From the NCBI RefSeq assembly GCF_009866965.1, contig NZ_SPKJ01000011.1:1-64000 (forward strand): DNA of 64,000 nucleotides. The letters are read 5' to 3'. Both the position numbers and the translations under genes were made by a program. Positions 1 through 64,000 of this stretch are shown here, in pieces. Source of the DNA: Propylenella binzhouense (GTDB lineage: Bacteria; Pseudomonadota; Alphaproteobacteria; Rhizobiales; Afifellaceae). Below the pieces are notes generated by a model. It was not told where the DNA came from. It ran no database searches and saw only the letters and a program-made list of their open reading frames with translations. Every line of letters begins with the position of its first letter. Position 1 is the stretch's first letter.

Positions 1-417
1 CCTCCGTCCGCGGCCTCGCCGGCGGTGCGGCCGGAGACGGCCGGGGAGCCGGCGGCTTCGGCACACCGGCCACCCGGCGCGCCTTCGGCGCCTGCCCGCA
101 TCGAGGCGGCCCGCCAGATCCGTCCGGCGGGCGAAGCGGGACACCGGCAGCCGGCTCCCGAGGCGCCCGACGTGGCCGTCGGAGCCTTCGGCGGGTCGGA
201 GGGCCGGCTTCTGTCGAGCGATGCGGGAGCCGCGGTCTCGGGCGCATTCTCGGCGCTCGCCCATACGATCCTCGCCCAGAATGCGCGTACGCTCGAGGAT
301 CTCGTGACCGACCTGCTGAAGCCGATGCTGAAGGACTGGCTGGACGAGAATCTTCCGCCGCTCGTCGAGCGGCTCGTTCGCCAGGAGATCGAGCGGGTAT
401 CGCGCGGACGCGGCTGA
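1..417 (+). CDS. PopZ-like / DUF2497 protein, C-terminal part
   Basis: The reading frame is open from the first base of the window, so the N-terminus is missing. What remains is a Pro/Ala-rich low-complexity stretch (about 60 residues) followed by a conserved helical C-terminus containing LLKPMLKDWLDENLPPLVER and ending in VRQEIERVSRG. That tail is the signature of the DUF2497 family, which includes the Caulobacter polar organising protein PopZ, where it drives self-assembly at the cell pole. The position directly before valS is the usual one in alphaproteobacteria and supports the call. Family assignment is fairly secure. A PopZ-type polar scaffold role is inferred, because the N-terminal interaction segment is not visible. 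Confidence 0.8.
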   Translation, partial: PPSAASPAVRPETAGEPAASAHRPPGAPSAPARIEAARQIRPAGEAGHRQPAPEAPDVAVGAFGGSEGRLLSSDAGAAVSGAFSALAHTILAQNARTLEDLVTDLLKPMLKDWLDENLPPLVERLVRQEIERVSRGRG

Positions 418-536
418 GCGGCCACGCAAGCGAGATTCGGCGGGGCGCTCCGGGAACGGGCGCCCCGGCTTCATGTTGACAGGTCTCGGGCCGGTCAGTT
501 TAAGCACCGGGCAGTTCCCGAAAGACCAAGACGTCC

Positions 537-3299
<2,763 letters not shown>

Positions 3300-3332
3300 G
3301 AGGCCACTGGGCGGGCCTGCGCGAAGGCCTGC

Positions 3333-3470
3333 CTAGCGGAGGCCCATGCCCACGACGAGGACGACGCAGACGGCAATGAGGCAGGTGGTGATCGCAAGCG
3401 GGATCGCAGGCCCCGCGCTCAGATAGGGGGCGAGCGTCGTCTCCAAGTCGTCGCGCTGGGTGGTCCGCAT
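3333..3470 (-). CDS. Small single-span membrane protein, unknown
   Basis: A 45-residue protein: a short polar, charged N-terminus (MRTTQRDDLETTLAPYL) followed by one hydrophobic span (AIPLAITTCLIAVCVVLVVG) and a short Arg tail. The start at 3470 is chosen because AGAGGAGAA lies upstream on the minus strand as a ribosome binding site. A longer reading to 3536 only adds a Cys/Arg-rich stretch without such a site. It is convergent with valS and divergent from the carboxylase gene. I do not recognise the family. It looks like one of the short inner-membrane peptides often missed in annotation. Confidence 0.5.
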   Translation of the reverse strand: MRTTQRDDLETTLAPYLSAGPAIPLAITTCLIAVCVVLVVGMGLR

Positions 3471-3669
3471 GGTGCTTCCCGTTCTCCTCTCGGCCTTGCC
3501 CCCTCGCCTTGTCGCGCAAGGCGGGACCCGCTTCAACAGATCGTACGGGCGGAAACCGTTCTTCCCCGGCTTTCAGATCGGGTTTTAGCCGAGTTTGAAG
3601 ACACTTGCACGCGTCGGCGGGATCGGGTCGGCGCTTGCGGTTTGCGCCCGCCCGGCCGACAAAGGGCGC

Positions 3670-5658
3670 ATGGTCTCTTCGCTCCTCGTCGCCAATCGCG
3701 GCGAAATCGCCCGCCGGATCGTTCGGACGGCCCGGCGGATGGGGCTCAGGACGGTTGCGGTCTTCACGGAGGCCGACCGCTCCTGGCCGCACTGGCGGGA
3801 GGCCGACGAGGCGGTGCTCCTCGGCGCCGGCCCTGCCGCCGAAAGCTATCTCTCCATCGAGCGCATTCTCGAGGCGGCGCGCGGCGCGGGCGCCGATGCC
3901 ATCCACCCGGGCTACGGCTTCCTTGCCGAGAACGCCGCCTTCGCGGAGGCCTGTCGCGCCTCGGGCATCCTCTTCATCGGGCCGCCGGCCCCCGCGATCC
4001 GCGCGATGGGCTCGAAGTCCGAAGCCAAGCGCCTGATGGTGCAGGCCGGCGTTCCGGTCGTGCCGGGCTATCACGGGGAGCGCCAGGAGCCGGGATTTCT
4101 CCGGCAGAAGGCCTACGAGATCGGCTGTCCGCTCCTCGTCAAGGCGGTTGCCGGCGGCGGCGGCCGCGGCATGCGGCGGGTCGATCGGGCGGTGGACTTC
4201 GACGCCGCGCTCGAATCGGCCCGGCGCGAGGCGCTCGCCGCGTTCGGCGATGACCGGGTGCTCCTCGAGCGCTATGTCCGCGACCCGCGCCATGTCGAGG
4301 TCCAGGTGCTCGCCGATTCGCACGGCGCGACGATCCATCTCGGCGACCGGGACTGCTCGCTCCAGCGGCGGCACCAGAAGATCGTCGAGGAGGCGCCGGC
4401 GCCCGGCCTCGCCGAAGCGGTCCGCAGCGCGATGGGGCGCGCCGCCGTGGCGGCGGCCGAGGCGGTGGGCTACCAGGGCGCCGGCACGGTCGAGTTCGTC
4501 GTCGGCAAGGAGGCGGAGACCCGGGAGGGGGGCTTCTTCTTCCTCGAGATGAACACGCGCCTCCAGGTCGAGCATCCCGTGACGGAGATGGTGACCGGCC
4601 TCGACCTCGTGGAATGGCAGATCCGGATCGCTTCCGGCGAGCGGCTTCCGCTGCGCCAGGAGGATGTTGAGCTTGCCGGCCATGCGGTCGAGACGCGCGT
4701 CTATGCGGAGGACCCGAAGGCCGGGTTCCGGCCGTCGACCGGCACCGTCCAGGTGGCGGATTACCCGGCGGGCGAGGGTGTCCGGGTCGACGCCGGCGCG
4801 GAGGCGGGCAGCGTCGTCGGCCCCTTCTACGATTCCATGCTCGCGAAGGTCGTGGCACATGGCCGCGACCGGGCCGAGGCTCTCGACCGGTTGCGCAGCG
4901 CGGTGGCGCAGACGCGAATCGCCGGGCCCAAGACGAATCTCGCATTCCTCGGCGCGATCCTCGCCGAGCCTGAATTCGCGAAAGGCGGCATCGATACCGG
5001 CTTCCTCGATCGCGCTCTCCCGGACCTTCGAATTCCGGATCTCCCCCCGGCCGCGGCCGCCGGCGCAATCGAGGCGCATCTCGCGGCCGCCGCGGCGGAG
5101 AGCGCCCGCGGCATGGCGGGGCCCTGGGCCCGGACGGACGGATTCGAGCTCGGCGGGTACGAGCGCCGGCAGACGCTCGTCTTCGATCTCGAGGGCGTCC
5201 AAACCGTTGCCGAGGTGGTCTGGCGCGGCGGTGCGCCGGCCGTCGCCAGCCTGGGCGGCGAGGCACCGCCGCCCGATGCCGCCCCGGTCGACATCGTCTG
5301 GGCCGGCAGCCGCGCCTTCCTGCTGGCGGCGGGCGCGCAGCTCGCGGTCGCGTTTCCCGATCCGCTCGATCGTTCGCCGGACGAGGAGCGGGAGGACGGC
5401 TCGGTCTACGTTCCGATGCATGGGAGGATCGTGCAGGTCTCGGTCGCGGAGGGCGACCGGGTGGAGAAGGGCGACCCGCTCGTCACCGTCGAGGCGATGA
5501 AGATGGAACACGTGCTTGCCGCGTCGGCCGCCGGATCGGTGGAGGCGCTCCATGTCCGGCTCGGCGAGCAGGTCGAGGAAGGCCGGCTGGCGGTGCGGAT
5601 CGGGCCGGCCGGGCCGGCGGCCTCCCCGGAGCGCGCGGAGCCTGTGAATGGCGGGTAG
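3670..5658 (+). CDS. Biotin-dependent acyl-CoA carboxylase alpha subunit
   Basis: Carries biotin carboxylase and biotin carrier domains on one 662-residue chain, so it carboxylates its own biotin with ATP and bicarbonate and hands the group to a separate carboxyltransferase. Visible in order: the biotin carboxylase N-domain (LLVANRGEIARRIVR), ATP-grasp (KAVAGGGGRGMR, EMNTRLQVEHPVTE), the C-domain (YAEDPKAGFRPSTG), a linker, and the biotinyl domain with EAMKMEH, biotinylated on about Lys611. The ATG at 3670 gives the usual MxxxLVANRGE start. Size and architecture fit methylcrotonyl-, propionyl- or geranyl-CoA carboxylase alpha subunits. No beta subunit is adjacent, so the substrate is left open. 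Confidence 0.9.
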   Translation: MVSSLLVANRGEIARRIVRTARRMGLRTVAVFTEADRSWPHWREADEAVLLGAGPAAESYLSIERILEAARGAGADAIHPGYGFLAENAAFAEACRASGILFIGPPAPAIRAMGSKSEAKRLMVQAGVPVVPGYHGERQEPGFLRQKAYEIGCPLLVKAVAGGGGRGMRRVDRAVDFDAALESARREALAAFGDDRVLLERYVRDPRHVEVQVLADSHGATIHLGDRDCSLQRRHQKIVEEAPAPGLAEAVRSAMGRAAVAAAEAVGYQGAGTVEFVVGKEAETREGGFFFLEMNTRLQVEHPVTEMVTGLDLVEWQIRIASGERLPLRQEDVELAGHAVETRVYAEDPKAGFRPSTGTVQVADYPAGEGVRVDAGAEAGSVVGPFYDSMLAKVVAHGRDRAEALDRLRSAVAQTRIAGPKTNLAFLGAILAEPEFAKGGIDTGFLDRALPDLRIPDLPPAAAAGAIEAHLAAAAAESARGMAGPWARTDGFELGGYERRQTLVFDLEGVQTVAEVVWRGGAPAVASLGGEAPPPDAAPVDIVWAGSRAFLLAAGAQLAVAFPDPLDRSPDEEREDGSVYVPMHGRIVQVSVAEGDRVEKGDPLVTVEAMKMEHVLAASAAGSVEALHVRLGEQVEEGRLAVRIGPAGPAASPERAEPVNGG

Positions 5659-5709
5659 TGCGACCTCGAGCCTGTTTTCAGCGCGGCGCGGCGGCATTAC
5701 CTAGGTCGG

Positions 5710-6147
5710 ATGGCACTCCATCTCGTGAAGCTCTGCGTCGGCTGCGACTCCGTCGAGGACCTGCAGGACTGGGTGGAGCGGCGCCTGGCGGAGATGCGCC
5801 GGAACGGCGAGGCGGCCGAGCAGCGGCACACGACCCGGATGGCGCCGAAGCGGGCGGAGGAGCTTCTCGACGGCGGATCGCTCTATTGGGTGATCCGGGG
5901 CAACATCCAGGTCAGGCAGCGCCTGCTCGACATCCGCCCCTTTACCGACGGAGAGGGGACCCCGCGCTGCCACCTCGTGCTCGAGCCCGTCCTGGTCCAG
6001 ACCGCCTGGCAGCCGCGCCGCGCCTTCCAGGGCTGGCGGTACCTCCCGGCTGCGGACGCGCCGTCGGATGCGGGCGCGGAAGGCGGCGGCTTCGCCGATC
6101 TGCCGGCCGCGCTCGGCCGGGAACTGGCGGAACTGGGGCTGCTGTGA
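5710..6147 (+). CDS. DUF1489 family protein
   Basis: A 145-residue soluble protein starting MALHLVKLCVGCDSVEDLQD, the conserved opening of DUF1489, a family found mainly in alphaproteobacteria and without an established function. Further conserved parts are the HTTRMAPKRAEELLDGGSLYW and IRGNIQVRQRLLDIRPF segments, which suggest a compact alpha/beta fold. It starts 51 bp after the carboxylase gene and runs toward oxyR on the same strand, so the three may share transcription. Function is unknown. Confidence 0.85.
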   Translation: MALHLVKLCVGCDSVEDLQDWVERRLAEMRRNGEAAEQRHTTRMAPKRAEELLDGGSLYWVIRGNIQVRQRLLDIRPFTDGEGTPRCHLVLEPVLVQTAWQPRRAFQGWRYLPAADAPSDAGAEGGGFADLPAALGRELAELGLL

Positions 6148-6193
6148 CGGGCCGGCGCTCACCGGGCCGCGCCGTCTGTTCAGGGCGCTAGCC

Positions 6194-7207
6194 GTGTCGC
6201 TCCAGCGCCTCTCCCTCCGCGACCTGGAATATATCGTGGCGGTCGCCGACGAACGCCATTTCGGCCGGGCCGCGGAGAAGTGCCACGTTTCCCAGCCGGC
6301 GCTTTCCGCGCAGGTGCGGAAGCTGGAGGACATGCTGGGGCACGCGCTCTTCGAGCGCACGGCGCGGGGCGTGCTCGTGACCAGCCAGGGCGAGCGGCTC
6401 GTTCCGCATGCGCGGGAACTGGTTCTGGCGGCGCGGCGCTTCCTCGATCTCGCGGCCGGCTGCGACAGGCTGCAGGGCGCGCTGCGTATCGACGCCATCG
6501 CCACGCTCGGCCCCTATCTCTTCCCGTACATCCTGCGCCCGCTCCGCGACCGCCTTCCCGAGGTCGACCTCGTCCTGCGGGAAAGCCGGACGGAGACGAT
6601 CCTGAACGCGCTGGTGCGCGGCGAATCGGATATCGGCCTCGTGTCGCTGCCGCTCCGGGAGGAGGGGCTTGCGACCATCCCGCTCTTCGACGAGCCGTTC
6701 GTCGCCGTCCATGCGGCCGGCCGCGACATCGCCTCCGGCGCCACGGCCGATATCGACAGGCTCGACCGTGCGGGTCTCCTCCTCCTCGAAGAGGGGCACT
6801 GCCTGCGCGACCAGGCGCTCGCGCTCTGCTCCGCCGGGGAGAGCCGGGTCGCGGTCCATGCCACGAGCCTCGAGACCCTCTGCCACATGGTTGCGGCGGG
6901 CGCCGGCTACTCGCTCCTGCCGGCGCTTGCGGTCGACCCCGAGGAAACCTTCGGCGGGCTGGTGCGCTACACGCCCATCGCGGACAGCCGGGCCCGGCGG
7001 CGGATCGGGCTCGCCTATCGCGCCACCGATCCGCGCCGTCCGCACTTCGAAGCGATCGCCGAAACTATCCGGGAAAATCTGCCGGCCGGCGTGGATGCGG
7101 TCGCGCCTCCCGCCGGCAGAAGCGGGGAAGGGATCAGCGCGCTCCCGCGCTCGTCGCCTGCCGCGCCAGCCCGCCATGCAGGTCGAGGCCGCGCTCGAAC
7201 CAGTTGA
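6194..7207 (+). CDS. oxyR: Hydrogen peroxide sensor, LysR-type regulator OxyR
   Basis: A LysR-family DNA-binding regulator, 337 residues from a GTG start. The N-terminal winged helix-turn-helix is clear (LRDLEYIVAVADERHFGRAA, VSQPALSAQVRKLE). The effector domain has GHCLRDQALALC, with Cys203 and Cys212 nine residues apart, as in E. coli OxyR Cys199/Cys208, which form the peroxide-sensing disulfide. This separates it from other LysR proteins. The ribosome binding site before the GTG is weak, but no better start exists after the DUF1489 stop. The C-terminus runs about 30 residues past the usual LysR end, as a Pro/Ala/Arg-rich tail overlapping 74 bp of the convergent GST gene. Confidence 0.93.
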   Translation: MSLQRLSLRDLEYIVAVADERHFGRAAEKCHVSQPALSAQVRKLEDMLGHALFERTARGVLVTSQGERLVPHARELVLAARRFLDLAAGCDRLQGALRIDAIATLGPYLFPYILRPLRDRLPEVDLVLRESRTETILNALVRGESDIGLVSLPLREEGLATIPLFDEPFVAVHAAGRDIASGATADIDRLDRAGLLLLEEGHCLRDQALALCSAGESRVAVHATSLETLCHMVAAGAGYSLLPALAVDPEETFGGLVRYTPIADSRARRRIGLAYRATDPRRPHFEAIAETIRENLPAGVDAVAPPAGRSGEGISALPRSSPAAPARHAGRGRARTS

Positions 7208-7832
7208 GGACGGGATCGTCCGGCGCGAGCGGCAGTTCTCCGTGGATCGTGTAGAGCCACATCAGCGAACCGAGGACGATATAGTCCGTGAAGAGCGGGG
7301 AGGGGCCGCCCAGCCATTCGTGCCGCGCAAGTGCGTGCCGGAGCGGTGCCAGCGCCCTGGCGAGGGCCTCGCGCTCGGCGTCTGCGCCCGTCGTGAAGGC
7401 CTCGAGCGTCACCCCGTAGCGCGCCTCCCGGCTCTGGCGGAAATAGGCCTGGTCCGCGACGTCGATCAGATCGTGGATGGGCATGATGATGATCCGGCCT
7501 ATCACCGGGTGCAGGTGCGCCACCGCCCAGCCCTCGAGGAAACGCGCCGCCGCGACGATGCCCTCGCTGCCGAACAGGGTCGGGGCCCCGGGCCGCGTCG
7601 CCTCGAGATGGAGCGCGATCTCGAAGGAATCGCCGATGCGCTCGCCGTTGTCGACCAGCACCGGCACCGTCCGGAAGGCGCCCCCCTCGATCTCGCGGAT
7701 CGCTCCGAACGGCGTCGGGACCGTCTCCGGCACGACGCCCTTGTGCGCGAGCGCGAACCGGGCGCGCCAGCAATAGGGACTGAACCGGAGATCCCTGTCG
7801 CGTCCGCAGAGATCATAGAGTCTCACCACCAT
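7134..7832 (-). CDS. Glutathione S-transferase family protein
   Basis: A 232-residue two-domain GST. The thioredoxin-like N-domain starts MVVRLYDLCGRDRDLRFSPY, with the glutathione-site region SPYCWRARFALAHKG and the cis-proline segment RTVPVLVDNGERIGDSFEIA. The helical C-domain follows from about residue 95. The SPYCWRARFALAHKG pattern resembles the beta-etherase-like (LigE/LigF-type) and Ure2p-like branches, but the substrate cannot be read. It overlaps oxyR tail to tail, which may place it near peroxide-stress functions; this is context, not proof of regulation. Confidence 0.87.
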   Translation of the reverse strand: MVVRLYDLCGRDRDLRFSPYCWRARFALAHKGVVPETVPTPFGAIREIEGGAFRTVPVLVDNGERIGDSFEIALHLEATRPGAPTLFGSEGIVAAARFLEGWAVAHLHPVIGRIIIMPIHDLIDVADQAYFRQSREARYGVTLEAFTTGADAEREALARALAPLRHALARHEWLGGPSPLFTDYIVLGSLMWLYTIHGELPLAPDDPVLNWFERGLDLHGGLARQATSAGAR

Positions 7833-7891
7833 GCCGATGCCCTTCCCGGACCGATATGCTAGGGGCGGCGGGCGAAATCGCGAGGACGGAA

Positions 7892-8410
7892 ATGAAGGCC
7901 CATTACGAAATGTTCGCCGCCTACAACAGGTGGGCCAATCGCAGGCTTTACGGTTCGGTGCAAGGCCTCGCGGCCGATGCGCTCCGCGCCGATCGCGGGC
8001 TTTTCTTCGGCTCGGTCCTCGGCACGCTCAACCATCTCCTCGTCACGGACCGGATCTGGATGTCGCGCTTCCTCGGGGAGCCGAGCGCCTACGACCGGCT
8101 GGACCTCGTCCTCTTCGAGGCGCTCGAGCCGCTGCGCGAAGCCCGAGAGAACGAGGACGACCGCATCGTCTCCTATGTGGCGGGCCTGACGCCGGAGCGC
8201 CTGTCGGGCACCTTCAGCTATGTGCGGGTGAGCGCGCCGGAGCCGATCACGCAGCCGCTCGCACCGGCGCTTGCGCATTTCTTCAATCACCAGACCCACC
8301 ATCGCGGCCAGGTCCATGCGGCGCTTACCGGGCTCGGCGGACGCCAGGCGGGTCCGGAGCTCGATCTCGTCTTTTTCCAGCGCGAGACCGGGATCGGCCT
8401 CGCCGGCTGA
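7892..8410 (+). CDS. DinB family protein
   Basis: A 172-residue four-helix-bundle protein of the DinB/YfiT superfamily. The family pattern is visible: MFAAYNRWANRRLYG at the start, LGTLNHLLVTDRIWMSRF in helix two, and FFNHQTHHRGQVHAAL near residue 140, supplying the His ligands for a metal ion. DinB-type proteins include damage-inducible proteins of unknown role and thiol-dependent transferases (bacillithiol or mycothiol type). No specific reaction can be assigned. The ATG at 7892 is preferred over 7856 because GAGGACGGA precedes it. It is divergent from the GST gene. Confidence 0.85.
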   Translation: MKAHYEMFAAYNRWANRRLYGSVQGLAADALRADRGLFFGSVLGTLNHLLVTDRIWMSRFLGEPSAYDRLDLVLFEALEPLREARENEDDRIVSYVAGLTPERLSGTFSYVRVSAPEPITQPLAPALAHFFNHQTHHRGQVHAALTGLGGRQAGPELDLVFFQRETGIGLAG

Positions 8411-8466
8411 CGTTTACTCCGACGGGCCGAGGCGGTATTTCCCGCGCGCCGACATCGGGAGACGTC

Positions 8467-9516
8467 ATGGATAGGATCAGGATCGCCGTTCTCGGGGCCT
8501 CTGGCTACACGGGCGCCGATCTCGTGCGCCTCGCCGCCCGGCACCCGAATGTCGAGATCGTCGCGCTGACGGCGAACACCCACGCCGGCAAGCCGCTGGG
8601 CGAGGTGTTCCCGCATCTCGGGATGCTGCGCCTGCCGGATCTCGCGCGCTGGGAGGATGTCGACTGGACGCGCCTCGACGCGGCGTTCTGCGGCCTGCCG
8701 CACGGCACGACGCAGGAGATCACCGCGGCGGTGCTGGGCGAGAACCCGGCGCTCAGGATGATCGACATGTCGGCCGATTTCCGGTTGCGCAACCTCGACG
8801 TCTACGCCGAGTGGTACGGCCACGAGCACAAGGCCCCCGGCCTCCAGGTCGAGGCGGTCTACGGGCTCACGGAGCACTATCGCGAAGCGATCGGGAGCGC
8901 CCGGCTCATCGCCTGTCCCGGCTGCTATCCGACCGCGGCGCTGCTGGCGTTGCTGCCAATCGTGCAGAACGGGCTGGTCGAGGCCTCGGACATCATCATC
9001 GACGCCAAGTCCGGCGTTTCAGGCGCCGGGCGTTCGCTCAAGCAGAACACCCTCTTCTGCGAGGCCGGGGAAGGGCTTTCGCCCTATTCGATCGGCAAGC
9101 ACCGGCACGCGCCGGAGATCGAGCAGGAGATCGGCGCGAAGGCCGGCGGCCCGGTGATCGTCAACTTCACGCCGCATCTCATTCCGATGAGCCGCGGCGA
9201 GCTCTGCACGTCCTATCTGCGGCTCTCCGGGGATGCGAGCCCGGACGACCTCCGCGACGCGCTTGCGGCCGCCTATGCCGGCGAAGAATTCGTGCGGGTG
9301 GTTGGCCGGGGCGTCATTCCCCAGACGCAGAACGTCCGCGGGTCGAACTACGTGCAGATCGGCGTGTTCGAGGACCGGATCCCCGGCCGGGCCATCGTCG
9401 TCTCGGTGCTCGACAATTTGGTGAAGGGGTCGGCGGGCCAGGCGATCCAGAACATGAACGTCGCCTTCGGCCTCGACGAGACGGCGGGACTTCTGCAGCT
9501 GCCGCTCTTTCCGTAG
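8467..9516 (+). CDS. argC: N-acetyl-gamma-glutamyl-phosphate reductase
   Basis: Third step of arginine biosynthesis: NADPH-dependent reduction of N-acetylglutamyl phosphate to the semialdehyde. The 349 residues begin with the dinucleotide-binding loop IAVLGASGYTGADLVRLAARH. The active-site cysteine is in ACPGCYPTAALLAL (about Cys153), and downstream are the conserved SGVSGAGRSLKQNTLFCE and HRHAPEIEQE segments. GGGAGACGTC precedes the ATG at 8467. It stands apart from other arg genes and is convergent with rne. Confidence 0.97.
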   Translation: MDRIRIAVLGASGYTGADLVRLAARHPNVEIVALTANTHAGKPLGEVFPHLGMLRLPDLARWEDVDWTRLDAAFCGLPHGTTQEITAAVLGENPALRMIDMSADFRLRNLDVYAEWYGHEHKAPGLQVEAVYGLTEHYREAIGSARLIACPGCYPTAALLALLPIVQNGLVEASDIIIDAKSGVSGAGRSLKQNTLFCEAGEGLSPYSIGKHRHAPEIEQEIGAKAGGPVIVNFTPHLIPMSRGELCTSYLRLSGDASPDDLRDALAAAYAGEEFVRVVGRGVIPQTQNVRGSNYVQIGVFEDRIPGRAIVVSVLDNLVKGSAGQAIQNMNVAFGLDETAGLLQLPLFP

Positions 9517-9530
9517 ACGCCGGGCGGCCG

Positions 9531-9561
9531 GGATGCCGGGCGGCCGCGGCCGCCCGGATCC
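9531..9561. terminator. Bidirectional terminator-like palindrome between argC and rne
   Basis: A perfect 22-bp palindrome at 9536-9557 (G/C only, centre GGCCGCGGCC) is extended by GGAT/ATCC arms with one bulged base. It lies between two convergent genes, 19 bp after the argC stop and 23 bp before the rne stop codon. A stem this strong can end transcripts from both sides, although no clear T-run follows on either strand. Confidence 0.5.
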
Positions 9562-9580
9562 GATTCGCGATTGAGGCTCT

Positions 9581-12103
9581 TCAGAAGAAGGAGCGGCGGC
9601 TCCACCACCCGGTGCGCTTCGGACGGTTGTCCTCCGGCTGGGGCTCGGGCTCGGGCTGCGCCGGCTCGGCGTCAGCCGCCGTTTCCGCCGGCTCGGCCTG
9701 CCTTTCGTTGTCCTGGTCGGATGCCGCTTCCGGAGCAGATCCGGATTCCTCGTGCCGCTCCGCCGCCTCGCTGAGGGCTTCGATCTCCTCGGCATGGGCG
9801 TCGCCGGCCGGCACGGGCTCCGCGGCCGCCGCAGCGGAGGCCTCGGATTCCGGCTCCGCCGCCGGGGCAGCGTCCTCCGAAGCCGTCGCCGGTTCGGCCG
9901 CCGGCGCTTCGGCGCTCACCTCCACGGAATCCGGGATCGGCTCCGCGGCCGCCGCCTCGGCGCCCTCGGCGGCGGGTTCGGCAAGGTCCTCCGACACTTC
10001 CGCGGCCTGATCCTCGCGCGCCTCGTGACCGTTCTCGCGCCCGCGGCCCCGCCGGCGCCCGCCTCGGCGGCCCCTGCGGCGGCGCTTCTGCCCGTTGGCC
10101 CCGGTCTCGTCCTCCTCCGCCGCTTCCGAAGCCTCGTCAGCCTCGGCCTCTTCGCCGGAAGCCTCCGCGACCTGCTCGTCGGAGGGCGCTTCCTCGGTCC
10201 GGTCGGGGCGATCGCCGCGCCGCCGGCGGCGGGACGGACGTCCTTCGCGCCGGCCTTCCTCGCGCTTCGGCGCCTCTTCCTCTTCCTCGGCCGGCTCTTC
10301 GAGCGATTCGGCGACGTCCAGCATCGCGACGGCGCCCGAACGCTCCGCCCGCTCGGTCACCGCGGCACCGCGCTCGATGACGAAGCCGGAGCCGGTCGGC
10401 AGGCCTTCGCCGGAGACGGTGATCGAGAGACCGAACCGCGCCTCGAGCTCGGCGAGATGCGACCGCTTCTGGTTGAGCACGTAGAGGGCCACGTCCGGCC
10501 GGGTGCGAACCAGAAGGTTATGGCCGGTCGAACGGATCAGGTAGTCTTCGAGCGCGCGCAGGATCTGCAGGGCGAGCGACGACATCGACCGGACCTGCCC
10601 GGTGCCGTGGCAGTGCGAGCAGGGCTCCGAGGAACTTTCCAGGACGCCCGTGCGGATGCGCTGGCGCGACATCTCGAGGAGCCCGAAATGGGATATGCGT
10701 CCGACCTGGATGCGCGCCCGGTCGAGCCGCAGGCATTCCTTCAGCTTCCGCTCCACGGAGCGGTTGTTCCGGCTCTCCTCCATGTCGATGAAGTCGATCA
10801 CGATGAGGCCGGCGAGATCGCGGAGCCGTAGCTGGCGCGCGATCTCCTCGGCCGCCTCGAGATTCGTGCTGAGCGCCGTGTCCTCGATCGAGTGCTCGCG
10901 CGTGGAGCGGCCGGAATTGACGTCGATCGAGACGAGCGCCTCGGTCTGGTTCAGCACGATGTAGCCGCCGGACTTCAGCGTCACCTGCGGCGAGAACATC
11001 GCGTCGAGCTGGGACTCCACGCCGTAGCGCGAGAAGATCGGCACCGGCTCACGATAGGCCTGGACGTTCTTGGCATGGCTGGGCGTCAGCATGCGCATGA
11101 AGTCCTTGGCCTCGCGGTAGGCGTCGTCGCCGGCAACGAGCACCTGGTCGATCTCGCGCGAGTAGAGATCGCGGATCGACCGCTTGATGAGGCTGCCCTC
11201 CTCATAGACGAGGGTCGGCGCACTCGAGCGCAGCGTCAGCTCGCGCACATTCTCCCACAGCCGCAGCAGATACTCGAAATCGCGCTTGATCTCGGTCTTC
11301 GTGCGGTTCGCGCCCGCGGTCCGCAGGATGACGCCCATCCCCTCCGGCACCTCGAGATCAGAGGCGATCTCCTTCAGCCGCTTGCGGTCCGCCGCGTTGG
11401 TGATCTTGCGCGAGATGCCGCCGCCGCGCCCGGTGTTCGGCATCAGCACCGAATAGCGGCCCGCGAGCGAGAGATAGGTGGTGAGCGCCGCGCCCTTGTT
11501 GCCGCGCTCCTCCTTCACGACCTGGACGAGGAGCACCTGCCGGCGCTTGATGACCTCCTGGATCTTGTACTGGCGGGGCCGGGGCTTGCGCCGCTCCGGC
11601 ACCTCCTCGAGGGCGTCCTCGGCGCCGACGCTCTCGACCGCCTCTGCCTCGTCGGGCTCCTCGCCGCCCTCCGCTTCGGCCTCGACCTCGGCGTCCTCGA
11701 CCGCCGGCTCGCTCGCCTCCGGAGCCGCTTCGGCCTCGGCAGCGGCGGCGCGCTTGCCCCGGCGCCGCTTCGGCGCGGCCTCCTCCTCGTTCTCCGCCCT
11801 GCGGGCCTCGGCCTCTTCGGCCGCCTGCTGGTCGATCAGCGCCTGCCGGTCGGCGAAGGGGATCTGATAATAGTCGGGATGGATTTCCGAGAAGGCGAGG
11901 AAACCGTGCCGGTTGCCGCCATATTCGACGAAGGCCGCCTGCAGGGACGGTTCGACGCGGGTTACCTTGGCGAGATAGATATTGCCGCGCAGCTGCTGCC
12001 GGTTCGCGGCCTCGAAATCGAATTCCTCGACCTTGTTTCCGCGCAGGACGACCACGCGGGTCTCCTCCGGATGCGCGGCATCGATAAGCATCTTGTTGGA
12101 CAT
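9581..12103 (-). CDS. rne: Ribonuclease E/G
   Basis: Endoribonuclease of RNA decay and rRNA processing, scaffold of the degradosome. The 840-residue chain begins MSNKMLIDAAHPEETRVVVL. The S1 RNA-binding domain (about residues 35-230) is split by an Ala/Glu/Arg-rich low-complexity insert at about 90-172. The DNase I-like catalytic domain includes INQTEALVSIDVNSGR-type residues (here LNQTEALVSIDVNSGRSTRE). The Zn-link is CSHCHGTG. The last 250 or so residues are disordered, acidic and Arg-rich, as in RNase E scaffold tails. ATG 12103 is preferred over 12133 because it gives the family start. It is divergent from the amidase gene, the usual alphaproteobacterial arrangement. Confidence 0.96.
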   Translation of the reverse strand: MSNKMLIDAAHPEETRVVVLRGNKVEEFDFEAANRQQLRGNIYLAKVTRVEPSLQAAFVEYGGNRHGFLAFSEIHPDYYQIPFADRQALIDQQAAEEAEARRAENEEEAAPKRRRGKRAAAAEAEAAPEASEPAVEDAEVEAEAEGGEEPDEAEAVESVGAEDALEEVPERRKPRPRQYKIQEVIKRRQVLLVQVVKEERGNKGAALTTYLSLAGRYSVLMPNTGRGGGISRKITNAADRKRLKEIASDLEVPEGMGVILRTAGANRTKTEIKRDFEYLLRLWENVRELTLRSSAPTLVYEEGSLIKRSIRDLYSREIDQVLVAGDDAYREAKDFMRMLTPSHAKNVQAYREPVPIFSRYGVESQLDAMFSPQVTLKSGGYIVLNQTEALVSIDVNSGRSTREHSIEDTALSTNLEAAEEIARQLRLRDLAGLIVIDFIDMEESRNNRSVERKLKECLRLDRARIQVGRISHFGLLEMSRQRIRTGVLESSSEPCSHCHGTGQVRSMSSLALQILRALEDYLIRSTGHNLLVRTRPDVALYVLNQKRSHLAELEARFGLSITVSGEGLPTGSGFVIERGAAVTERAERSGAVAMLDVAESLEEPAEEEEEAPKREEGRREGRPSRRRRRGDRPDRTEEAPSDEQVAEASGEEAEADEASEAAEEDETGANGQKRRRRGRRGGRRRGRGRENGHEAREDQAAEVSEDLAEPAAEGAEAAAAEPIPDSVEVSAEAPAAEPATASEDAAPAAEPESEASAAAAAEPVPAGDAHAEEIEALSEAAERHEESGSAPEAASDQDNERQAEPAETAADAEPAQPEPEPQPEDNRPKRTGWWSRRSFF

Positions 12104-12578
12104 TGAAGGCTGACTCCGGATCCGCGCGGCCAAGCCGATGGCATGCGCGAAAGCTCGCGCGCCGCGCCGGATCGAACAATTGTGGAGCGCGAAAGGGATT
12201 TCGACCTTTGCGCCGCGCGAGCGCCGACGGCCCCGCCGCGGGAGCCGGCATCCGCCGTTTCCCGTTCGGTTCCATCATGTGCTCGCCGGACGATCATCGG
12301 CCGACCTTTCGGGCAGGTTCGGGGCGAGGCCCCGGATTACTCGGCCGTTGCGCGGAATGGCACCGGCCCGTATTCACCCCGGGCCGTTCCGACAGAACTC
12401 GGCTGGCATGTGCTGCGTCGCGCCGCGCCGTTGGACGGCCTAGGAAGAATCCGTCGCGTAGGTTTTAGGAACGGTGGCAGCGCATTGCAAGCGTGAGTTC
12501 CGAGTAAAGCGTGCCGGGTCCGCCTTGCCTCCGCCGCATAGCTGCGCGAACAGTGAAGGGAAGCTCGCTCGCTCCGGC
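12104..12578. other. Long divergent intergenic region, rne leader and amidase promoter side
   Basis: 475 bp separate the rne start from the amidase start. Short open frames here are arginine- and proline-rich shadows without ribosome binding sites, so I call no gene. On the rne side, a sigma70-like promoter candidate at 12462-12490 would give an rne leader of about 350 nt. No clear promoter or regulator site could be assigned for the amidase side. Confidence 0.5.
12462..12490 (-). promoter_or_regulatory. Candidate rne promoter
   Basis: Read on the minus strand, TTGCAA (12490-12485) and TAAAAC (12467-12462) are separated by 17 bp. Each box matches four of six consensus positions. Transcription from it would start near 12455, leaving a leader of about 350 nt before the rne ATG. 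Confidence 0.35.
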
Positions 12579-13757
12579 ATGATCCGACTCGTTCTTTCCA
12601 TCCTGTTCGCGGCTGCCTCGCTCGTCGCGCAGGCATCCGCGGCCACCGTCTCCGATCTGCGCCTGATCGGGGATGCCGGGCGCACGCGCCTGGTGGTCGA
12701 CGTGTCGAACGAGCCCGAGTTCGCGCTGCTCCGCCTCACCGATCCCTATCGGCTGATCGTCGACCTGCCGGACGTCGAGTTCGCGGTCGCTTCCGGAGCC
12801 GGGGAGGGACGGGGGCTTGTTGCCGACTTCCGCTACGGCCTCATCGAGGCGGGCAAGGGGCGGATCGTGCTCGACCTCACGGGCCCGGTCTCGGTCGCGC
12901 GGAGCTTCGTCCTCCCGCCCGCCGGTCCGCAGCCGGCGCGGCTCGTCGTCGACCTCGTCCCGGCCGAGGCCGGCGCCTATGCGGAAGCGGCCGAGGCGGA
13001 CAAGGAGAAGGTGGCGGAGGCCGAGCCGTCGGAGGCGGTCGTCACGGAACAGGCCGCGCCGCGCTCCCGCCCCGTGGTCGTCATCGATCCGGGCCACGGC
13101 GGCATCGATTCCGGCGCGACCGGCGACAAGGGCCTGCTCGAGAAGGACGTGACGCTCGCCTTCGCCCGCGCCGTGGCGGACAAGCTGCGCGAGGGCGGGC
13201 ACGTGCAAGCGTTCATGACGCGCGACAAGGACGAGTTCCTCTCCCTCAACGAGCGCGTGGAAGTCGCGCGGGCGCACCACGCCAGCCTCTTCGTCTCGAT
13301 CCACGCCGATACGGTGCGGCAGGACTATGTGCGCGGGGCGACGGTCTACACCGTCTCGGAAGAGGCGTCGGACGCGCTCGCCGCGGCAGTGGCCGAGCGC
13401 GAGAACAAGTCCGACATCCTCGCCGGCCTGTCGATCGAGGACCAGCCCGACGAAGTCGCCACGATTCTGTTCGATCTCGCCAGGCGCGAGACCAAGAACG
13501 TCTCGGTGCGGTTCGCCAGGGTGCTCGTCGACGATCTCAGGAGCGACGTTCCGCTCAACAAGAGCCCCTGGCGCCGCGCCGCATTCCGTGTCCTGCGCGC
13601 CCCCGACGTGCCGTCCGTCCTGCTGGAGCTCGGATACCTCTCCAATCAGGACGACGAGGCGCTGCTGACCTCGCCGGAATGGCGGGAGAAGACGGCGGAA
13701 AGGGTGGCGCGTGCGATCGAGCGCTTCATGACCGGCAGCATCGCATCCGGCCAGTGA
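12579..13757 (+). CDS. amiC: Exported N-acetylmuramoyl-L-alanine amidase (AmiC type)
   Basis: Periplasmic amidase that cuts the bond between muramic acid and the stem peptide during septum splitting. The 392 residues start with a signal peptide (MIRLVLSILFAAASLVAQASA), followed by an AMIN domain (about 22-140) and an Amidase_3 domain from about 165. Zinc and catalytic residues are visible in VIDPGHGGIDSGATG, the Glu of LEKDVTLAFARA, VSIHADTV and the Glu of LLELGYLSNQ. The ATG at 12579 is chosen because it gives a clean signal peptide. The gene precedes mrcA and prfB, an order conserved in alphaproteobacteria. Confidence 0.93.
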   Translation: MIRLVLSILFAAASLVAQASAATVSDLRLIGDAGRTRLVVDVSNEPEFALLRLTDPYRLIVDLPDVEFAVASGAGEGRGLVADFRYGLIEAGKGRIVLDLTGPVSVARSFVLPPAGPQPARLVVDLVPAEAGAYAEAAEADKEKVAEAEPSEAVVTEQAAPRSRPVVVIDPGHGGIDSGATGDKGLLEKDVTLAFARAVADKLREGGHVQAFMTRDKDEFLSLNERVEVARAHHASLFVSIHADTVRQDYVRGATVYTVSEEASDALAAAVAERENKSDILAGLSIEDQPDEVATILFDLARRETKNVSVRFARVLVDDLRSDVPLNKSPWRRAAFRVLRAPDVPSVLLELGYLSNQDDEALLTSPEWREKTAERVARAIERFMTGSIASGQ

Positions 13758-13898
13758 TGGACGCGCCGGGTGTGGTAAGATGGCGACGCTCGCGGGCGGG
13801 AAGGAACGAATTCTCCCGACGCCCAAGTTTCATCACAAACCTGCCCGATGCCGGCGTAAGTCGGTTCGTCCGCGACCGAACATGAGGCTTTCCCGCTA

Positions 13899-16328
13899 AT
13901 GCTGCTGCGCATCTTCGGCTACATCTTCGGCATCGGGGTCTTCCTGGTGCTGCTCGTCGCCGGCGGCGTCGCCCTGGTGCTGCACAAGTACGACCAGGAA
14001 CTGCCCGATTTCGACGTGCTGGCGAAGTACGAGCCGCCCGTCATGACCCGGATCCACGCCGCGGACGGGCAGCTCGTCGCCGAATATGCGCGCGAGCGCC
14101 GCCTCTATCTGCCGATCCAGGCCGTGCCGGATCTCGTCAAGGCGGCGTTCCTCTCGGCCGAGGACAAGAACTTCTACGACCATGGCGGGATCGATTTCGA
14201 GGGCGTCGTCCGCGCCGTTGCGACCAATCTCCGCAACCGCGGCTCCGGCCGGCGTCCGGTCGGCGCCTCCACGATCACGCAGCAGGTGGCGAAGAACTTC
14301 CTGCTTTCGAACGAGGTCAGCTACGAGCGGAAGATCAAGGAAGCGCTGCTGGCGCTCCGGATCGAGCAGGCCTATTCCAAGGACCGCATTTTCGAGCTCT
14401 ACCTGAACGAGATCTATCTCGGTCTCGGCTCCTACGGCATCGCGGCGGCGGCCCTCAACTATTTCGACAAGTCGGTGAACGAGCTCACCATCGCCGAGGC
14501 GGCCTATCTCGCCGCCCTGCCCAAGGCCCCCGAGAACTACAACCCGTTCCGCGCCAAGGAGCGCGCGATCGAACGGCGGAACTGGGTGATCGACCGCCTC
14601 GTCGAGAACGGCTACATCCGCGCCTCGGACGGCGAGGCGGCAAAGGCCGAGGACCTCGACGTGACGCCCCGGCCGCGCGGCACTTATCTCTTCGCGTCGG
14701 AGTTCTTCGCCGAGGAGACCCGGCGCAACCTCATCGACATGTTCGGCGCCGAGAAGCTCTACGAGGGCGGTCTCTCGGTTCGCACCAGCCTCGACCCGAA
14801 GCTGCAGCGGCTGGCCCGGAAGGCGCTCCAGCACGGCCTCATCAAGTTCGACCAGGCGCGCGGCTTCCGGGGCCCGGTGAAGACCATCGACATCGCCGGC
14901 GACTGGGGGGAGAAGCTCGGCGAGGTCCCGGCCCTTTCCGACGTTCCCGAATGGCGCCTCGCGGTGGTGCTGGCGAGCGGCAGCGGCGAGGCCGAGATCG
15001 GGCTCCAGCCCGATCGCCTCCCGTCCGGGCGGCTCTCCAAGGAGCGCGCGACCGGCGTCATCCCGCTCTCCGAGATGAAATGGGCGAAGCGCGGCGCCAA
15101 GTCGGTCGCGAGCGTTCTGAGCCCCGGCGACGTCGTCTATGTCGAGGCCGTCCCGGACGAGCGCGGCACCTATATGCTGCGCCAGCCCCCGGAGGTGGAG
15201 GGCGCGCTCGTCGCAATGGACCCCTATACCGGGCGCGTGCTGGCGATGGTCGGCGGCTTCTCCTTCGCGGAGACCGAGTTCAACCGGGCGACCCAGGCCT
15301 GGCGGCAGCCGGGCTCCTCGTTCAAGCCGTTCGTCTATTCCGCCGCCCTCGACAACGGCTACACGCCGTCCTCGGTCGTGCTCGACGCGCCGATCGAGAT
15401 CCGGTCCGGCAACGACGTCTGGAGGCCGGAAAACTATGGCGGCAAGTTCTACGGCCCTTCGACGCTCCGGGTCGGAATCGAGAAGTCGCGGAACGTGATG
15501 ACCGTGCGCCTCGCCAAGGACATGGGCATGCCGCTCGTGGCCGAGTACGCGAAGCGGTTCGGCATCTACGACAAGCTCGGGCTCTATTTGCCGATGGCGC
15601 TCGGCGCGGGCGAGACCACGGTGCTGAGGATGGTGACGGGCTATTCGATGATCGCGAATGGCGGGCGCCGGATCACGCCGACCCTGATCGACCGCATCCA
15701 GGACCGCTTCGGCCGGACCATCTACCAGCACGACCAGCGCAAGTGCGACGGCTGCAACGCCGAGGACTGGCACGACCAGCCCGAGCCGCAGCTCGTCGAC
15801 GAGCGCGAGCAGGTGCTCGACCCGATGACCGCCTACCAGATCACGTCGATGATGGAGGGCGTCGTGCAGCGCGGGACGGGCACCGTGGTGAAGGCCGTCG
15901 GCAAGCCGATCGCCGGCAAGACCGGCACCACCAACGACGAGAAGGACGCCTGGTTCGTCGGCTTCTCGCCGGATCTCGTGGCAGGCGTCTATATCGGCTA
16001 CGACAAGCCGCGTCCGATGGGCCACGGCTCCACCGGCGGCGTGCTCGCGGCGCCGATCTTCACGGAATTCATGACGGCGGCGCTCGCCGACAAGCCGGCA
16101 AAGCCGTTCCAGGTGCCGCCGGGAATCCAGCTCATCCCGATCGACATCCGCACCGGGATGCAGACGGCCGGCAAGGGCAACGGCGTCATCCTGGAAGCCT
16201 TCAAGCCGGGGACGGCGCCGCCGACGAGCTATTCGATCATCGGCTACCAGGATTCCATGGGGCGGCCTGCGGCGGTCTCGCCGGAGGCCGACAAGGCGGT
16301 TGCCACTGGCACTGGCGGCCTCTACTGA
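13899..16328 (+). CDS. mrcA: Penicillin-binding protein 1A, bifunctional
   Basis: Class A penicillin-binding protein that polymerises and crosslinks peptidoglycan from the periplasmic face. The 809 residues show an N-terminal membrane anchor (FGIGVFLVLLVAGGVALVL), a glycosyltransferase domain with catalytic Glu88 in SAEDKNFYDHGG and the STITQQVAKN motif, a PBP1A-type OB insert, and a transpeptidase domain with the active-site serine at about 473 in GSSFKPF, KSRN as the SxN motif, and KTGTTND. It follows the amidase gene by 141 bp. Confidence 0.97.
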   Translation: MLLRIFGYIFGIGVFLVLLVAGGVALVLHKYDQELPDFDVLAKYEPPVMTRIHAADGQLVAEYARERRLYLPIQAVPDLVKAAFLSAEDKNFYDHGGIDFEGVVRAVATNLRNRGSGRRPVGASTITQQVAKNFLLSNEVSYERKIKEALLALRIEQAYSKDRIFELYLNEIYLGLGSYGIAAAALNYFDKSVNELTIAEAAYLAALPKAPENYNPFRAKERAIERRNWVIDRLVENGYIRASDGEAAKAEDLDVTPRPRGTYLFASEFFAEETRRNLIDMFGAEKLYEGGLSVRTSLDPKLQRLARKALQHGLIKFDQARGFRGPVKTIDIAGDWGEKLGEVPALSDVPEWRLAVVLASGSGEAEIGLQPDRLPSGRLSKERATGVIPLSEMKWAKRGAKSVASVLSPGDVVYVEAVPDERGTYMLRQPPEVEGALVAMDPYTGRVLAMVGGFSFAETEFNRATQAWRQPGSSFKPFVYSAALDNGYTPSSVVLDAPIEIRSGNDVWRPENYGGKFYGPSTLRVGIEKSRNVMTVRLAKDMGMPLVAEYAKRFGIYDKLGLYLPMALGAGETTVLRMVTGYSMIANGGRRITPTLIDRIQDRFGRTIYQHDQRKCDGCNAEDWHDQPEPQLVDEREQVLDPMTAYQITSMMEGVVQRGTGTVVKAVGKPIAGKTGTTNDEKDAWFVGFSPDLVAGVYIGYDKPRPMGHGSTGGVLAAPIFTEFMTAALADKPAKPFQVPPGIQLIPIDIRTGMQTAGKGNGVILEAFKPGTAPPTSYSIIGYQDSMGRPAAVSPEADKAVATGTGGLY

Positions 16329-16393
16329 TCGCACCTAGTTCGAGAGGGGCGCGGGCTGCGGTCCGCGCCCCTTTGCCATTCGGGATTGGAATC

Positions 16394-17522
16394 ATGCGCG
16401 CTGAAACCGAAGCCAGAATCGCCGAGATCCGGGACGCCATGAACCTCATACGGAGGCATCTTTGACTGGGATGTCGCGGAACGACGCCTCGCCGAACTGA
16501 ACGCCCGGGTCGAGGATCCCAACCTCTGGAACGACGCCGAGGAAGCCCAGGGCGTCATGCGGGAGCGCCAGAAGCTCGACAGCGCGATCGGTGCCGTCAG
16601 GGCGATGGAGCGCGAGCTCGACGAGAATATCGAACTGATCGAGCTCGGCACCGAGGAGGGTGACGAGACCGTCGTCGCGGATGCCGAGGGGGCAATCGCG
16701 GAGCTTGCGCAATCCGCCGCCCGGCGCCAGGTCGAGACGCTCCTGTCCGGGGAGGCTGACGGCAACGACACCTACCTCGAAGTCCATGCAGGCGCGGGCG
16801 GAACGGAGAGCCAGGACTGGGCCGAGATGCTCCTGCGCATGTACACGCGCTGGGCGGAGCGGCGCGGCTACAAGGTCGAGGTGCTGGAATACCACGCCGG
16901 CGAGGAGGCCGGCATCAAGTCGGCGACGCTCCTCGTCAAGGGCGAGAACGCCTATGGTTGGCTGAAGACGGAATCGGGCGTGCACCGGCTCGTCCGCATT
17001 TCGCCCTATGACAGCCAGGCGCGCCGGCACACGAGCTTCGCAAGCGTCTGGGTCTATCCCGTCGTCGACGATTCGATCGACATCCAGATCAATGAGAGCG
17101 AGGTGCGCGTCGACACCTACCGCGCGTCCGGCGCCGGCGGCCAGCACATCAACACGACCGATTCGGCTGTCCGCCTCACGCATATCCCGTCCGGGATCGT
17201 CGTCGCCTGCCAGAGCGAGCGCTCGCAGCACAAGAACAGGGCGACCGCCTGGTCGATGCTGAAGGCGCGCCTCTACGAGGCGGAGCTCAAGAAGCGGGAA
17301 GAGGCGGCGATGGCGCAGGAGGCCACCAAGAGCGAGATCGGCTGGGGCCACCAGATCCGCTCCTACGTGCTGCAGCCCTATCAGCTCGTGAAGGATCTCC
17401 GGACCAGCATGGAGAGCACGACGCCGTCCGAGGTGCTCGACGGCGACCTAGACCCGTTCATGGAAGCGGCGCTCGCCCAGCGCATCATCGGCGGCGCGGA
17501 AGCCGCCGACGCCGCGCAATAG
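16394..17522 (+). CDS. prfB: Peptide chain release factor 2, programmed +1 frameshift
   Basis: Releases completed proteins at UGA and UAA. The gene is in two frames: 16394-16462 encodes 23 residues ending RRHL, an in-frame TGA follows at 16463, and a +1 shift over the T continues at 16464 with [19 protein letters not shown] to the stop at 17522, 375 residues in all. The shift site CTT TGA C with CGGAGG three bases upstream has the same layout as E. coli prfB. The catalytic GGQ loop is [16 protein letters not shown]. The codon-recognition tripeptide reads SPY ([15 protein letters not shown]) where E. coli has SPF. It starts 65 bp after mrcA. Confidence 0.96.
16451..16466 (+). promoter_or_regulatory. 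RF2 autoregulatory frameshift signal
   Basis: Internal Shine-Dalgarno-like CGGAGG (16451-16456), a three-base spacer CAT, then CTT TGA C (16460-16466). When RF2 is scarce the slow UGA lets the ribosome slip +1 on CTT and make more RF2. This is established for the prfB family; here it is read directly from the sequence. Confidence 0.93.
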
Positions 17523-17537
17523 GGACGAGGACGCCGC

Positions 17538-18800
17538 TCAGATCGCGCCGCCGGCCGCGAGATAGATGCGCGGATCGACGGCGTCGCCGCTGCGCCTCGT
17601 CTCATAATGGAGATGCGGACCGGTCGAGCGGCCGGTCGATCCGACCCGCCCGATCACCGATCCCGTCTCCACCTGGTCGCCCTTCTCGACGAGGATCGCC
17701 GAAAGGTGCCCGTACCGGGTCGTTATCCCGTTGGTGTGCTGGATCTCGATGCAGCGCCCGTAGCCGCCGTTCCAGCCGGCGAAAATGACCTTGCCGGGCG
17801 CGGTGGCGTGGACTTCCGTGCCGACGCCGGCTCGGAAGTCGATGCCCGCGTGCATCGCCGGCCGGCGCAGGAACGGGTCGTCCCTGTAGCCGAACCCGCT
17901 CGTCACCTCCGCGCCCGGGATCGGCGCGCTGAGCGGGACGGAAGCCACCCGGCTCCGGAGCTTCGTGATTTCATCAAGCGTGCGGCCGAGCATCTGCAGC
18001 CGGTCCACGAAATGGAGCTTCGCGGGAACGAAGGGGCCGCCCATATCGGTGCTCGTCCCGGGAAGTCCGACCTTCGTGAGAACGCCGGAGAGCCGCTCGA
18101 TCTCCGCCTCCGATGCGGCGCCGAGGGCCTCGATCGTGGCGACCTGGAGACTTTCCGAGCGGTCGATCTTGGACTGCACGTCCTTCAGCATGCGGCGCGC
18201 GCCTTCGCGCGAGGCCGGAAGCGCGTCGGCCGGCGCCTTGCGCAGCACGGTGCCGGTGATGATGTCGGCAGCCGGCTGGTCCGACGGGACATAGGCCATC
18301 GGCGCCGCCGCGCGGGGTTCAGGCGCGGTACTTGCCGCAAGGTTCGGCTTCGGGACGGGCTTCGGCGCCGTGCCGGCGGTGATGCCGAGCCCCGCGCGGC
18401 GCGCCTTGCCGATGATCTGGTCGAGCACGGCCTGCCGGTGCTCCATGACCTCCTGGCGGTCGATCAGGAAGCCGATCTGCTCCTCCACGCCCTGCGATTC
18501 GACGAGATGCTTGCTCGTGACGCGGTCGATCTCCGACCGGAGCCGCGCGATGCGCTCCTCGTACTCGTCCTCGAGCTCGTGCTGACGCGCGGCCGCGGTC
18601 CCGAGCAGGTCGTCGCGGTAGAGCAGGTAGGCCGTGGCACCGACATAGCCGACGCCGAACATCAGGAAGGTGCCCACCACCGTGCCGAACACCCAGGGGC
18701 GGAGCACGTAGGTGGCGGTCTTGCCCCCTCGCGTTATGCTGACTCGCGGCAGTTCCTTGCGTCGTCCGAACGGTCTGGTCTGCTGGGTCGGATGGATCAT
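17538..18800 (-). CDS. M23 family metallopeptidase, membrane-anchored
   Basis: A 420-residue envelope protein of the LytM/M23 class, which either cuts peptidoglycan crosslinks or activates amidases. A cytoplasmic N-terminus (about 30 residues) precedes one membrane span (FGTVVGTFLMFGVGYVGATAYLL), then a coiled coil with many Glu/Arg/Gln heptads (about 70-160), a Pro-rich linker, and the M23 domain from about 310. Its zinc motif is visible as HAGIDF and GPHLHYE, so it looks catalytically competent rather than a degenerate EnvC type. It lies after the peroxiredoxin gene on the same strand and converges with prfB, 15 bp apart. Confidence 0.9.
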   Translation of the reverse strand: MIHPTQQTRPFGRRKELPRVSITRGGKTATYVLRPWVFGTVVGTFLMFGVGYVGATAYLLYRDDLLGTAAARQHELEDEYEERIARLRSEIDRVTSKHLVESQGVEEQIGFLIDRQEVMEHRQAVLDQIIGKARRAGLGITAGTAPKPVPKPNLAASTAPEPRAAAPMAYVPSDQPAADIITGTVLRKAPADALPASREGARRMLKDVQSKIDRSESLQVATIEALGAASEAEIERLSGVLTKVGLPGTSTDMGGPFVPAKLHFVDRLQMLGRTLDEITKLRSRVASVPLSAPIPGAEVTSGFGYRDDPFLRRPAMHAGIDFRAGVGTEVHATAPGKVIFAGWNGGYGRCIEIQHTNGITTRYGHLSAILVEKGDQVETGSVIGRVGSTGRSTGPHLHYETRRSGDAVDPRIYLAAGGAI

Positions 18801-18913
18801 TCGCCGGGGGCCGCGCTCTGAGAGAATGCGGTCCGACCATGATCAATCAAGGTTAATGGAAGGTTCTCCGAGGCGGCAAAGGATGAGGAAATTCCGCCGC
18901 CGGACGCCGGGCG

Positions 18914-18943
18914 GGAGGCGCGCCCGAAGGCTCTCGCGCCTCC
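18914..18943 (-). terminator. Terminator-like hairpin after the peroxiredoxin gene
   Basis: Perfect 9-bp arms GGAGGCGCG (18914-18922) and CGCGCCTCC (18935-18943) around a 12-nt loop, 12 bp beyond the peroxiredoxin stop. No T-run follows, so it may weaken rather than abolish read-through into the M23 gene. Confidence 0.4.
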
Positions 18944-18954
18944 GCCTCTCCGGG

Positions 18955-19434
18955 TCAGGCGATCGCGCGCGCCGCCGCCAGGACCTCGTCGACGTGGCCG
19001 GGAACCTTAACGTTCCGCCAGATGCGGGCGATCCTGCCGTCCTTGCCGATCAGGAAGGTGGACCGCTCCACGCCCATATAGGTGCGGCCATACATCGACT
19101 TCTGCTTCCACACGCCGTAGGCGTTGAGCATGTCCTTGCTCTCGTCCGAGGCGAGCGCGATCTTCAGGTCGTATTTGGCCTTGAACTTGTCGTGGCTCTC
19201 GGCGGAGTCCGGGGAGACGCCCACCAGCACCACGCCCAGCCTGTCGAATTCCGGCTTGCTCTCGCTGAAGGCCTGCGCCTCGAGCGTGCAGCCGCTCGTG
19301 TCGTCCTTGGGGTAGAAGTAGACCACCACGGGCTTCCCCTTCTGCTCCGCCAGCTCGAAGCGGCCGCCGCCATCCGTCGCGAGCGCGAAATCGGGGGCTG
19401 CGTCCCCCTCCGAAACGGTGGTTTCCGTCGTCAT
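18955..19434 (-). CDS. bcp: Peroxiredoxin, BCP/PrxQ type, single cysteine
   Basis: Thiol peroxidase reducing hydrogen peroxide and organic peroxides in the cytoplasm. The 159-residue thioredoxin fold has the peroxidatic Cys49 in PKDDTSGCTLEAQAFSE. In most two-Cys BCP proteins a resolving cysteine stands five residues later; here that position is Gln54 and Cys49 is the only cysteine in the protein. It should therefore act as a one-Cys enzyme needing an external thiol. ATG 19434 is preferred over 19590 because AAAGGGGTC lies just upstream and gives the family N-terminus. Confidence 0.93.
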   Translation of the reverse strand: MTTETTVSEGDAAPDFALATDGGGRFELAEQKGKPVVVYFYPKDDTSGCTLEAQAFSESKPEFDRLGVVLVGVSPDSAESHDKFKAKYDLKIALASDESKDMLNAYGVWKQKSMYGRTYMGVERSTFLIGKDGRIARIWRNVKVPGHVDEVLAAARAIA

Positions 19435-19562
19435 CGTTTTGACCCCTTTCTCCGCCAAGCAGGCTCGCCGATCATCGCCGCTGCTCGGCGAAGCTGAATC
19501 GTGTATCAACTTGATTTGCAAGCCTCGGCGAGCTCCGTGCCCAGGTGCGCCGCGCGGAGACC

Positions 19563-22500
19563 ATGCTGCCGCTGACGAGATTGCGTTCATCCGAGACCGG
19601 GCCGGTGCCGCCGCTGAGGAGACGGTTCAGATGGGCGAAGCGCGCCTGTCTTTCCGTCGCCATCCTCATCGTGGCCGCCTTCGTCGGCGTCGGAATCCTC
19701 GTCTACCAGATCAGTGCCGGCACGATCGAATCGTCCTTCCTCCGCGACCGGATCGCGGCGGCCATCGCCGCCAGGCTGCCGGCGGGCTCGCAGCTGAGCG
19801 TCGGGCGGACGACGATCGGCGTCCGGCGTGGGGAGGGGCTCGCCGTCGACGCCGGCGACATCGCGATCGCCATCCCCGACGGGCTGCGGCTCCGCGCAAC
19901 CTCGATCTCCACGCTCGCCGATGTGCGGGCGATCGTTTCCGGGCGGATCGACCTCAATTCCATCAAGGTTGCCGGCCTTGAGCTGACCGTGCCGATACCC
20001 GGCGAGACGGCGCCGGTCGAGAACTACGTCGACGAGGTCCGGCGGGTGGCGCGCCTCGTCGGCTCGCAGATCGCGGCGGCCGATCGCACCCTCCGCAAGG
20101 CCGGGCTCGAGGATCTCGCTGTCGCCGATGCGACGTTGCGCTTCGCCGGCGCGCCCGCTTACCTGCCGAACCGGCTCGCCATCTCGGATGCGAGCTGGAT
20201 GCCGTTCCAGGGCGGGCGGAGCAAGGTCTGGCTCGCGCTCGCGGGAGAAGCCGGCCCGTCCTCCAGCGTGACGCTCGAATACGGCCCCGGGGCGGAAGGG
20301 TCGAGCATTGCCGAACTCGCCATCTCGGATCTCACCGCCGGCATGGTCGTCCCGGAGCTCGGCGATGCGGACGCCGCTCCCGGCCTGACCGCCCCCGCCG
20401 ACCTGCGCGCGACGATCGCGATCGGCGAGAGCGGAGACCTTCTCGGCGCTACCGCCGACCTGCTTCTCGGCGCCGGCGAGGTGCGGCTCTCGGAGAAGGA
20501 CAAGATCGCGCTCGAGCACGCTTCGTTCGAGCTTGCGATCCCGGCAGCGGGCGACACGGTCGCCCTTCGCCGCGGCGAGATTCGGACCGGCGGGGCCGGG
20601 TTCGTCTTCGCGGGCGGCCTCACGGCCGGGGGCACGGGCGACCGGATCAGGGTCGCCGGCCGGCTCGGCAGCGGCTTCGTCGAGCCCGGCGGCACCGCCG
20701 GCCGGGTGAACCTCGCGGGCGGCTCGCTCGCCCTCGTCCTCGACGCCGCAAAGAAGACGCTCGCGATCGAAAAGCTCGAGGTGATCGCCGAGAAGGGGAA
20801 TGCGTCGGTGGTGGGACAGCTCAGCCTCGATGGCCCGGCCGCCGGTCTGTCTCTGGCGGTTTCGGCGAGCGAGATGCCGGCCGAGACGCTGCGTGCGCTC
20901 TGGCCGCCCTTCGTTTCGCCGAAGGCGCGCGACTGGGTGGCGCAGCACGTCATCTCCGGGGTGGCAGGACCGGCCACGATCAGCGTTGCGCTGCCGCTCG
21001 ACCATCTCGGCGAGAACGGGCGGGACAAGGTGCTGCCGAGCTACGGCATCGTCTCGAAGATCCCGTTCCGGGACGCCGTCTTCACGCCGCTCGATTATTT
21101 TCCGCCGGTTTCCGGCGGCCGCGGCGAGGTGGAACTCGCCAATGCGACGGCGACGATCCGGGCGGAAGGCGGGCAGATCGCGGTGCCGGGGCGCGGCGAG
21201 ATCGACATCACGGGCACGGAGCTCAGCATCCCGGAGCTCGGCAGGCCCGGCGCGATCGGCATCGTGTCGCTCAAGTCGGCCGGTCCCGTCCGGGCCCTTG
21301 CCACGCTCGCCGACACGCCTCCCTTCGACATCCTGGCGCGCCGCGGCATCCCGCCCGACACGCTCTCCGGCACGGCGAAGCTGGAGCTCCGCGCGGTCGC
21401 GCATCTCGAGGGCGGTCTCCTCGACGAGGTCGTGCCCGAGCTCGCGCTGTCGCTCAAGGACTTCGCCGGCGCGGAGCCGATCGAAGGCAAGATGATCGAG
21501 GACGGCGATCTCGTCCTGAAGGGGGCGCAGAACGTCTATACCTTGACCGGCGAGGCCCGGATCGAGGGCATGAAGGCGTCGCTCGACCTCACCCTCGGGG
21601 ACGGCGCGACGGGCACCAACGACATCACGCTGACGCTCGACGACGCCGCACGCCGCAGGCTCGGCATCGATCTCGGCGAGCTGCTCAAGGGTCCGGTCGA
21701 GGCCGTCGTGACCCGCGTCGACGAGACCCGGCAGGCGGTGAAGCTCGACCTCACGAAGGCGCGCATCCGCATTTCGGCGCTGGGCTGGGAGAAGGGGCCG
21801 GGCGTCCCGGCCAAGGCGACGATGCGGCTCGACCGGCACGACGACGAGATCGTCCTCTCCGACTTCAAGGTCGACGGCGAGGGCTTCGGCGCAGACGGCG
21901 AAGCCGTCATTTCCGGCGGCCGGCTGTCCTCGCTCGCATTGAAGCACGTGAAGCTGCGCCCGGAGGACGATTTCGCCGTGACGGCGAAGGCGACGGGCAG
22001 CGGGTATCTGGTCGAGGCCTCCGGCGAAAGCTTCGATGCGCGGGCACTGCTCGCCTTCGGGAGCGGGGGCGGCTCGAAATCCGAGACCCCGATCACGCTG
22101 AACCTCGCCTTCGACCGCGTGGTCGGCCAGAGCGGGACCTCGCTGGAGGACCTCGACGCCAGACTGAAACTCTCGGGCCAGGGGATCAGCTCGATGTCGC
22201 TCGAGGCGGGTCTCAGCGGCGGAAACAAGGTCACCGGATCGGTAACGCCCGATGGTGCGAAGCGCCGCTGGACGCTCCATTCGACGAACGGGGGGGCGCT
22301 GCTGCGCTTTGCCGGGATCTACGAGAAGCTGTCCGGCGGCGAACTCAGCCTCGATTTTCTGGGCGGGGCGGGAGAGGCGCCGGGCAGCGGGCTCCTCCGG
22401 CTCGTCGATTTCCGGGTTCTGAACGAGAAGGCGCTGGCCGAGGTCATCAAGCATCCCGCCGGACCCGGCCGCCGGGGCGCCGCCCAGGGCGTGCAGCCCG

Positions 22501-22850
22501 GCGCGATGAGCTTCACCGAGCTCCACGTGCCGTTCCGGACGAGCCGCGGCGACATCCTGATCGACGACGCCTATCTCCGCGGCCCCTCGCTCGGCGGAAC
22601 GGGGGCCGGCACGATCGACATCGACGGCCGGAAGCTCACGATCACCGGGACCCTGGTGCCGGCGTTCGGGCTCAACAACATCGCCGGAGCGCTCCCGATC
22701 ATCGGGGCGATCCTCGGAGGCGGCCGCAACGAGGGCCTGGTCGGGATCACGTTCAAGCTGGACGGCCCCCTGGACGCGCCCACCATGTCGGTGAATCCGA
22801 TGTCAGCGATCGCGCCGGGAATCCTGCGGAAGCTGTTCGCCTATCAGTAG
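19563..22850 (+). CDS. Large AsmA-like / DUF3971 envelope protein
   Basis: A 1095-residue protein with a basic N-terminus ([14 protein letters not shown]), one membrane span ([19 protein letters not shown]), and a long periplasmic part made of repeating beta-rich segments. The C-terminal region carries the AsmA_2/DUF3971-type signature (ending [18 protein letters not shown]-like, here [20 protein letters not shown]). Relatives such as TamB, YhdP and AsmA are thought to carry phospholipids between membranes, and that role is inferred here. ATG 19563 is chosen over 19545 as the more usual distance to the span. Its 3' end overlaps the tyrS stop by 7 bp on the opposite strand. Confidence 0.85.
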
Positions 22851-24094
22851 CCGACGCGGACCAAGGCGTGCTTCTTGCGCCCGAGCGAGAGCTTGATGGT
22901 CCCGTCCGCCCCGACCTGGCCGGCGCCGAGGATCATCCGCTCGTCCGAGATCACGTCGCCGTTCACGCGCACCGCACCGCTCTTCAGCTGCCGGCGGACC
23001 TCGCCGTTCGAAGCGGCGAGGCCGGCCCGCACGAAGGCGGAGAGCACGCCGAGATCGCCGAGCTCCGAAGCCGGGATCTCGAAGCTGGGCAGCGCGTCGC
23101 CCGCAGCCCCTTCCTCGAAGGTGCGCCGGGCCGTCTCGGCCGCCTCGACGGCAGCTTCGCGTCCGTGGAGAAGGGCGGTGGCCTCCGTCGCCAGGACCTT
23201 CTTCGCCTCGTTGATTTCCTGGCCGTCGAGCGCCTCCAGACGCGCGATCTCCGCCATCGGAAGCTCGGTGAAGAGGCGCAGGAAGCGGCCGACATCGGCG
23301 TCGGCCGTGTTCCGCCAGAACTGCCAGTACTCGAACGGCGACAACAGATCCGGGTTGAGCCAGACGGCTCCCGAGGCCGTCTTGCCCATCTTCGTCCCGG
23401 CCGCGGTCGTCAGCAGCGGCGTCGTCAGCGCGAAGAGCTGGGCGTCGTCCATGCGCCGGCCGAGATCGATGCCGTTGACGATGTTGCCCCACTGGTCGGA
23501 ACCGCCCATCTGCAGCCGGCAGCCGTAGCGCCGGTGGAGCTCGACGAAGTCGTAGGCCTGCAGGATCATGTAGTTGAACTCGAGGAACGAAAGCGGCTGC
23601 TCGCGCTCGAGCCGGAGTTTCACCGAGTCCATCGAGAGCATCCGGTTCACCGAGAAATGGCGGCCGACATCGCGCAGGAACGCGATGTAGTTGAGGCCGA
23701 GCAGCCATTCGGCGTTGTCGACCATGACGGCGTCGCTTTCGCCCTCGCCGAAGGTGAGGAACCGCGCGAAGACGCGCCGTATGCTCTCCTTGTTCGCTTC
23801 GATCGTCTCGGGCGTCAGGATCTGACGGGTCTCGTCGCGCCCTGACGGATCGCCCACACGCGTGGTTCCGCCGCCCATCAGCGCGATCGGCCGATGGCCG
23901 CATCTCTGGAACCAGCGCAGCATCATGATCGAGAGCAGGTGGCCGACATGGAGGCTGGGGCCCGTACAGTCGAAGCCGACATAGGCGGTCACCGAGCCCC
24001 GCGACAGGAGGGCGTCGAGATCGTCCGGCTCGGAGCACTGGTGGATGAAGCCGCGCTCCTGCAGGATCGTGAGAAATTCGGATCGGAAAGCCAT
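22844..24094 (-). CDS. tyrS: Tyrosyl-tRNA synthetase
   Basis: Class Ic synthetase charging tRNA-Tyr, 416 residues. It has the TyrRS type I features: [17 protein letters not shown] with HIGH as HVGH, the tyrosine pocket [32 protein letters not shown], and the KMSKS loop as KMGKT (in [14 protein letters not shown]). A C-terminal S4-like RNA-binding domain follows (about residues 350-410). It is divergent from anmK with 89 bp between, and the two are adjacent in many alphaproteobacteria. Confidence 0.97.
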
Positions 24095-24183
24095 GGCGAG
24101 ACGCTTGCGTTTCTGGTCGTGCCCAGCGCACGTTCGGGCGGGCTCTTACCACGGCCAAGGCGGCACGGCACTGGCTTAGGCAC

Positions 24184-25296
24184 ATGGCGGAAATGCAAAC
24201 CGCGATCGGACTGATGAGCGGCACCTCGCTCGACGGCGTCGACGTGGCGCTGATCGCGACCGACGGAGAGCGGATCGCCGAGCTCGGTCCCGCGCGAACC
24301 TATCCCTATTCCGCTTCCGATCGGGCATGCCTGAAGCGGGCGCTCGACGCCGCTCCGGGCGCGACGGACCGGAACGATCGTCCTCCGGAGCTTGCCGAGG
24401 CCGAACGGCTCGTCACGGACCGGCACGCCGAAGCGGTCGCCGCCTTCCTCGCGGAATCCGGGCGAAAGGGCCGGGTCGACATCATCGGCTTCCACGGCCA
24501 GACCGTGCTGCACGATCCGGGCCGCGGCCTCACGATCCAGATCGGCGACGGGCAGGCACTCGCCGATCGCACCCGGATCCCCGTGGTCTGGGACATGCGC
24601 GCGGCGGACGTCGCGGCGGGCGGGCAGGGGGCGCCGCTCGTGCCGGTCTTCCACCGCGCGCTGGTCGCGCGTTCGGGCCTCGCAGGCCCGGTCGTGGTGG
24701 CGAATATCGGCGGCGTCTCGAACGTCACGTTCGTGGGCGGCGACGGCACGCTCCTCGCCTTCGACGCGGGCCCGGGCAACGCGCTCATCGACGACTGGAT
24801 GCTGGCGCGGACCGGCGAGCCGGTCGACCGCGACGGCAGGGTGGCCGCGGGCGGCACGCCGCACGAGGAGCTCGTCCGGCTCTTCCTGACCGACCCGTTC
24901 TTCGCCCTCGCACCGCCGAAGTCGCTCGACCGCGCTCATTTCGACCTTGCGGCTCTCGGCGATCTCGAGACGGCGGACGGCGCTGCGACGCTCGCCCATG
25001 TCACCGCCGCCGCGCTGGCGGCCGCGACGATTCACCTTCCGGAACCACCGCGCGCCTGGATCGTCTGCGGCGGCGGACGCCGCAACCCCTACCTCATGCG
25101 CGCGCTCGGCGAGCGCCTCGCATGCCCGGTCAGCCCCGCCGAGGCGATCGGCTTCGACGGCGATGCCGTCGAGGCGCAGGCCTTCGGCTTCCTCGCAGTG
25201 CGGGCGGCGCGGGGCGAGCCGATCACGTTTCCGCAGACCACCGGCGTGCCACGGCCGATGCCGGGCGGCGTCCGCAGCGATCCGCGCCCGGCCTGA
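24184..25296 (+). CDS. anmK: Anhydro-N-acetylmuramic acid kinase
   Basis: Cell-wall recycling enzyme that opens and phosphorylates 1,6-anhydro-MurNAc to MurNAc-6-phosphate in the cytoplasm. The 370 residues start with the ATP-binding GLMSGTSLDGVDVALI, continue with the substrate region FHGQTVLHDPGRGLTIQIGD and IANIGGVSNVTF-like VVANIGGVSNVTFVGG, and end with the CGGGRRNPYLMRAL and GFDGDAVEAQAFGFLAVR segments. All are standard for the family. Nearby wall genes in the window are the amidase, PBP1A and ddl, though not in one operon. Confidence 0.97.
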   Translation: MAEMQTAIGLMSGTSLDGVDVALIATDGERIAELGPARTYPYSASDRACLKRALDAAPGATDRNDRPPELAEAERLVTDRHAEAVAAFLAESGRKGRVDIIGFHGQTVLHDPGRGLTIQIGDGQALADRTRIPVVWDMRAADVAAGGQGAPLVPVFHRALVARSGLAGPVVVANIGGVSNVTFVGGDGTLLAFDAGPGNALIDDWMLARTGEPVDRDGRVAAGGTPHEELVRLFLTDPFFALAPPKSLDRAHFDLAALGDLETADGAATLAHVTAAALAAATIHLPEPPRAWIVCGGGRRNPYLMRALGERLACPVSPAEAIGFDGDAVEAQAFGFLAVRAARGEPITFPQTTGVPRPMPGGVRSDPRPA

Positions 25297-25311
25297 GCCT
25301 GGCCGTTCGCG

Positions 25312-25968
25312 TCAGACCGCCGCGGCGATCTTGGCGAGCCGCATGTCGAGATAGTGCGAGCAGGTCTCGATCAGCTCGTCCGTCTTGCTTTCGAAGAAAT
25401 GGTTCGCGCCCGGAACCACGGCGTGGTCGATCACGATGCCCTTCTGCGCCTTCAGCTTGTCGACGAGACCCTGCACCGCGTCGGCGGGCGCGACCTTGTC
25501 CTGATCGCCCGCAATGATGAGGCCCGAGGACGGGCAGGGGGCAAGGAACGAGAAGTCGTAGAGGTTCGGCTGCGGCGCGATCGACATGAATCCCTCGACC
25601 TCGGGCCGGCGCATCAGCAGCTGCATGCCGATCCAGGCGCCGAACGAGAAGCCGGCGATCCAGACGCCGCGCGAATCCGGGTGCAGGCTCTGCACCCAGT
25701 CGAGCGCGGAGGCCGCGTCCGAAAGCTCACCCACGCCATGATCAAAATAGCCCTGGCTGCGGCCGACTCCCCGGAAGTTGAACCGGAGCGTCGTGAAGCC
25801 ACGCTCCTGGAACATGTAGAAGAGCCGGTAGACGATCTGATTGTTCATCGTGCCGCCGAAGCGGGGATGCGGATGAAGAATCAGTGCGATCGGCGCAGTC
25901 TTCTTCTTTGCGGGCTGGTATCGGCCTTCAAGCCGGCCTTCCGGTCCGGCGAAGATGACCTCTGGCAT
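25312..25968 (-). CDS. Alpha/beta hydrolase of unknown substrate
   Basis: A 218-residue single-domain alpha/beta hydrolase. The oxyanion-side segment LILHPHPRFGGTMNN, the FNFRGVGRSQG strand-turn and the nucleophile elbow GFSFGA are visible. The acid and base are probably the Asp of GDQDKVAP and the His of GANHFF. This HPHP...GFSFGA group is common near suf or tyrS genes in alphaproteobacteria but has no settled substrate. It converges with anmK and is divergent from the suf operon. Confidence 0.85.
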   Translation of the reverse strand: MPEVIFAGPEGRLEGRYQPAKKKTAPIALILHPHPRFGGTMNNQIVYRLFYMFQERGFTTLRFNFRGVGRSQGYFDHGVGELSDAASALDWVQSLHPDSRGVWIAGFSFGAWIGMQLLMRRPEVEGFMSIAPQPNLYDFSFLAPCPSSGLIIAGDQDKVAPADAVQGLVDKLKAQKGIVIDHAVVPGANHFFESKTDELIETCSHYLDMRLAKIAAAV

Positions 25969-26013
25969 ATCTTCGATCCTGTCTAACGAACTGCGCGCGC
26001 GTCGGGGGATTCC

Positions 26014-26042
26014 TTGACACGCCTCGGCCTCGCGCCTACACC
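26014..26042 (+). promoter_or_regulatory. Candidate suf operon promoter
   Basis: A consensus TTGACA (26014-26019) and TACACC (26037-26042) are separated by exactly 17 bp, 115 bp before the first suf-operon gene. A transcript would start close to 26049, inside the palindrome at 26044-26064. Confidence 0.5.
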
Positions 26043-26043
26043 C

Positions 26044-26064
26044 AGTTTGGAATTGTTCAAAACT
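26044..26064. promoter_or_regulatory. Near-perfect 21-bp palindrome over the suf transcription start
   Basis: Arms AGTTTGGAA and TTCAAAACT flank TTG, with eight of nine arm pairs complementary. It is A/T-rich in a very G/C-rich setting. Its form, TTTNGAA-N3-TTCNAAA, recalls iron-responsive elements bound by Irr in rhizobia-like bacteria. Placement over the predicted +1 suits a repressor. Which protein binds (Irr, RirA, IscR or another) is not determinable from the sequence. Confidence 0.55.
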
Positions 26065-26156
26065 AGGTGGGTTCGCCCGGCCGGCGCCGCAAGGCCGCTA
26101 TGTAAACACCAAAGCGCGGAGCGGATTCAAGTTTTTCGGGTGGCGAGAGAGCTGGC

Positions 26157-27320
26157 ATGCGTGAGGCGCGCATCTATTTCGACGCGAATGCCGGGGTGCC
26201 TCTCACCGAGGAGGCGCGCTCGGCCGTGATTGCTGCGCTCGGTGTCTGCAATCCGTCGTCCGTCCATGCCGAGGGGCGCAGTGCGCGCCACCTGGTGGAG
26301 CAGGCGCGGTCGGCGGTGGCCGCGCTCGCGGGCGCCCGGCCCGACGCGGTGACCTTCACGAGCGGTGCGACGGAGGCCGCCGTCCATGCGCTTGCACCGG
26401 TCATTCTCGACGGCAGCCGGGAGTCCCGGGTCGGCGCGCTCTATGTCGGCGCCACGGAGCACCCTTGCGTCCTTGCCGGCGGCCGTATCGCGCGCGGCGC
26501 CACCCGGACCGTTCCCGTCGACCGGTCGGGTGTGGCGGATCTCGCCGCGCTCGAGGCGATGCTCCGCGACCATGGCGCGGAAGCGGGCGTGCCGCTCGTC
26601 GCCCTGATGCTCGCCAACAACGAGACCGGGGTCGTGCATCCCATCGCGGAGGCGGCTGCGATCGTGAAGCGGTACGGCGGCTATCTCCTCTGCGACGCGG
26701 TGCAGGGGGCCGGCCGCCTGCACCTCGACATCCGCGCGCTCGGCGCCGATTTCCTGACGATCTCGGCCCACAAGATCGGCGGTCCGCAGGGCGCGGGCGC
26801 GCTCGTGCTCGCCGACGAGGCAGTGCGCCCCGCGCCGCTCCTGAGCGGCGGCGGGCAGGAGCGGCGGCGCCGCGCCGGTACGGAAAATGTCGCCGCGGTC
26901 GCCGGCTTCGGCGTTGCGGCGCAGCACGCGCGACACCACATCTCGGAGGCCGGTCGCATCGCTTCACTGAGGAGCAGGCTCGAGGCCGGGCTGCGGACCG
27001 TCGCGCCGGGCGCGCTGATCATGGGCGAGACTGCCGAGCGCATCCCGAACACCACCCTCTTCGCGGTTCCGGGGATCGCGGCCGAGACGGCGGTGATCGC
27101 GTTCGACCTCGAAGGGGTCGCGGTGTCGGCGGGCGCCGCATGCTCTTCGGGCAAGGTCGCCGAGAGCCATGTTCTCCGCGCCATGGGCTTCGACCCGGAG
27201 CTTGCGCGGGCCGGCATCCGCGTCAGCCTGCCATTTGCGGCGGGCCAGGCGGAGGTGGATGAATTCGTTGGAATCTGGGGCGCGATCCATGCGCGCCTGC
27301 GGCCCGTCCGGGCCGCTTGA
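26157..27320 (+). CDS. Cysteine desulfurase, NifS/IscS-like (group I)
   Basis: PLP enzyme taking sulfur from cysteine for Fe-S cluster building. The 387 residues begin YFDANAGVPLTEEARSAV. The PLP-binding Lys is in ISAHKIGGPQGAGAL and the reactive Cys is in VSAGAACSSGKVAES, the long mobile loop typical of group I (IscS/NifS) enzymes. It is first in the suf operon, 21 bp before sufB, giving this operon two desulfurases, since sufS follows later. This pairing is common in alphaproteobacterial suf operons. Confidence 0.93.
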   Translation: MREARIYFDANAGVPLTEEARSAVIAALGVCNPSSVHAEGRSARHLVEQARSAVAALAGARPDAVTFTSGATEAAVHALAPVILDGSRESRVGALYVGATEHPCVLAGGRIARGATRTVPVDRSGVADLAALEAMLRDHGAEAGVPLVALMLANNETGVVHPIAEAAAIVKRYGGYLLCDAVQGAGRLHLDIRALGADFLTISAHKIGGPQGAGALVLADEAVRPAPLLSGGGQERRRRAGTENVAAVAGFGVAAQHARHHISEAGRIASLRSRLEAGLRTVAPGALIMGETAERIPNTTLFAVPGIAAETAVIAFDLEGVAVSAGAACSSGKVAESHVLRAMGFDPELARAGIRVSLPFAAGQAEVDEFVGIWGAIHARLRPVRAA

Positions 27321-27341
27321 GAGGAATACAAGGAGAGGCGT

Positions 27342-28862
27342 ATGCCAGCCGTTCAGGAAACCATCGAGCAGGTCCGCGCGCTCGATGTCGACAAGTACAA
27401 GTACGGCTTCGAGACGCAGATCGAATCCGACCTCGCGCCGAAGGGCCTGAACGAGGAGACCGTCCGTCTTATCTCGGCCAAGAAGGGCGAGCCGGAATGG
27501 ATGACGGACTGGCGGCTCGAGGCGTTCCGGCGCTGGCAGACCATGTCGGAGCCGCAATGGGCGCGCGTCCACTACCCGAAGATCGACTACCAGGAGTTGC
27601 ACTATTACGCGGCGCCGAAGTCGATGAGCGGGCCGAGGAGCCTTGACGAGGTCGACCCCGAGATCCTCGCCACCTACGAGAAGCTCGGAATTCCGCTGAA
27701 GGAGCAGGAGATTCTGGCGGGCGTCCGCAACGCCGAGACGGGCGACGGCCTCGACGGCGAAGGCGGCGGGGAATATGGCAGCGGGCGCGTCGCGGTCGAT
27801 GCCGTGTTCGATTCCGTCTCCGTGGTGACCACCTTCAAGAAGGAGCTCGCCAAGGCCGGCGTCATCTTCATGCCGATCTCGGAGGCGATCCGCGAGCATC
27901 CCGAGCTCGTGCGGAAATATCTCGGCTCGGTGGTCCCGGTCAGCGACAATTTCTTCGCGACGCTGAACTCCGCGGTCTTCTCCGACGGCTCGTTCGTCTA
28001 CATCCCGAAGGGCGTCCGCTGCCCGATGGAGCTCTCGACCTATTTCCGCATCAACGAGCGGAAGACCGGCCAGTTCGAGCGCACGCTGATCATCGCCGAC
28101 GAGGGCTCCTATGTGAGCTACCTGGAAGGCTGCACGGCGCCCGTCCGGGACGAGCACCAGCTGCATGCGGCGGTCGTCGAGCTCGTCGCGCTCGACGACG
28201 CGGAGATCAAGTATTCCACCGTCCAGAACTGGTATCCGGGCGACGCCGAGGGCCGGGGCGGCGTCTACAATTTCGTGACGAAGCGCGGCGACTGCCGCGG
28301 CAGGAACGCCAAGATCTCGTGGACGCAGGTCGAAACCGGCTCCGCCATCACCTGGAAATATCCATCCTGCATCCTGCGCGGCGACGGGTCGCGCGGCGAG
28401 TTCTACTCGATCGCGATCTCAAACGGCCGCCAGCAGGTCGATTCCGGCACCAAGATGATCCATCTCGGCAAGAACACGTCGAGCCGCATCATCTCGAAGG
28501 GCATCGCCGCCGGCCGCTCCGACAACACCTATCGCGGGCTCGTCTCGGCGCACCGCAAGGCGTCCAACGCGCGCAACTTCACGCAGTGCGACTCGCTTCT
28601 CATCGGCGACAAGTGCGGCGCCCATACCGTGCCCTACATCGAATCGAAGAACGCGAGCGCGGTCTTCGAGCACGAGGCGACGACCTCCAAGATCTCCGAC
28701 GACCAGATGTTCTACTGCCTGCAGCGCGGCATGAGCGAGGAGGAGGCGGTGGCGCTCATCGTCAATGGCTTCGTCCGCGACGTGCTGCAGCAGCTGCCGA
28801 TGGAGTTCATGGCCGAGACGCAGAAGCTGATCGGCATCAGCCTCGAGGGCAGCGTCGGGTGA
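27342..28862 (+). CDS. sufB: Fe-S cluster assembly protein SufB
   Basis: Scaffold subunit of the SufBC2D complex on which Fe-S clusters form under stress or iron limitation. The 506 residues contain the SufB core beta-helix and [19 protein letters not shown], whose first Cys corresponds to the functional Cys405 of E. coli SufB. Other family blocks are [16 protein letters not shown] and [32 protein letters not shown] precedes the ATG. It is followed by an unusual 204-bp gap before sufC. Confidence 0.97.
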
Positions 28863-28868
28863 CGGCGG

Positions 28869-28888
28869 AACCGGAGGAACCGGTTCCG
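28869..28888. repeat. GGAACCGG repeat and palindrome in the sufB-sufC gap
   Basis: Just after sufB the short unit GGAACCGG recurs and then forms the perfect 12-bp palindrome GGAACCGGTTCC. It sits in the 204-bp gap inside an otherwise tightly packed operon. It may be part of an RNA stem that adjusts sufB versus sufC levels. No gene is supported in the gap. Confidence 0.3.
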
Positions 28889-29066
28889 GGGCGTCTTCGG
28901 GCCGTGCGCGGCCGCGCGGGCGGGACGGCGGACCGGAACGGGACCATGAGCGGCGCCTCCGCGCAGTGCCGAACCGCCTGAAGGCGCGCTCGCAAGTTCA
29001 CGAATCGCGCGGAAGCCGCGCCTGTTGACGAACCGGCCGCGCGGCGGCCGCCAAGGATTGGAAAAG

Positions 29067-29815
<749 letters not shown>

Positions 29816-29816
<1 letters not shown>

Positions 29817-31144
29817 TGGCCGAGCCGACCCGCATCCGCACCAAGGCCGAAGAGGCGCTGGCGAACCATTTCGCCGCGCTCGACGGCGACGACCCGATCC
29901 GGGAGATCCGGGCGACCGCGTTCGACGCGTTCCTTTCGAAGGGCCTGCCGCACCGGCGGATCGAGGACTGGAAGTATACGGACCTGCGCAACCTCATGCG
30001 CGAGGCGCCGGGACCGGCCGTTCCGGCCGGCATCGACGACGCCAGGGCGGCGCTCGCCGGAGCGGACGTCTTCGATGGCGTCGACCGTGCGCGCCTCGTG
30101 TTCGTGAACGGCGTCTTCATGCCGAGCCTCTCCGACATGGCGGGGGTCGCTGGCGACATCGAGTTCGCGTCGCTCAACGCCTTTCTCGCCCGCGGCGGCG
30201 CGGTCCTCGATCGCTTCGCGGGAACCGATCCGGGCGAGTCGCCGATCCTCGCGCTCAACAGCGCCTTCGTCCGCGACGGCGCGATCCTGCGCGTGAAGGA
30301 CGGCGCGAAGCTCTCCCGCGCCGTCGAGATCGCGAACGTCTTCGCCGGGGGGAAGCCGGGGCTCCAGACGATGCGCCACCAGGTCCGGATCGGCCGGGGC
30401 GCGGAGGCCACCATCCTGGAGACCTTCTCCGGCCCCGACGGCGTGGCCTACCAGACCAACGCGGTGACCGAGGTCCAGGTCGACGCCGACGCCAGGGTCC
30501 GCTGGGTCGTCGCGCAGGAGGAGGGCGCCGAGGCCATCCACCTCCACATGCTGATCCCGCGGATCGCCGACCGGGCGGTGTTCGACCCGTTCAACTTCGC
30601 GACCGGCGCCAGGGTGGCCCGGGCGGAAATCCGGCTCGCCTTCGAGGGGGAGGCCGCCTCCGCAGGGATTCGCGGCATTGCGGTCGCGCGCGGCCGCCAG
30701 CACCTCGACGCGACGCTGATCGTCGACCACGCACTGCCGAACTGCACGAGCAAGGAACTCTTCAAGGCGGCCATAGGCGGCGAGGCGAAGGGCGTCTTCC
30801 AGGGCAAGATCATCGTCAGGCCCGATGCGCAGAAGACGGACGGCCAGATGATGAGCCAGGCGCTGCTCCTCTCCGACGGGGCGGAGTTCTCCAACAAGCC
30901 CGAGCTCGAGATCTTCGCCGACGACGTCATCTGCGGCCACGGCGCCACCTGCGGGCAGATCGACGAGGACATGCTCTTCTTCCTGCGCTCGCGCGGCATC
31001 GACAAATCCGAGGCGGAACGCCTGCTGATCCAGGCGTTCCTGGCGGAGGCGATCGAGGAGATCGGCGAGGAGGCCGTGGTCTCGGCGCTCGAGGCCCGCA
31101 CCCGGCACTGGCTCGGGGCCGAGCAGGAGGTTCTCTCAGCGTGA
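29816..31144 (+). CDS. sufD: Fe-S cluster assembly protein SufD
   Basis: Partner of SufB in the SufBC2D scaffold, needed for iron entry. It has 442 residues. The N-terminal helical part carries HRRIEDWKYTDLRNLMRE, a SufD hallmark, and the beta-helix core ends with ICGHGATCGQIDEDMLFFL, whose His corresponds to the functional His360 of E. coli SufD. It overlaps sufC by 1 bp and sufS by 4 bp (GTGA). Confidence 0.95.
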
Positions 31145-32373
31145 CCCCGAACGGCGCCTACGACGTCGAGGCGATCCGCCGCGACTTTCCGATCCTGTCG
31201 CGCACGGTCTACGGCAAGCCGCTCGTCTATCTCGACAGCGGCGCGTCGGCCCAGAAGCCGCTGGCGGTGCTCGATGCGGTCACCCGCGCCTACACGCAGG
31301 AATATGCGAACGTCCATCGCGGGCTCCATTTCCTTTCGAACGCCGCGACGGAAGCCTATGAGAACGCGCGCGGAATCGTGCGCGGCTTCCTGAACGCGCC
31401 GTCCGCCGACGAGATCGTCTTCACGCGCTCCTCGACCGAGGCGATCAACCTCGTCGCGCAGTCCTTCGGGGGCATGCGGATCGGCGAGGGCGACGAGATC
31501 GTGATCTCGCTCCTCGAGCACCATTCCAACATCGTGCCCTGGCACTTCTTCCGGGAGCGCCGCGGCGCCGTCATCAGGTGGATCCCCGTCCACGACGACG
31601 GCTCGCTCGACATGGAGGCGTTCGAGCGCCTCCTCGGGCCGCGCACCAGAATGGTCGCGGTGACGCACATGTCGAACGTGACCGGGACGATCGTGCCCGT
31701 GGCGGAGATCTGCCGGCTCGCGCATGAGCGCGGCATCCCGGTCCTCGTCGACGGCAGCCAGTCGGCGGTCCACCTGCCGATCGACGTGCAGGCGCTCGGC
31801 TGCGACTTCTTCGTCTTCACCGGGCACAAGACCTACGGCCCGACCGGCATCGGCGTGCTGTGGGCCAGGCGGGAGCATCTCGAGGCGATGCCGCCCTTTC
31901 TCGGCGGCGGCGAGATGATCCGCGACGTGACCGAGGACTGGGTCACCTACGGCGATCCTCCGCAAAAATTCGAGGCCGGAACGCCGCCGATCGTGCAGGC
32001 GATCGGGCTGGGCGCGGCGCTGCAGTACATGGAATCGGTCGGTCGCGAGGCGATCGCGGCGCACGAGGCGGACCTTGCGCGCTATGCCCACGAGCGGCTC
32101 GAGGCGATGAACTTCATCCGCATCTTCGGCCATGCGCCGGGGAAGGGAGCGATCATCGCCTTCGAGATGCAGGGCGCGCACGCCCATGACGTCGCGACGA
32201 TCATCGATCGGGAAGGAATCGCGGTGCGCGCCGGCACGCATTGCGCTCAGCCGCTCCTCGCCCGCTTCGGCGTGACCTCGACCTGCCGCGCCTCGTTCGG
32301 GCTCTATAATACCCGGGAAGAAGTCGATACCCTTGTGAAGGGGCTGAGCAAGGCCCATTCTTTCTTCGCGTGA
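31141..32373 (+). CDS. sufS: Cysteine desulfurase SufS (group II)
   Basis: Second desulfurase of the operon, supplying persulfide to SufBCD. It has 410 residues from a GTG that overlaps the sufD stop by 4 bp. The group II features are YGKPLVYLDSGASAQKPLAV, the PLP Lys in FTGHKTYGPTGIGVLW, and the reactive Cys in VRAGTHCAQPLLARFGV, in the short loop that needs a sulfur acceptor. No sufE or sufU is visible nearby, so its acceptor protein is either elsewhere or replaced. Confidence 0.96.
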   Translation: MTPNGAYDVEAIRRDFPILSRTVYGKPLVYLDSGASAQKPLAVLDAVTRAYTQEYANVHRGLHFLSNAATEAYENARGIVRGFLNAPSADEIVFTRSSTEAINLVAQSFGGMRIGEGDEIVISLLEHHSNIVPWHFFRERRGAVIRWIPVHDDGSLDMEAFERLLGPRTRMVAVTHMSNVTGTIVPVAEICRLAHERGIPVLVDGSQSAVHLPIDVQALGCDFFVFTGHKTYGPTGIGVLWARREHLEAMPPFLGGGEMIRDVTEDWVTYGDPPQKFEAGTPPIVQAIGLGAALQYMESVGREAIAAHEADLARYAHERLEAMNFIRIFGHAPGKGAIIAFEMQGAHAHDVATIIDREGIAVRAGTHCAQPLLARFGVTSTCRASFGLYNTREEVDTLVKGLSKAHSFFA

Positions 32374-32383
32374 CGAGAACGGC

Positions 32384-32785
32384 ATGATCGACAGCACCGA
32401 GACGACCGCGGCCCCCGAGGCCGAGGAAGCTGCACCGAACGCGATCGCGGTCGAGGGCGGCAGCATTCCGACCGACGAGCTGGAACGGCTCACCTCCGAC
32501 ATCGTGGGCGCGCTGAAGACCGTCTACGATCCGGAGATTCCGGCCGACATCTACGAGCTCGGGCTCATCTACAAGGTCGACATCGACGACGACCGCCAGG
32601 TCAACATCGACATGACGCTGACCGCGCCGGGCTGCCCCGTCGCGGGCGAGATGCCGAGCTGGGTCGAAGACGCGGTCGGTGCCGTCGCCGGCGTCTCGGG
32701 CGTCAGGGCGAACATCGTCTTCGATCCCCCCTGGTCGCCGGACCGCATGTCCGAGGAGGCGAAGACGGCGATCGGATGGTGGTGA
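32384..32785 (+). CDS. sufT: SufT, MIP18/DUF59 family Fe-S protein
   Basis: A 133-residue protein whose core is the MIP18/DUF59 domain (KTVYDPEIPADIYELGLIYK, TLTAPGCPVAGEMPSWVE, VVFDPPWSPDRMSEEAK-like end). Relatives help mature Fe-S proteins, especially when cluster demand is high. The Ala/Glu-rich first 25 residues are variable in the family. It lies 10 bp after sufS and is clearly part of the operon. Confidence 0.93.
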   Translation: MIDSTETTAAPEAEEAAPNAIAVEGGSIPTDELERLTSDIVGALKTVYDPEIPADIYELGLIYKVDIDDDRQVNIDMTLTAPGCPVAGEMPSWVEDAVGAVAGVSGVRANIVFDPPWSPDRMSEEAKTAIGWW

Positions 32786-32841
32786 CGACGCACCCTTCCG
32801 CCGTACTGGATTTCCTGTCGCTCAGTTCATAGATTTCCGCC

Positions 32842-33228
32842 ATGGCACTTCCAGGCAGATTCCAGGTCATACGCCTCACCGACGCGGCGGCCGTGCGCGT
32901 GCGAGAGATCGTCGCCAACGCGGGCGGTGCGACGGCCGGCATCCGCATCGGCGTGAAGAACGGCGGCTGCGCCGGCATGGAATACACGGTCAAGCTCGCC
33001 GAAGAGGCCGCCAAGGGCGACGATGTCGTCGACCTCGGCACCGCCAAGGTGTTCGTCGATCCCGCCGCCACCTTGTTCCTGCTCGGCACCGAGATGGATT
33101 ACGAGGAGACCAAGCTCCGGTCGGGCTTCGTCTTCAACAATCCGAACCAGGTCTCGGCCTGCGGCTGCGGCGAATCGGTGACGCTGAGGGCGGCCGATCC
33201 ATCCGCGCTCCAGGCGCAGCAGGCCTAG
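32842..33228 (+). CDS. sufA: A-type Fe-S carrier SufA/HesB
   Basis: Carrier that passes newly made clusters to target enzymes. The 128-residue protein has three conserved cysteines, one in KNGGCAGMEY and two in SACGCGES, in the FVFNNPNQVSACGCG context that defines the IscA/SufA/HesB family. It follows sufT by 56 bp and completes the Fe-S operon. Confidence 0.95.
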   Translation: MALPGRFQVIRLTDAAAVRVREIVANAGGATAGIRIGVKNGGCAGMEYTVKLAEEAAKGDDVVDLGTAKVFVDPAATLFLLGTEMDYEETKLRSGFVFNNPNQVSACGCGESVTLRAADPSALQAQQA

Positions 33229-33249
33229 GCGCGCGGCTCGCCCGGCCGG

Positions 33250-33909
33250 ATGGATCTCTTCGATCGGCTGCGCACGGGGGCCGAAGCCGAGTGGCGGGCC
33301 TATACACGGCACGAATTCGTCCGCGGGATGGGGACCGGCACGCTGCCGGAAAGCGCGTTCCGCCACTATCTCGTGCAGGACTATCTGTTCCTGATCCATT
33401 TCGCGCGCGCCTACGCGCTGGCCGTCTACAAGGGTCGCTCGCTCGCGGAGATGCGCGGGGCGCATGAGGGGCTGAAGGCCATTCTCGACGTGGAGATGGG
33501 CCTCCATGTCCGGCTTGCGGCCTCCTGGGGCATCACTGCGGGAGATCTCGAGGCCGCGCCAGAGGCGCGCGCGACGATGGCCTATACGCGCTTCGTGCTG
33601 GAGGCGGGGTTGCGCGGCGATCTCCTGGACCTTCACGTTGCGCTTGCGCCCTGCGTGGTCGGCTATGCGGAGATCGCGCGCGATCTGGCGGGCTCGGCGA
33701 GCGGGGAGGGCAATCCCTACCGCGTCTGGATCGACGAATATGCCGGGCCGGCTTACCAGGATGTCGCGGCCGCCGCGCGTGCCGATCTCGACCGTCTGGC
33801 CGAGCGCGCGCTGACCGAGGCCCGGTTCCCCGACCTCCTGAAGCTCTTCGGCCAGGCTTGCCGGCTCGAGGCCGACTTCTGGCAGATGGGCCTCACGGGT
33901 GCGGACTGA
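33250..33909 (+). CDS. tenA: TenA family thiaminase II-like protein
   Basis: All-helical 219-residue TenA protein. The family nucleophile Cys135 is present in HVALAPCVVGYAEI, with HYLVQDYLFLIHFARAY in helix three and GNPYRVWIDEYAG later. Characterised members hydrolyse aminopyrimidine breakdown products of thiamin so that the pyrimidine can be salvaged. It lies 21 bp after sufA on the same strand and may be co-transcribed, but no thiamin gene or TPP riboswitch is seen here. Confidence 0.9.
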   Translation: MDLFDRLRTGAEAEWRAYTRHEFVRGMGTGTLPESAFRHYLVQDYLFLIHFARAYALAVYKGRSLAEMRGAHEGLKAILDVEMGLHVRLAASWGITAGDLEAAPEARATMAYTRFVLEAGLRGDLLDLHVALAPCVVGYAEIARDLAGSASGEGNPYRVWIDEYAGPAYQDVAAAARADLDRLAERALTEARFPDLLKLFGQACRLEADFWQMGLTGAD

Positions 33910-33915
33910 ACCACC

Positions 33916-34263
33916 ATGGACCGCGACTTCATCAGGGACCTGTTCGCCCCCTTCGCCGACGTTTCCGTCCGCCGGATGTTCGGCGGCTTCGGCGTCTACC
34001 GGGACGGCCTCATGTTCGCGCTGGCAACAGGCGGCGAGATCTATGTGAAGGCCGATGCGGCGAGCCGCGCGATCTTCGAGGCGGCGGGCTCGTACCCGTT
34101 CGCCTATATGGCGAAGGAGCGCCGGGTCGAGACGTCCTACTGGCTCCTGCCGGCAGAGGCGCTCGACGATCCGGACGCGATGGCGCGCTATGCCGGCCTC
34201 GGCCTCGAGGCCGCGCTGCGGGCGCAGGCAGGGAAGGGGCGCAAGCCGAAGCGTGAGGTGTAA
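33916..34263 (+). CDS. TfoX/Sxy N-terminal domain protein
   Basis: A 115-residue protein made of the TfoX N-terminal domain alone: IRDLFAPFADVSVRRMFGGF, GVYRDGLMFAL and a conserved Tyr/Val/Lys strand (EIYVKAD). The domain is named after the competence regulator Sxy/TfoX, but stand-alone copies are widespread in bacteria without natural competence, and their function is unknown. It starts 6 bp after tenA. It ends convergent with the helicase gene. Confidence 0.85.
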   Translation: MDRDFIRDLFAPFADVSVRRMFGGFGVYRDGLMFALATGGEIYVKADAASRAIFEAAGSYPFAYMAKERRVETSYWLLPAEALDDPDAMARYAGLGLEAALRAQAGKGRKPKREV

Positions 34264-34289
34264 GAGGAGGCGGAAAGGCGCCTGCGCCT

Positions 34290-35780
34290 TCAGGCGTCCT
34301 CTGTCGTCTCCACGTTGCGCGGCAGCTTCACCGGGCGCAGCAGGAAGGCCGGCACGTGGTCGGCGAAGCCAACGGCCCGCGAGGCATCCTCGAGATCCTC
34401 CTCGCGCTCGCGCCGGCGCTCGCCGCGCCGATTCCGGCTCGGCTTCTCGTCGGAGCGCGCGCGCGGCTTCTCCGCCTTCGGCTCCGCAGCCGTTGCGACC
34501 GCTGCTTCGTCCTCGCCCGCCTCGGACTTGCCGCTCCTGCGGCGGCGGCGGGACTTCCGCCCCTCGCCGTCGGCCGAGAGTTCGTCCCCGGCGGGCTTGC
34601 CGCGGCTGCGGCCACGACCGCGCGGCACGTCCTCCTCTTCCCCGGCCGACCCGGAGAAGTCCGTTTCGCCCCAGGGGATTTCCTGCCCGATCAGCTTCTC
34701 GATGGCCTGGACATATTTCGTCTCGGGCTTCGTGACGATCGTCAGCGACTCGCCGGAGCGTCCGGCGCGCCCGGTGCGGCCGATGCGGTGGACATAGTCC
34801 TCGGCATGCGTGGGGACGTCGAAGTTGAAGACGTGGCTCACGGCCGGGATGTCGAGCCCGCGCGCGGCGACATCGCTTGCGACGAGGATCGCGATCTGGC
34901 CGTCGCGGAAGGCGTCGAGCGTCCTCAGGCGGGCGTGCTGGTCCATGTCGCCGTGCAGCGCCCCGGCCGAGTAGCCATGGCGCTCGAGCGAGCGGTGGAG
35001 CGTCGCCACGTCGCGCTTGCGGTTGCAGAAGACGATCGCGTTCTTGAGGTTCTCGGCGCCGTCGATGAGGCGGCGGAGCGTCGCCCGCTTGTCGTGCGGC
35101 TTGGAGCCCGAAGCGATGAGCTTCTGCGTGATGTTCTCGGCCGTGGAGGACGCCTTGGAGACCTCGATGCGAACCGGATCACGCAGGAACTTGGCGGCGA
35201 GTTCGCCGATCGCCGCCGGCATGGTCGCGGAGAACAGCATGGTCTGGCGCGTCGGCGGCAGCAGCTTCACGATCCGCTCGATATCCGGGATGAAGCCCAT
35301 GTCGAGCATGCGGTCCGCCTCGTCGATGACGAGGAACTCGACCCCGGTCAGGAGCAGCCGCCCACGCTCGAAATGGTCGAGCAGCCGGCCCGGCGTCGCA
35401 ATCAGGACGTCCGCGCCGCGCGTGATCTTCTTGTCCTGCTCATCGAACGAGACGCCGCCGATGAGGAGCGCCACGTTGAGCTTGTGGTTCACGCCGTAGC
35501 GGTCGAAGCTCTCCTGCACCTGGGCGGCGAGCTCGCGGGTCGGCTCCAGCACCAGGGTGCGCGGCATGCGCGCGCGGGCACGCCCCTGCTCGAGGATCGT
35601 GAGCATCGGCAGCGTGAAGGAGGCCGTCTTGCCGGTCCCCGTCTGCGCCAGCCCGAGCACGTCGCGCCGTGCGAGCACGTGCGGGATCGCCTGCTCCTGG
35701 ATGGGAGTGGGGGTGGTGTAGCCGACCGCCTTGACGGCCGATACGACCTTGTCGCTTAATCCTAGATCGTCGAAGCTCAT
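34290..35780 (-). CDS. DEAD-box RNA helicase, RhlE-like
   Basis: ATP-dependent RNA helicase of 496 residues. The Q motif (TPTPIQEQAIP), Walker A AQTGTGKTAS, DEAD box VIDEADRMLDMGF, SAT motif (FSATMP) and motif VI HRIGRTGRAG are all present. The last 120 or so residues are Arg/Lys/Glu-rich and disordered, as in RhlE and CsdA-type helicases that act in ribosome assembly or RNA decay. ATG 35780 is preferred over 35885 because it opens with the family MSFDDLGLSD. It follows parE on the same strand after 172 bp. Confidence 0.93.
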   Translation of the reverse strand: MSFDDLGLSDKVVSAVKAVGYTTPTPIQEQAIPHVLARRDVLGLAQTGTGKTASFTLPMLTILEQGRARARMPRTLVLEPTRELAAQVQESFDRYGVNHKLNVALLIGGVSFDEQDKKITRGADVLIATPGRLLDHFERGRLLLTGVEFLVIDEADRMLDMGFIPDIERIVKLLPPTRQTMLFSATMPAAIGELAAKFLRDPVRIEVSKASSTAENITQKLIASGSKPHDKRATLRRLIDGAENLKNAIVFCNRKRDVATLHRSLERHGYSAGALHGDMDQHARLRTLDAFRDGQIAILVASDVAARGLDIPAVSHVFNFDVPTHAEDYVHRIGRTGRAGRSGESLTIVTKPETKYVQAIEKLIGQEIPWGETDFSGSAGEEEDVPRGRGRSRGKPAGDELSADGEGRKSRRRRRSGKSEAGEDEAAVATAAEPKAEKPRARSDEKPSRNRRGERRREREEDLEDASRAVGFADHVPAFLLRPVKLPRNVETTEDA

Positions 35781-35895
35781 CTGAAGATGGGTTGGCGCGG
35801 GCGGAAGATCATCGCCGCGGCGCGAGTTCGAACTTGCGCGGAAAATAGGGACGGAAGGCGCCGAGTCAAGGCGCACCGACCGCATTCCGCCCGAT

Positions 35896-35915
35896 CCGGC
35901 ACGAAAATGTGCCGG
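35896..35915 (-). terminator. Terminator-like hairpin after parE
   Basis: Perfect 7-bp arms CCGGCAC and GTGCCGG enclose a 6-nt A/T-rich loop, 37 bp beyond the parE stop and before the helicase start. It may end the parE transcript or lie in the helicase leader. Confidence 0.4.
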
Positions 35916-35952
35916 TTCGGCCAGCCGTCCCGGCCTTTTCCCGCTCCGAACT

Positions 35953-37983
35953 TCAGATGTCGAGGTCGTGGGCGAAAGCCGCGCGCTCCTGGATGAAGGC
36001 GAAGCGGTCTTCGGGCTTGTTGCCCATCAGCCGGGTCACGGTGTCCTTCGTCAGCTGGATCTCGCCGTCCACGATGTCGACCCGGAGCAGCGTGCGCTTC
36101 TTCGGATCCATCGTCGTGTCCTTGAGCTGCTGCATCGGCATCTCGCCGAGACCCTTGAAGCGGCTGATCTCGATCTTGCCGCGGCCGTCGAATTCGTTCG
36201 CGATCAGCGCATCGCGGTGGGCGTCGTCGCGGGCATAGAGCACCTTCGCGCCCTGCGCGATCCGGAAGAGCGGCGGGACGGCGAGGAAGAGATGGCCCTC
36301 GCGGACGAGCTCCGGCATCTCGCGGTAGAAGAACGTGATGAGGAGCGAGGCGATGTGGGCGCCGTCGACATCGGCGTCGGTCATGATGACGACCTTGCCG
36401 TAGCGGAGGTCGCCCTCCCGGTAGCGGGAGCCGGTTCCGCAGCCGAGCGCCTGGACGAGATCCGCGAGCTGCTGGTTCTGGACCACCTTGTCGCGGCCGG
36501 CATTCGCGACATTGAGGATCTTGCCGCGCAGCGGCAGCACCGCCTGCGTGCGCCGGTCGCGCGCCTGCTTCGCCGAGCCGCCGGCGGAATCGCCTTCCAC
36601 GATGAAGAGCTCGGTTTCGTCGCGCGCGCTCGCGCTGCAATCGGCGAGCTTGCCCGGAAGCCGGAGCTTCTGCGTCGCGGTCTTGCGGGCGACCTCCTTT
36701 TCGCGGCGCCGGGCCAGCCGCTCGTCCGCGCGCTCGATGACCCAGTCGAGCAGCTGGCCGGCCTGGCTCGGCGAGGCGGTGAGCCAGTGCTCGAAGGAAT
36801 CGCGGATGGCATTCTCCACGATGCGGCCGGCCTCGCCTGTCGCGAGCCGGTCCTTCGTCTGGCCGACGAACTCCGGCTCCCGGATGAAGACGGAGAGCAT
36901 GCCGGCGCAGGCGACCAGGATGTCGTCGGAGGTGATCTGGGCGGCCCGCTTGTTGCCGATCATCTCGGCATAGGTCTTGAAGCCGCGCAGGAGCGCGCTC
37001 CGCAGCCCCGCTTCGTGCGTGCCGCCGTCCGGCGTCGGGATGGTGTTGCAATAGGAGCGGAGGAAGCCGTCGCCGGGATACCAGGCGATCGCCCATTCGA
37101 CGGCGCCGTGCCCGCTCTGCTGCTTGGTGCGGCCGGCGAAGATCTCGCTTCCGATCAGCGTCTCGCCGGCGAGCTCCGCCTCGAGATAGTCCTTGAGGCC
37201 GCCCGGAAAGCGGAACACGGCCTTCTGCGGCACGGCCGGCTTGCCCTGGACGAGCGTCGGCGCGCACGACCAGCGGATCTCGACGCCGCCGAAGAGATAG
37301 GCCTTGGAACGCGCCGCGCGGAACAGGCGCTCCGGATCGAAGGCCGCGCCTTCGCCGAAGATCGCGGCATCGGGCCTGAAGCGGATGCGCGTGCCGCGGC
37401 GGTTCTGCACCTCGCCCGCCAGTTCGAGCCCGGAGGCCGGCTTGCCGCGCGAGAAGACCTGCCGGTAGAGCTTGCGGTCGCGCGCCACTTCCACCTCGAG
37501 CCATTCGGAGAGCGCGTTCACCACCGAGACGCCGACGCCGTGGAGGCCGCCGGAGGTCTCGTAGACCTTGGAATCGAACTTTCCGCCGGCATGGAGGGTG
37601 GTCATGATGACCTCCAGGGCGGACTTGTCCTTGAACTTCGGATGCGGGTCGACCGGGATGCCGCGCCCGTTGTCGGTCACCGAGAGCGTGCCGTCCCCTT
37701 CGAGCTCGACCTCGATCCACGAGGCGTGGCCGGCCACCGCCTCGTCCATCGAATTGTCGATCACCTCGGCGAAGAGATGGTGGAGCGCCTTCTCGTCGGT
37801 GCCGCCTATGTACATTCCGGGCCGGCGCCGCACCGGCTCCAGCCCTTCGAGAACCTCGATGTCCGCCGCCGTGTAAGCCTCGGCCGCGGGCGCGGACGCC
37901 CGCTCGGCGCGGCGTGCCGGCTTGCTGCGGGCCGGTTGCGATGCGGCCTCGGGGGCCGAGAAGAGGTCGTCCGATCTGTCCAT
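35953..37983 (-). CDS. parE: DNA topoisomerase IV subunit B
   Basis: ATPase half of topoisomerase IV, which unlinks daughter chromosomes. The 676 residues from ATG 37983 show a GHKL ATPase domain (VIDNSMDEAV, VTDNGRGIPVDPHPK, GGLHGVGVSVVNAL), a transducer region, and a TOPRIM domain with VEGDSAGGSAKQARD and TDADVDGAHIASLLI. KQARDRRTQAVLPLRGKILN and the length favour ParE over GyrB, which usually exceeds 800 residues. The start is chosen because upstream in-frame residues are not conserved-looking. It is preceded by the long non-coding region to 38749. Confidence 0.95.
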   Translation of the reverse strand: MDRSDDLFSAPEAASQPARSKPARRAERASAPAAEAYTAADIEVLEGLEPVRRRPGMYIGGTDEKALHHLFAEVIDNSMDEAVAGHASWIEVELEGDGTLSVTDNGRGIPVDPHPKFKDKSALEVIMTTLHAGGKFDSKVYETSGGLHGVGVSVVNALSEWLEVEVARDRKLYRQVFSRGKPASGLELAGEVQNRRGTRIRFRPDAAIFGEGAAFDPERLFRAARSKAYLFGGVEIRWSCAPTLVQGKPAVPQKAVFRFPGGLKDYLEAELAGETLIGSEIFAGRTKQQSGHGAVEWAIAWYPGDGFLRSYCNTIPTPDGGTHEAGLRSALLRGFKTYAEMIGNKRAAQITSDDILVACAGMLSVFIREPEFVGQTKDRLATGEAGRIVENAIRDSFEHWLTASPSQAGQLLDWVIERADERLARRREKEVARKTATQKLRLPGKLADCSASARDETELFIVEGDSAGGSAKQARDRRTQAVLPLRGKILNVANAGRDKVVQNQQLADLVQALGCGTGSRYREGDLRYGKVVIMTDADVDGAHIASLLITFFYREMPELVREGHLFLAVPPLFRIAQGAKVLYARDDAHRDALIANEFDGRGKIEISRFKGLGEMPMQQLKDTTMDPKKRTLLRVDIVDGEIQLTKDTVTRLMGNKPEDRFAFIQERAAFAHDLDI

Positions 37984-38207
37984 CGGGCCCAGGTGGGAAG
38001 TCCGAATCAGAGGTTCAGTGTGACATGCCGGCGCTCGGAAGACGACCGTGGTTCGGCCTTTGTTCCAGGCCGGCGCCGCGTGATGCATAGAGGCTGCAGG
38101 GATGAAGGTCCACCCGGAGGCGCAAATCGGCGGCCGACATGCGGAGGGCGGTCGGCCAGGAGCGGGGGGCCAGAGCTTGACGGCAGGGCGGGTCCGGGAC
38201 GCAAGAA

Positions 38208-38244
38208 GGCGGCTCCAAAGCCTGGTCGATGCTTTCGAGCCGCC
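38208..38244. terminator. Long hairpin, 14-bp stem, between parE and the RimK-like gene
   Basis: Arms at 38208-38221 and 38231-38244 pair over 14 positions with one mismatch around a 9-nt loop; the outer eight pairs are GGCGGCTC/GAGCCGCC. No T-run follows directly. It could terminate leftward transcripts from the GNAT/RimK pair before the parE promoter, or be part of a structured RNA. Confidence 0.45.
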
Positions 38245-38501
38245 TCTATACGGGTCTTCGGGTTTGTTCGACTCCCACCATTGCAAGGAGCCCGGTGGCT
38301 TCTGGGCCCATTCAAAGAGTCGGTCACGACCCGTGCGGGTTCAAATCAAACATCCGCAGTCCGCAGAATTCAGCGCTGAGCTCTCGAAGAGAGCGCTCAA
38401 ACCTCCTCTTGCTCGCAGCACTTCGTTCGACGTTCTGCAGGCAGAATTGGTATTCGATTGTGGTGCCGTGTCTGGCCGATCGAGCGAGCCCGACTCGAAC
38501 T

Positions 38502-38537
38502 CTACCCAATCGGCCCGATCTCCTCCGGAGGATTCAT
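38502..38537 (-). CDS. Possible 11-residue mini-ORF with ideal ribosome binding site
   Basis: On the minus strand AAAGGAGG (38554-38547) lies 9 bases before an ATG at 38537. The frame reads MNPPEEIGPIG and stops at 38502. The Shine-Dalgarno sequence is as strong as any in the window. The CCTCC of codons 3-4 could pair with it and hide it. It lies 213 bp beyond the RimK-like ligase stop on the same strand. It may be a leader peptide, a very small gene, or chance. No family is recognised. Confidence 0.2.
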   Translation of the reverse strand: MNPPEEIGPIG

Positions 38538-38540
38538 TTT

Positions 38541-38577
38541 CGTAGACCTCCTTTCATCGGAATGACTTGAGTCTACG
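38541..38577. promoter_or_regulatory. Inverted repeat flanking the mini-ORF ribosome binding site
   Basis: Perfect 7-bp arms CGTAGAC (38541-38547) and GTCTACG (38571-38577) are 23 bp apart. In RNA of the minus strand the pairing would enclose most of the AAAGGAGG, which could modulate its use. Confidence 0.3.
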
Positions 38578-38583
38578 CGGATC

Positions 38584-38628
38584 GGAGCGGCCGTCAAGCG
38601 CATCATGATGCGCGGAATCCTCCGCTCC
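38584..38628. terminator. Nested inverted repeat downstream of the RimK-like gene
   Basis: An outer pair GGAGCGG/CCGCTCC (38584-38590, 38622-38628) encloses the perfect 16-bp palindrome GCGCATCATGATGCGC (38598-38613). It lies 121 bp beyond the RimK-like stop and could be its terminator or a protein-binding palindrome. Confidence 0.4.
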
Positions 38629-38749
38629 CGAGGCGGCGCGCGAAAGGGCCGGCGTTGGTGACATTCGCGATCCGTATCGGCTCGGACCCTCGCTTCTTGG
38701 CGGACGTCGCACGGGCCGGGGAATGCGGCCTGTCCCGGGTGCCGTGCCG

Positions 38750-40204
38750 CTAGCGGTCGATCCGGCTCGTGAACCAGCGCGTCAGGCGGTTCCACACGTC
38801 GTTCTTCCCGACCTGGTCTTCGATGCCGTGCTCGAGATTGGGATTGTCGTTGATCTCGATGACGTAGACGCCGTTCTCGGTCTCCTTGAGATCGACGCCA
38901 TAGAGGCCGTCGCCGATGAGGCTCGCAGCGCGCACGCCGGCATCGAGCACCTCCGGCGGCACCTTGTCGAGCGCGAAGGTCCGGAACCGGCCTTCCTCCG
39001 CGGTGCCGTCGGCGCGGTGGTGGACGATCTGCCAGTGCTTCTTCGCCATCTTGTACTGGCAGACGAAGAGCGGCTGCCCGGCGAGCACGCCGACGCGCCA
39101 GTCGAACTGGGTGGGGACGAATTTCTGCGCGAGCAGGAGATCGGTCTCCTTGAAGAATTCCGAGACGATGGCGCGCAGCTCCGCCATGGAATCCGCCTTG
39201 CGGACGCCGCGGCTGAACGAGCCGTCCGGGATCTTCACGACGACCGGGAAGCCCATCTGGTCCGCGACCTGCTCGAGGTCGCCGTCCTCCTGGATCACCA
39301 TGGTTTCCGGGACGGGCAATCCCGCATGGGTGAGGCGTTCCCACAGATAGACCTTGTTGGTGCAGCGGATCATCGAGACGGGATCGTCGATGACCGGCAT
39401 GCCCTCCTGTGCGGCGCGCCGGGCAAAGCGGTAGGTGTGGTTGCGGATCGAGGTCGTCTCGCGGATGAAGAGGGCGTCGAACTCGGCGATCCTCGCGAGA
39501 TCCTTCCGCGTGATCGGCTCGACCTCCACGCCGAGCGGCGCCGCGACCTTGGCCCAATAGCGCAGCGTCTCCGCATTGCTGGGCGGCAGCTGCTCCTTCG
39601 GGTCGTAGAGGACCGCGACGGAATAGCGTGGCGTGTTGCGCGCCTTCGGCGCCCGCCACTTGCGCGCCGTGTAGGTCTTGAGCGCGTCGCTGAAGAGCGC
39701 CTTCTGCTCCGCCTTGAACTTGCCGACCGGCGTCAGCTCGATCTTCTGGATCCGCTGCCATTCGCCGGGTTTCAGTGTGACCGTCAGCGCGGGCGCGCGG
39801 AACCAGTCGAAGATCAGCTGCCCGAAGGCGGAGAGGCGTGGATCCTCCGTTCGGCCGAAGGCGACGAACAGAGCTTTCGGAACGTCTTCGCCGGCATTCC
39901 TCAAAGCCTGGTTGAGGCACTCCTCGAGCTCCGGGATCGCATGGGCGTAGTGCGTCCGGCTGCGCAGGTCGAGGATCGTCTCCACGCTCGGGAGCACGCG
40001 ATGGCCGCGCGCCTCGGCGAGCAGCGAGCAATAATAGCCCTCGGTCTGATAATTGTAGGAACGGGCGAGATTGATCACCTTCTGCCGCGCGCCGGCGAAC
40101 ATGAAGGGGCGCGTCACGTAGTCCTCGGTCGAGATGACGACGTGCTGGACGTCGCGCGCGGCGAGATCGCGCCGCTGACCGAGGACGATGACCCAGCTGT
40201 CCAT
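38750..40204 (-). CDS. RimK-like ATP-grasp ligase with RLAN-type N-terminal region
   Basis: A 484-residue ATP-grasp protein. ATP-grasp enzymes of the RimK group join an amino acid, often glutamate, to a carboxylate through an acyl phosphate. The first 200 or so residues (VIVLGQRRDLAARDVQHVVI, RSYNYQTEGYYCSLLAEARG) match my knowledge of the RLAN domain found before RimK-like ligases. The ATP-grasp part has PVVVKIPDGSFSRGVRKADS and the metal-binding EINDNPNLEHGIEDQ. ATG 40204 is one base after the GNAT stop (TGA G ATG), so the two genes are coupled. The substrate is unknown. Confidence 0.85.
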   Translation of the reverse strand: MDSWVIVLGQRRDLAARDVQHVVISTEDYVTRPFMFAGARQKVINLARSYNYQTEGYYCSLLAEARGHRVLPSVETILDLRSRTHYAHAIPELEECLNQALRNAGEDVPKALFVAFGRTEDPRLSAFGQLIFDWFRAPALTVTLKPGEWQRIQKIELTPVGKFKAEQKALFSDALKTYTARKWRAPKARNTPRYSVAVLYDPKEQLPPSNAETLRYWAKVAAPLGVEVEPITRKDLARIAEFDALFIRETTSIRNHTYRFARRAAQEGMPVIDDPVSMIRCTNKVYLWERLTHAGLPVPETMVIQEDGDLEQVADQMGFPVVVKIPDGSFSRGVRKADSMAELRAIVSEFFKETDLLLAQKFVPTQFDWRVGVLAGQPLFVCQYKMAKKHWQIVHHRADGTAEEGRFRTFALDKVPPEVLDAGVRAASLIGDGLYGVDLKETENGVYVIEINDNPNLEHGIEDQVGKNDVWNRLTRWFTSRIDR

Positions 40205-40205
40205 C

Positions 40206-40700
40206 TCAGGCCGCGATCGGCGATGAGGCGGGGAGGGCATCCTCGCCGAAGGCACGCCGGTAGAGCAACGCCGGAGCCCCGTCGGCGTAGAACGCGGGCC
40301 GGACGCCCGTCCGCTGGTAGCCTCGGCGCTCGTAGAGGCCGATGGCGCGCGGATTGTCCGGCCGCACCTCGAGCCGGAGGCCCGCCTTGCCCGCGTGGCG
40401 CGCGGCATGCTCGGCCGCCGCGAGGAGAAGTCCGCCGATCCCGCGGCCGGCGTGGCCGGGCCCGACTGCGATCGAGTGCAGCCGCGCAAGCGGGCTCGTG
40501 CGCCGTGTCAGGATGAGCGCGTAACCGGCTATGACGCCGTCGTCTTCGGCGACCACAAGCCGTGCGCTTCGGTTCGCCAGATGGCGCTTCAGGCTTCTGC
40601 GGGAAAGCCGGTCGGACTGGAAGGCGGCCGTCTCGATCGCCTCGAGCGAATCGAGATCCGCCGCCGTTCCGGTCCTCAGGATGGGGGATTGGTCGACCAT
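40206..40700 (-). CDS. GNAT family N-acetyltransferase, RimI-like
   Basis: A 164-residue acetyltransferase of the GNAT fold. Motif A, which binds acetyl-CoA, reads LHSIAVGPGHAGRGIGGLLL, and motif B contains RLEVRPDNPRAIGLYERRGY with the usual Tyr. The N-terminal segment AADLDSLEAIETAAFQSDRL is RimI-like, but genuine RimI is usually near tsaB; here the partner is an ATP-grasp ligase, suggesting a different acceptor such as an amino acid or small peptide. It is first of the two-gene operon. Confidence 0.88.
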   Translation of the reverse strand: MVDQSPILRTGTAADLDSLEAIETAAFQSDRLSRRSLKRHLANRSARLVVAEDDGVIAGYALILTRRTSPLARLHSIAVGPGHAGRGIGGLLLAAAEHAARHAGKAGLRLEVRPDNPRAIGLYERRGYQRTGVRPAFYADGAPALLYRRAFGEDALPASSPIAA

Positions 40701-40738
40701 TTCGGGCTGCAGCGCCGGGAAGACTTTCGGTAGTGGAG

Positions 40739-40750
40739 GTAAGCGCTTAC
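40739..40750. promoter_or_regulatory. LacI-type operator-like palindrome
   Basis: Perfect 12-bp palindrome GTAAGCGCTTAC with the central CG typical of LacI-family operators. It lies 39 bp upstream of the GNAT start and 231 bp upstream of the peptide-binding protein gene. No LacI-family regulator is encoded in the window. Confidence 0.35.
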
Positions 40751-40898
40751 TGCGGCCACCCGGGGAGGCGAACCAAGCCGATACGGTCGCGTCAGTGCAC
40801 CTAGATGAGCGAAGCCAGGGCGGGATTCAACTGGCTTGCCGCCCGGCGGTTCCGAAATTCTTCCGGTCGCGCCGGGCGGAACGCCGGCGTGCGAAGTG

Positions 40899-40908
40899 AT
40901 TGCGCAAT
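40899..40908. promoter_or_regulatory. Short palindrome upstream of the peptide transporter
   Basis: Perfect 10-bp palindrome ATTGCGCAAT, 72 bp before the start of the substrate-binding protein gene, in the likely promoter area. No binding protein can be named. Confidence 0.25.
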
Positions 40909-40980
40909 GCGGAAAGGCCGAACTACTCTGCGGTTTGGCACGCCGGTCCGGTCGTGACCCGGCGGAGCAAGGAGGTCCTC

Positions 40981-42567
40981 ATGCGACACCATCTTCTGAA
41001 GCCGCTCGCCGGGCTCGCTTTGGCGGTCCTGATGACGTCGGCCGCCTCCGCGGAGGTGGTCTACACGCGGGGCAACGACGCCGATCCCGAAACCCTCGAC
41101 CAGCACAAGACCTCGACCATCTCGGAGGCGAACGTCCTCAGGGACATGTACGAGGGGCTCGTGGTCTACGACGCGAAGGCGAAGGTGGTGCCGGGGGTCG
41201 CGGAGAGCTGGACCGTATCGGATGACGGCCTCACCTATACCTTCAAGCTCCGCACCGACGCCAAATGGTCGAACGGCGATCCGGTCACCGCCGGGGACTT
41301 CGTCTTCTCGCTGCAGCGGATCATGAACGCTGAGACCGGCGCCAAGTACGCCAACATCCTCTATCCCATCAAGAATGCGGAGAAGCTGAACAAGGGCGAG
41401 GCGAAGCCTGAGGAACTCGGGGTGAGGGCGGTCGACGACCACACGCTCGAGATCGTGCTCGAGAACCCGACGCCCTACTTCCTGGAACTCCTGACGCACC
41501 AGACCGGGCTGCCGGTGAACAAGGCGGCGGTCGAGAAGTTCGGCACGGACTTCGTGAAGGCCGGGAACATCGTCACGAACGGCGCCTACACGCTCCAGGA
41601 GTTCACGCCGAACGACAAGATCGTGCTCGTGAAGAACAAGGAATTCCACGACGCGGCGGACGTCAAGATCGACAAGGTCGTCTTCATCCCGTTCGAGGAC
41701 CGCTCGGCCTGCCTCCGCCGCTTCGAGGCGGGCGAGGTGCAGTCCTGCTCCGACATTCCGGCCGAGCAGATGGACTACGTGAAGGAGAAGCTCGGCGACC
41801 AGGTGCACATCGCGCCCTATCTCGGCACGTATTACTACGCGATCAAGGCGGACAAGGATAAGTTCAGCGACCTGCGGGTGCGCCGGGCGCTCTCCATGGC
41901 GATCGACCGCGAGTTCGTCGCCGACGAGATCTGGGCGGGCGCCATGCTGCCGGCCTATTCCTTCGTCCCGCCCGGCATCGGCAATTACGGCGAGCCGGCC
42001 TATGCCGACTACAAGGACATGGACCAGCTCGACCGCGAGGACGAGGCGAAGAAGCTGCTCGAGGAGGCCGGCTACGGCCCCGGCAAGCCGCTCCGGGTCG
42101 AGATCCGCTACAATACCGGCGAGAACCACAAGAACACGGCGACCGCGATCGCCGACATGTGGAAGACGATCGGCGTCGAGACCAGCTTCGTCAACGTGGA
42201 CGGCGCCACCCATTACGCCTATCTGCGCGACAAGGGCGATTTCGACATCGCGCGCGCCGGGTGGATCGGCGACTATTCCGACCCGCAGAACTTCCTGTTC
42301 CTGGTCGAGAGCGACAATACCGGCTTCAACTACGCGAACTACAAGAACCCCGAATACGACAAGCTGATGGACGAGGCGGCGACCACCACCGATTTGCAGA
42401 AGCGCGCCGGGATCCTGAAGCAGGCGGAAGCGATCTTCATGCGCGACCTGCCCTATATCCCCCTCCTCTATTATTCCTCGCTGAGCCTCGTCTCCGACAG
42501 GCTGACGGGGTGGGAGGACAACATCCAGAACGCGCATGCCACACGCTGGATGAGCCTCTCGCAGTAG
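40981..42567 (+). CDS. oppA: Oligopeptide ABC transporter, periplasmic binding protein
   Basis: Captures peptides in the periplasm for the permease genes that follow. The 528 residues begin with a cleavable signal peptide (MRHHLLKPLAGLALAVLMTS ending ASA), with no lipobox, then the SBP_bac_5 fold: TRGNDADPETLDQHKTSTI, WSNGDPVTAGDFVFSLQRI and the C-terminal GDYSDPQNFLFLVESDN segment. These resemble OppA/MppA-type proteins more than nickel or dipeptide binders. ATG 40981 has an ideal AAGGAGGTCCTC site. A specific peptide ligand cannot be read. Confidence 0.92.
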   Translation: MRHHLLKPLAGLALAVLMTSAASAEVVYTRGNDADPETLDQHKTSTISEANVLRDMYEGLVVYDAKAKVVPGVAESWTVSDDGLTYTFKLRTDAKWSNGDPVTAGDFVFSLQRIMNAETGAKYANILYPIKNAEKLNKGEAKPEELGVRAVDDHTLEIVLENPTPYFLELLTHQTGLPVNKAAVEKFGTDFVKAGNIVTNGAYTLQEFTPNDKIVLVKNKEFHDAADVKIDKVVFIPFEDRSACLRRFEAGEVQSCSDIPAEQMDYVKEKLGDQVHIAPYLGTYYYAIKADKDKFSDLRVRRALSMAIDREFVADEIWAGAMLPAYSFVPPGIGNYGEPAYADYKDMDQLDREDEAKKLLEEAGYGPGKPLRVEIRYNTGENHKNTATAIADMWKTIGVETSFVNVDGATHYAYLRDKGDFDIARAGWIGDYSDPQNFLFLVESDNTGFNYANYKNPEYDKLMDEAATTTDLQKRAGILKQAEAIFMRDLPYIPLLYYSSLSLVSDRLTGWEDNIQNAHATRWMSLSQ

Positions 42568-42673
42568 CGGCCGCGCCGGGAGGCTCGCCCTCCCGGCCTC
42601 CTGCGATGGACGGAAAGCGGACAGCATCGCGGATCGGCGGACCCGCTGCGGCGGGGCGGGGCGAGGGCGGCTG

Positions 42674-43597
42674 ATGCTCCGCTATGTCCTCCGCCGGATG
42701 GGAAGTGCGGTCCCCACGCTCTTCATCATCATCACCGTCTCGTTCTTCCTCATGCGCATCGCGCCGGGCGGCCCGTTCAATCTCGAGCGGCCGCTCGAGG
42801 CGAAGGTGATGGAGAACCTCAACCGCATCTACAATCTCGACAAGCCGCTCTGGCAGCAATACCTGCTCTATCTGCGCAATCTCGCCCGCGGCGATCTCGG
42901 CCCGAGCTTCGTCTACCGCGACTTCTCGGTCGGCGACCTCTTCGCGAACGGCCTTCCCGTCTCGATCCAGATCGGCGCCGCCGCCCTCCTGCTCGCGCTC
43001 CTCGTCGGCACCGCGCTCGGCGCCTTCGCGGCGCTCAGGCAGAACTCGCCGCTCGATTATCTCGTCGTCGGCGTCGCCACGTTCGGGATCACGATTCCGC
43101 CCTTCGTGGTCGCGCCGATCCTCTCGCTGGTCTTCGGCGTGATGCTCGGCTGGCTGCCGGCGGGCGGCTGGGGCAACGGCGCGCTCGCGAACAAGGTGCT
43201 GCCGGTCATCACGCTCGCGCTGCCGCAGATCGCGATCGTGGCGCGGCTCATCCGCGGCGCCACGATCGAGGCGCTCCGCTCCGACCATGTCCGCACCGCG
43301 CGGGCCTACGGGCTGCCGACCCGCGTCGTCGTGGTCGTGCATGCGCTCCGCGCGGCCGTCCTGCCGGTCGTGTCCTATCTCGGTCCGGCGGCGGCGGCCC
43401 TGCTGACGGGCTCGATCGTGGTGGAGACGATCTTCGGCATTCCCGGCATCGGCCGCTATTTCGTGCAGGCGGCGCTCAACCGCGACTATACGCTCGTGAT
43501 GGGCACTGTCGTGGTCGTCTCCATCTTCGTCGTCCTCTTCAACCTGCTGGTCGATCTCCTCTATGCGGTGCTCGACCCGCGTGTCCGCTACGACTGA
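42674..43597 (+). CDS. oppB: Oligopeptide ABC transporter permease OppB
   Basis: Inner-membrane permease of 307 residues with six predicted spans. The N-terminal GxxVPTLFIIITVSFFLMR block, RIAPGGPF and the EAA loop (EALRSDHVRTARAYGLPTRVV) are standard for OppB/DppB. It pairs with OppC to form the channel. It follows the binding protein by 106 bp, a G/C-rich gap that may weaken expression relative to oppA. Confidence 0.95.
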   Translation: MLRYVLRRMGSAVPTLFIIITVSFFLMRIAPGGPFNLERPLEAKVMENLNRIYNLDKPLWQQYLLYLRNLARGDLGPSFVYRDFSVGDLFANGLPVSIQIGAAALLLALLVGTALGAFAALRQNSPLDYLVVGVATFGITIPPFVVAPILSLVFGVMLGWLPAGGWGNGALANKVLPVITLALPQIAIVARLIRGATIEALRSDHVRTARAYGLPTRVVVVVHALRAAVLPVVSYLGPAAAALLTGSIVVETIFGIPGIGRYFVQAALNRDYTLVMGTVVVVSIFVVLFNLLVDLLYAVLDPRVRYD

Positions 43598-43602
43598 AGC
43601 CG

Positions 43603-44733
43603 GTGTCGATCGCTCTCGAGCCCATTCCGCTCGACGCCCCGGTCCGGGGCCGCTCGCTCTGGCAGGACGCCTGGGCGAGGCTCAAGCGGAACAAGGCCGC
43701 CGTCGGGAGCGCCGCCATCCTTCTCGTGATGGCGCTCGCGAGCATCGTCGGACCGTGGCTGTGGCCGCATCCCTACGACCGGGTCTACCCGCAATATGTG
43801 CGGATGCCGGCGAGCCTCGAACCCTATCCGCGCGAGGAGCGGGTCCTGCCCGAGCTGGAGCAGACCCTGAAGCGCGGCCGCGTCGACGTCATCGCCGTCG
43901 AGATGACCGATAGCGGGGTGCGCGCGGAGATCGCCTCCGAGCGCGGCATCGACCCGCGCATCACCCGCTACGTGGCGCGCAACGACCTCTTCTCGAATCC
44001 CCGGATCGCCGGGACGAGCGCCGACGGCAAGTCCGCAGTGATCGAGGCGGATGTCGCCCGGCTGCGCTTCATCGCCGGCACCGACGCGAACGGGCGGGAC
44101 CTCTTCGCCCGGATCCTCATCGCGATCCGCATCTCGCTCACGATCGGGCTGCTCGCGACCTTCGTCGCGCTTCTCATCGGCGTCGCCTACGGCGCGACGG
44201 CGGGCTTTCTCGGCGGCCGCGTCGACAACGTGATGATGCGCGTGGTCGACATCCTCTATTCGCTCCCGTTCATCTTCTTCGTGATCCTCCTCGTCGTGTT
44301 CTTCGGCCGGAACTTCGTGCTGATGTTCATCGCCGTCGGCGCGATCGAATGGCTCGACATGGCGCGCATCGTGCGCGGGCAGACGCTTTCGCTGAAGCGC
44401 CGGGAATTCGTCCAGGCGGCGGAGGCGCTCGGCGTCTCCAACCGGGCGATCGTCCTGCGCCACATCATTCCGAACACGCTCGGACCGGTCGCCGTCTACA
44501 TGACGCTGCTCGTTCCGAAGGTGATCCTGCTCGAGAGCTTCCTCTCCTTTCTCGGCCTCGGGGTCCAGGAGCCGCTCACGAGCCTCGGCGTGCTCATTGC
44601 GGAAGGAGCCCGCAACATCCAGGGCGCCCGCTGGCTGCTTCTCTATCCCTCGGTCGCGCTCGCGCTCATCCTCTTCGCGCTCAACTTCATCGGCGACGGC
44701 CTGCGCGACGCGCTCGACCCGAAGGAACGCTGA
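43603..44733 (+). CDS. oppC: Oligopeptide ABC transporter permease OppC
   Basis: Second permease, 376 residues from a GTG start 5 bp after oppB. After the first span (AAVGSAAILLVMALASIVGP) comes an extended periplasmic segment of about 100 residues, rich in charged residues. It is followed by GTDANGRDLFARILIAIRIS, the remaining spans, and the EAA loop EFVQAAEALGVSNRAIVLRH. Length and layout match the OppC group that carries this extra periplasmic domain. Confidence 0.94.
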   Translation: MSIALEPIPLDAPVRGRSLWQDAWARLKRNKAAVGSAAILLVMALASIVGPWLWPHPYDRVYPQYVRMPASLEPYPREERVLPELEQTLKRGRVDVIAVEMTDSGVRAEIASERGIDPRITRYVARNDLFSNPRIAGTSADGKSAVIEADVARLRFIAGTDANGRDLFARILIAIRISLTIGLLATFVALLIGVAYGATAGFLGGRVDNVMMRVVDILYSLPFIFFVILLVVFFGRNFVLMFIAVGAIEWLDMARIVRGQTLSLKRREFVQAAEALGVSNRAIVLRHIIPNTLGPVAVYMTLLVPKVILLESFLSFLGLGVQEPLTSLGVLIAEGARNIQGARWLLLYPSVALALILFALNFIGDGLRDALDPKER

Positions 44734-44734
44734 G

Positions 44735-46387
<1,653 letters not shown>

Positions 46388-46477
46388 AGACCGGACGCGC
46401 ATGCGCGCCGGCAAGCGAATCGCGGTAGAGCCTTCGGCGTCAACGATGTGCCGACGCGGCACCGCCCCGGAGCCCGC

Positions 46478-47560
46478 ATGACCCGCGCCCCAGTGAAGAC
46501 GAAGCTGCGCGTCGCCGTGCTCTTCGGCGGACGCTCGGCCGAGCATGACGTTTCGCTGATGTCGGCGACGAACGTGATGCGCGCGCTGGCGCCGGCGCGC
46601 TACGACGCGGTGCCGGTCTACATCACGCGCGAGGGCGTCTGGCTCCTGAGCTCGTTCGAGGGCGGGGCGCTGTCGAGGCCGGAGCGCGGAACGGAGGTCT
46701 GCCTGGTGCCCGGCGGGCGCGGCCGGATGCTTGCCCTTCCGGAAGGCGCGCCGGCCCGCGACCTGCCGAAGATCGACATGCTGTTTCCCGTGCTGCACGG
46801 GCTCCACGGCGAGGACGGATCGGTCCAGGGGCTGGCCGAGGTCGCGCGCGTGCCGCTCGCCGGATGCGGGATCCTCGGCTCGGCCGTGGCGCTCGACAAG
46901 GACATTGCGAAGCGGCTCCTCAGGGAGGCGGGCCTCGCCACCGCGCGCTCCGTGACCATCGAGGCGGCGAGCCCGCCCGGCTTCGCCGAGGTCGAGCGGG
47001 CGCTCGGGCTGCCGGTCTTCATCAAGCCGGCGCGGCAAGGCTCCTCAGTCGGGGTCAGCAAGGTCGCCGGGCCCGGCGAATTCCGGAAGGCGCTCGCGGA
47101 AGGCTTCAGGCACGACCGCAAGCTGCTCGCCGAAGAGTTTGTCCGCGGCCGCGAGATCGAATGCGCCGTGCTCGAGGACGTTGCGGGCGGCCTGTTCGTT
47201 TCGCGCCCCGGCGAGATCGTCCCCGCCGAGAGCCACGGCTTCTACAGCTACGATGCGAAATATGTCGATGCGGCCGGCGCGGCCCTGAAAGTCCCGGCCG
47301 ATCTGCCGGAGGCGGTCGAGGGCCTGGTCAGGGAGATGGCCGGAAGGGCCTTCAGGGCGGCCGGCTGCGACGGCATGGCGCGCGTCGACTTCTTCGTGAC
47401 GGCCGACATGCGGGTCCTCGTCAACGAGATCAACACGATTCCCGGTTTCACCGATATCAGCATGTATCCGAAGGCGATGGCGGCGAGCGGCGTCGGCTAT
47501 GCCGAGATCATCGACCGGCTGGTGGAGCACGGGCTGGCACGGGCGCGCCGGACGGCCTGA
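46478..47560 (+). CDS. ddl: D-alanine--D-alanine ligase
   Basis: ATP-grasp ligase making the D-Ala-D-Ala end of peptidoglycan precursors. It has 360 residues, the longer DdlA/VanA-like size class. It starts LRVAVLFGGRSAEHDVSLMS and shows FPVLHGLHGEDGSVQGL, KPARQGSSVGVSKV, the mobile YDAKYVDA loop with GFYSY before it, and the metal-binding VLVNEINTIPGFTD. ATG 46478 is preferred over 46448, which adds only ten non-conserved residues. It lies outside the usual mur cluster, so this may be a second, stand-alone copy. Confidence 0.94.
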   Translation: MTRAPVKTKLRVAVLFGGRSAEHDVSLMSATNVMRALAPARYDAVPVYITREGVWLLSSFEGGALSRPERGTEVCLVPGGRGRMLALPEGAPARDLPKIDMLFPVLHGLHGEDGSVQGLAEVARVPLAGCGILGSAVALDKDIAKRLLREAGLATARSVTIEAASPPGFAEVERALGLPVFIKPARQGSSVGVSKVAGPGEFRKALAEGFRHDRKLLAEEFVRGREIECAVLEDVAGGLFVSRPGEIVPAESHGFYSYDAKYVDAAGAALKVPADLPEAVEGLVREMAGRAFRAAGCDGMARVDFFVTADMRVLVNEINTIPGFTDISMYPKAMAASGVGYAEIIDRLVEHGLARARRTA

Positions 47561-47565
47561 GCGAG

Positions 47566-47600
47566 GCCTGCCGAGCTGGCACCGGCCGCGGCCGGCAGGC
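47566..47600. terminator. Bidirectional terminator-like hairpin between ddl and the SET gene
   Basis: Arms GCCTGCCG (47566-47573) and CGGCAGGC (47593-47600) pair perfectly. The enclosed sequence overlaps a 14-bp palindrome CCGGCCGCGGCCGG. It separates two convergent genes and could stop transcription from both. Confidence 0.45.
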
Positions 47601-47625
47601 GGCGCTGCTTCGCGGCCGCCGCGGC

Positions 47626-47994
47626 CTAGATGATCTCGTCTGCGTAGTCGCCGTAGTCGATCGTCAGCTCCTCGCGCGCCCGGATCGGGCGGCGGGCGAA
47701 GAGCCGGATGGTACCGCGCGCTTCGTCGAGGGCGAAGTCGCAGGTCGGATCGCTGTCGTGGTTGATGAAGGAGATGGGCCCGATCGCGAGCGCGCACCAC
47801 GGCACCTGGGATCCGGCTTCGTCGTCGCGAAGATAGAAGACGTAATCCTTCATGGAGGTGCGCCGGACGATCTCCATCTCGTCCGGCGACAGGATCAGGA
47901 TGGGACACTCGGCGATCAACTCGCCCGGGTCCGCGCACCGCGTGCTGAAACATCCGTCGCCGTGAACCTGCGACGGCGCTATCGCCAGACCCAT
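47626..47994 (-). CDS. SET-domain protein, putative lysine methyltransferase
   Basis: A 122-residue protein consisting of little more than a SET domain, the fold that transfers methyl groups from S-adenosylmethionine to protein lysines. Seen: VHGDGCFSTRCADPGELI (start of the SET fold), FINHDSDPTCDF (the NH.C core of the SAM and lysine site) and RPIRAREELTIDYGDY (catalytic Tyr). There is no pre-SET or post-SET zinc region. ATG 47994 is preferred over 48204 because the longer frame adds 70 Arg/Cys-rich residues that look non-coding. The target protein is unknown. Confidence 0.8.
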   Translation of the reverse strand: MGLAIAPSQVHGDGCFSTRCADPGELIAECPILILSPDEMEIVRRTSMKDYVFYLRDDEAGSQVPWCALAIGPISFINHDSDPTCDFALDEARGTIRLFARRPIRAREELTIDYGDYADEII

Positions 47995-48269
47995 CTCGGC
48001 CTCGCCCTTGGTCAATTGGCCAAAGTTCAAGCACAATGCCGCGCATACGCAAGTGTTCCTGCCGCCAATGCGGACCGCAGGGGAGAATTTCCGCTTCGCG
48101 GCGGAACCGGATCGGCGCTGCCGCGGCCGCACGCGTGCCCTTCCGCCCTCACGGATCGCGGAGCGCGACTTCCCAATCGGTGACATGTGCGTGAGTCCGC
48201 TCAACGGGCCTCGACCCGGCCACCATATGGGGCGTAGTCGATGAGCCGAAATCTCCGATGGAGGGGACC

Positions 48270-48785
48270 ATGATGAGCAAGCGCCTGTTCCTGGGAGCGG
48301 GTCTCGCCGGCCTCGGCGCCGCTGCCGCCGGCCTTATCGGCCGCGGCCGGATCGCCGACAGCGCGTCGGCCGAGACCTTCGAGATCGCGAGATCCGACGC
48401 GGAATGGAAGCGCCTTCTGACGCCCGAGCAATATTACGTGCTGCGCGAGGAAGGAACGGAGCGCGCCGGCACCAGCCCGCTCAACAACGAAAAGCGTGCC
48501 GGCATCTTCCACTGCGCCGGCTGCGACCTTCCGGTCTATTCCTCGAAGACGAAATACGAGAGCGGCACCGGCTGGCCGAGCTTCTGGGAATCGCTGCCGA
48601 ACGCGATCGGCACGAAGGAGGACAACAGCTTCTTCATGCGCCGGACCGAGGTCCATTGCCGCCGCTGCGGAGGCCATTTCGGCCACATCTTCGACGACGG
48701 TCCGCCGCCGACCGGCAAGCGCCACTGCCTGAACGGCGTCGCCCTGCGCTTCGCTCCGGGCGAGGCGGAGCCCGCCTCGACCTGA
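48270..48785 (+). CDS. msrB: Peptide-methionine (R)-S-oxide reductase, exported form
   Basis: Repairs oxidised methionine R-sulfoxide in proteins. After an N-terminal hydrophobic signal (MMSKRLFLGAGLAGLGAAAA) with a KR-FLG start that is Tat-like but lacks the second Arg, the MsrB domain begins near residue 40. Its zinc cysteines are CAGC and CRRC, and the catalytic Cys is in KRHCLNGVALRF; YESGTGWPSFWE is the substrate loop. An exported MsrB would act on envelope proteins. GGAGGGG precedes ATG 48270. Confidence 0.9.
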   Translation: MMSKRLFLGAGLAGLGAAAAGLIGRGRIADSASAETFEIARSDAEWKRLLTPEQYYVLREEGTERAGTSPLNNEKRAGIFHCAGCDLPVYSSKTKYESGTGWPSFWESLPNAIGTKEDNSFFMRRTEVHCRRCGGHFGHIFDDGPPPTGKRHCLNGVALRFAPGEAEPAST

Positions 48786-48811
48786 CCTCCGCCCGGAGGG
48801 GCAGACGAGAG

Positions 48812-48838
48812 CCGGCCCGCGCTCCTGGCGCGGGCCGG
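48812..48838 (+). terminator. Terminator-like hairpin after msrB
   Basis: Perfect 10-bp arms CCGGCCCGCG (48812-48821) and CGCGGGCCGG (48829-48838) with a 7-nt loop, 26 bp after the msrB stop. No T-run follows, but the stem is among the strongest in the window. Confidence 0.5.
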
Positions 48839-48941
48839 TCCCGCCGATTTCGCCCCGTCATGGCTGGCATGTGCGCCGCTTCGGTAGCGCCGGACCTGCG
48901 ATCGCGGTAAGAGACCGCCAGCAGACAAGCGGGGGAAGCGC

Positions 48942-50360
48942 ATGGCCGAAAGGGGCTACGACGTCATCGTGATCGGAGCCGGCCCGGGCGGCTATGTGAC
49001 GGCCATCCGGTCGGCGCAGCTCGGGTTTCGCACCGCCATCGTCGAGAAGTCGCATCTCGGCGGCATCTGCCTCAATTGGGGCTGCATCCCGACCAAGGCC
49101 CTGCTGCGCTCCGCCGAAGTCTACGGCCTGATGAGCCACGCGAAGGAATTCGGCCTTTCCGCCTCCGGGATCGGCTTCGACATCGGCGCGGTCGTGAAGC
49201 GGTCGCGCGGCGTCGCCGGCCAGCTCAGCCAGGGCGTCGGCTTCCTCATGCGGAAGAACAAGATCGACGTGATCTGGGGCACCGCCAGGCTCGCCGGCAA
49301 GGGCCGGGTGCAGGTCGCCGCGGCGGAGAACGCGCCGAAGGGTGCGCTCGGCGGCGGCGATTACGAGGCGAAGCACGTCATCCTCGCCACCGGAGCGCGG
49401 CCGCGCGCGCTGCCCGGGCTCGAGCCCGACGGGAAGCTCGTCTGGACCTATTTCGAGGCGATGGCGCCCGACGCGATGCCGAAATCGCTGCTTGTCATCG
49501 GCTCCGGCGCGATCGGGATCGAGTTCGCATCCTTCTACCGCACGCTCGGCGCCGAGGTGACGGTGGTCGAGATCCTGCCGCAGATCCTCCCGGTCGAGGA
49601 TGCCGAGATCGCGGCGCATGCCCGCAAGCGCTTCGAGAAGCAGGGCATCCGCATCCTGACCGAGGCGAAGGTCGCGAAGCTCGACAAGGGCGCGAACGAC
49701 GTCACCGCGACGATCGAGCTGAAGGACGGCAAGACCGAGGCGCTGAAGGTCGACCGCGTCATCTCGGCCGTCGGGGTGGTCGGCAATGTCGAGGGGCTCG
49801 GCCTCGAGGAACTCGGCGTCAGGACCGAACGCGGGATCATCCTGGCCGATCCGTTCGGCCGGACCAGCGTGGAAGGCGTCTATGCGATCGGCGACGTCGC
49901 CGGTCCGCCGATGCTCGCGCACAAGGCCGAGCACGAGGGCGTCGTCTGCGTCGAGGCGATCAAGGGCCTCCATCCGCATGCCATGGACAAGGCGAAGATC
50001 CCGGGCTGCACCTATTGCAACCCGCAGATCGCCTCCGTCGGCCTCACCGAGGCCAAGGCCAGGGAGGCGGGCCACGAGGTGAAGGTCGGCCGCTTCCCGT
50101 TCGTCGGAAACGGCAAGGCGATCGCCCTCGGGGAGCCGGAGGGCCTGGTGAAGACGGTGTTCGACGCGAAGACGGGCCAGCTTCTCGGCGCCCACATGGT
50201 CGGGGCGGAGGTGACGGAACTCGTCCAGGGCTTCGTGATCGCGATGAATCTGGAGACGACGGAGGAGGAGCTGATCCAGGCGGTCTTCCCCCATCCGACG
50301 CTCTCCGAGACGATGCACGAGAGCGTGCTCGATGCCTACGGCCGGGTGATCCACGTCTAG
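48942..50360 (+). CDS. lpd: Dihydrolipoyl dehydrogenase
   Basis: FAD enzyme that reoxidises lipoyl groups of 2-oxoacid dehydrogenases or the glycine cleavage system, making NADH. The 472 residues show the FAD loop VIGAGPGGYVTAIRSAQLG, the redox pair in GGICLNWGCIPTKALL, the NAD loop VIGSGAIGIEFASFYRTLG, and the C-terminal His-Glu motif in HPTLSETMHESVLDAYG. It is followed a few genes on by lipA, so lipoate use and synthesis cluster here. No E1 or E2 gene is in the window. Confidence 0.96.
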   Translation: MAERGYDVIVIGAGPGGYVTAIRSAQLGFRTAIVEKSHLGGICLNWGCIPTKALLRSAEVYGLMSHAKEFGLSASGIGFDIGAVVKRSRGVAGQLSQGVGFLMRKNKIDVIWGTARLAGKGRVQVAAAENAPKGALGGGDYEAKHVILATGARPRALPGLEPDGKLVWTYFEAMAPDAMPKSLLVIGSGAIGIEFASFYRTLGAEVTVVEILPQILPVEDAEIAAHARKRFEKQGIRILTEAKVAKLDKGANDVTATIELKDGKTEALKVDRVISAVGVVGNVEGLGLEELGVRTERGIILADPFGRTSVEGVYAIGDVAGPPMLAHKAEHEGVVCVEAIKGLHPHAMDKAKIPGCTYCNPQIASVGLTEAKAREAGHEVKVGRFPFVGNGKAIALGEPEGLVKTVFDAKTGQLLGAHMVGAEVTELVQGFVIAMNLETTEEELIQAVFPHPTLSETMHESVLDAYGRVIHV

Positions 50361-50427
50361 GACGCTCTTGGCCGGATTGGGGGCGAGAGCCGCGCCTGTG
50401 CGTCTCCGTGAGAGGGAGAGGGGGCCG

Positions 50428-51651
50428 ATGGACAAACCCCATGCGTTGCTGCGGCGCGCGATCGGCTTCGCCATTGCGGCGATGCTGGTCTTTGGCGCCT
50501 CTGCGGCCCCCGCCCAGTCGGACATGCCCGGCCCGGAGGAGAACCGGGCGCGGTCCGGCCAGGTCCTCGATTTCGATCCGCAGGGCGGCGACGCCTCCGT
50601 CACGGCGGCGAGCGTGGCGATCACCGGTCGGGCGCGCGATGTCCGCGCCGCCGGCGCCCTGGTGAGCGTCCGCGGCGAGGTGGAACGGAGCGTCCGGGTC
50701 GCCGGAGCGAAGGTCTCGGTCGCGGGCGCCATCGGTCGGGCGCTCCGCGCTGCCGGCGCGACGATCGACGTCACGGCCCGGATCGGCGGCGATGCCAGCC
50801 TCGCGGGCGCGGTCGTGACCGCGAGCGTGGCGACCGGCGGCAATCTCCGGGCGGCCGGCGCCACGGTGACGGTCGCGCCGGGCACGGATGTCGGCGGATC
50901 GCTCTGGGTGGGCGGCGTCGTGGTCGAGGTTGCGGGCCATGTCGCGCGCAACGCCTCCCTCATGGCGGGAACCGCCACCATCACCGGCCGGATCGACGGC
51001 GACCTCATCCTCTCCACCCGTCGCACCGTGCTCGCTCCGGGCGCCATCGTCTCCGGCGACATCGTGGTTCAAGCGGGTCCCGAGCCGGAGATCCGGCCCG
51101 GTGCGCAGGTGGCCGGCACGGTCAGGGTTGCGGAGCCGCACGGCTGGCGACGCCTGCCGCCCTGGGCACGGCGCATAGGCTTCGCTGCCCTGCTCGCCGG
51201 GTCGGTCCTCCTCAGCGGGTTAGCCCTCATGCTCTTTGCGAACGGGACGGCGAAGCAGGCGGCGGCGGCCGTGCGGGCCCGCCCGCTCGCGAGTCTCGGT
51301 GCCGGCATCGCGACCTTGGTGCTCCTGCCGATCCTTGGCGCGATCCTGATGGCGACCATCGTCGGGCTGCCGGTCGGTTTCGGCGTCCTGCTCCTCCTGC
51401 CGTTCCTCCTCGCCGGAGGGCTCGCCGCGGCCGCGATCGCCATCGGCGGCAGCTCCTTCGGCGACGGAATCGGAGCCGGCGGGGCCGTGCTGCGGCTCGT
51501 GCTCGGCGCGCTGATCCTCGCCCTGCTGTCGCTCGTTCCGGTCGCCGGCGGCTGGCTCGTCGCGATCGCGCTCGTCTTCGGCACGGGCGCGCTGGTGCTC
51601 GCCGCCAAGCGGCGGCTCCGGCCGACCGCCGCGATCGAGGCGCGGGCTTGA
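50428..51651 (+). CDS. Exported bactofilin-like beta-solenoid protein with C-terminal membrane spans
   Basis: A 407-residue protein. A signal peptide (RAIGFAIAAMLVFGASAAPA) leads into about 200 residues of short hydrophobic repeats (VTAASVAITGRARDVRAAGA, VRVAGAKVSVAGAIGRALRA and similar), a pattern of right-handed beta-solenoids such as bactofilins. From about residue 262 there are hydrophobic segments likely to cross the membrane four times, before a short basic tail. Cytoplasmic bactofilins polymerise without a signal sequence; here the solenoid should be periplasmic. ATG 50428 is preferred over 50368 because AGAGGGAGAGGGG precedes it. The function is unknown. Confidence 0.6.
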   Translation: MDKPHALLRRAIGFAIAAMLVFGASAAPAQSDMPGPEENRARSGQVLDFDPQGGDASVTAASVAITGRARDVRAAGALVSVRGEVERSVRVAGAKVSVAGAIGRALRAAGATIDVTARIGGDASLAGAVVTASVATGGNLRAAGATVTVAPGTDVGGSLWVGGVVVEVAGHVARNASLMAGTATITGRIDGDLILSTRRTVLAPGAIVSGDIVVQAGPEPEIRPGAQVAGTVRVAEPHGWRRLPPWARRIGFAALLAGSVLLSGLALMLFANGTAKQAAAAVRARPLASLGAGIATLVLLPILGAILMATIVGLPVGFGVLLLLPFLLAGGLAAAAIAIGGSSFGDGIGAGGAVLRLVLGALILALLSLVPVAGGWLVAIALVFGTGALVLAAKRRLRPTAAIEARA

Positions 51652-51818
51652 GGAGGCATGCCGGCGCGTCGGCCCTGCCATGCGGGCTGCCGCTTGACCT
51701 CGCCGGCGCGAAGGTCCACCTGCGCCCGGCCAGACTCTCCTTGACGGTCCTCGCCGCCTTATCCACGTTCTCAACTGCGATCGGGGGGTCGCGCGGGGCT
51801 CAGCTTAGGAGCGGGTGA

Positions 51819-52073
51819 ATGGAAGGTGTGGGCTGGATCATGACGATCATCCTCGGCGGACTCGCCGGGTGGGTCGCAGAGAAGATCATGCGGGCCGAAC
51901 ACGGCCTTCTCACGAACATCATCCTAGGCATCCTGGGCGCCGTGGTCCTCAACTGGATCCTGCGGGCCCTGAACGTGATCCCGCCCGGCGGCTGGATCGC
52001 CCAGAGCATCATCGCCATCATCGGCGCCTGCATACTCATCTTCGCATGGCGGGCGATCCGGGGCCGCGCATAA
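51819..52073 (+). CDS. GlsB/YeaQ/YmgE family stress membrane protein
   Basis: An 84-residue inner-membrane protein with three hydrophobic spans and two glycine-rich segments: [37 protein letters not shown] and [19 protein letters not shown]. This is the transglycosylase-associated (GlsB/YeaQ/YmgE) family, often stress-induced and of unknown mechanism. AGGAG precedes the ATG. Its stop codon overlaps the ribosome binding site of lipA (TAAGGAG), so lipA translation may depend on ribosomes finishing here. Confidence 0.88.
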
Positions 52074-52083
52074 GGAGATTGTC

Positions 52084-53046
52084 CTGGTCACGCTGATCGA
52101 CACGCTTCGCCCGGTGGCCGGCGAGAGCCGGCCACGCCATCCCGAAAAGGCGCACCGACCGGACACGGAGGTCCTCCGCAAGCCTGCCTGGATCCGCGTT
52201 CGGGCTCCGGGCTCTCCGGAATGGCGCGAGACGCGCGACATCGTCCGCGAGAACAAGCTCGTGACCGTGTGCGAGGAGGCCGGCTGCCCGAATATCGGCG
52301 AGTGCTGGTCGAAGAAGCATGCCTCCTTCATGATCCTCGGCGATACCTGCACGCGGGCCTGCGCCTTCTGCAACGTGCGCACGGGCCTTCCCGGCGCGGT
52401 CGACGAGGCCGAGCCGGAGCATGTCGCCGAAGCGGTGGCGAAGATGGGGCTCGCCCATGTGGTGGTGACCTCGGTCGATCGCGACGACCTGCCGGACGGC
52501 GGGGCAGGGCATTTCGCGGCCGTCATCCGGGCGATCCGCGCCCGCGCGCCGGCAACGACGGTCGAGGTGCTCACGCCGGACTTCCTGCGCAAGCCCGGCG
52601 CGCTCGAAACCGTCGTGGAGGCGCGGCCGGACGTCTTCAACCACAATCTGGAGACGGTCCCCTCGCTCTACCTGACGGTCCGGCCCGGCGCCCGCTACTT
52701 CCATTCGCTCCGCCTGCTCCAGCGGGTGAAGGAACTCGATCCGCAGATGTTCACGAAGTCCGGGATCATGGTCGGCCTGGGTGAGGCGCGGAACGAGGTG
52801 CTGCAGCTCATGGACGATCTCAGGACCGCCGATGTCGACTTCCTGACCATCGGGCAGTACCTGCAGCCGACCCGCAAGCACCATCCCGTGCGGGAATTCG
52901 TGACGCCGGAGGCCTTCAAGTCCTACGAGACGATCGCCTACGCCAAGGGCTTTTCCCTCGTCTCCGCGAGCCCGCTCACACGCTCGTCGCACCATGCCGG
53001 CGAGGATTTCGCCCGGCTGAAGGCCGCGCGCGCGAGCCGCGGCTGA
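52084..53046 (+). CDS. lipA: Lipoyl synthase, apparent CTG start
   Basis: Radical-SAM enzyme inserting two sulfurs into octanoyl groups on carrier proteins to make lipoate, with an auxiliary 4Fe-4S cluster as sulfur donor. Visible: the auxiliary cluster ligands [12 protein letters not shown], the radical-SAM CTRACAFC, and the C-terminal SPLTRSS serine ligand. AAGGAG (52072-52077) lies six bases before a CTG at 52084, from which the protein would read (M)VTLIDTLRP, as in related alphaproteobacterial LipA. No ATG, GTG or TTG is in frame between the ribosome binding site and GTG 52114, which lacks a site. The length is 320 residues with the CTG start. Confidence 0.93.
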
Positions 53047-53050
53047 TCCC

Positions 53051-53521
53051 GTGCCCGAGTTCAGGACGACCCGCCGTGTCCCGCATCCGCCCGAGCAGAT
53101 GTTCGAGCTCGTCGCCGACGTCGAGCGCTATCCGGAATTCGTGCCCTTCTGCGAGCGGCTCGACGTGCGGGCGCGGCGCCGCGACGGCGGGTGCGAGATC
53201 CTCGTCGCCGACATGACGGTGGGCTACAAGCTCGTCCGCGAGACCTTCACGAGCAAGGTCACGCTCGACCGGCCCGCCCTCCAGATCAGGGCCGACTATC
53301 TGGACGGCCCGTTCCGGTCCATGGAGAACCGGTGGACCTTCGAGCCGCATCCCGAGGGCGGATCGCTGATCAGTTTCTGCATCGAGTACGAGTTCCGCAG
53401 CCGCACGCTGGCGCTCCTGATGGGCACGATGTTCGAGCGCGTGTTCCGCACCTTCGCGCATGCCTTCGAGGCACGGGCGGATGCCGTCTATGGCGGCGCG
53501 TCCGCGGCGAGCGGCGCCTGA
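53051..53521 (+). CDS. Coq10/RatA-like START-domain protein
   Basis: A 156-residue polyketide cyclase/START-fold protein starting FRTTRRVPHPPEQMFELVAD and containing VERYPEFVPFCERLDVRAR and FTSKVTLDRPALQIRADYLD, the Coq10/RatA pattern. Mitochondrial Coq10 binds ubiquinone and aids its use in respiration; E. coli RatA affects ribosomes. In alphaproteobacteria the Coq10 role is more likely. It starts at a GTG 4 bp after lipA and is probably co-transcribed. Confidence 0.87.
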   Translation: MPEFRTTRRVPHPPEQMFELVADVERYPEFVPFCERLDVRARRRDGGCEILVADMTVGYKLVRETFTSKVTLDRPALQIRADYLDGPFRSMENRWTFEPHPEGGSLISFCIEYEFRSRTLALLMGTMFERVFRTFAHAFEARADAVYGGASAASGA

Positions 53522-53534
53522 TGCGAACCGCCGG

Positions 53535-54026
53535 TCAGCCGGCCAGCCGCCGCACGAGCGCGAGCGCGGCCTCTGCGGTCGCGAGCCGGACGGGGCGGCG
53601 GCCGATATCCCCGAACCGGCATTCCCGGTGGACGGTCGCTCCCCCGCTCCGCGCCGCCGCGATATGGACGAGACCGACGGGCTTCGCCGCCGTCCCGCCG
53701 CCCGGGCCCGCCACTCCCGTCACGGCCACGGAAAGATCCGCGCGCGAATGCGCGAGCGCGCCTTCCGCCATGGCGCGGGCAACCGCTTCGCTGACGGCCC
53801 CTTCGCGCGCGACGAGAGCGGCCGGAACCCCGAGAAGCTCCGTCTTCGCCTCGTTGGAATAAGTGACGAAGCCGCGCTCGAAGACGTCGGACGAACCGGC
53901 GGTCTCCGTCAGGGCGGCTGCGATCAGGCCGCCGGTGCAGGATTCGGCGGTGACGATCCGGAGCGTCCTGCTGCGGAGCTCGCCGAGGAACTCGGCGGCC
54001 TGCGAGACGATCTCGTCGTAGGTCAT
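53535..54026 (-). CDS. cinA: CinA-like C-terminal (PncC) nicotinamide mononucleotide deamidase
   Basis: A 163-residue protein equal to the C-terminal domain of Cin[22 protein letters not shown] is the deamidase motif, with [20 protein letters not shown] downstream. PncC-type enzymes convert NMN to NaMN for NAD recycling. The N-terminal MoCF-like domain of full CinA is absent. The ATG overlaps the ispDF stop by 4 bp (ATGA), so it is translated after ispDF on the same mRNA. It converges with the coq10-like gene. Confidence 0.92.
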
Positions 54027-55237
54027 GCGGGAACCTCCGGAGGTTCGCCTGCGGGCACCTGCACCGTCGCGGTCGCGAAGGCGGCGATCCCCTCTCTTCG
54101 TCCCGTGAAGCCGAGGCGCTCGCTCGTCGTCGCCTTCACGCTGACGCGGTCGGTGCAGAGCCCCGCGATCTCGGCGACCCTCTGCCGCATCGCGGCGCGA
54201 TGCGGCGCGATCTTCGGCGCCTCGCACACGATGGTGAGGTCGAGGTTGACGAGCCGCGCCCCGCGGCTGCGCACCCGCTCGACCGCAAAGGCGAGGAACT
54301 GCGCGGATGGCGCGTCCTTCCATCGCGGGTCGCTCGGGGGAAAATGGTCGCCGATGTCGCCCTCGGCGACCGCGCCGAGCACGGCATCCGTGAGCGCGTG
54401 CAGGCCGACATCCGCGTCGGAATGACCGTGCAGCTTCGCCTCGTGGGAAATGCTGATCCCGCACAGCGTGACGGCGCTTCCGACCGCAAAGGCGTGGACG
54501 TCGTAGCCGTGCCCGATCCGGGTCTCCATCAGTCTCTCCAGGAGCAGCTCCGCCATCCGGAAGTCTGCCGGCGTGGTCAGCTTGATGTTGAGCCTGTCGC
54601 CGGCGACCACGTGGGTGGGCAGGCCCGCGAGATCGGCGACCGCGGCATCGTCGGTGAGGTTCGAGCGGCCGAAGGCCTGCGCTTCGCGATGGGCCTCGAG
54701 GATCGCGCCGAACGGAAATGCCTGCGGTGTCTGGACGGCCCAGATCCCCTCGCGCGCGACGTCCTCCGCAATCGTGTTCGAGTGTACCCGCTTGAGGGTC
54801 TCGGAGACGGGAAGCGCCGGAACGACGCCGTGAGACGGCCCTGCGGCGTTGAGGATCCGGGCGACGAGGGCGGCGGAGACCAGCGGCCGCGCGGCATCGT
54901 GGATGAAAACGAGCCCGGGCGGGTCGCTCGCCAGCGCCTCGAGGCCCAGGCGAACGGAATCCTGCCTGGTCGGCCCGCCCTCGACCGGCGGCGTCATTCC
55001 GGGAAGACCCGACGCGGCCTCCTCGTAGACGAGCCGGTCGTCGGGATGGATGACCACCGCGATCCGCGAGAACCGGCCGGTCGCCGAAAGCGCCTGCAAG
55101 GTCCGCCGAAGCACCGTCGTGCCGGCGAGCTGCGCGTATTGCTTGGGGACCGGCTGGCCCGAGCGCAGGCCGCGCCCCGCCGCGACGACCAGGGCCACGA
55201 CGTCGGATTCGCGATCAGGGGAGGGCATCTGCGACAC
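54023..55237 (-). CDS. ispDF: Bifunctional IspD-IspF isoprenoid enzyme
   Basis: Two steps of the MEP isoprenoid pathway on one 404-residue chain: IspD (CDP-ME synthesis, about 1-230) and IspF (cyclisation, from about 245). IspD shows [20 protein letters not shown] and [10 protein letters not shown]. IspF starts [20 protein letters not shown], with the zinc Asp/His of GYDVHAF and [16 protein letters not shown]. The fusion is common in alphaproteobacteria. ATG at 55237 or 55228 is possible. It is divergent from dusB with 84 bp between. Confidence 0.96.
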
Positions 55238-55321
55238 GGCGCCCCGATACCATATGCAAGGAAGATCGTCGCGGTGGCTTGAACAGCGCGACTGATGATA
55301 ATATGAGCAGAACGGTAGTTG

Positions 55322-56343
<1,022 letters not shown>

Positions 56344-56344
<1 letters not shown>

Positions 56345-57494
56345 TGGCCCAGTCCAAGCCCTCCTCGCAATCGCTGGCGGGAACGGGCCGCTCCGTTTGG
56401 GAGGAGACGGCGCCGGCGGTTCTCGATGCGCTGCCTCATCCGGTGCTGCTCGTCGATCCGGCCGGCCGGATCGTGGGCGCGAACCAGGCCGCCGAGGACT
56501 TCTTCCAGGCCAGTGCGGCGGTGCTCTCCCGGCACGATCTCGAGCGCTATGCGCCGTTCGGCAGTCCGCTCCTCAACCTTCTCGACCAGGTGCGCGAGCG
56601 CGGCGCGGCGGTCTCCGAGTACCGCGTCGACATCAGCTCGCCGCGCATCGGCTCGGACCGCGTGGTGGACATCTACGCTTCGCCCGTCGCGGAGCATCCG
56701 GGCCACGTCGCCATGATGTTCCTGCCGCGCTCGGTCACCGAGAAGATCGACCGCCAGCTCACCCATCGCGGCGCCGCGCGCACGGTCACCGGCCTCGCCG
56801 CGATGCTCGCCCACGAGATCAAGAACCCGCTCTCCGGCATAAGAGGCGCCGCCGAGCTCCTCGAGGCGGATGCCGACCCCGGCGACCGCGCGCTCACCCG
56901 CATCATCCAGGACGAGACGGACCGGATCGTCGGGCTCGTCGACCGGATGGAGGTGTTCGCCGACGAACGCCCGGTGCAGCGCGAACCGGTCAACATCCAC
57001 GTCGTCCTCGAACGGGTGAAGACGATCGCGCGGAGCGGGTTCGCCCGCGGCATCAAGATCCTCGAGGAATACGACCCGTCGCTGCCGCCGGTCTTCGCCA
57101 ACCGCGACCAGCTGGTTCAGGTCTTCCTGAATCTCCTGAAGAACGCGGCCGAGGCGATCGGGCCGGCGCGCGACGGCGAGATCATCCTGCGCACGGCGTT
57201 CCGGCCCGGCATCCGGCTCGCGGTGCCGGGAAGCCGGAGCAAGGTCAGCCTTCCGCTCGAGTTCTCCGTCATCGACAACGGCCCGGGCGTGCCCGACGAC
57301 ATGCTGCCCTACCTCTTCGACCCGTTCGTCACCTCGAAGGCGAACGGGACGGGGCTCGGTCTCGCGCTCGTGGCAAAGATCGTGGGCGACCACGGCGGGG
57401 TGATCGAGTGCGAATCGCAGCCGCGGCGTACCGTCTTCAGGCTCCTGATGCCTGCATTCACCGAGGAAGGCCCGGCCCGCAGCGAGGATCAGCC

Positions 57495-57498
<4 letters not shown>
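56344..57498 (+). CDS. ntrB: Nitrogen regulation sensor kinase NtrB
   Basis: Soluble histidine kinase that phosphorylates NtrC when nitrogen is limiting, under control of PII proteins. The 384 residues comprise a PAS domain ([20 protein letters not shown]), the phospho-acceptor His157 in [20 protein letters not shown], and an ATPase domain with [24 protein letters not shown] and [14 protein letters not shown]. There are no membrane spans, as expected for NtrB. The ATG overlaps the dusB stop by 1 bp and the gene overlaps ntrC by 4 bp. Confidence 0.96.
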
Positions 57499-58936
<1,438 letters not shown>

Positions 58937-58937
<1 letters not shown>

Positions 58938-58957
58938 CGCCGGATATCGCCCGGCGC
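58937..58957 (+). terminator. Hairpin overlapping the ntrC stop
   Basis: Arms GCGCCGG (58937-58943) and CCGGCGC (58951-58957) with a 7-nt loop begin at the last base of the ntrC stop codon. It probably separates ntrBC from ntrYX transcription. Confidence 0.45.
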
Positions 58958-58963
58958 CCCATT

Positions 58964-58981
58964 CGTGACATATTGGTCACG
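58964..58981. promoter_or_regulatory. Palindrome upstream of ntrY
   Basis: Perfect 6-bp arms CGTGAC and GTCACG around ATATTG, 62 bp before the ntrY start and just after the ntrC hairpin. It is a candidate operator for an ntrYX promoter. The binding protein is unknown. Confidence 0.4.
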
Positions 58982-59043
58982 GCTGTTGCGTTCCTGCATC
59001 GTCGAATGCACGATCGATTCGAGAACCGAAGGCGAATCACGCC

Positions 59044-61314
59044 ATGGCGGCCACTGCGGACCACGTTCCGCAATCCGATCAACCGAACCCGCCGGGAATG
59101 ACGGACAGGATGCGGCTCGGCCGCGCCCTCGGCCTGCTGATCGTCATTCTGGCGCTGGCGGCGGCCTTCGTCTCGTTCCTGGTGCTCACGGGGGAGACCA
59201 AGATCCAGCCCACGCCGGCGGTCGTGCGCACGGCCGGCATCGTGAACGGCCTGCTGGTCCTGCTCCTGATCGGGGTGGTCGCCTACGAGGCGTTCGGCAT
59301 CTGGCTCGCGCGCCGGCGCGGCCGGGCGGCGGCGCGGCTCCATGTCCGGATCATCACGCTCTTCTCGTTCGTCGCGGCGCTGCCGGCGATCTTCATGGCC
59401 GTCATCGCCTCGATCACGCTCGACAAGGGCCTCGACCGCTGGTTCTCCGAACGCACCCAGGCGATCGTGGCCACCTCCCGGACCGTGGCGCAGGCCTATG
59501 TCCAGGAGCACAGCCGCACGCTGGCGCTCGATCTCCTGGCGATCGCCGGCGAGTTCAACCGCGTCAGGCCGGACATCGGTGCGAACCGGGATGCGATCGC
59601 CGCCTACCTCACCAACCAGGCCGACCTGCGGGGGCTCTCGGCGGCGGAACTGATCCACCGCGACGGCAGCCCCATCATCGAGGGGCAGACGCGCACCAAT
59701 CTGGAGGTGCCGCCGCCGCCGGAGAACATCTTCGCGGAGGCGGATGCGGGCCGCCCGTCGCTGATCGCGCCCGGCACCACCAATCTCGTCGGCGGCGTCA
59801 TCAAGCTTGCGGCTCTCGAGGACGTCTATCTCTATCTGGCGCGGCCGATCGATCCGCGGGTGACGCGCTATCTGCGGCTGACGGAGGAGAACGCGGCCGA
59901 ATACGAGGAGCTGCGGGCCAACCGCTTCGGCGTGCAGGTGGCATTCGCGATCCTCTTCATCGGCGTCGCGCTCGTCGTGCTTCTCTCGGCCATCTGGATC
60001 GGGCTCGGCTTCGCCGACCGCCTGGTCACGCCGATCCGGCGGCTCATCTCCGCCGTGAGCGAGATCTCGAGCGGCAATCTCGATGTCCGGGTGCCGTCCG
60101 CAAGCGGTGTGGGGGACATCAACCTCCTCGGCCACACGTTCAACACGATGACGAGCCAGCTCAGGTCGCAGCGCGACGAGCTCCTCGCGACCAACGACCA
60201 GCTCGACGAGCGCCGCCGCTTCACCGAGGCTGTCCTTTCCGGCGTCTCGGCGGGCGTGATCGGGCTCGACAAGGACGGCCGCGTAACGCTCGCCAACCGT
60301 TCCGCCACCGAGGCGCTGAGGATGCCGGAAGGGGACCTGCTCGGCCACGCCCTCGCCGAAACGGTCCCGGAGCTCGCGCCGATGCTGGAGGAGGCGCGCC
60401 AGCGCCTGCGCGGGCCGACCGAGGGCCAGGTCCAGATCGTCCGCGAGGGTGACAGCCGGACCCTCAACGTGAAGGTCACGCAGGAGCGTCTCAAGGGTCG
60501 CCTCGACGGCTTCGTGATCACCCTCGACGACATTACCGATCTCGTCGCGGCGCAGCGGCGGTCCGCCTGGGCCGACGTCGCGCGCCGCATCGCGCACGAG
60601 ATCAAGAACCCGCTCACCCCGATCCAGCTCTCGGCCGAGCGGCTGAAGAGGCGCTTCGGCGCACGGGTCGCGGAGGACGACCGCAAGGTGTTCGACCAGT
60701 GCACGGACACGATCGTCCGCCAGGTCGGCGACATCCGGCGGATGGTCGACGAATTCTCGGCCTTCGCGCGGATGCCGAAGCCGCAGATGGACGAGCGCGA
60801 CCTCCGGGAGGTCGTGCGGGAGGCCGTCTTCCTGCAGGAGGTGGGCAATCCGAACATCCGGTTCGAGCTGGCGCTGCCGGACGAGGCCGTGATGGCGAAT
60901 GTCGACCACCGGCTCGTGACCCAGGCGCTCACCAACGTGGTGAAGAACGCGACCGAATCGATCGAGGGACGCGGCGGCGCGAATGCCTCGGGTCTCATCC
61001 TCGTCCGGGTCAGCGAGGACCAGGGCGCCGCCGTGATCGACGTCGAGGACAACGGCAAGGGCCTGCCGCAGGAGGCGCGCGAAGCCCTGCTCGAACCCTA
61101 TATGACGACCCGGGAGAAGGGCACCGGGCTCGGTCTCGCCATCGTGCGGAAGATCATGGAGGAGCATGGCGGGTCCGTCGCGCTCCTCGATCCGCCATGG
61201 ATCGGCGAGGGCAGGACCGGGGCCCTGGTCCGTCTCACCTTTCCCGTCGGCCACGAGGCTGTCGCCGCCGCGTCGACGCCGACACCCACCAGGCAAGCTG
61301 CGGAGGGCGCTTAG
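59044..61314 (+). CDS. ntrY: Nitrogen/redox sensor kinase NtrY
   Basis: Membrane histidine kinase paired with NtrX. The 756 residues show several N-terminal spans (LGLLIVILALAAAFVSFLVL, VNGLLVLLLIGVVAYEAFGI, FSFVAALPAIFMAVIASITL), a periplasmic segment, another span (VAFAILFIGVALVVLLSAIW), HAMP (LVTPIRRLISAVSEISSGNL), PAS, then the kinase with His518 in [20 protein letters not shown] and GKGLPQEAREALLEPYMTTR plus GTGLGLAIVRKIM. NtrYX affects nitrogen use, redox response and envelope functions in alphaproteobacteria. ntrX follows directly. Confidence 0.95.
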   Translation: MAATADHVPQSDQPNPPGMTDRMRLGRALGLLIVILALAAAFVSFLVLTGETKIQPTPAVVRTAGIVNGLLVLLLIGVVAYEAFGIWLARRRGRAAARLHVRIITLFSFVAALPAIFMAVIASITLDKGLDRWFSERTQAIVATSRTVAQAYVQEHSRTLALDLLAIAGEFNRVRPDIGANRDAIAAYLTNQADLRGLSAAELIHRDGSPIIEGQTRTNLEVPPPPENIFAEADAGRPSLIAPGTTNLVGGVIKLAALEDVYLYLARPIDPRVTRYLRLTEENAAEYEELRANRFGVQVAFAILFIGVALVVLLSAIWIGLGFADRLVTPIRRLISAVSEISSGNLDVRVPSASGVGDINLLGHTFNTMTSQLRSQRDELLATNDQLDERRRFTEAVLSGVSAGVIGLDKDGRVTLANRSATEALRMPEGDLLGHALAETVPELAPMLEEARQRLRGPTEGQVQIVREGDSRTLNVKVTQERLKGRLDGFVITLDDITDLVAAQRRSAWADVARRIAHEIKNPLTPIQLSAERLKRRFGARVAEDDRKVFDQCTDTIVRQVGDIRRMVDEFSAFARMPKPQMDERDLREVVREAVFLQEVGNPNIRFELALPDEAVMANVDHRLVTQALTNVVKNATESIEGRGGANASGLILVRVSEDQGAAVIDVEDNGKGLPQEAREALLEPYMTTREKGTGLGLAIVRKIMEEHGGSVALLDPPWIGEGRTGALVRLTFPVGHEAVAAASTPTPTRQAAEGA

Positions 61315-62676
61315 ATGGCGACCGACATTCTCGTTGTGGACGACGAAGCAGATATCCGGGAGCTCGTTGCGGGCATCCTCGAGGACGAGGGCCACGGGAC
61401 GCGGAAGGCGGCCGACAGCGATTCCGCGCTCGCCGCGATCACGGCCCGGCGGCCGAGTCTCGTCTTCCTGGACATCTGGCTCCAGGGGAGCCGGCTCGAC
61501 GGACTGACCCTGCTCGATGCGATCCACACCGAGCATCCCGATCTGCCCGTCGTCATCATCTCCGGGCACGGCAACATCGAGACCGCCGTTTCCGCGATCA
61601 AGCGCGGCGCCTACGACTATATCGAGAAACCGTTCAAGGCCGACCGCCTGGTGCTCGTCGCCGAGCGCGCGCTCGAAGCGTCGAAGCTCCGGCGCGAGGT
61701 CGCCGACCTGAAGCAGCGGGCAGGGGCCTCCGAGCAGCTCGTCGGGACTTCGAGCGCCATCACCCATCTCCGCCAGCTCATCGAGCGGATCGCCCCGACC
61801 AACAGCCGGGTGATGATCTTCGGCCCGTCAGGATCGGGCAAGGAGCTCGCCGCGCGTTCGATCCACGCCGCCTCGCGGCGGGCTTCCGGGCCGTTCGTGG
61901 TCCTGAACGCCGCAGCCATGACGTCGGACCGCATGGAGATCGAGCTCTTCGGCACCGAGACGCATAACGGCTCGGGCCGGAAGGTTGGCGCCCTCGAGGA
62001 GGCCCATGGCGGCACGCTCTATCTCGACGAGGTCGCCGACATGCCGCGCGAGACGCAGAACAGGATCCTGCGCGTCCTCGTCGACCAGACCTTCGAGCGG
62101 GTCGGCGGCTCGACCAAGGTGAAGGTGGACGTCCGCATCCTCTCCTCGACAGCCCGCGATCTCGAGCAGGAGATCCAGGAGGGGCGCTTCCGGGAGGACC
62201 TCTTCCATCGGCTGAGCGTCGTCCCAGTGCGCGTCCCCGCCCTCGCCGAACGTCGCGAGGACATCCCCAAGCTCGTTGAGCACTTCATGATGCAGATCTC
62301 GGCCCAGACCGGGCTGCCGCCGCGCACGATCGGCGAGGACGCCATGGCGGTGCTCCAGGCGCATGACTGGCCGGGCAACCTGCGCCAGCTGCGCAACAAT
62401 GTGGAGCGCCTGCTGATCCTCACCCGTGCGGCACCCGACGCCGTGATCACCGCCGACATGCTGCCGCAGGAGATCGGGGAAATCCTCCCCTCGAGCCCCG
62501 CGCAGGGGGCCGCCCACATCATGTCGCTGCCGCTTCGGGAGGCGCGCGAGATGTTCGAGCGAGAATATCTCACTGCACAGATCAACCGATTCAGCGGCAA
62601 CATCTCGCGGACGGCCGAGTTCGTCGGTATGGAGAGGTCCGCGCTGCACCGCAAGCTGAAGAGCCTCGGCGTCTGA
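61315..62676 (+). CDS. ntrX: Response regulator NtrX, lacking the GAFTGA loop
   Basis: Partner of NtrY, 453 residues. The receiver domain carries Asp53 (LVFLDIWLQGS); the AAA+ domain has Walker A GPSGSGKE and GGTLYLDEVADMPRE; the Fis-type helix-turn-helix is FSGNISRTAEFVGMERSALH. Where NtrC has ERGAFTGA, this protein reads LFGTETHNGSGRKVGALEEA, so the sigma54-contact loop is absent. That is usual for alphaproteobacterial NtrX and implies it does not activate sigma54 in the ordinary way. The ATG follows the ntrY stop with no gap. Confidence 0.95.
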   Translation: MATDILVVDDEADIRELVAGILEDEGHGTRKAADSDSALAAITARRPSLVFLDIWLQGSRLDGLTLLDAIHTEHPDLPVVIISGHGNIETAVSAIKRGAYDYIEKPFKADRLVLVAERALEASKLRREVADLKQRAGASEQLVGTSSAITHLRQLIERIAPTNSRVMIFGPSGSGKELAARSIHAASRRASGPFVVLNAAAMTSDRMEIELFGTETHNGSGRKVGALEEAHGGTLYLDEVADMPRETQNRILRVLVDQTFERVGGSTKVKVDVRILSSTARDLEQEIQEGRFREDLFHRLSVVPVRVPALAERREDIPKLVEHFMMQISAQTGLPPRTIGEDAMAVLQAHDWPGNLRQLRNNVERLLILTRAAPDAVITADMLPQEIGEILPSSPAQGAAHIMSLPLREAREMFEREYLTAQINRFSGNISRTAEFVGMERSALHRKLKSLGV

Positions 62677-62709
62677 TCCGGTGCACGCGGGAAACAGCGG
62701 GGCTCGTCC

Positions 62710-64000
62710 ATGCGCGTGGTGATCTGTGGGGCCGGGCAGGTCGGGTTCGGCATCGCCGCCAGGCTCGCCGCCGAGAACAACAACGTGACGGTGATCGACC
62801 AGTCGCAGCGGCTCGTCACCGCGATCCGCGAAACGCTCGACGTGCGCGGCTTCGTGGGCCACGGCGCGCATCCCGACGTGCTCGCGCAGGCCGGCGCCGA
62901 CGAAGCCGACATGATCATCGCCGTCACACTCTACGACGAGGTGAACATGGTGGCCTGCCAGGTCGCCCATTCGCTGTTCGCCGTCCCGACCAAGATCGCG
63001 CGCGTCCGCTCGCAGAGCTACCTGCAGAAGCACTGGAGCAACCTCTTCTCGCGCGATCATTTGCCGATCGACGTCATCATCTCGCCGGAGGTCGAGGTCG
63101 GCGAGATGGTGCTCCGCCGGCTTGCGCAGCCGGGCGCCGTCGAGACGATCTCGTTCGCGGACGACCGCGTCACGATGCTCGGCATCGTCTGCGGCGAGGA
63201 CTGTCCGGTCATCGACACGCCGCTCGTGCAGCTCACCGAGCTCTTTCCGGACCTCAACTCCACGGTGGTCGGCATCGTCCGGAACGGCAAGCTCTTCGTC
63301 CCGCATTCGCGCGACCAGATGTTCGTGGGCGATCTCGTCTACGTCGTCACCGAGACGGGGAGGGTGAAGCGCACGCTCACAGTCTTCGGGAAGGAGGAGC
63401 AGTTCGGCTCCCGCGTCGTGATCAGCGGCGGCGGCAATATCGGATTCTATGTCGCGCAGAACCTCGAAAAGCGAAATGCGCGCGCGAAGATCAAGGTGAT
63501 CGAATCGAACCACGATCGGGCGGTGGAGATCGCCGAGGCGCTCGACCGCACCGTCGTTCTCAACGGCTCGGCGCTCGACGCGGCGATCCTCAAGGAGGCC
63601 GACATCGACCAGGCCGACACGATGATCGCGCTCACCAACGACGACAAGGTCAACATCCTCAGCGCCGCTCTCGCCAAGCAGCTCGGTTGCCGGCGAAGCG
63701 TTTCGCTCGTCAACGACCCGGCGCTCTCGCCGCTTTCCCGCAGCGTCGGGATCGACGCCTACGTCAATCCGCGCGCGGTCACCATCTCGCGGATCCTCCA
63801 GCATGTCCGCCGGGGCCGCATCCGCAACGTCCACACGATCCAGGAAGGGGCGGCGGAGCTGATCGAGGCCGAGGCGCTCGAGACGTCGCCGCTCGTCGGG
63901 CGGCAGCTCCGCAATCTCGACCTGCCGGACGGCATGCGGATCGGCGCCATCATCCACAAGAACGAGGTCATCAGTCCCAACGGCGACAGCCAGATCGCGC
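62710..64000 (+). CDS. trkA: Trk potassium uptake protein TrkA, 3' end missing
   Basis: Cytoplasmic regulatory subunit of the TrkH/TrkG potassium channel. About 430 of the usual 458 or so residues are inside the window before it is cut at the end. The two repeats are visible: the first NAD-binding loop is VICGAGQVGFGIAARLA with a following RCK_C domain, and the second begins VVISGGGNIGFYVAQNLEKR, with SPLVGRQLRNLDLP near the end in the second RCK_C domain. It lies 33 bp after ntrX; ntrYX-trkA is a conserved order in alphaproteobacteria. Confidence 0.96.
   Translation, partial: MRVVICGAGQVGFGIAARLAAENNNVTVIDQSQRLVTAIRETLDVRGFVGHGAHPDVLAQAGADEADMIIAVTLYDEVNMVACQVAHSLFAVPTKIARVRSQSYLQKHWSNLFSRDHLPIDVIISPEVEVGEMVLRRLAQPGAVETISFADDRVTMLGIVCGEDCPVIDTPLVQLTELFPDLNSTVVGIVRNGKLFVPHSRDQMFVGDLVYVVTETGRVKRTLTVFGKEEQFGSRVVISGGGNIGFYVAQNLEKRNARAKIKVIESNHDRAVEIAEALDRTVVLNGSALDAAILKEADIDQADTMIALTNDDKVNILSAALAKQLGCRRSVSLVNDPALSPLSRSVGIDAYVNPRAVTISRILQHVRRGRIRNVHTIQEGAAELIEAEALETSPLVGRQLRNLDLPDGMRIGAIIHKNEVISPNGDSQIA

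Follow-up and report, generated by a model that had tools for sequence, protein, structure and literature searches.

The gap between parE and the ligase gene

The window analysed here is a 64,000-nt stretch of Propylenella binzhouense DNA. It contains a 766-bp gap between the start of parE (position 37983) and the stop of a ligase gene (38750). Pfam assigns the left gene to the GyrB/ParE-type topoisomerase subunits and the right gene to the RimK-like ATP-grasp proteins with an RLAN domain. The first-pass annotation had noted that the gap lacks a normal gene, which these borders bear out, and that its G+C content dips to about 55 percent, unlike the rest of the window. In agreement with this, the G+C content is 0.59 at 38200-38650 and 0.555 at 38300-38580, versus 0.69 for the whole window. 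A G+C content below 0.575 is found in only 2 of 1274 windows of 300 bp; both lie inside the gap and contain the minimum of the whole stretch.

The repeats listed for the gap are also found. The 14-bp hairpin corresponds to two 15-nt arms (38207-38221 and 38231-38245) that are 93% complementary and form 14 pairs, and the tandem TCCGCAG pair is located at 38353-38366. The spaced repeat CGTAGAC/GTCTACG is present as well (38541-38547 and 38571-38577), but its pairing is probably coincidental, because GTCTACG overlaps five bases of a -10 hexamer and CGTAGAC consists of the spacer between Shine-Dalgarno (SD) sequence and ATG plus the last SD base. Likewise, the 16-bp palindrome exists at 38598-38613 but is not special, since the window holds seven perfect palindromes of that length. 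This palindrome, GCGCATCATGATGCGC, is itself perfect and touches the upstream edge of the -35 hexamer; it could be an operator.

Comparison with relatives indicates that the gap very probably contains a conserved RNA gene with a micro-ORF. The minus-strand promoter, Shine-Dalgarno sequence and Pro-Pro ORF that define the family were absent from the first-pass annotation. The features are as follows, all on the minus strand.

38592..38597, minus strand: -35 hexamer TTGACG (sigma-70-like site search and comparison)
38570..38575, minus strand: -10 hexamer TAGACT (sigma-70-like site search)
near 38563, minus strand: predicted transcription start
38547..38554, minus strand: Shine-Dalgarno sequence AAAGGAGG, within the conserved block AAAGGAGGTCTANNAAAATG (comparison with relatives)
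38502..38537, minus strand: micro-ORF MNPPEEIGPIG, 11 codons, TAG stop (M-x-P-P comparison)
38505..38514, minus strand: 5' arm of helix P1, GCCGATTGGG, from nt 24 counting from the A of ATG (covariation, permutation)
38475..38484, minus strand: 3' arm of helix P1, CTCGATCGGC (covariation)
38452..38461, minus strand: conserved box ACAATCGAAT (comparison, model match)
38275..38309, minus strand: candidate hairpin GGGCCC/GGGCTC (by eye, four sequences)
38207..38245, minus strand: hairpin with 15-nt arms (14 pairs), probable terminator (computed hairpin)
38200..38563, minus strand: proposed RNA gene, about 360 nt, between the predicted start and the hairpin (predicted ends)

The plus strand was rejected as the RNA strand, its fold being weaker (z -1.30 versus -2.48 on the minus strand). 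A tRNA-like scrap seen by eye on the plus strand, TTCGACTCCC, was dropped as chance. ARAGORN found 0 tRNA or tmRNA genes in the window.

A conserved core in the order and class

A BLAST search of the gap against 41 genomes returned, besides the gap itself, only short matches. A core of 30-48 nt within 38564-38509 is common to four genomes of the same family and one further genome of the order. On the minus strand this core reads TGAAAGGAGGTCTACGAAAATGAATCCTCCGGA, which comprises a Shine-Dalgarno sequence and a start codon. The ORFs of the five relatives begin with MTPPDRHKPIS (twice), MTPPESLSPAL, MTPPTRSGPIL and MAPPDSPEPSRN..., compared with MNPPEEIGPIG in the window.

The pattern AAAGGAGGTCTANNAAAATG with at most 2 mismatches matches in 70 of 397 genomes of the order. 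Many of the 2-mismatch matches are chance, since a reversed control pattern also matches some genomes at that looseness. From the 70 matches, 62 distinct ones were read (7 were left unread and one was identical to another), and 47 of these 62 carry an ORF starting with M-x-P-P. With 0-1 mismatch to this SD-to-ATG pattern, which specifies no residue of the ORF after the start, M-x-P-P follows in all 28 matches read, a 29th being outside the read set.

We built a covariance model, R1, of the 5' module from 29 sequences, the window's among them. Under strict filters, R1 matches 74 of the 397 genomes at E<=0.01, once per genome; at E<1e-4 it matches 66 of the 397, in 21 of 52 families. In the window the match spans 38452-38557 and scores 63.3 bits, for a sequence that belongs to the training set. 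One spacing variant, GGAGGTTAAGATAATG, is among the members found with R1; its ORF starts in the same way and its P1 pairs. Across the class, 17 of 385 genomes match at E<=0.01. Of the 16 besides the window's genome, 5 lie below 1e-4. A Shine-Dalgarno sequence with M-x-P-P is present in 11 of these 16 matches outside the order, the weakest of the 11 being doubtful. A strict pattern occurs in 5 of the 385 genomes, the window's included.

The distribution is patchy, with a match in 5 of the 11 genomes of the window's own family and none in the other 6. Among the 30 genomes behind the named loci, Breoghania corrubedonensis DSM 23382, which can be cultured, alone has a plausible match (E 0.004), with the micro-ORF MTPPASTSK and TTGAC upstream; a second match in these genomes has an E of 0.07. 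The surroundings of glnA in 28 genomes without a hit contain no R1 match at E<=5, and the core pattern was not found in the named relatives' loci obtained with the ligase as query. Judged by these named relatives, the order is probably Hyphomicrobiales.

The first-pass annotation had proposed a structured RNA or the remains of a mobile or RNA gene. Conservation across families and covariation in helix P1 (see below) support the structured RNA or RNA gene. That the gap holds mobile-element debris or a dead RNA gene is barely credible. Low G+C and repeats would fit such debris, whereas the families bear signs of purifying selection, the match is single in each of the 74 genomes, and glnA and parE recur as neighbours. 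In addition, the exact pattern was not found in viral contigs, and BLAST gave no match of the whole gap to plasmids.

Promoter and micro-ORF

The 47 sequences with M-x-P-P, obtained by removing from the 62 the 15 without it, were compared upstream of the ORF. In 46 of them, TTGAC lies between -70 and -38 relative to the start codon. Similarly, in a set of 61 sequences it occurs at -80 to -38 in 58, versus 0-3 of about 60 at seven control offsets. In the window, TTGACG/TAGACT has 9 of 12 matches and a 16-nt spacer, and is the only sigma-70-like site found in 38150-38700. The RNA is probably transcribed from this predicted promoter of its own.

Codons 3 and 4 of the micro-ORF begin with CC in all 47 sequences, codon 3 having been a selection criterion and codon 4 not. 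Their third bases vary (codon 3: T9 G20 A16 C2; codon 4: G37 T7 A1 C2). The set of 61 required CC at both codons, and Pro-Pro is accordingly no independent result there; owing to its start-codon finder, this set misses six known members (L119, L120, L121, L126, L144 and L149). It has 59 ATG and 2 TTG start codons, and the ORF encodes 7-34 amino acids in 60 of the 61. Residue 5 is K19 D15 E7 T7 G6 A3 Q2 N2, which places K or T after Pro-Pro in 26 of the 61.

The micro-ORF looks translated. Past residue 5, its sequence and length vary, so the peptide as such is unlikely to be the product. A minimal mRNA encoding an active short peptide would explain the translation signature at codons 1-4. This reading is highly improbable in view of the unconserved length and sequence after residue 5, and of the covariation of P1 as RNA. 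In L138, 2 nt fewer than in its neighbours after MTPPKR open a 100-aa frame and the flanking RNA is kept, so the stop of the micro-ORF is not indispensable.

Helix P1 and the conserved box

In the window, the 5' arm of helix P1 lies within the end of the micro-ORF. Nt 24 is the commonest start of the best unconstrained helix (25 of 61 sequences). With the 5' arm held at its fixed place, we compared its fit to the sequence's own downstream stretch with that to foreign downstream stretches in the 47 sequences. The means are 15.7 and 10.4, respectively, a difference reached by 0 of 20,000 permutations. The own stretch does not stand out in 13 of the 47, where half or more of the foreign stretches fit equally well; 4 of these 13 come from one family, with a P1 offset of about 4 nt.

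Covariation was analysed in 29 aligned sequences. All 8 of the 8 pairs of P1 are changed on both sides, 93.5% of the cells are paired, and 0 of 500 shuffles reach any of five measures. These 29 were picked by helix and box score from 40, which are the 47 minus 7 of one family; 31 lay above the thresholds, and L106 and L135 were also left out. MAFFT alone misaligned the 3' arm of P1, and a gapless construct was therefore used. Because this arm was placed by fit in the alignment, the permutation test is the fairer of the two. An initial shuffle test that searched freely for P1 was weak, in that 20% of the shuffles did at least as well, since the 5' arm was not fixed; fixing it by position gave the permutation result.

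P1 is followed by the box ACAATCGAAT, of which at least 8 of 10 letters are present in 21 of the set of 61. The box is not significantly less paired than stretches matched for A+T (p=0.22, 20 comparisons). Comparison of the predicted RNAs shows a promoter, a ribosome-binding site, a retained Met-x-Pro-Pro, P1 and, after it, the ACAATCGAA box.

Two further observations concern these elements. In the window, the 5' arm of P1 (CGATTG) might alternatively pair with the box, whose CAATCG complements it; the two lie within 38475-38514 and 38452-38461. In L290 and L291, the helix seems shortened to CAGC-GCAA-GCTG or CAGC-GAAA-GCTG at nt 29 (numbered from the A of ATG), a hairpin with a GNRA cap that lies just ahead of AGACAAT.

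Across 60 loci the sense strand folds with a mean z of -2.51; the mean is -0.97 for a control taken downstream (59) and -1.68 for the antisense strand. The window copy alone, at z -1.39, shows a modest gain over shuffles.

The 3' half

The hairpin at 38207-38245 is located where relatives have terminator-like hairpins. Its T tract, TCTTGCG, is poor; it fails the terminator criterion and is not among the terminator-like sites found in the window. In 25 of 59 relatives a terminator-like hairpin with a T tract is located between +150 and +430 (34 fail); three controls give 7, 4 and 3, each out of 59 or fewer.

The middle of the RNA is variable, and group folds of the 3' half did not reveal a shared 3' architecture. 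In the candidate hairpin at 38275-38309, the loop CCACC could pair with a downstream GGTGG, which would form a pseudoknot; it was noticed in the window's family only. Several members outside the order (L287, L292, L294, L300, L237 and L238), inspected by eye, are compact downstream of the micro-ORF. They have a GCCCGG/CCGGGC-type hairpin, then a small hairpin GGUG/CACC (GGCGC/GCGCC in L237), and last a terminator-like hairpin, which is CCCCGCC/GGCGGGG in several. This 3' domain looks common to the compact members.

The promoter signature, the terminator-like hairpins in 25 of the 59 relatives and the diversity of the 3' halves would all be expected of a base-pairing sRNA that acts in trans. 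In such an RNA the micro-ORF would do no more than recruit a ribosome to protect or stabilise the 5' end, and slowing at Pro-Pro would prolong this protection. We regard this as possible but doubtful, since the most conserved parts are the translation signal and P1, and there is no obvious seed.

Gene neighbourhood

Neighbours were counted at 50 distinct loci (55 minus five second fetches of the same place), and the identities of the GlnA and ParE proteins were determined with Pfam on one example each. The glutamine synthetase gene glnA lies upstream within 4.3 kb at 28 of the 50 loci and parE downstream at 16; both are present at 9. The order glnB, glnA, RNA, parE also occurs outside the order, in L238, suggesting that the position of the locus is probably old. 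In the window, glnA was not found upstream of the RNA.

Some loci have other neighbours. In L298 and L299, glnA was not seen adjoining the RNA; in L299 it is divergent from genes that we take to be rplT and pheS by resemblance. In L254 and L255, the gene adjoining the RNA upstream presumably encodes an ABC-transporter solute-binding protein, to judge by resemblance. Unlike in these two loci, a RimK-like ligase gene and an acetyltransferase-like ORF lie in between in the window (38750-42570).

On the downstream side, the nearest gene with a homologue in another locus was identified in 39 loci from simple ORF calls. It is co-directional with the RNA in 23 and opposite in 16, which argues against a leader of one gene in general. 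The 23 co-directional genes, called without annotation, fall into nine clusters. A constant co-directional downstream gene, as a cis-acting leader would have, was not seen. It is accordingly improbable that the RNA serves as a leader or attenuator of the gene downstream of it, which is parE in the window. Such a role would account for the recurrence of parE, which is the nearest homologue-bearing gene in 9 of the 39, and for the window, where no gene is called between the RNA and parE. Against it stand the opposite orientations, the nine clusters and the terminator-like hairpins that follow the RNA in many relatives.

Comparison with known RNAs

A search of 37400-39400 of the window against Rfam 15 gave five matches at E<=5, all below the gathering cut-off and none inside the proposed gene. 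No match at E<=0.5 was obtained in 12 loci of the order, the window's own among them. In 10 loci outside the order the only match was Thr_leader (25.1 versus 55 bits), away from the element.

The closest precedents are the leaders mgtP and mgtL of Salmonella and E. coli, in which, as here, a short proline ORF overlaps stem-loops (PMC5021804, PMC11282234). In mgtP, low EF-P is reported to cause stalling at consecutive prolines, upon which a stem-loop forms in the mgtCBR leader (PMC5021804), while in MgtL an early EPDP motif destabilises ribosomes (PMC11282234). In both, a slowed or lost ribosome decides the fold (PMC5021804, PMC11282234). The early prolines of such ORFs are matched here by M-x-P-P in most of the distinct pattern matches read. 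In contrast to mgtP and mgtL, which are leaders of Mg2+ transporter genes, the RNA described here has its own promoter signature, no fixed downstream gene and a place in an alphaproteobacterial order.

An alphaproteobacterial RNA with a very short ORF is known from Sinorhizobium meliloti, where rnTrpL/RcsR1 acts in trans (PMC7143759, PMC10117765). rnTrpL is described as leaderless from its AUG and as a trp attenuator (PMC7143759), whereas the present RNA has a Shine-Dalgarno sequence, M-x-P-P and a ligase/parE locus. Identity of the two was ruled out by this locus and by the Shine-Dalgarno sequence at 38547-38554, which precedes the ORF. GlnZ of the Enterobacteriaceae is an sRNA encoded after glnA (PMC9731577), the position seen here at 28 of the 50 loci. 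It is reported to be cut from the 3'UTR of the glnA mRNA (PMC9731577), whereas here there are a promoter signature and a micro-ORF. A 3'UTR sRNA of this type is disfavoured by the TTGAC element in 46 of 47 sequences and by the window, where glnA was not found upstream. The CCUCCUCCC-loop sRNAs SmelA075 and SmelA099 of Rhizobiales (alpha-rhizobia) are also linked with an SD-type sequence; they carry anti-SD loops, in contrast to the Shine-Dalgarno sequence and ORF found here (PMC3927594).

The RNA may have been described before. In searches of the open-licence literature, we recognised no RNA with this ORF or locus. Neither glnA nor parE is mentioned in the main text of two surveys of sRNAs (PMC3927594, PMC2873474) or of the paper on the small proteome of S. 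meliloti (PMC10117765).

Proposed mechanism

Our preferred reading, to which we give an even chance, is a single-copy minus-strand RNA gene of about 360 nt in which a ribosome slowing at Pro-Pro gates helix P1. Ribosomes would start translation at the micro-ORF and be slowed by its Pro-Pro pair. By the usual toeprint distance, a ribosome holding the second proline in its P site would have its leading edge at about nt 25, right at the base of P1, which starts at nt 24. A paused or dropped-off ribosome would leave P1 closed. A ribosome that reaches the stop codon would melt P1, and the box and the downstream fold may thereby become exposed.

The gating of P1 is proposed by analogy with mgtP and MgtL, and we rate such a ribosome-controlled switch as plausible at somewhat less than even chances. 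Two features of the ORF speak against pausing. K or T is common after Pro-Pro, and these residues are not among the strongest arrest contexts. Furthermore, the second Pro codon is mostly CCG, described as the fastest Pro codon (PMC8129111).

The RNA might in this way report the capacity for elongation at prolines, as set by EF-P, Pro-tRNA or drop-off. It could regulate in trans, or govern how it is itself completed or degraded. More tentatively, and with rather less than even probability, the family may be an old alphaproteobacterial stand-alone elongation sensor, in which passage through Pro-Pro changes the fold of the RNA itself, which then acts in trans.

Implications

The RNA family described here is widespread, occurs in single copy and has no entry in Rfam; the part it conserves best is a translation signal. 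Such genes are missed because annotation passes over so short an ORF and the 3' half varies too much for alignment. The proline-gated ORFs known so far act as leaders of single operons. If the proposed mechanism is true, an independent gene working on the same principle would provide a general read-out of EF-P or proline status, and the family makes it testable whether polyproline pausing can switch a trans-acting RNA.
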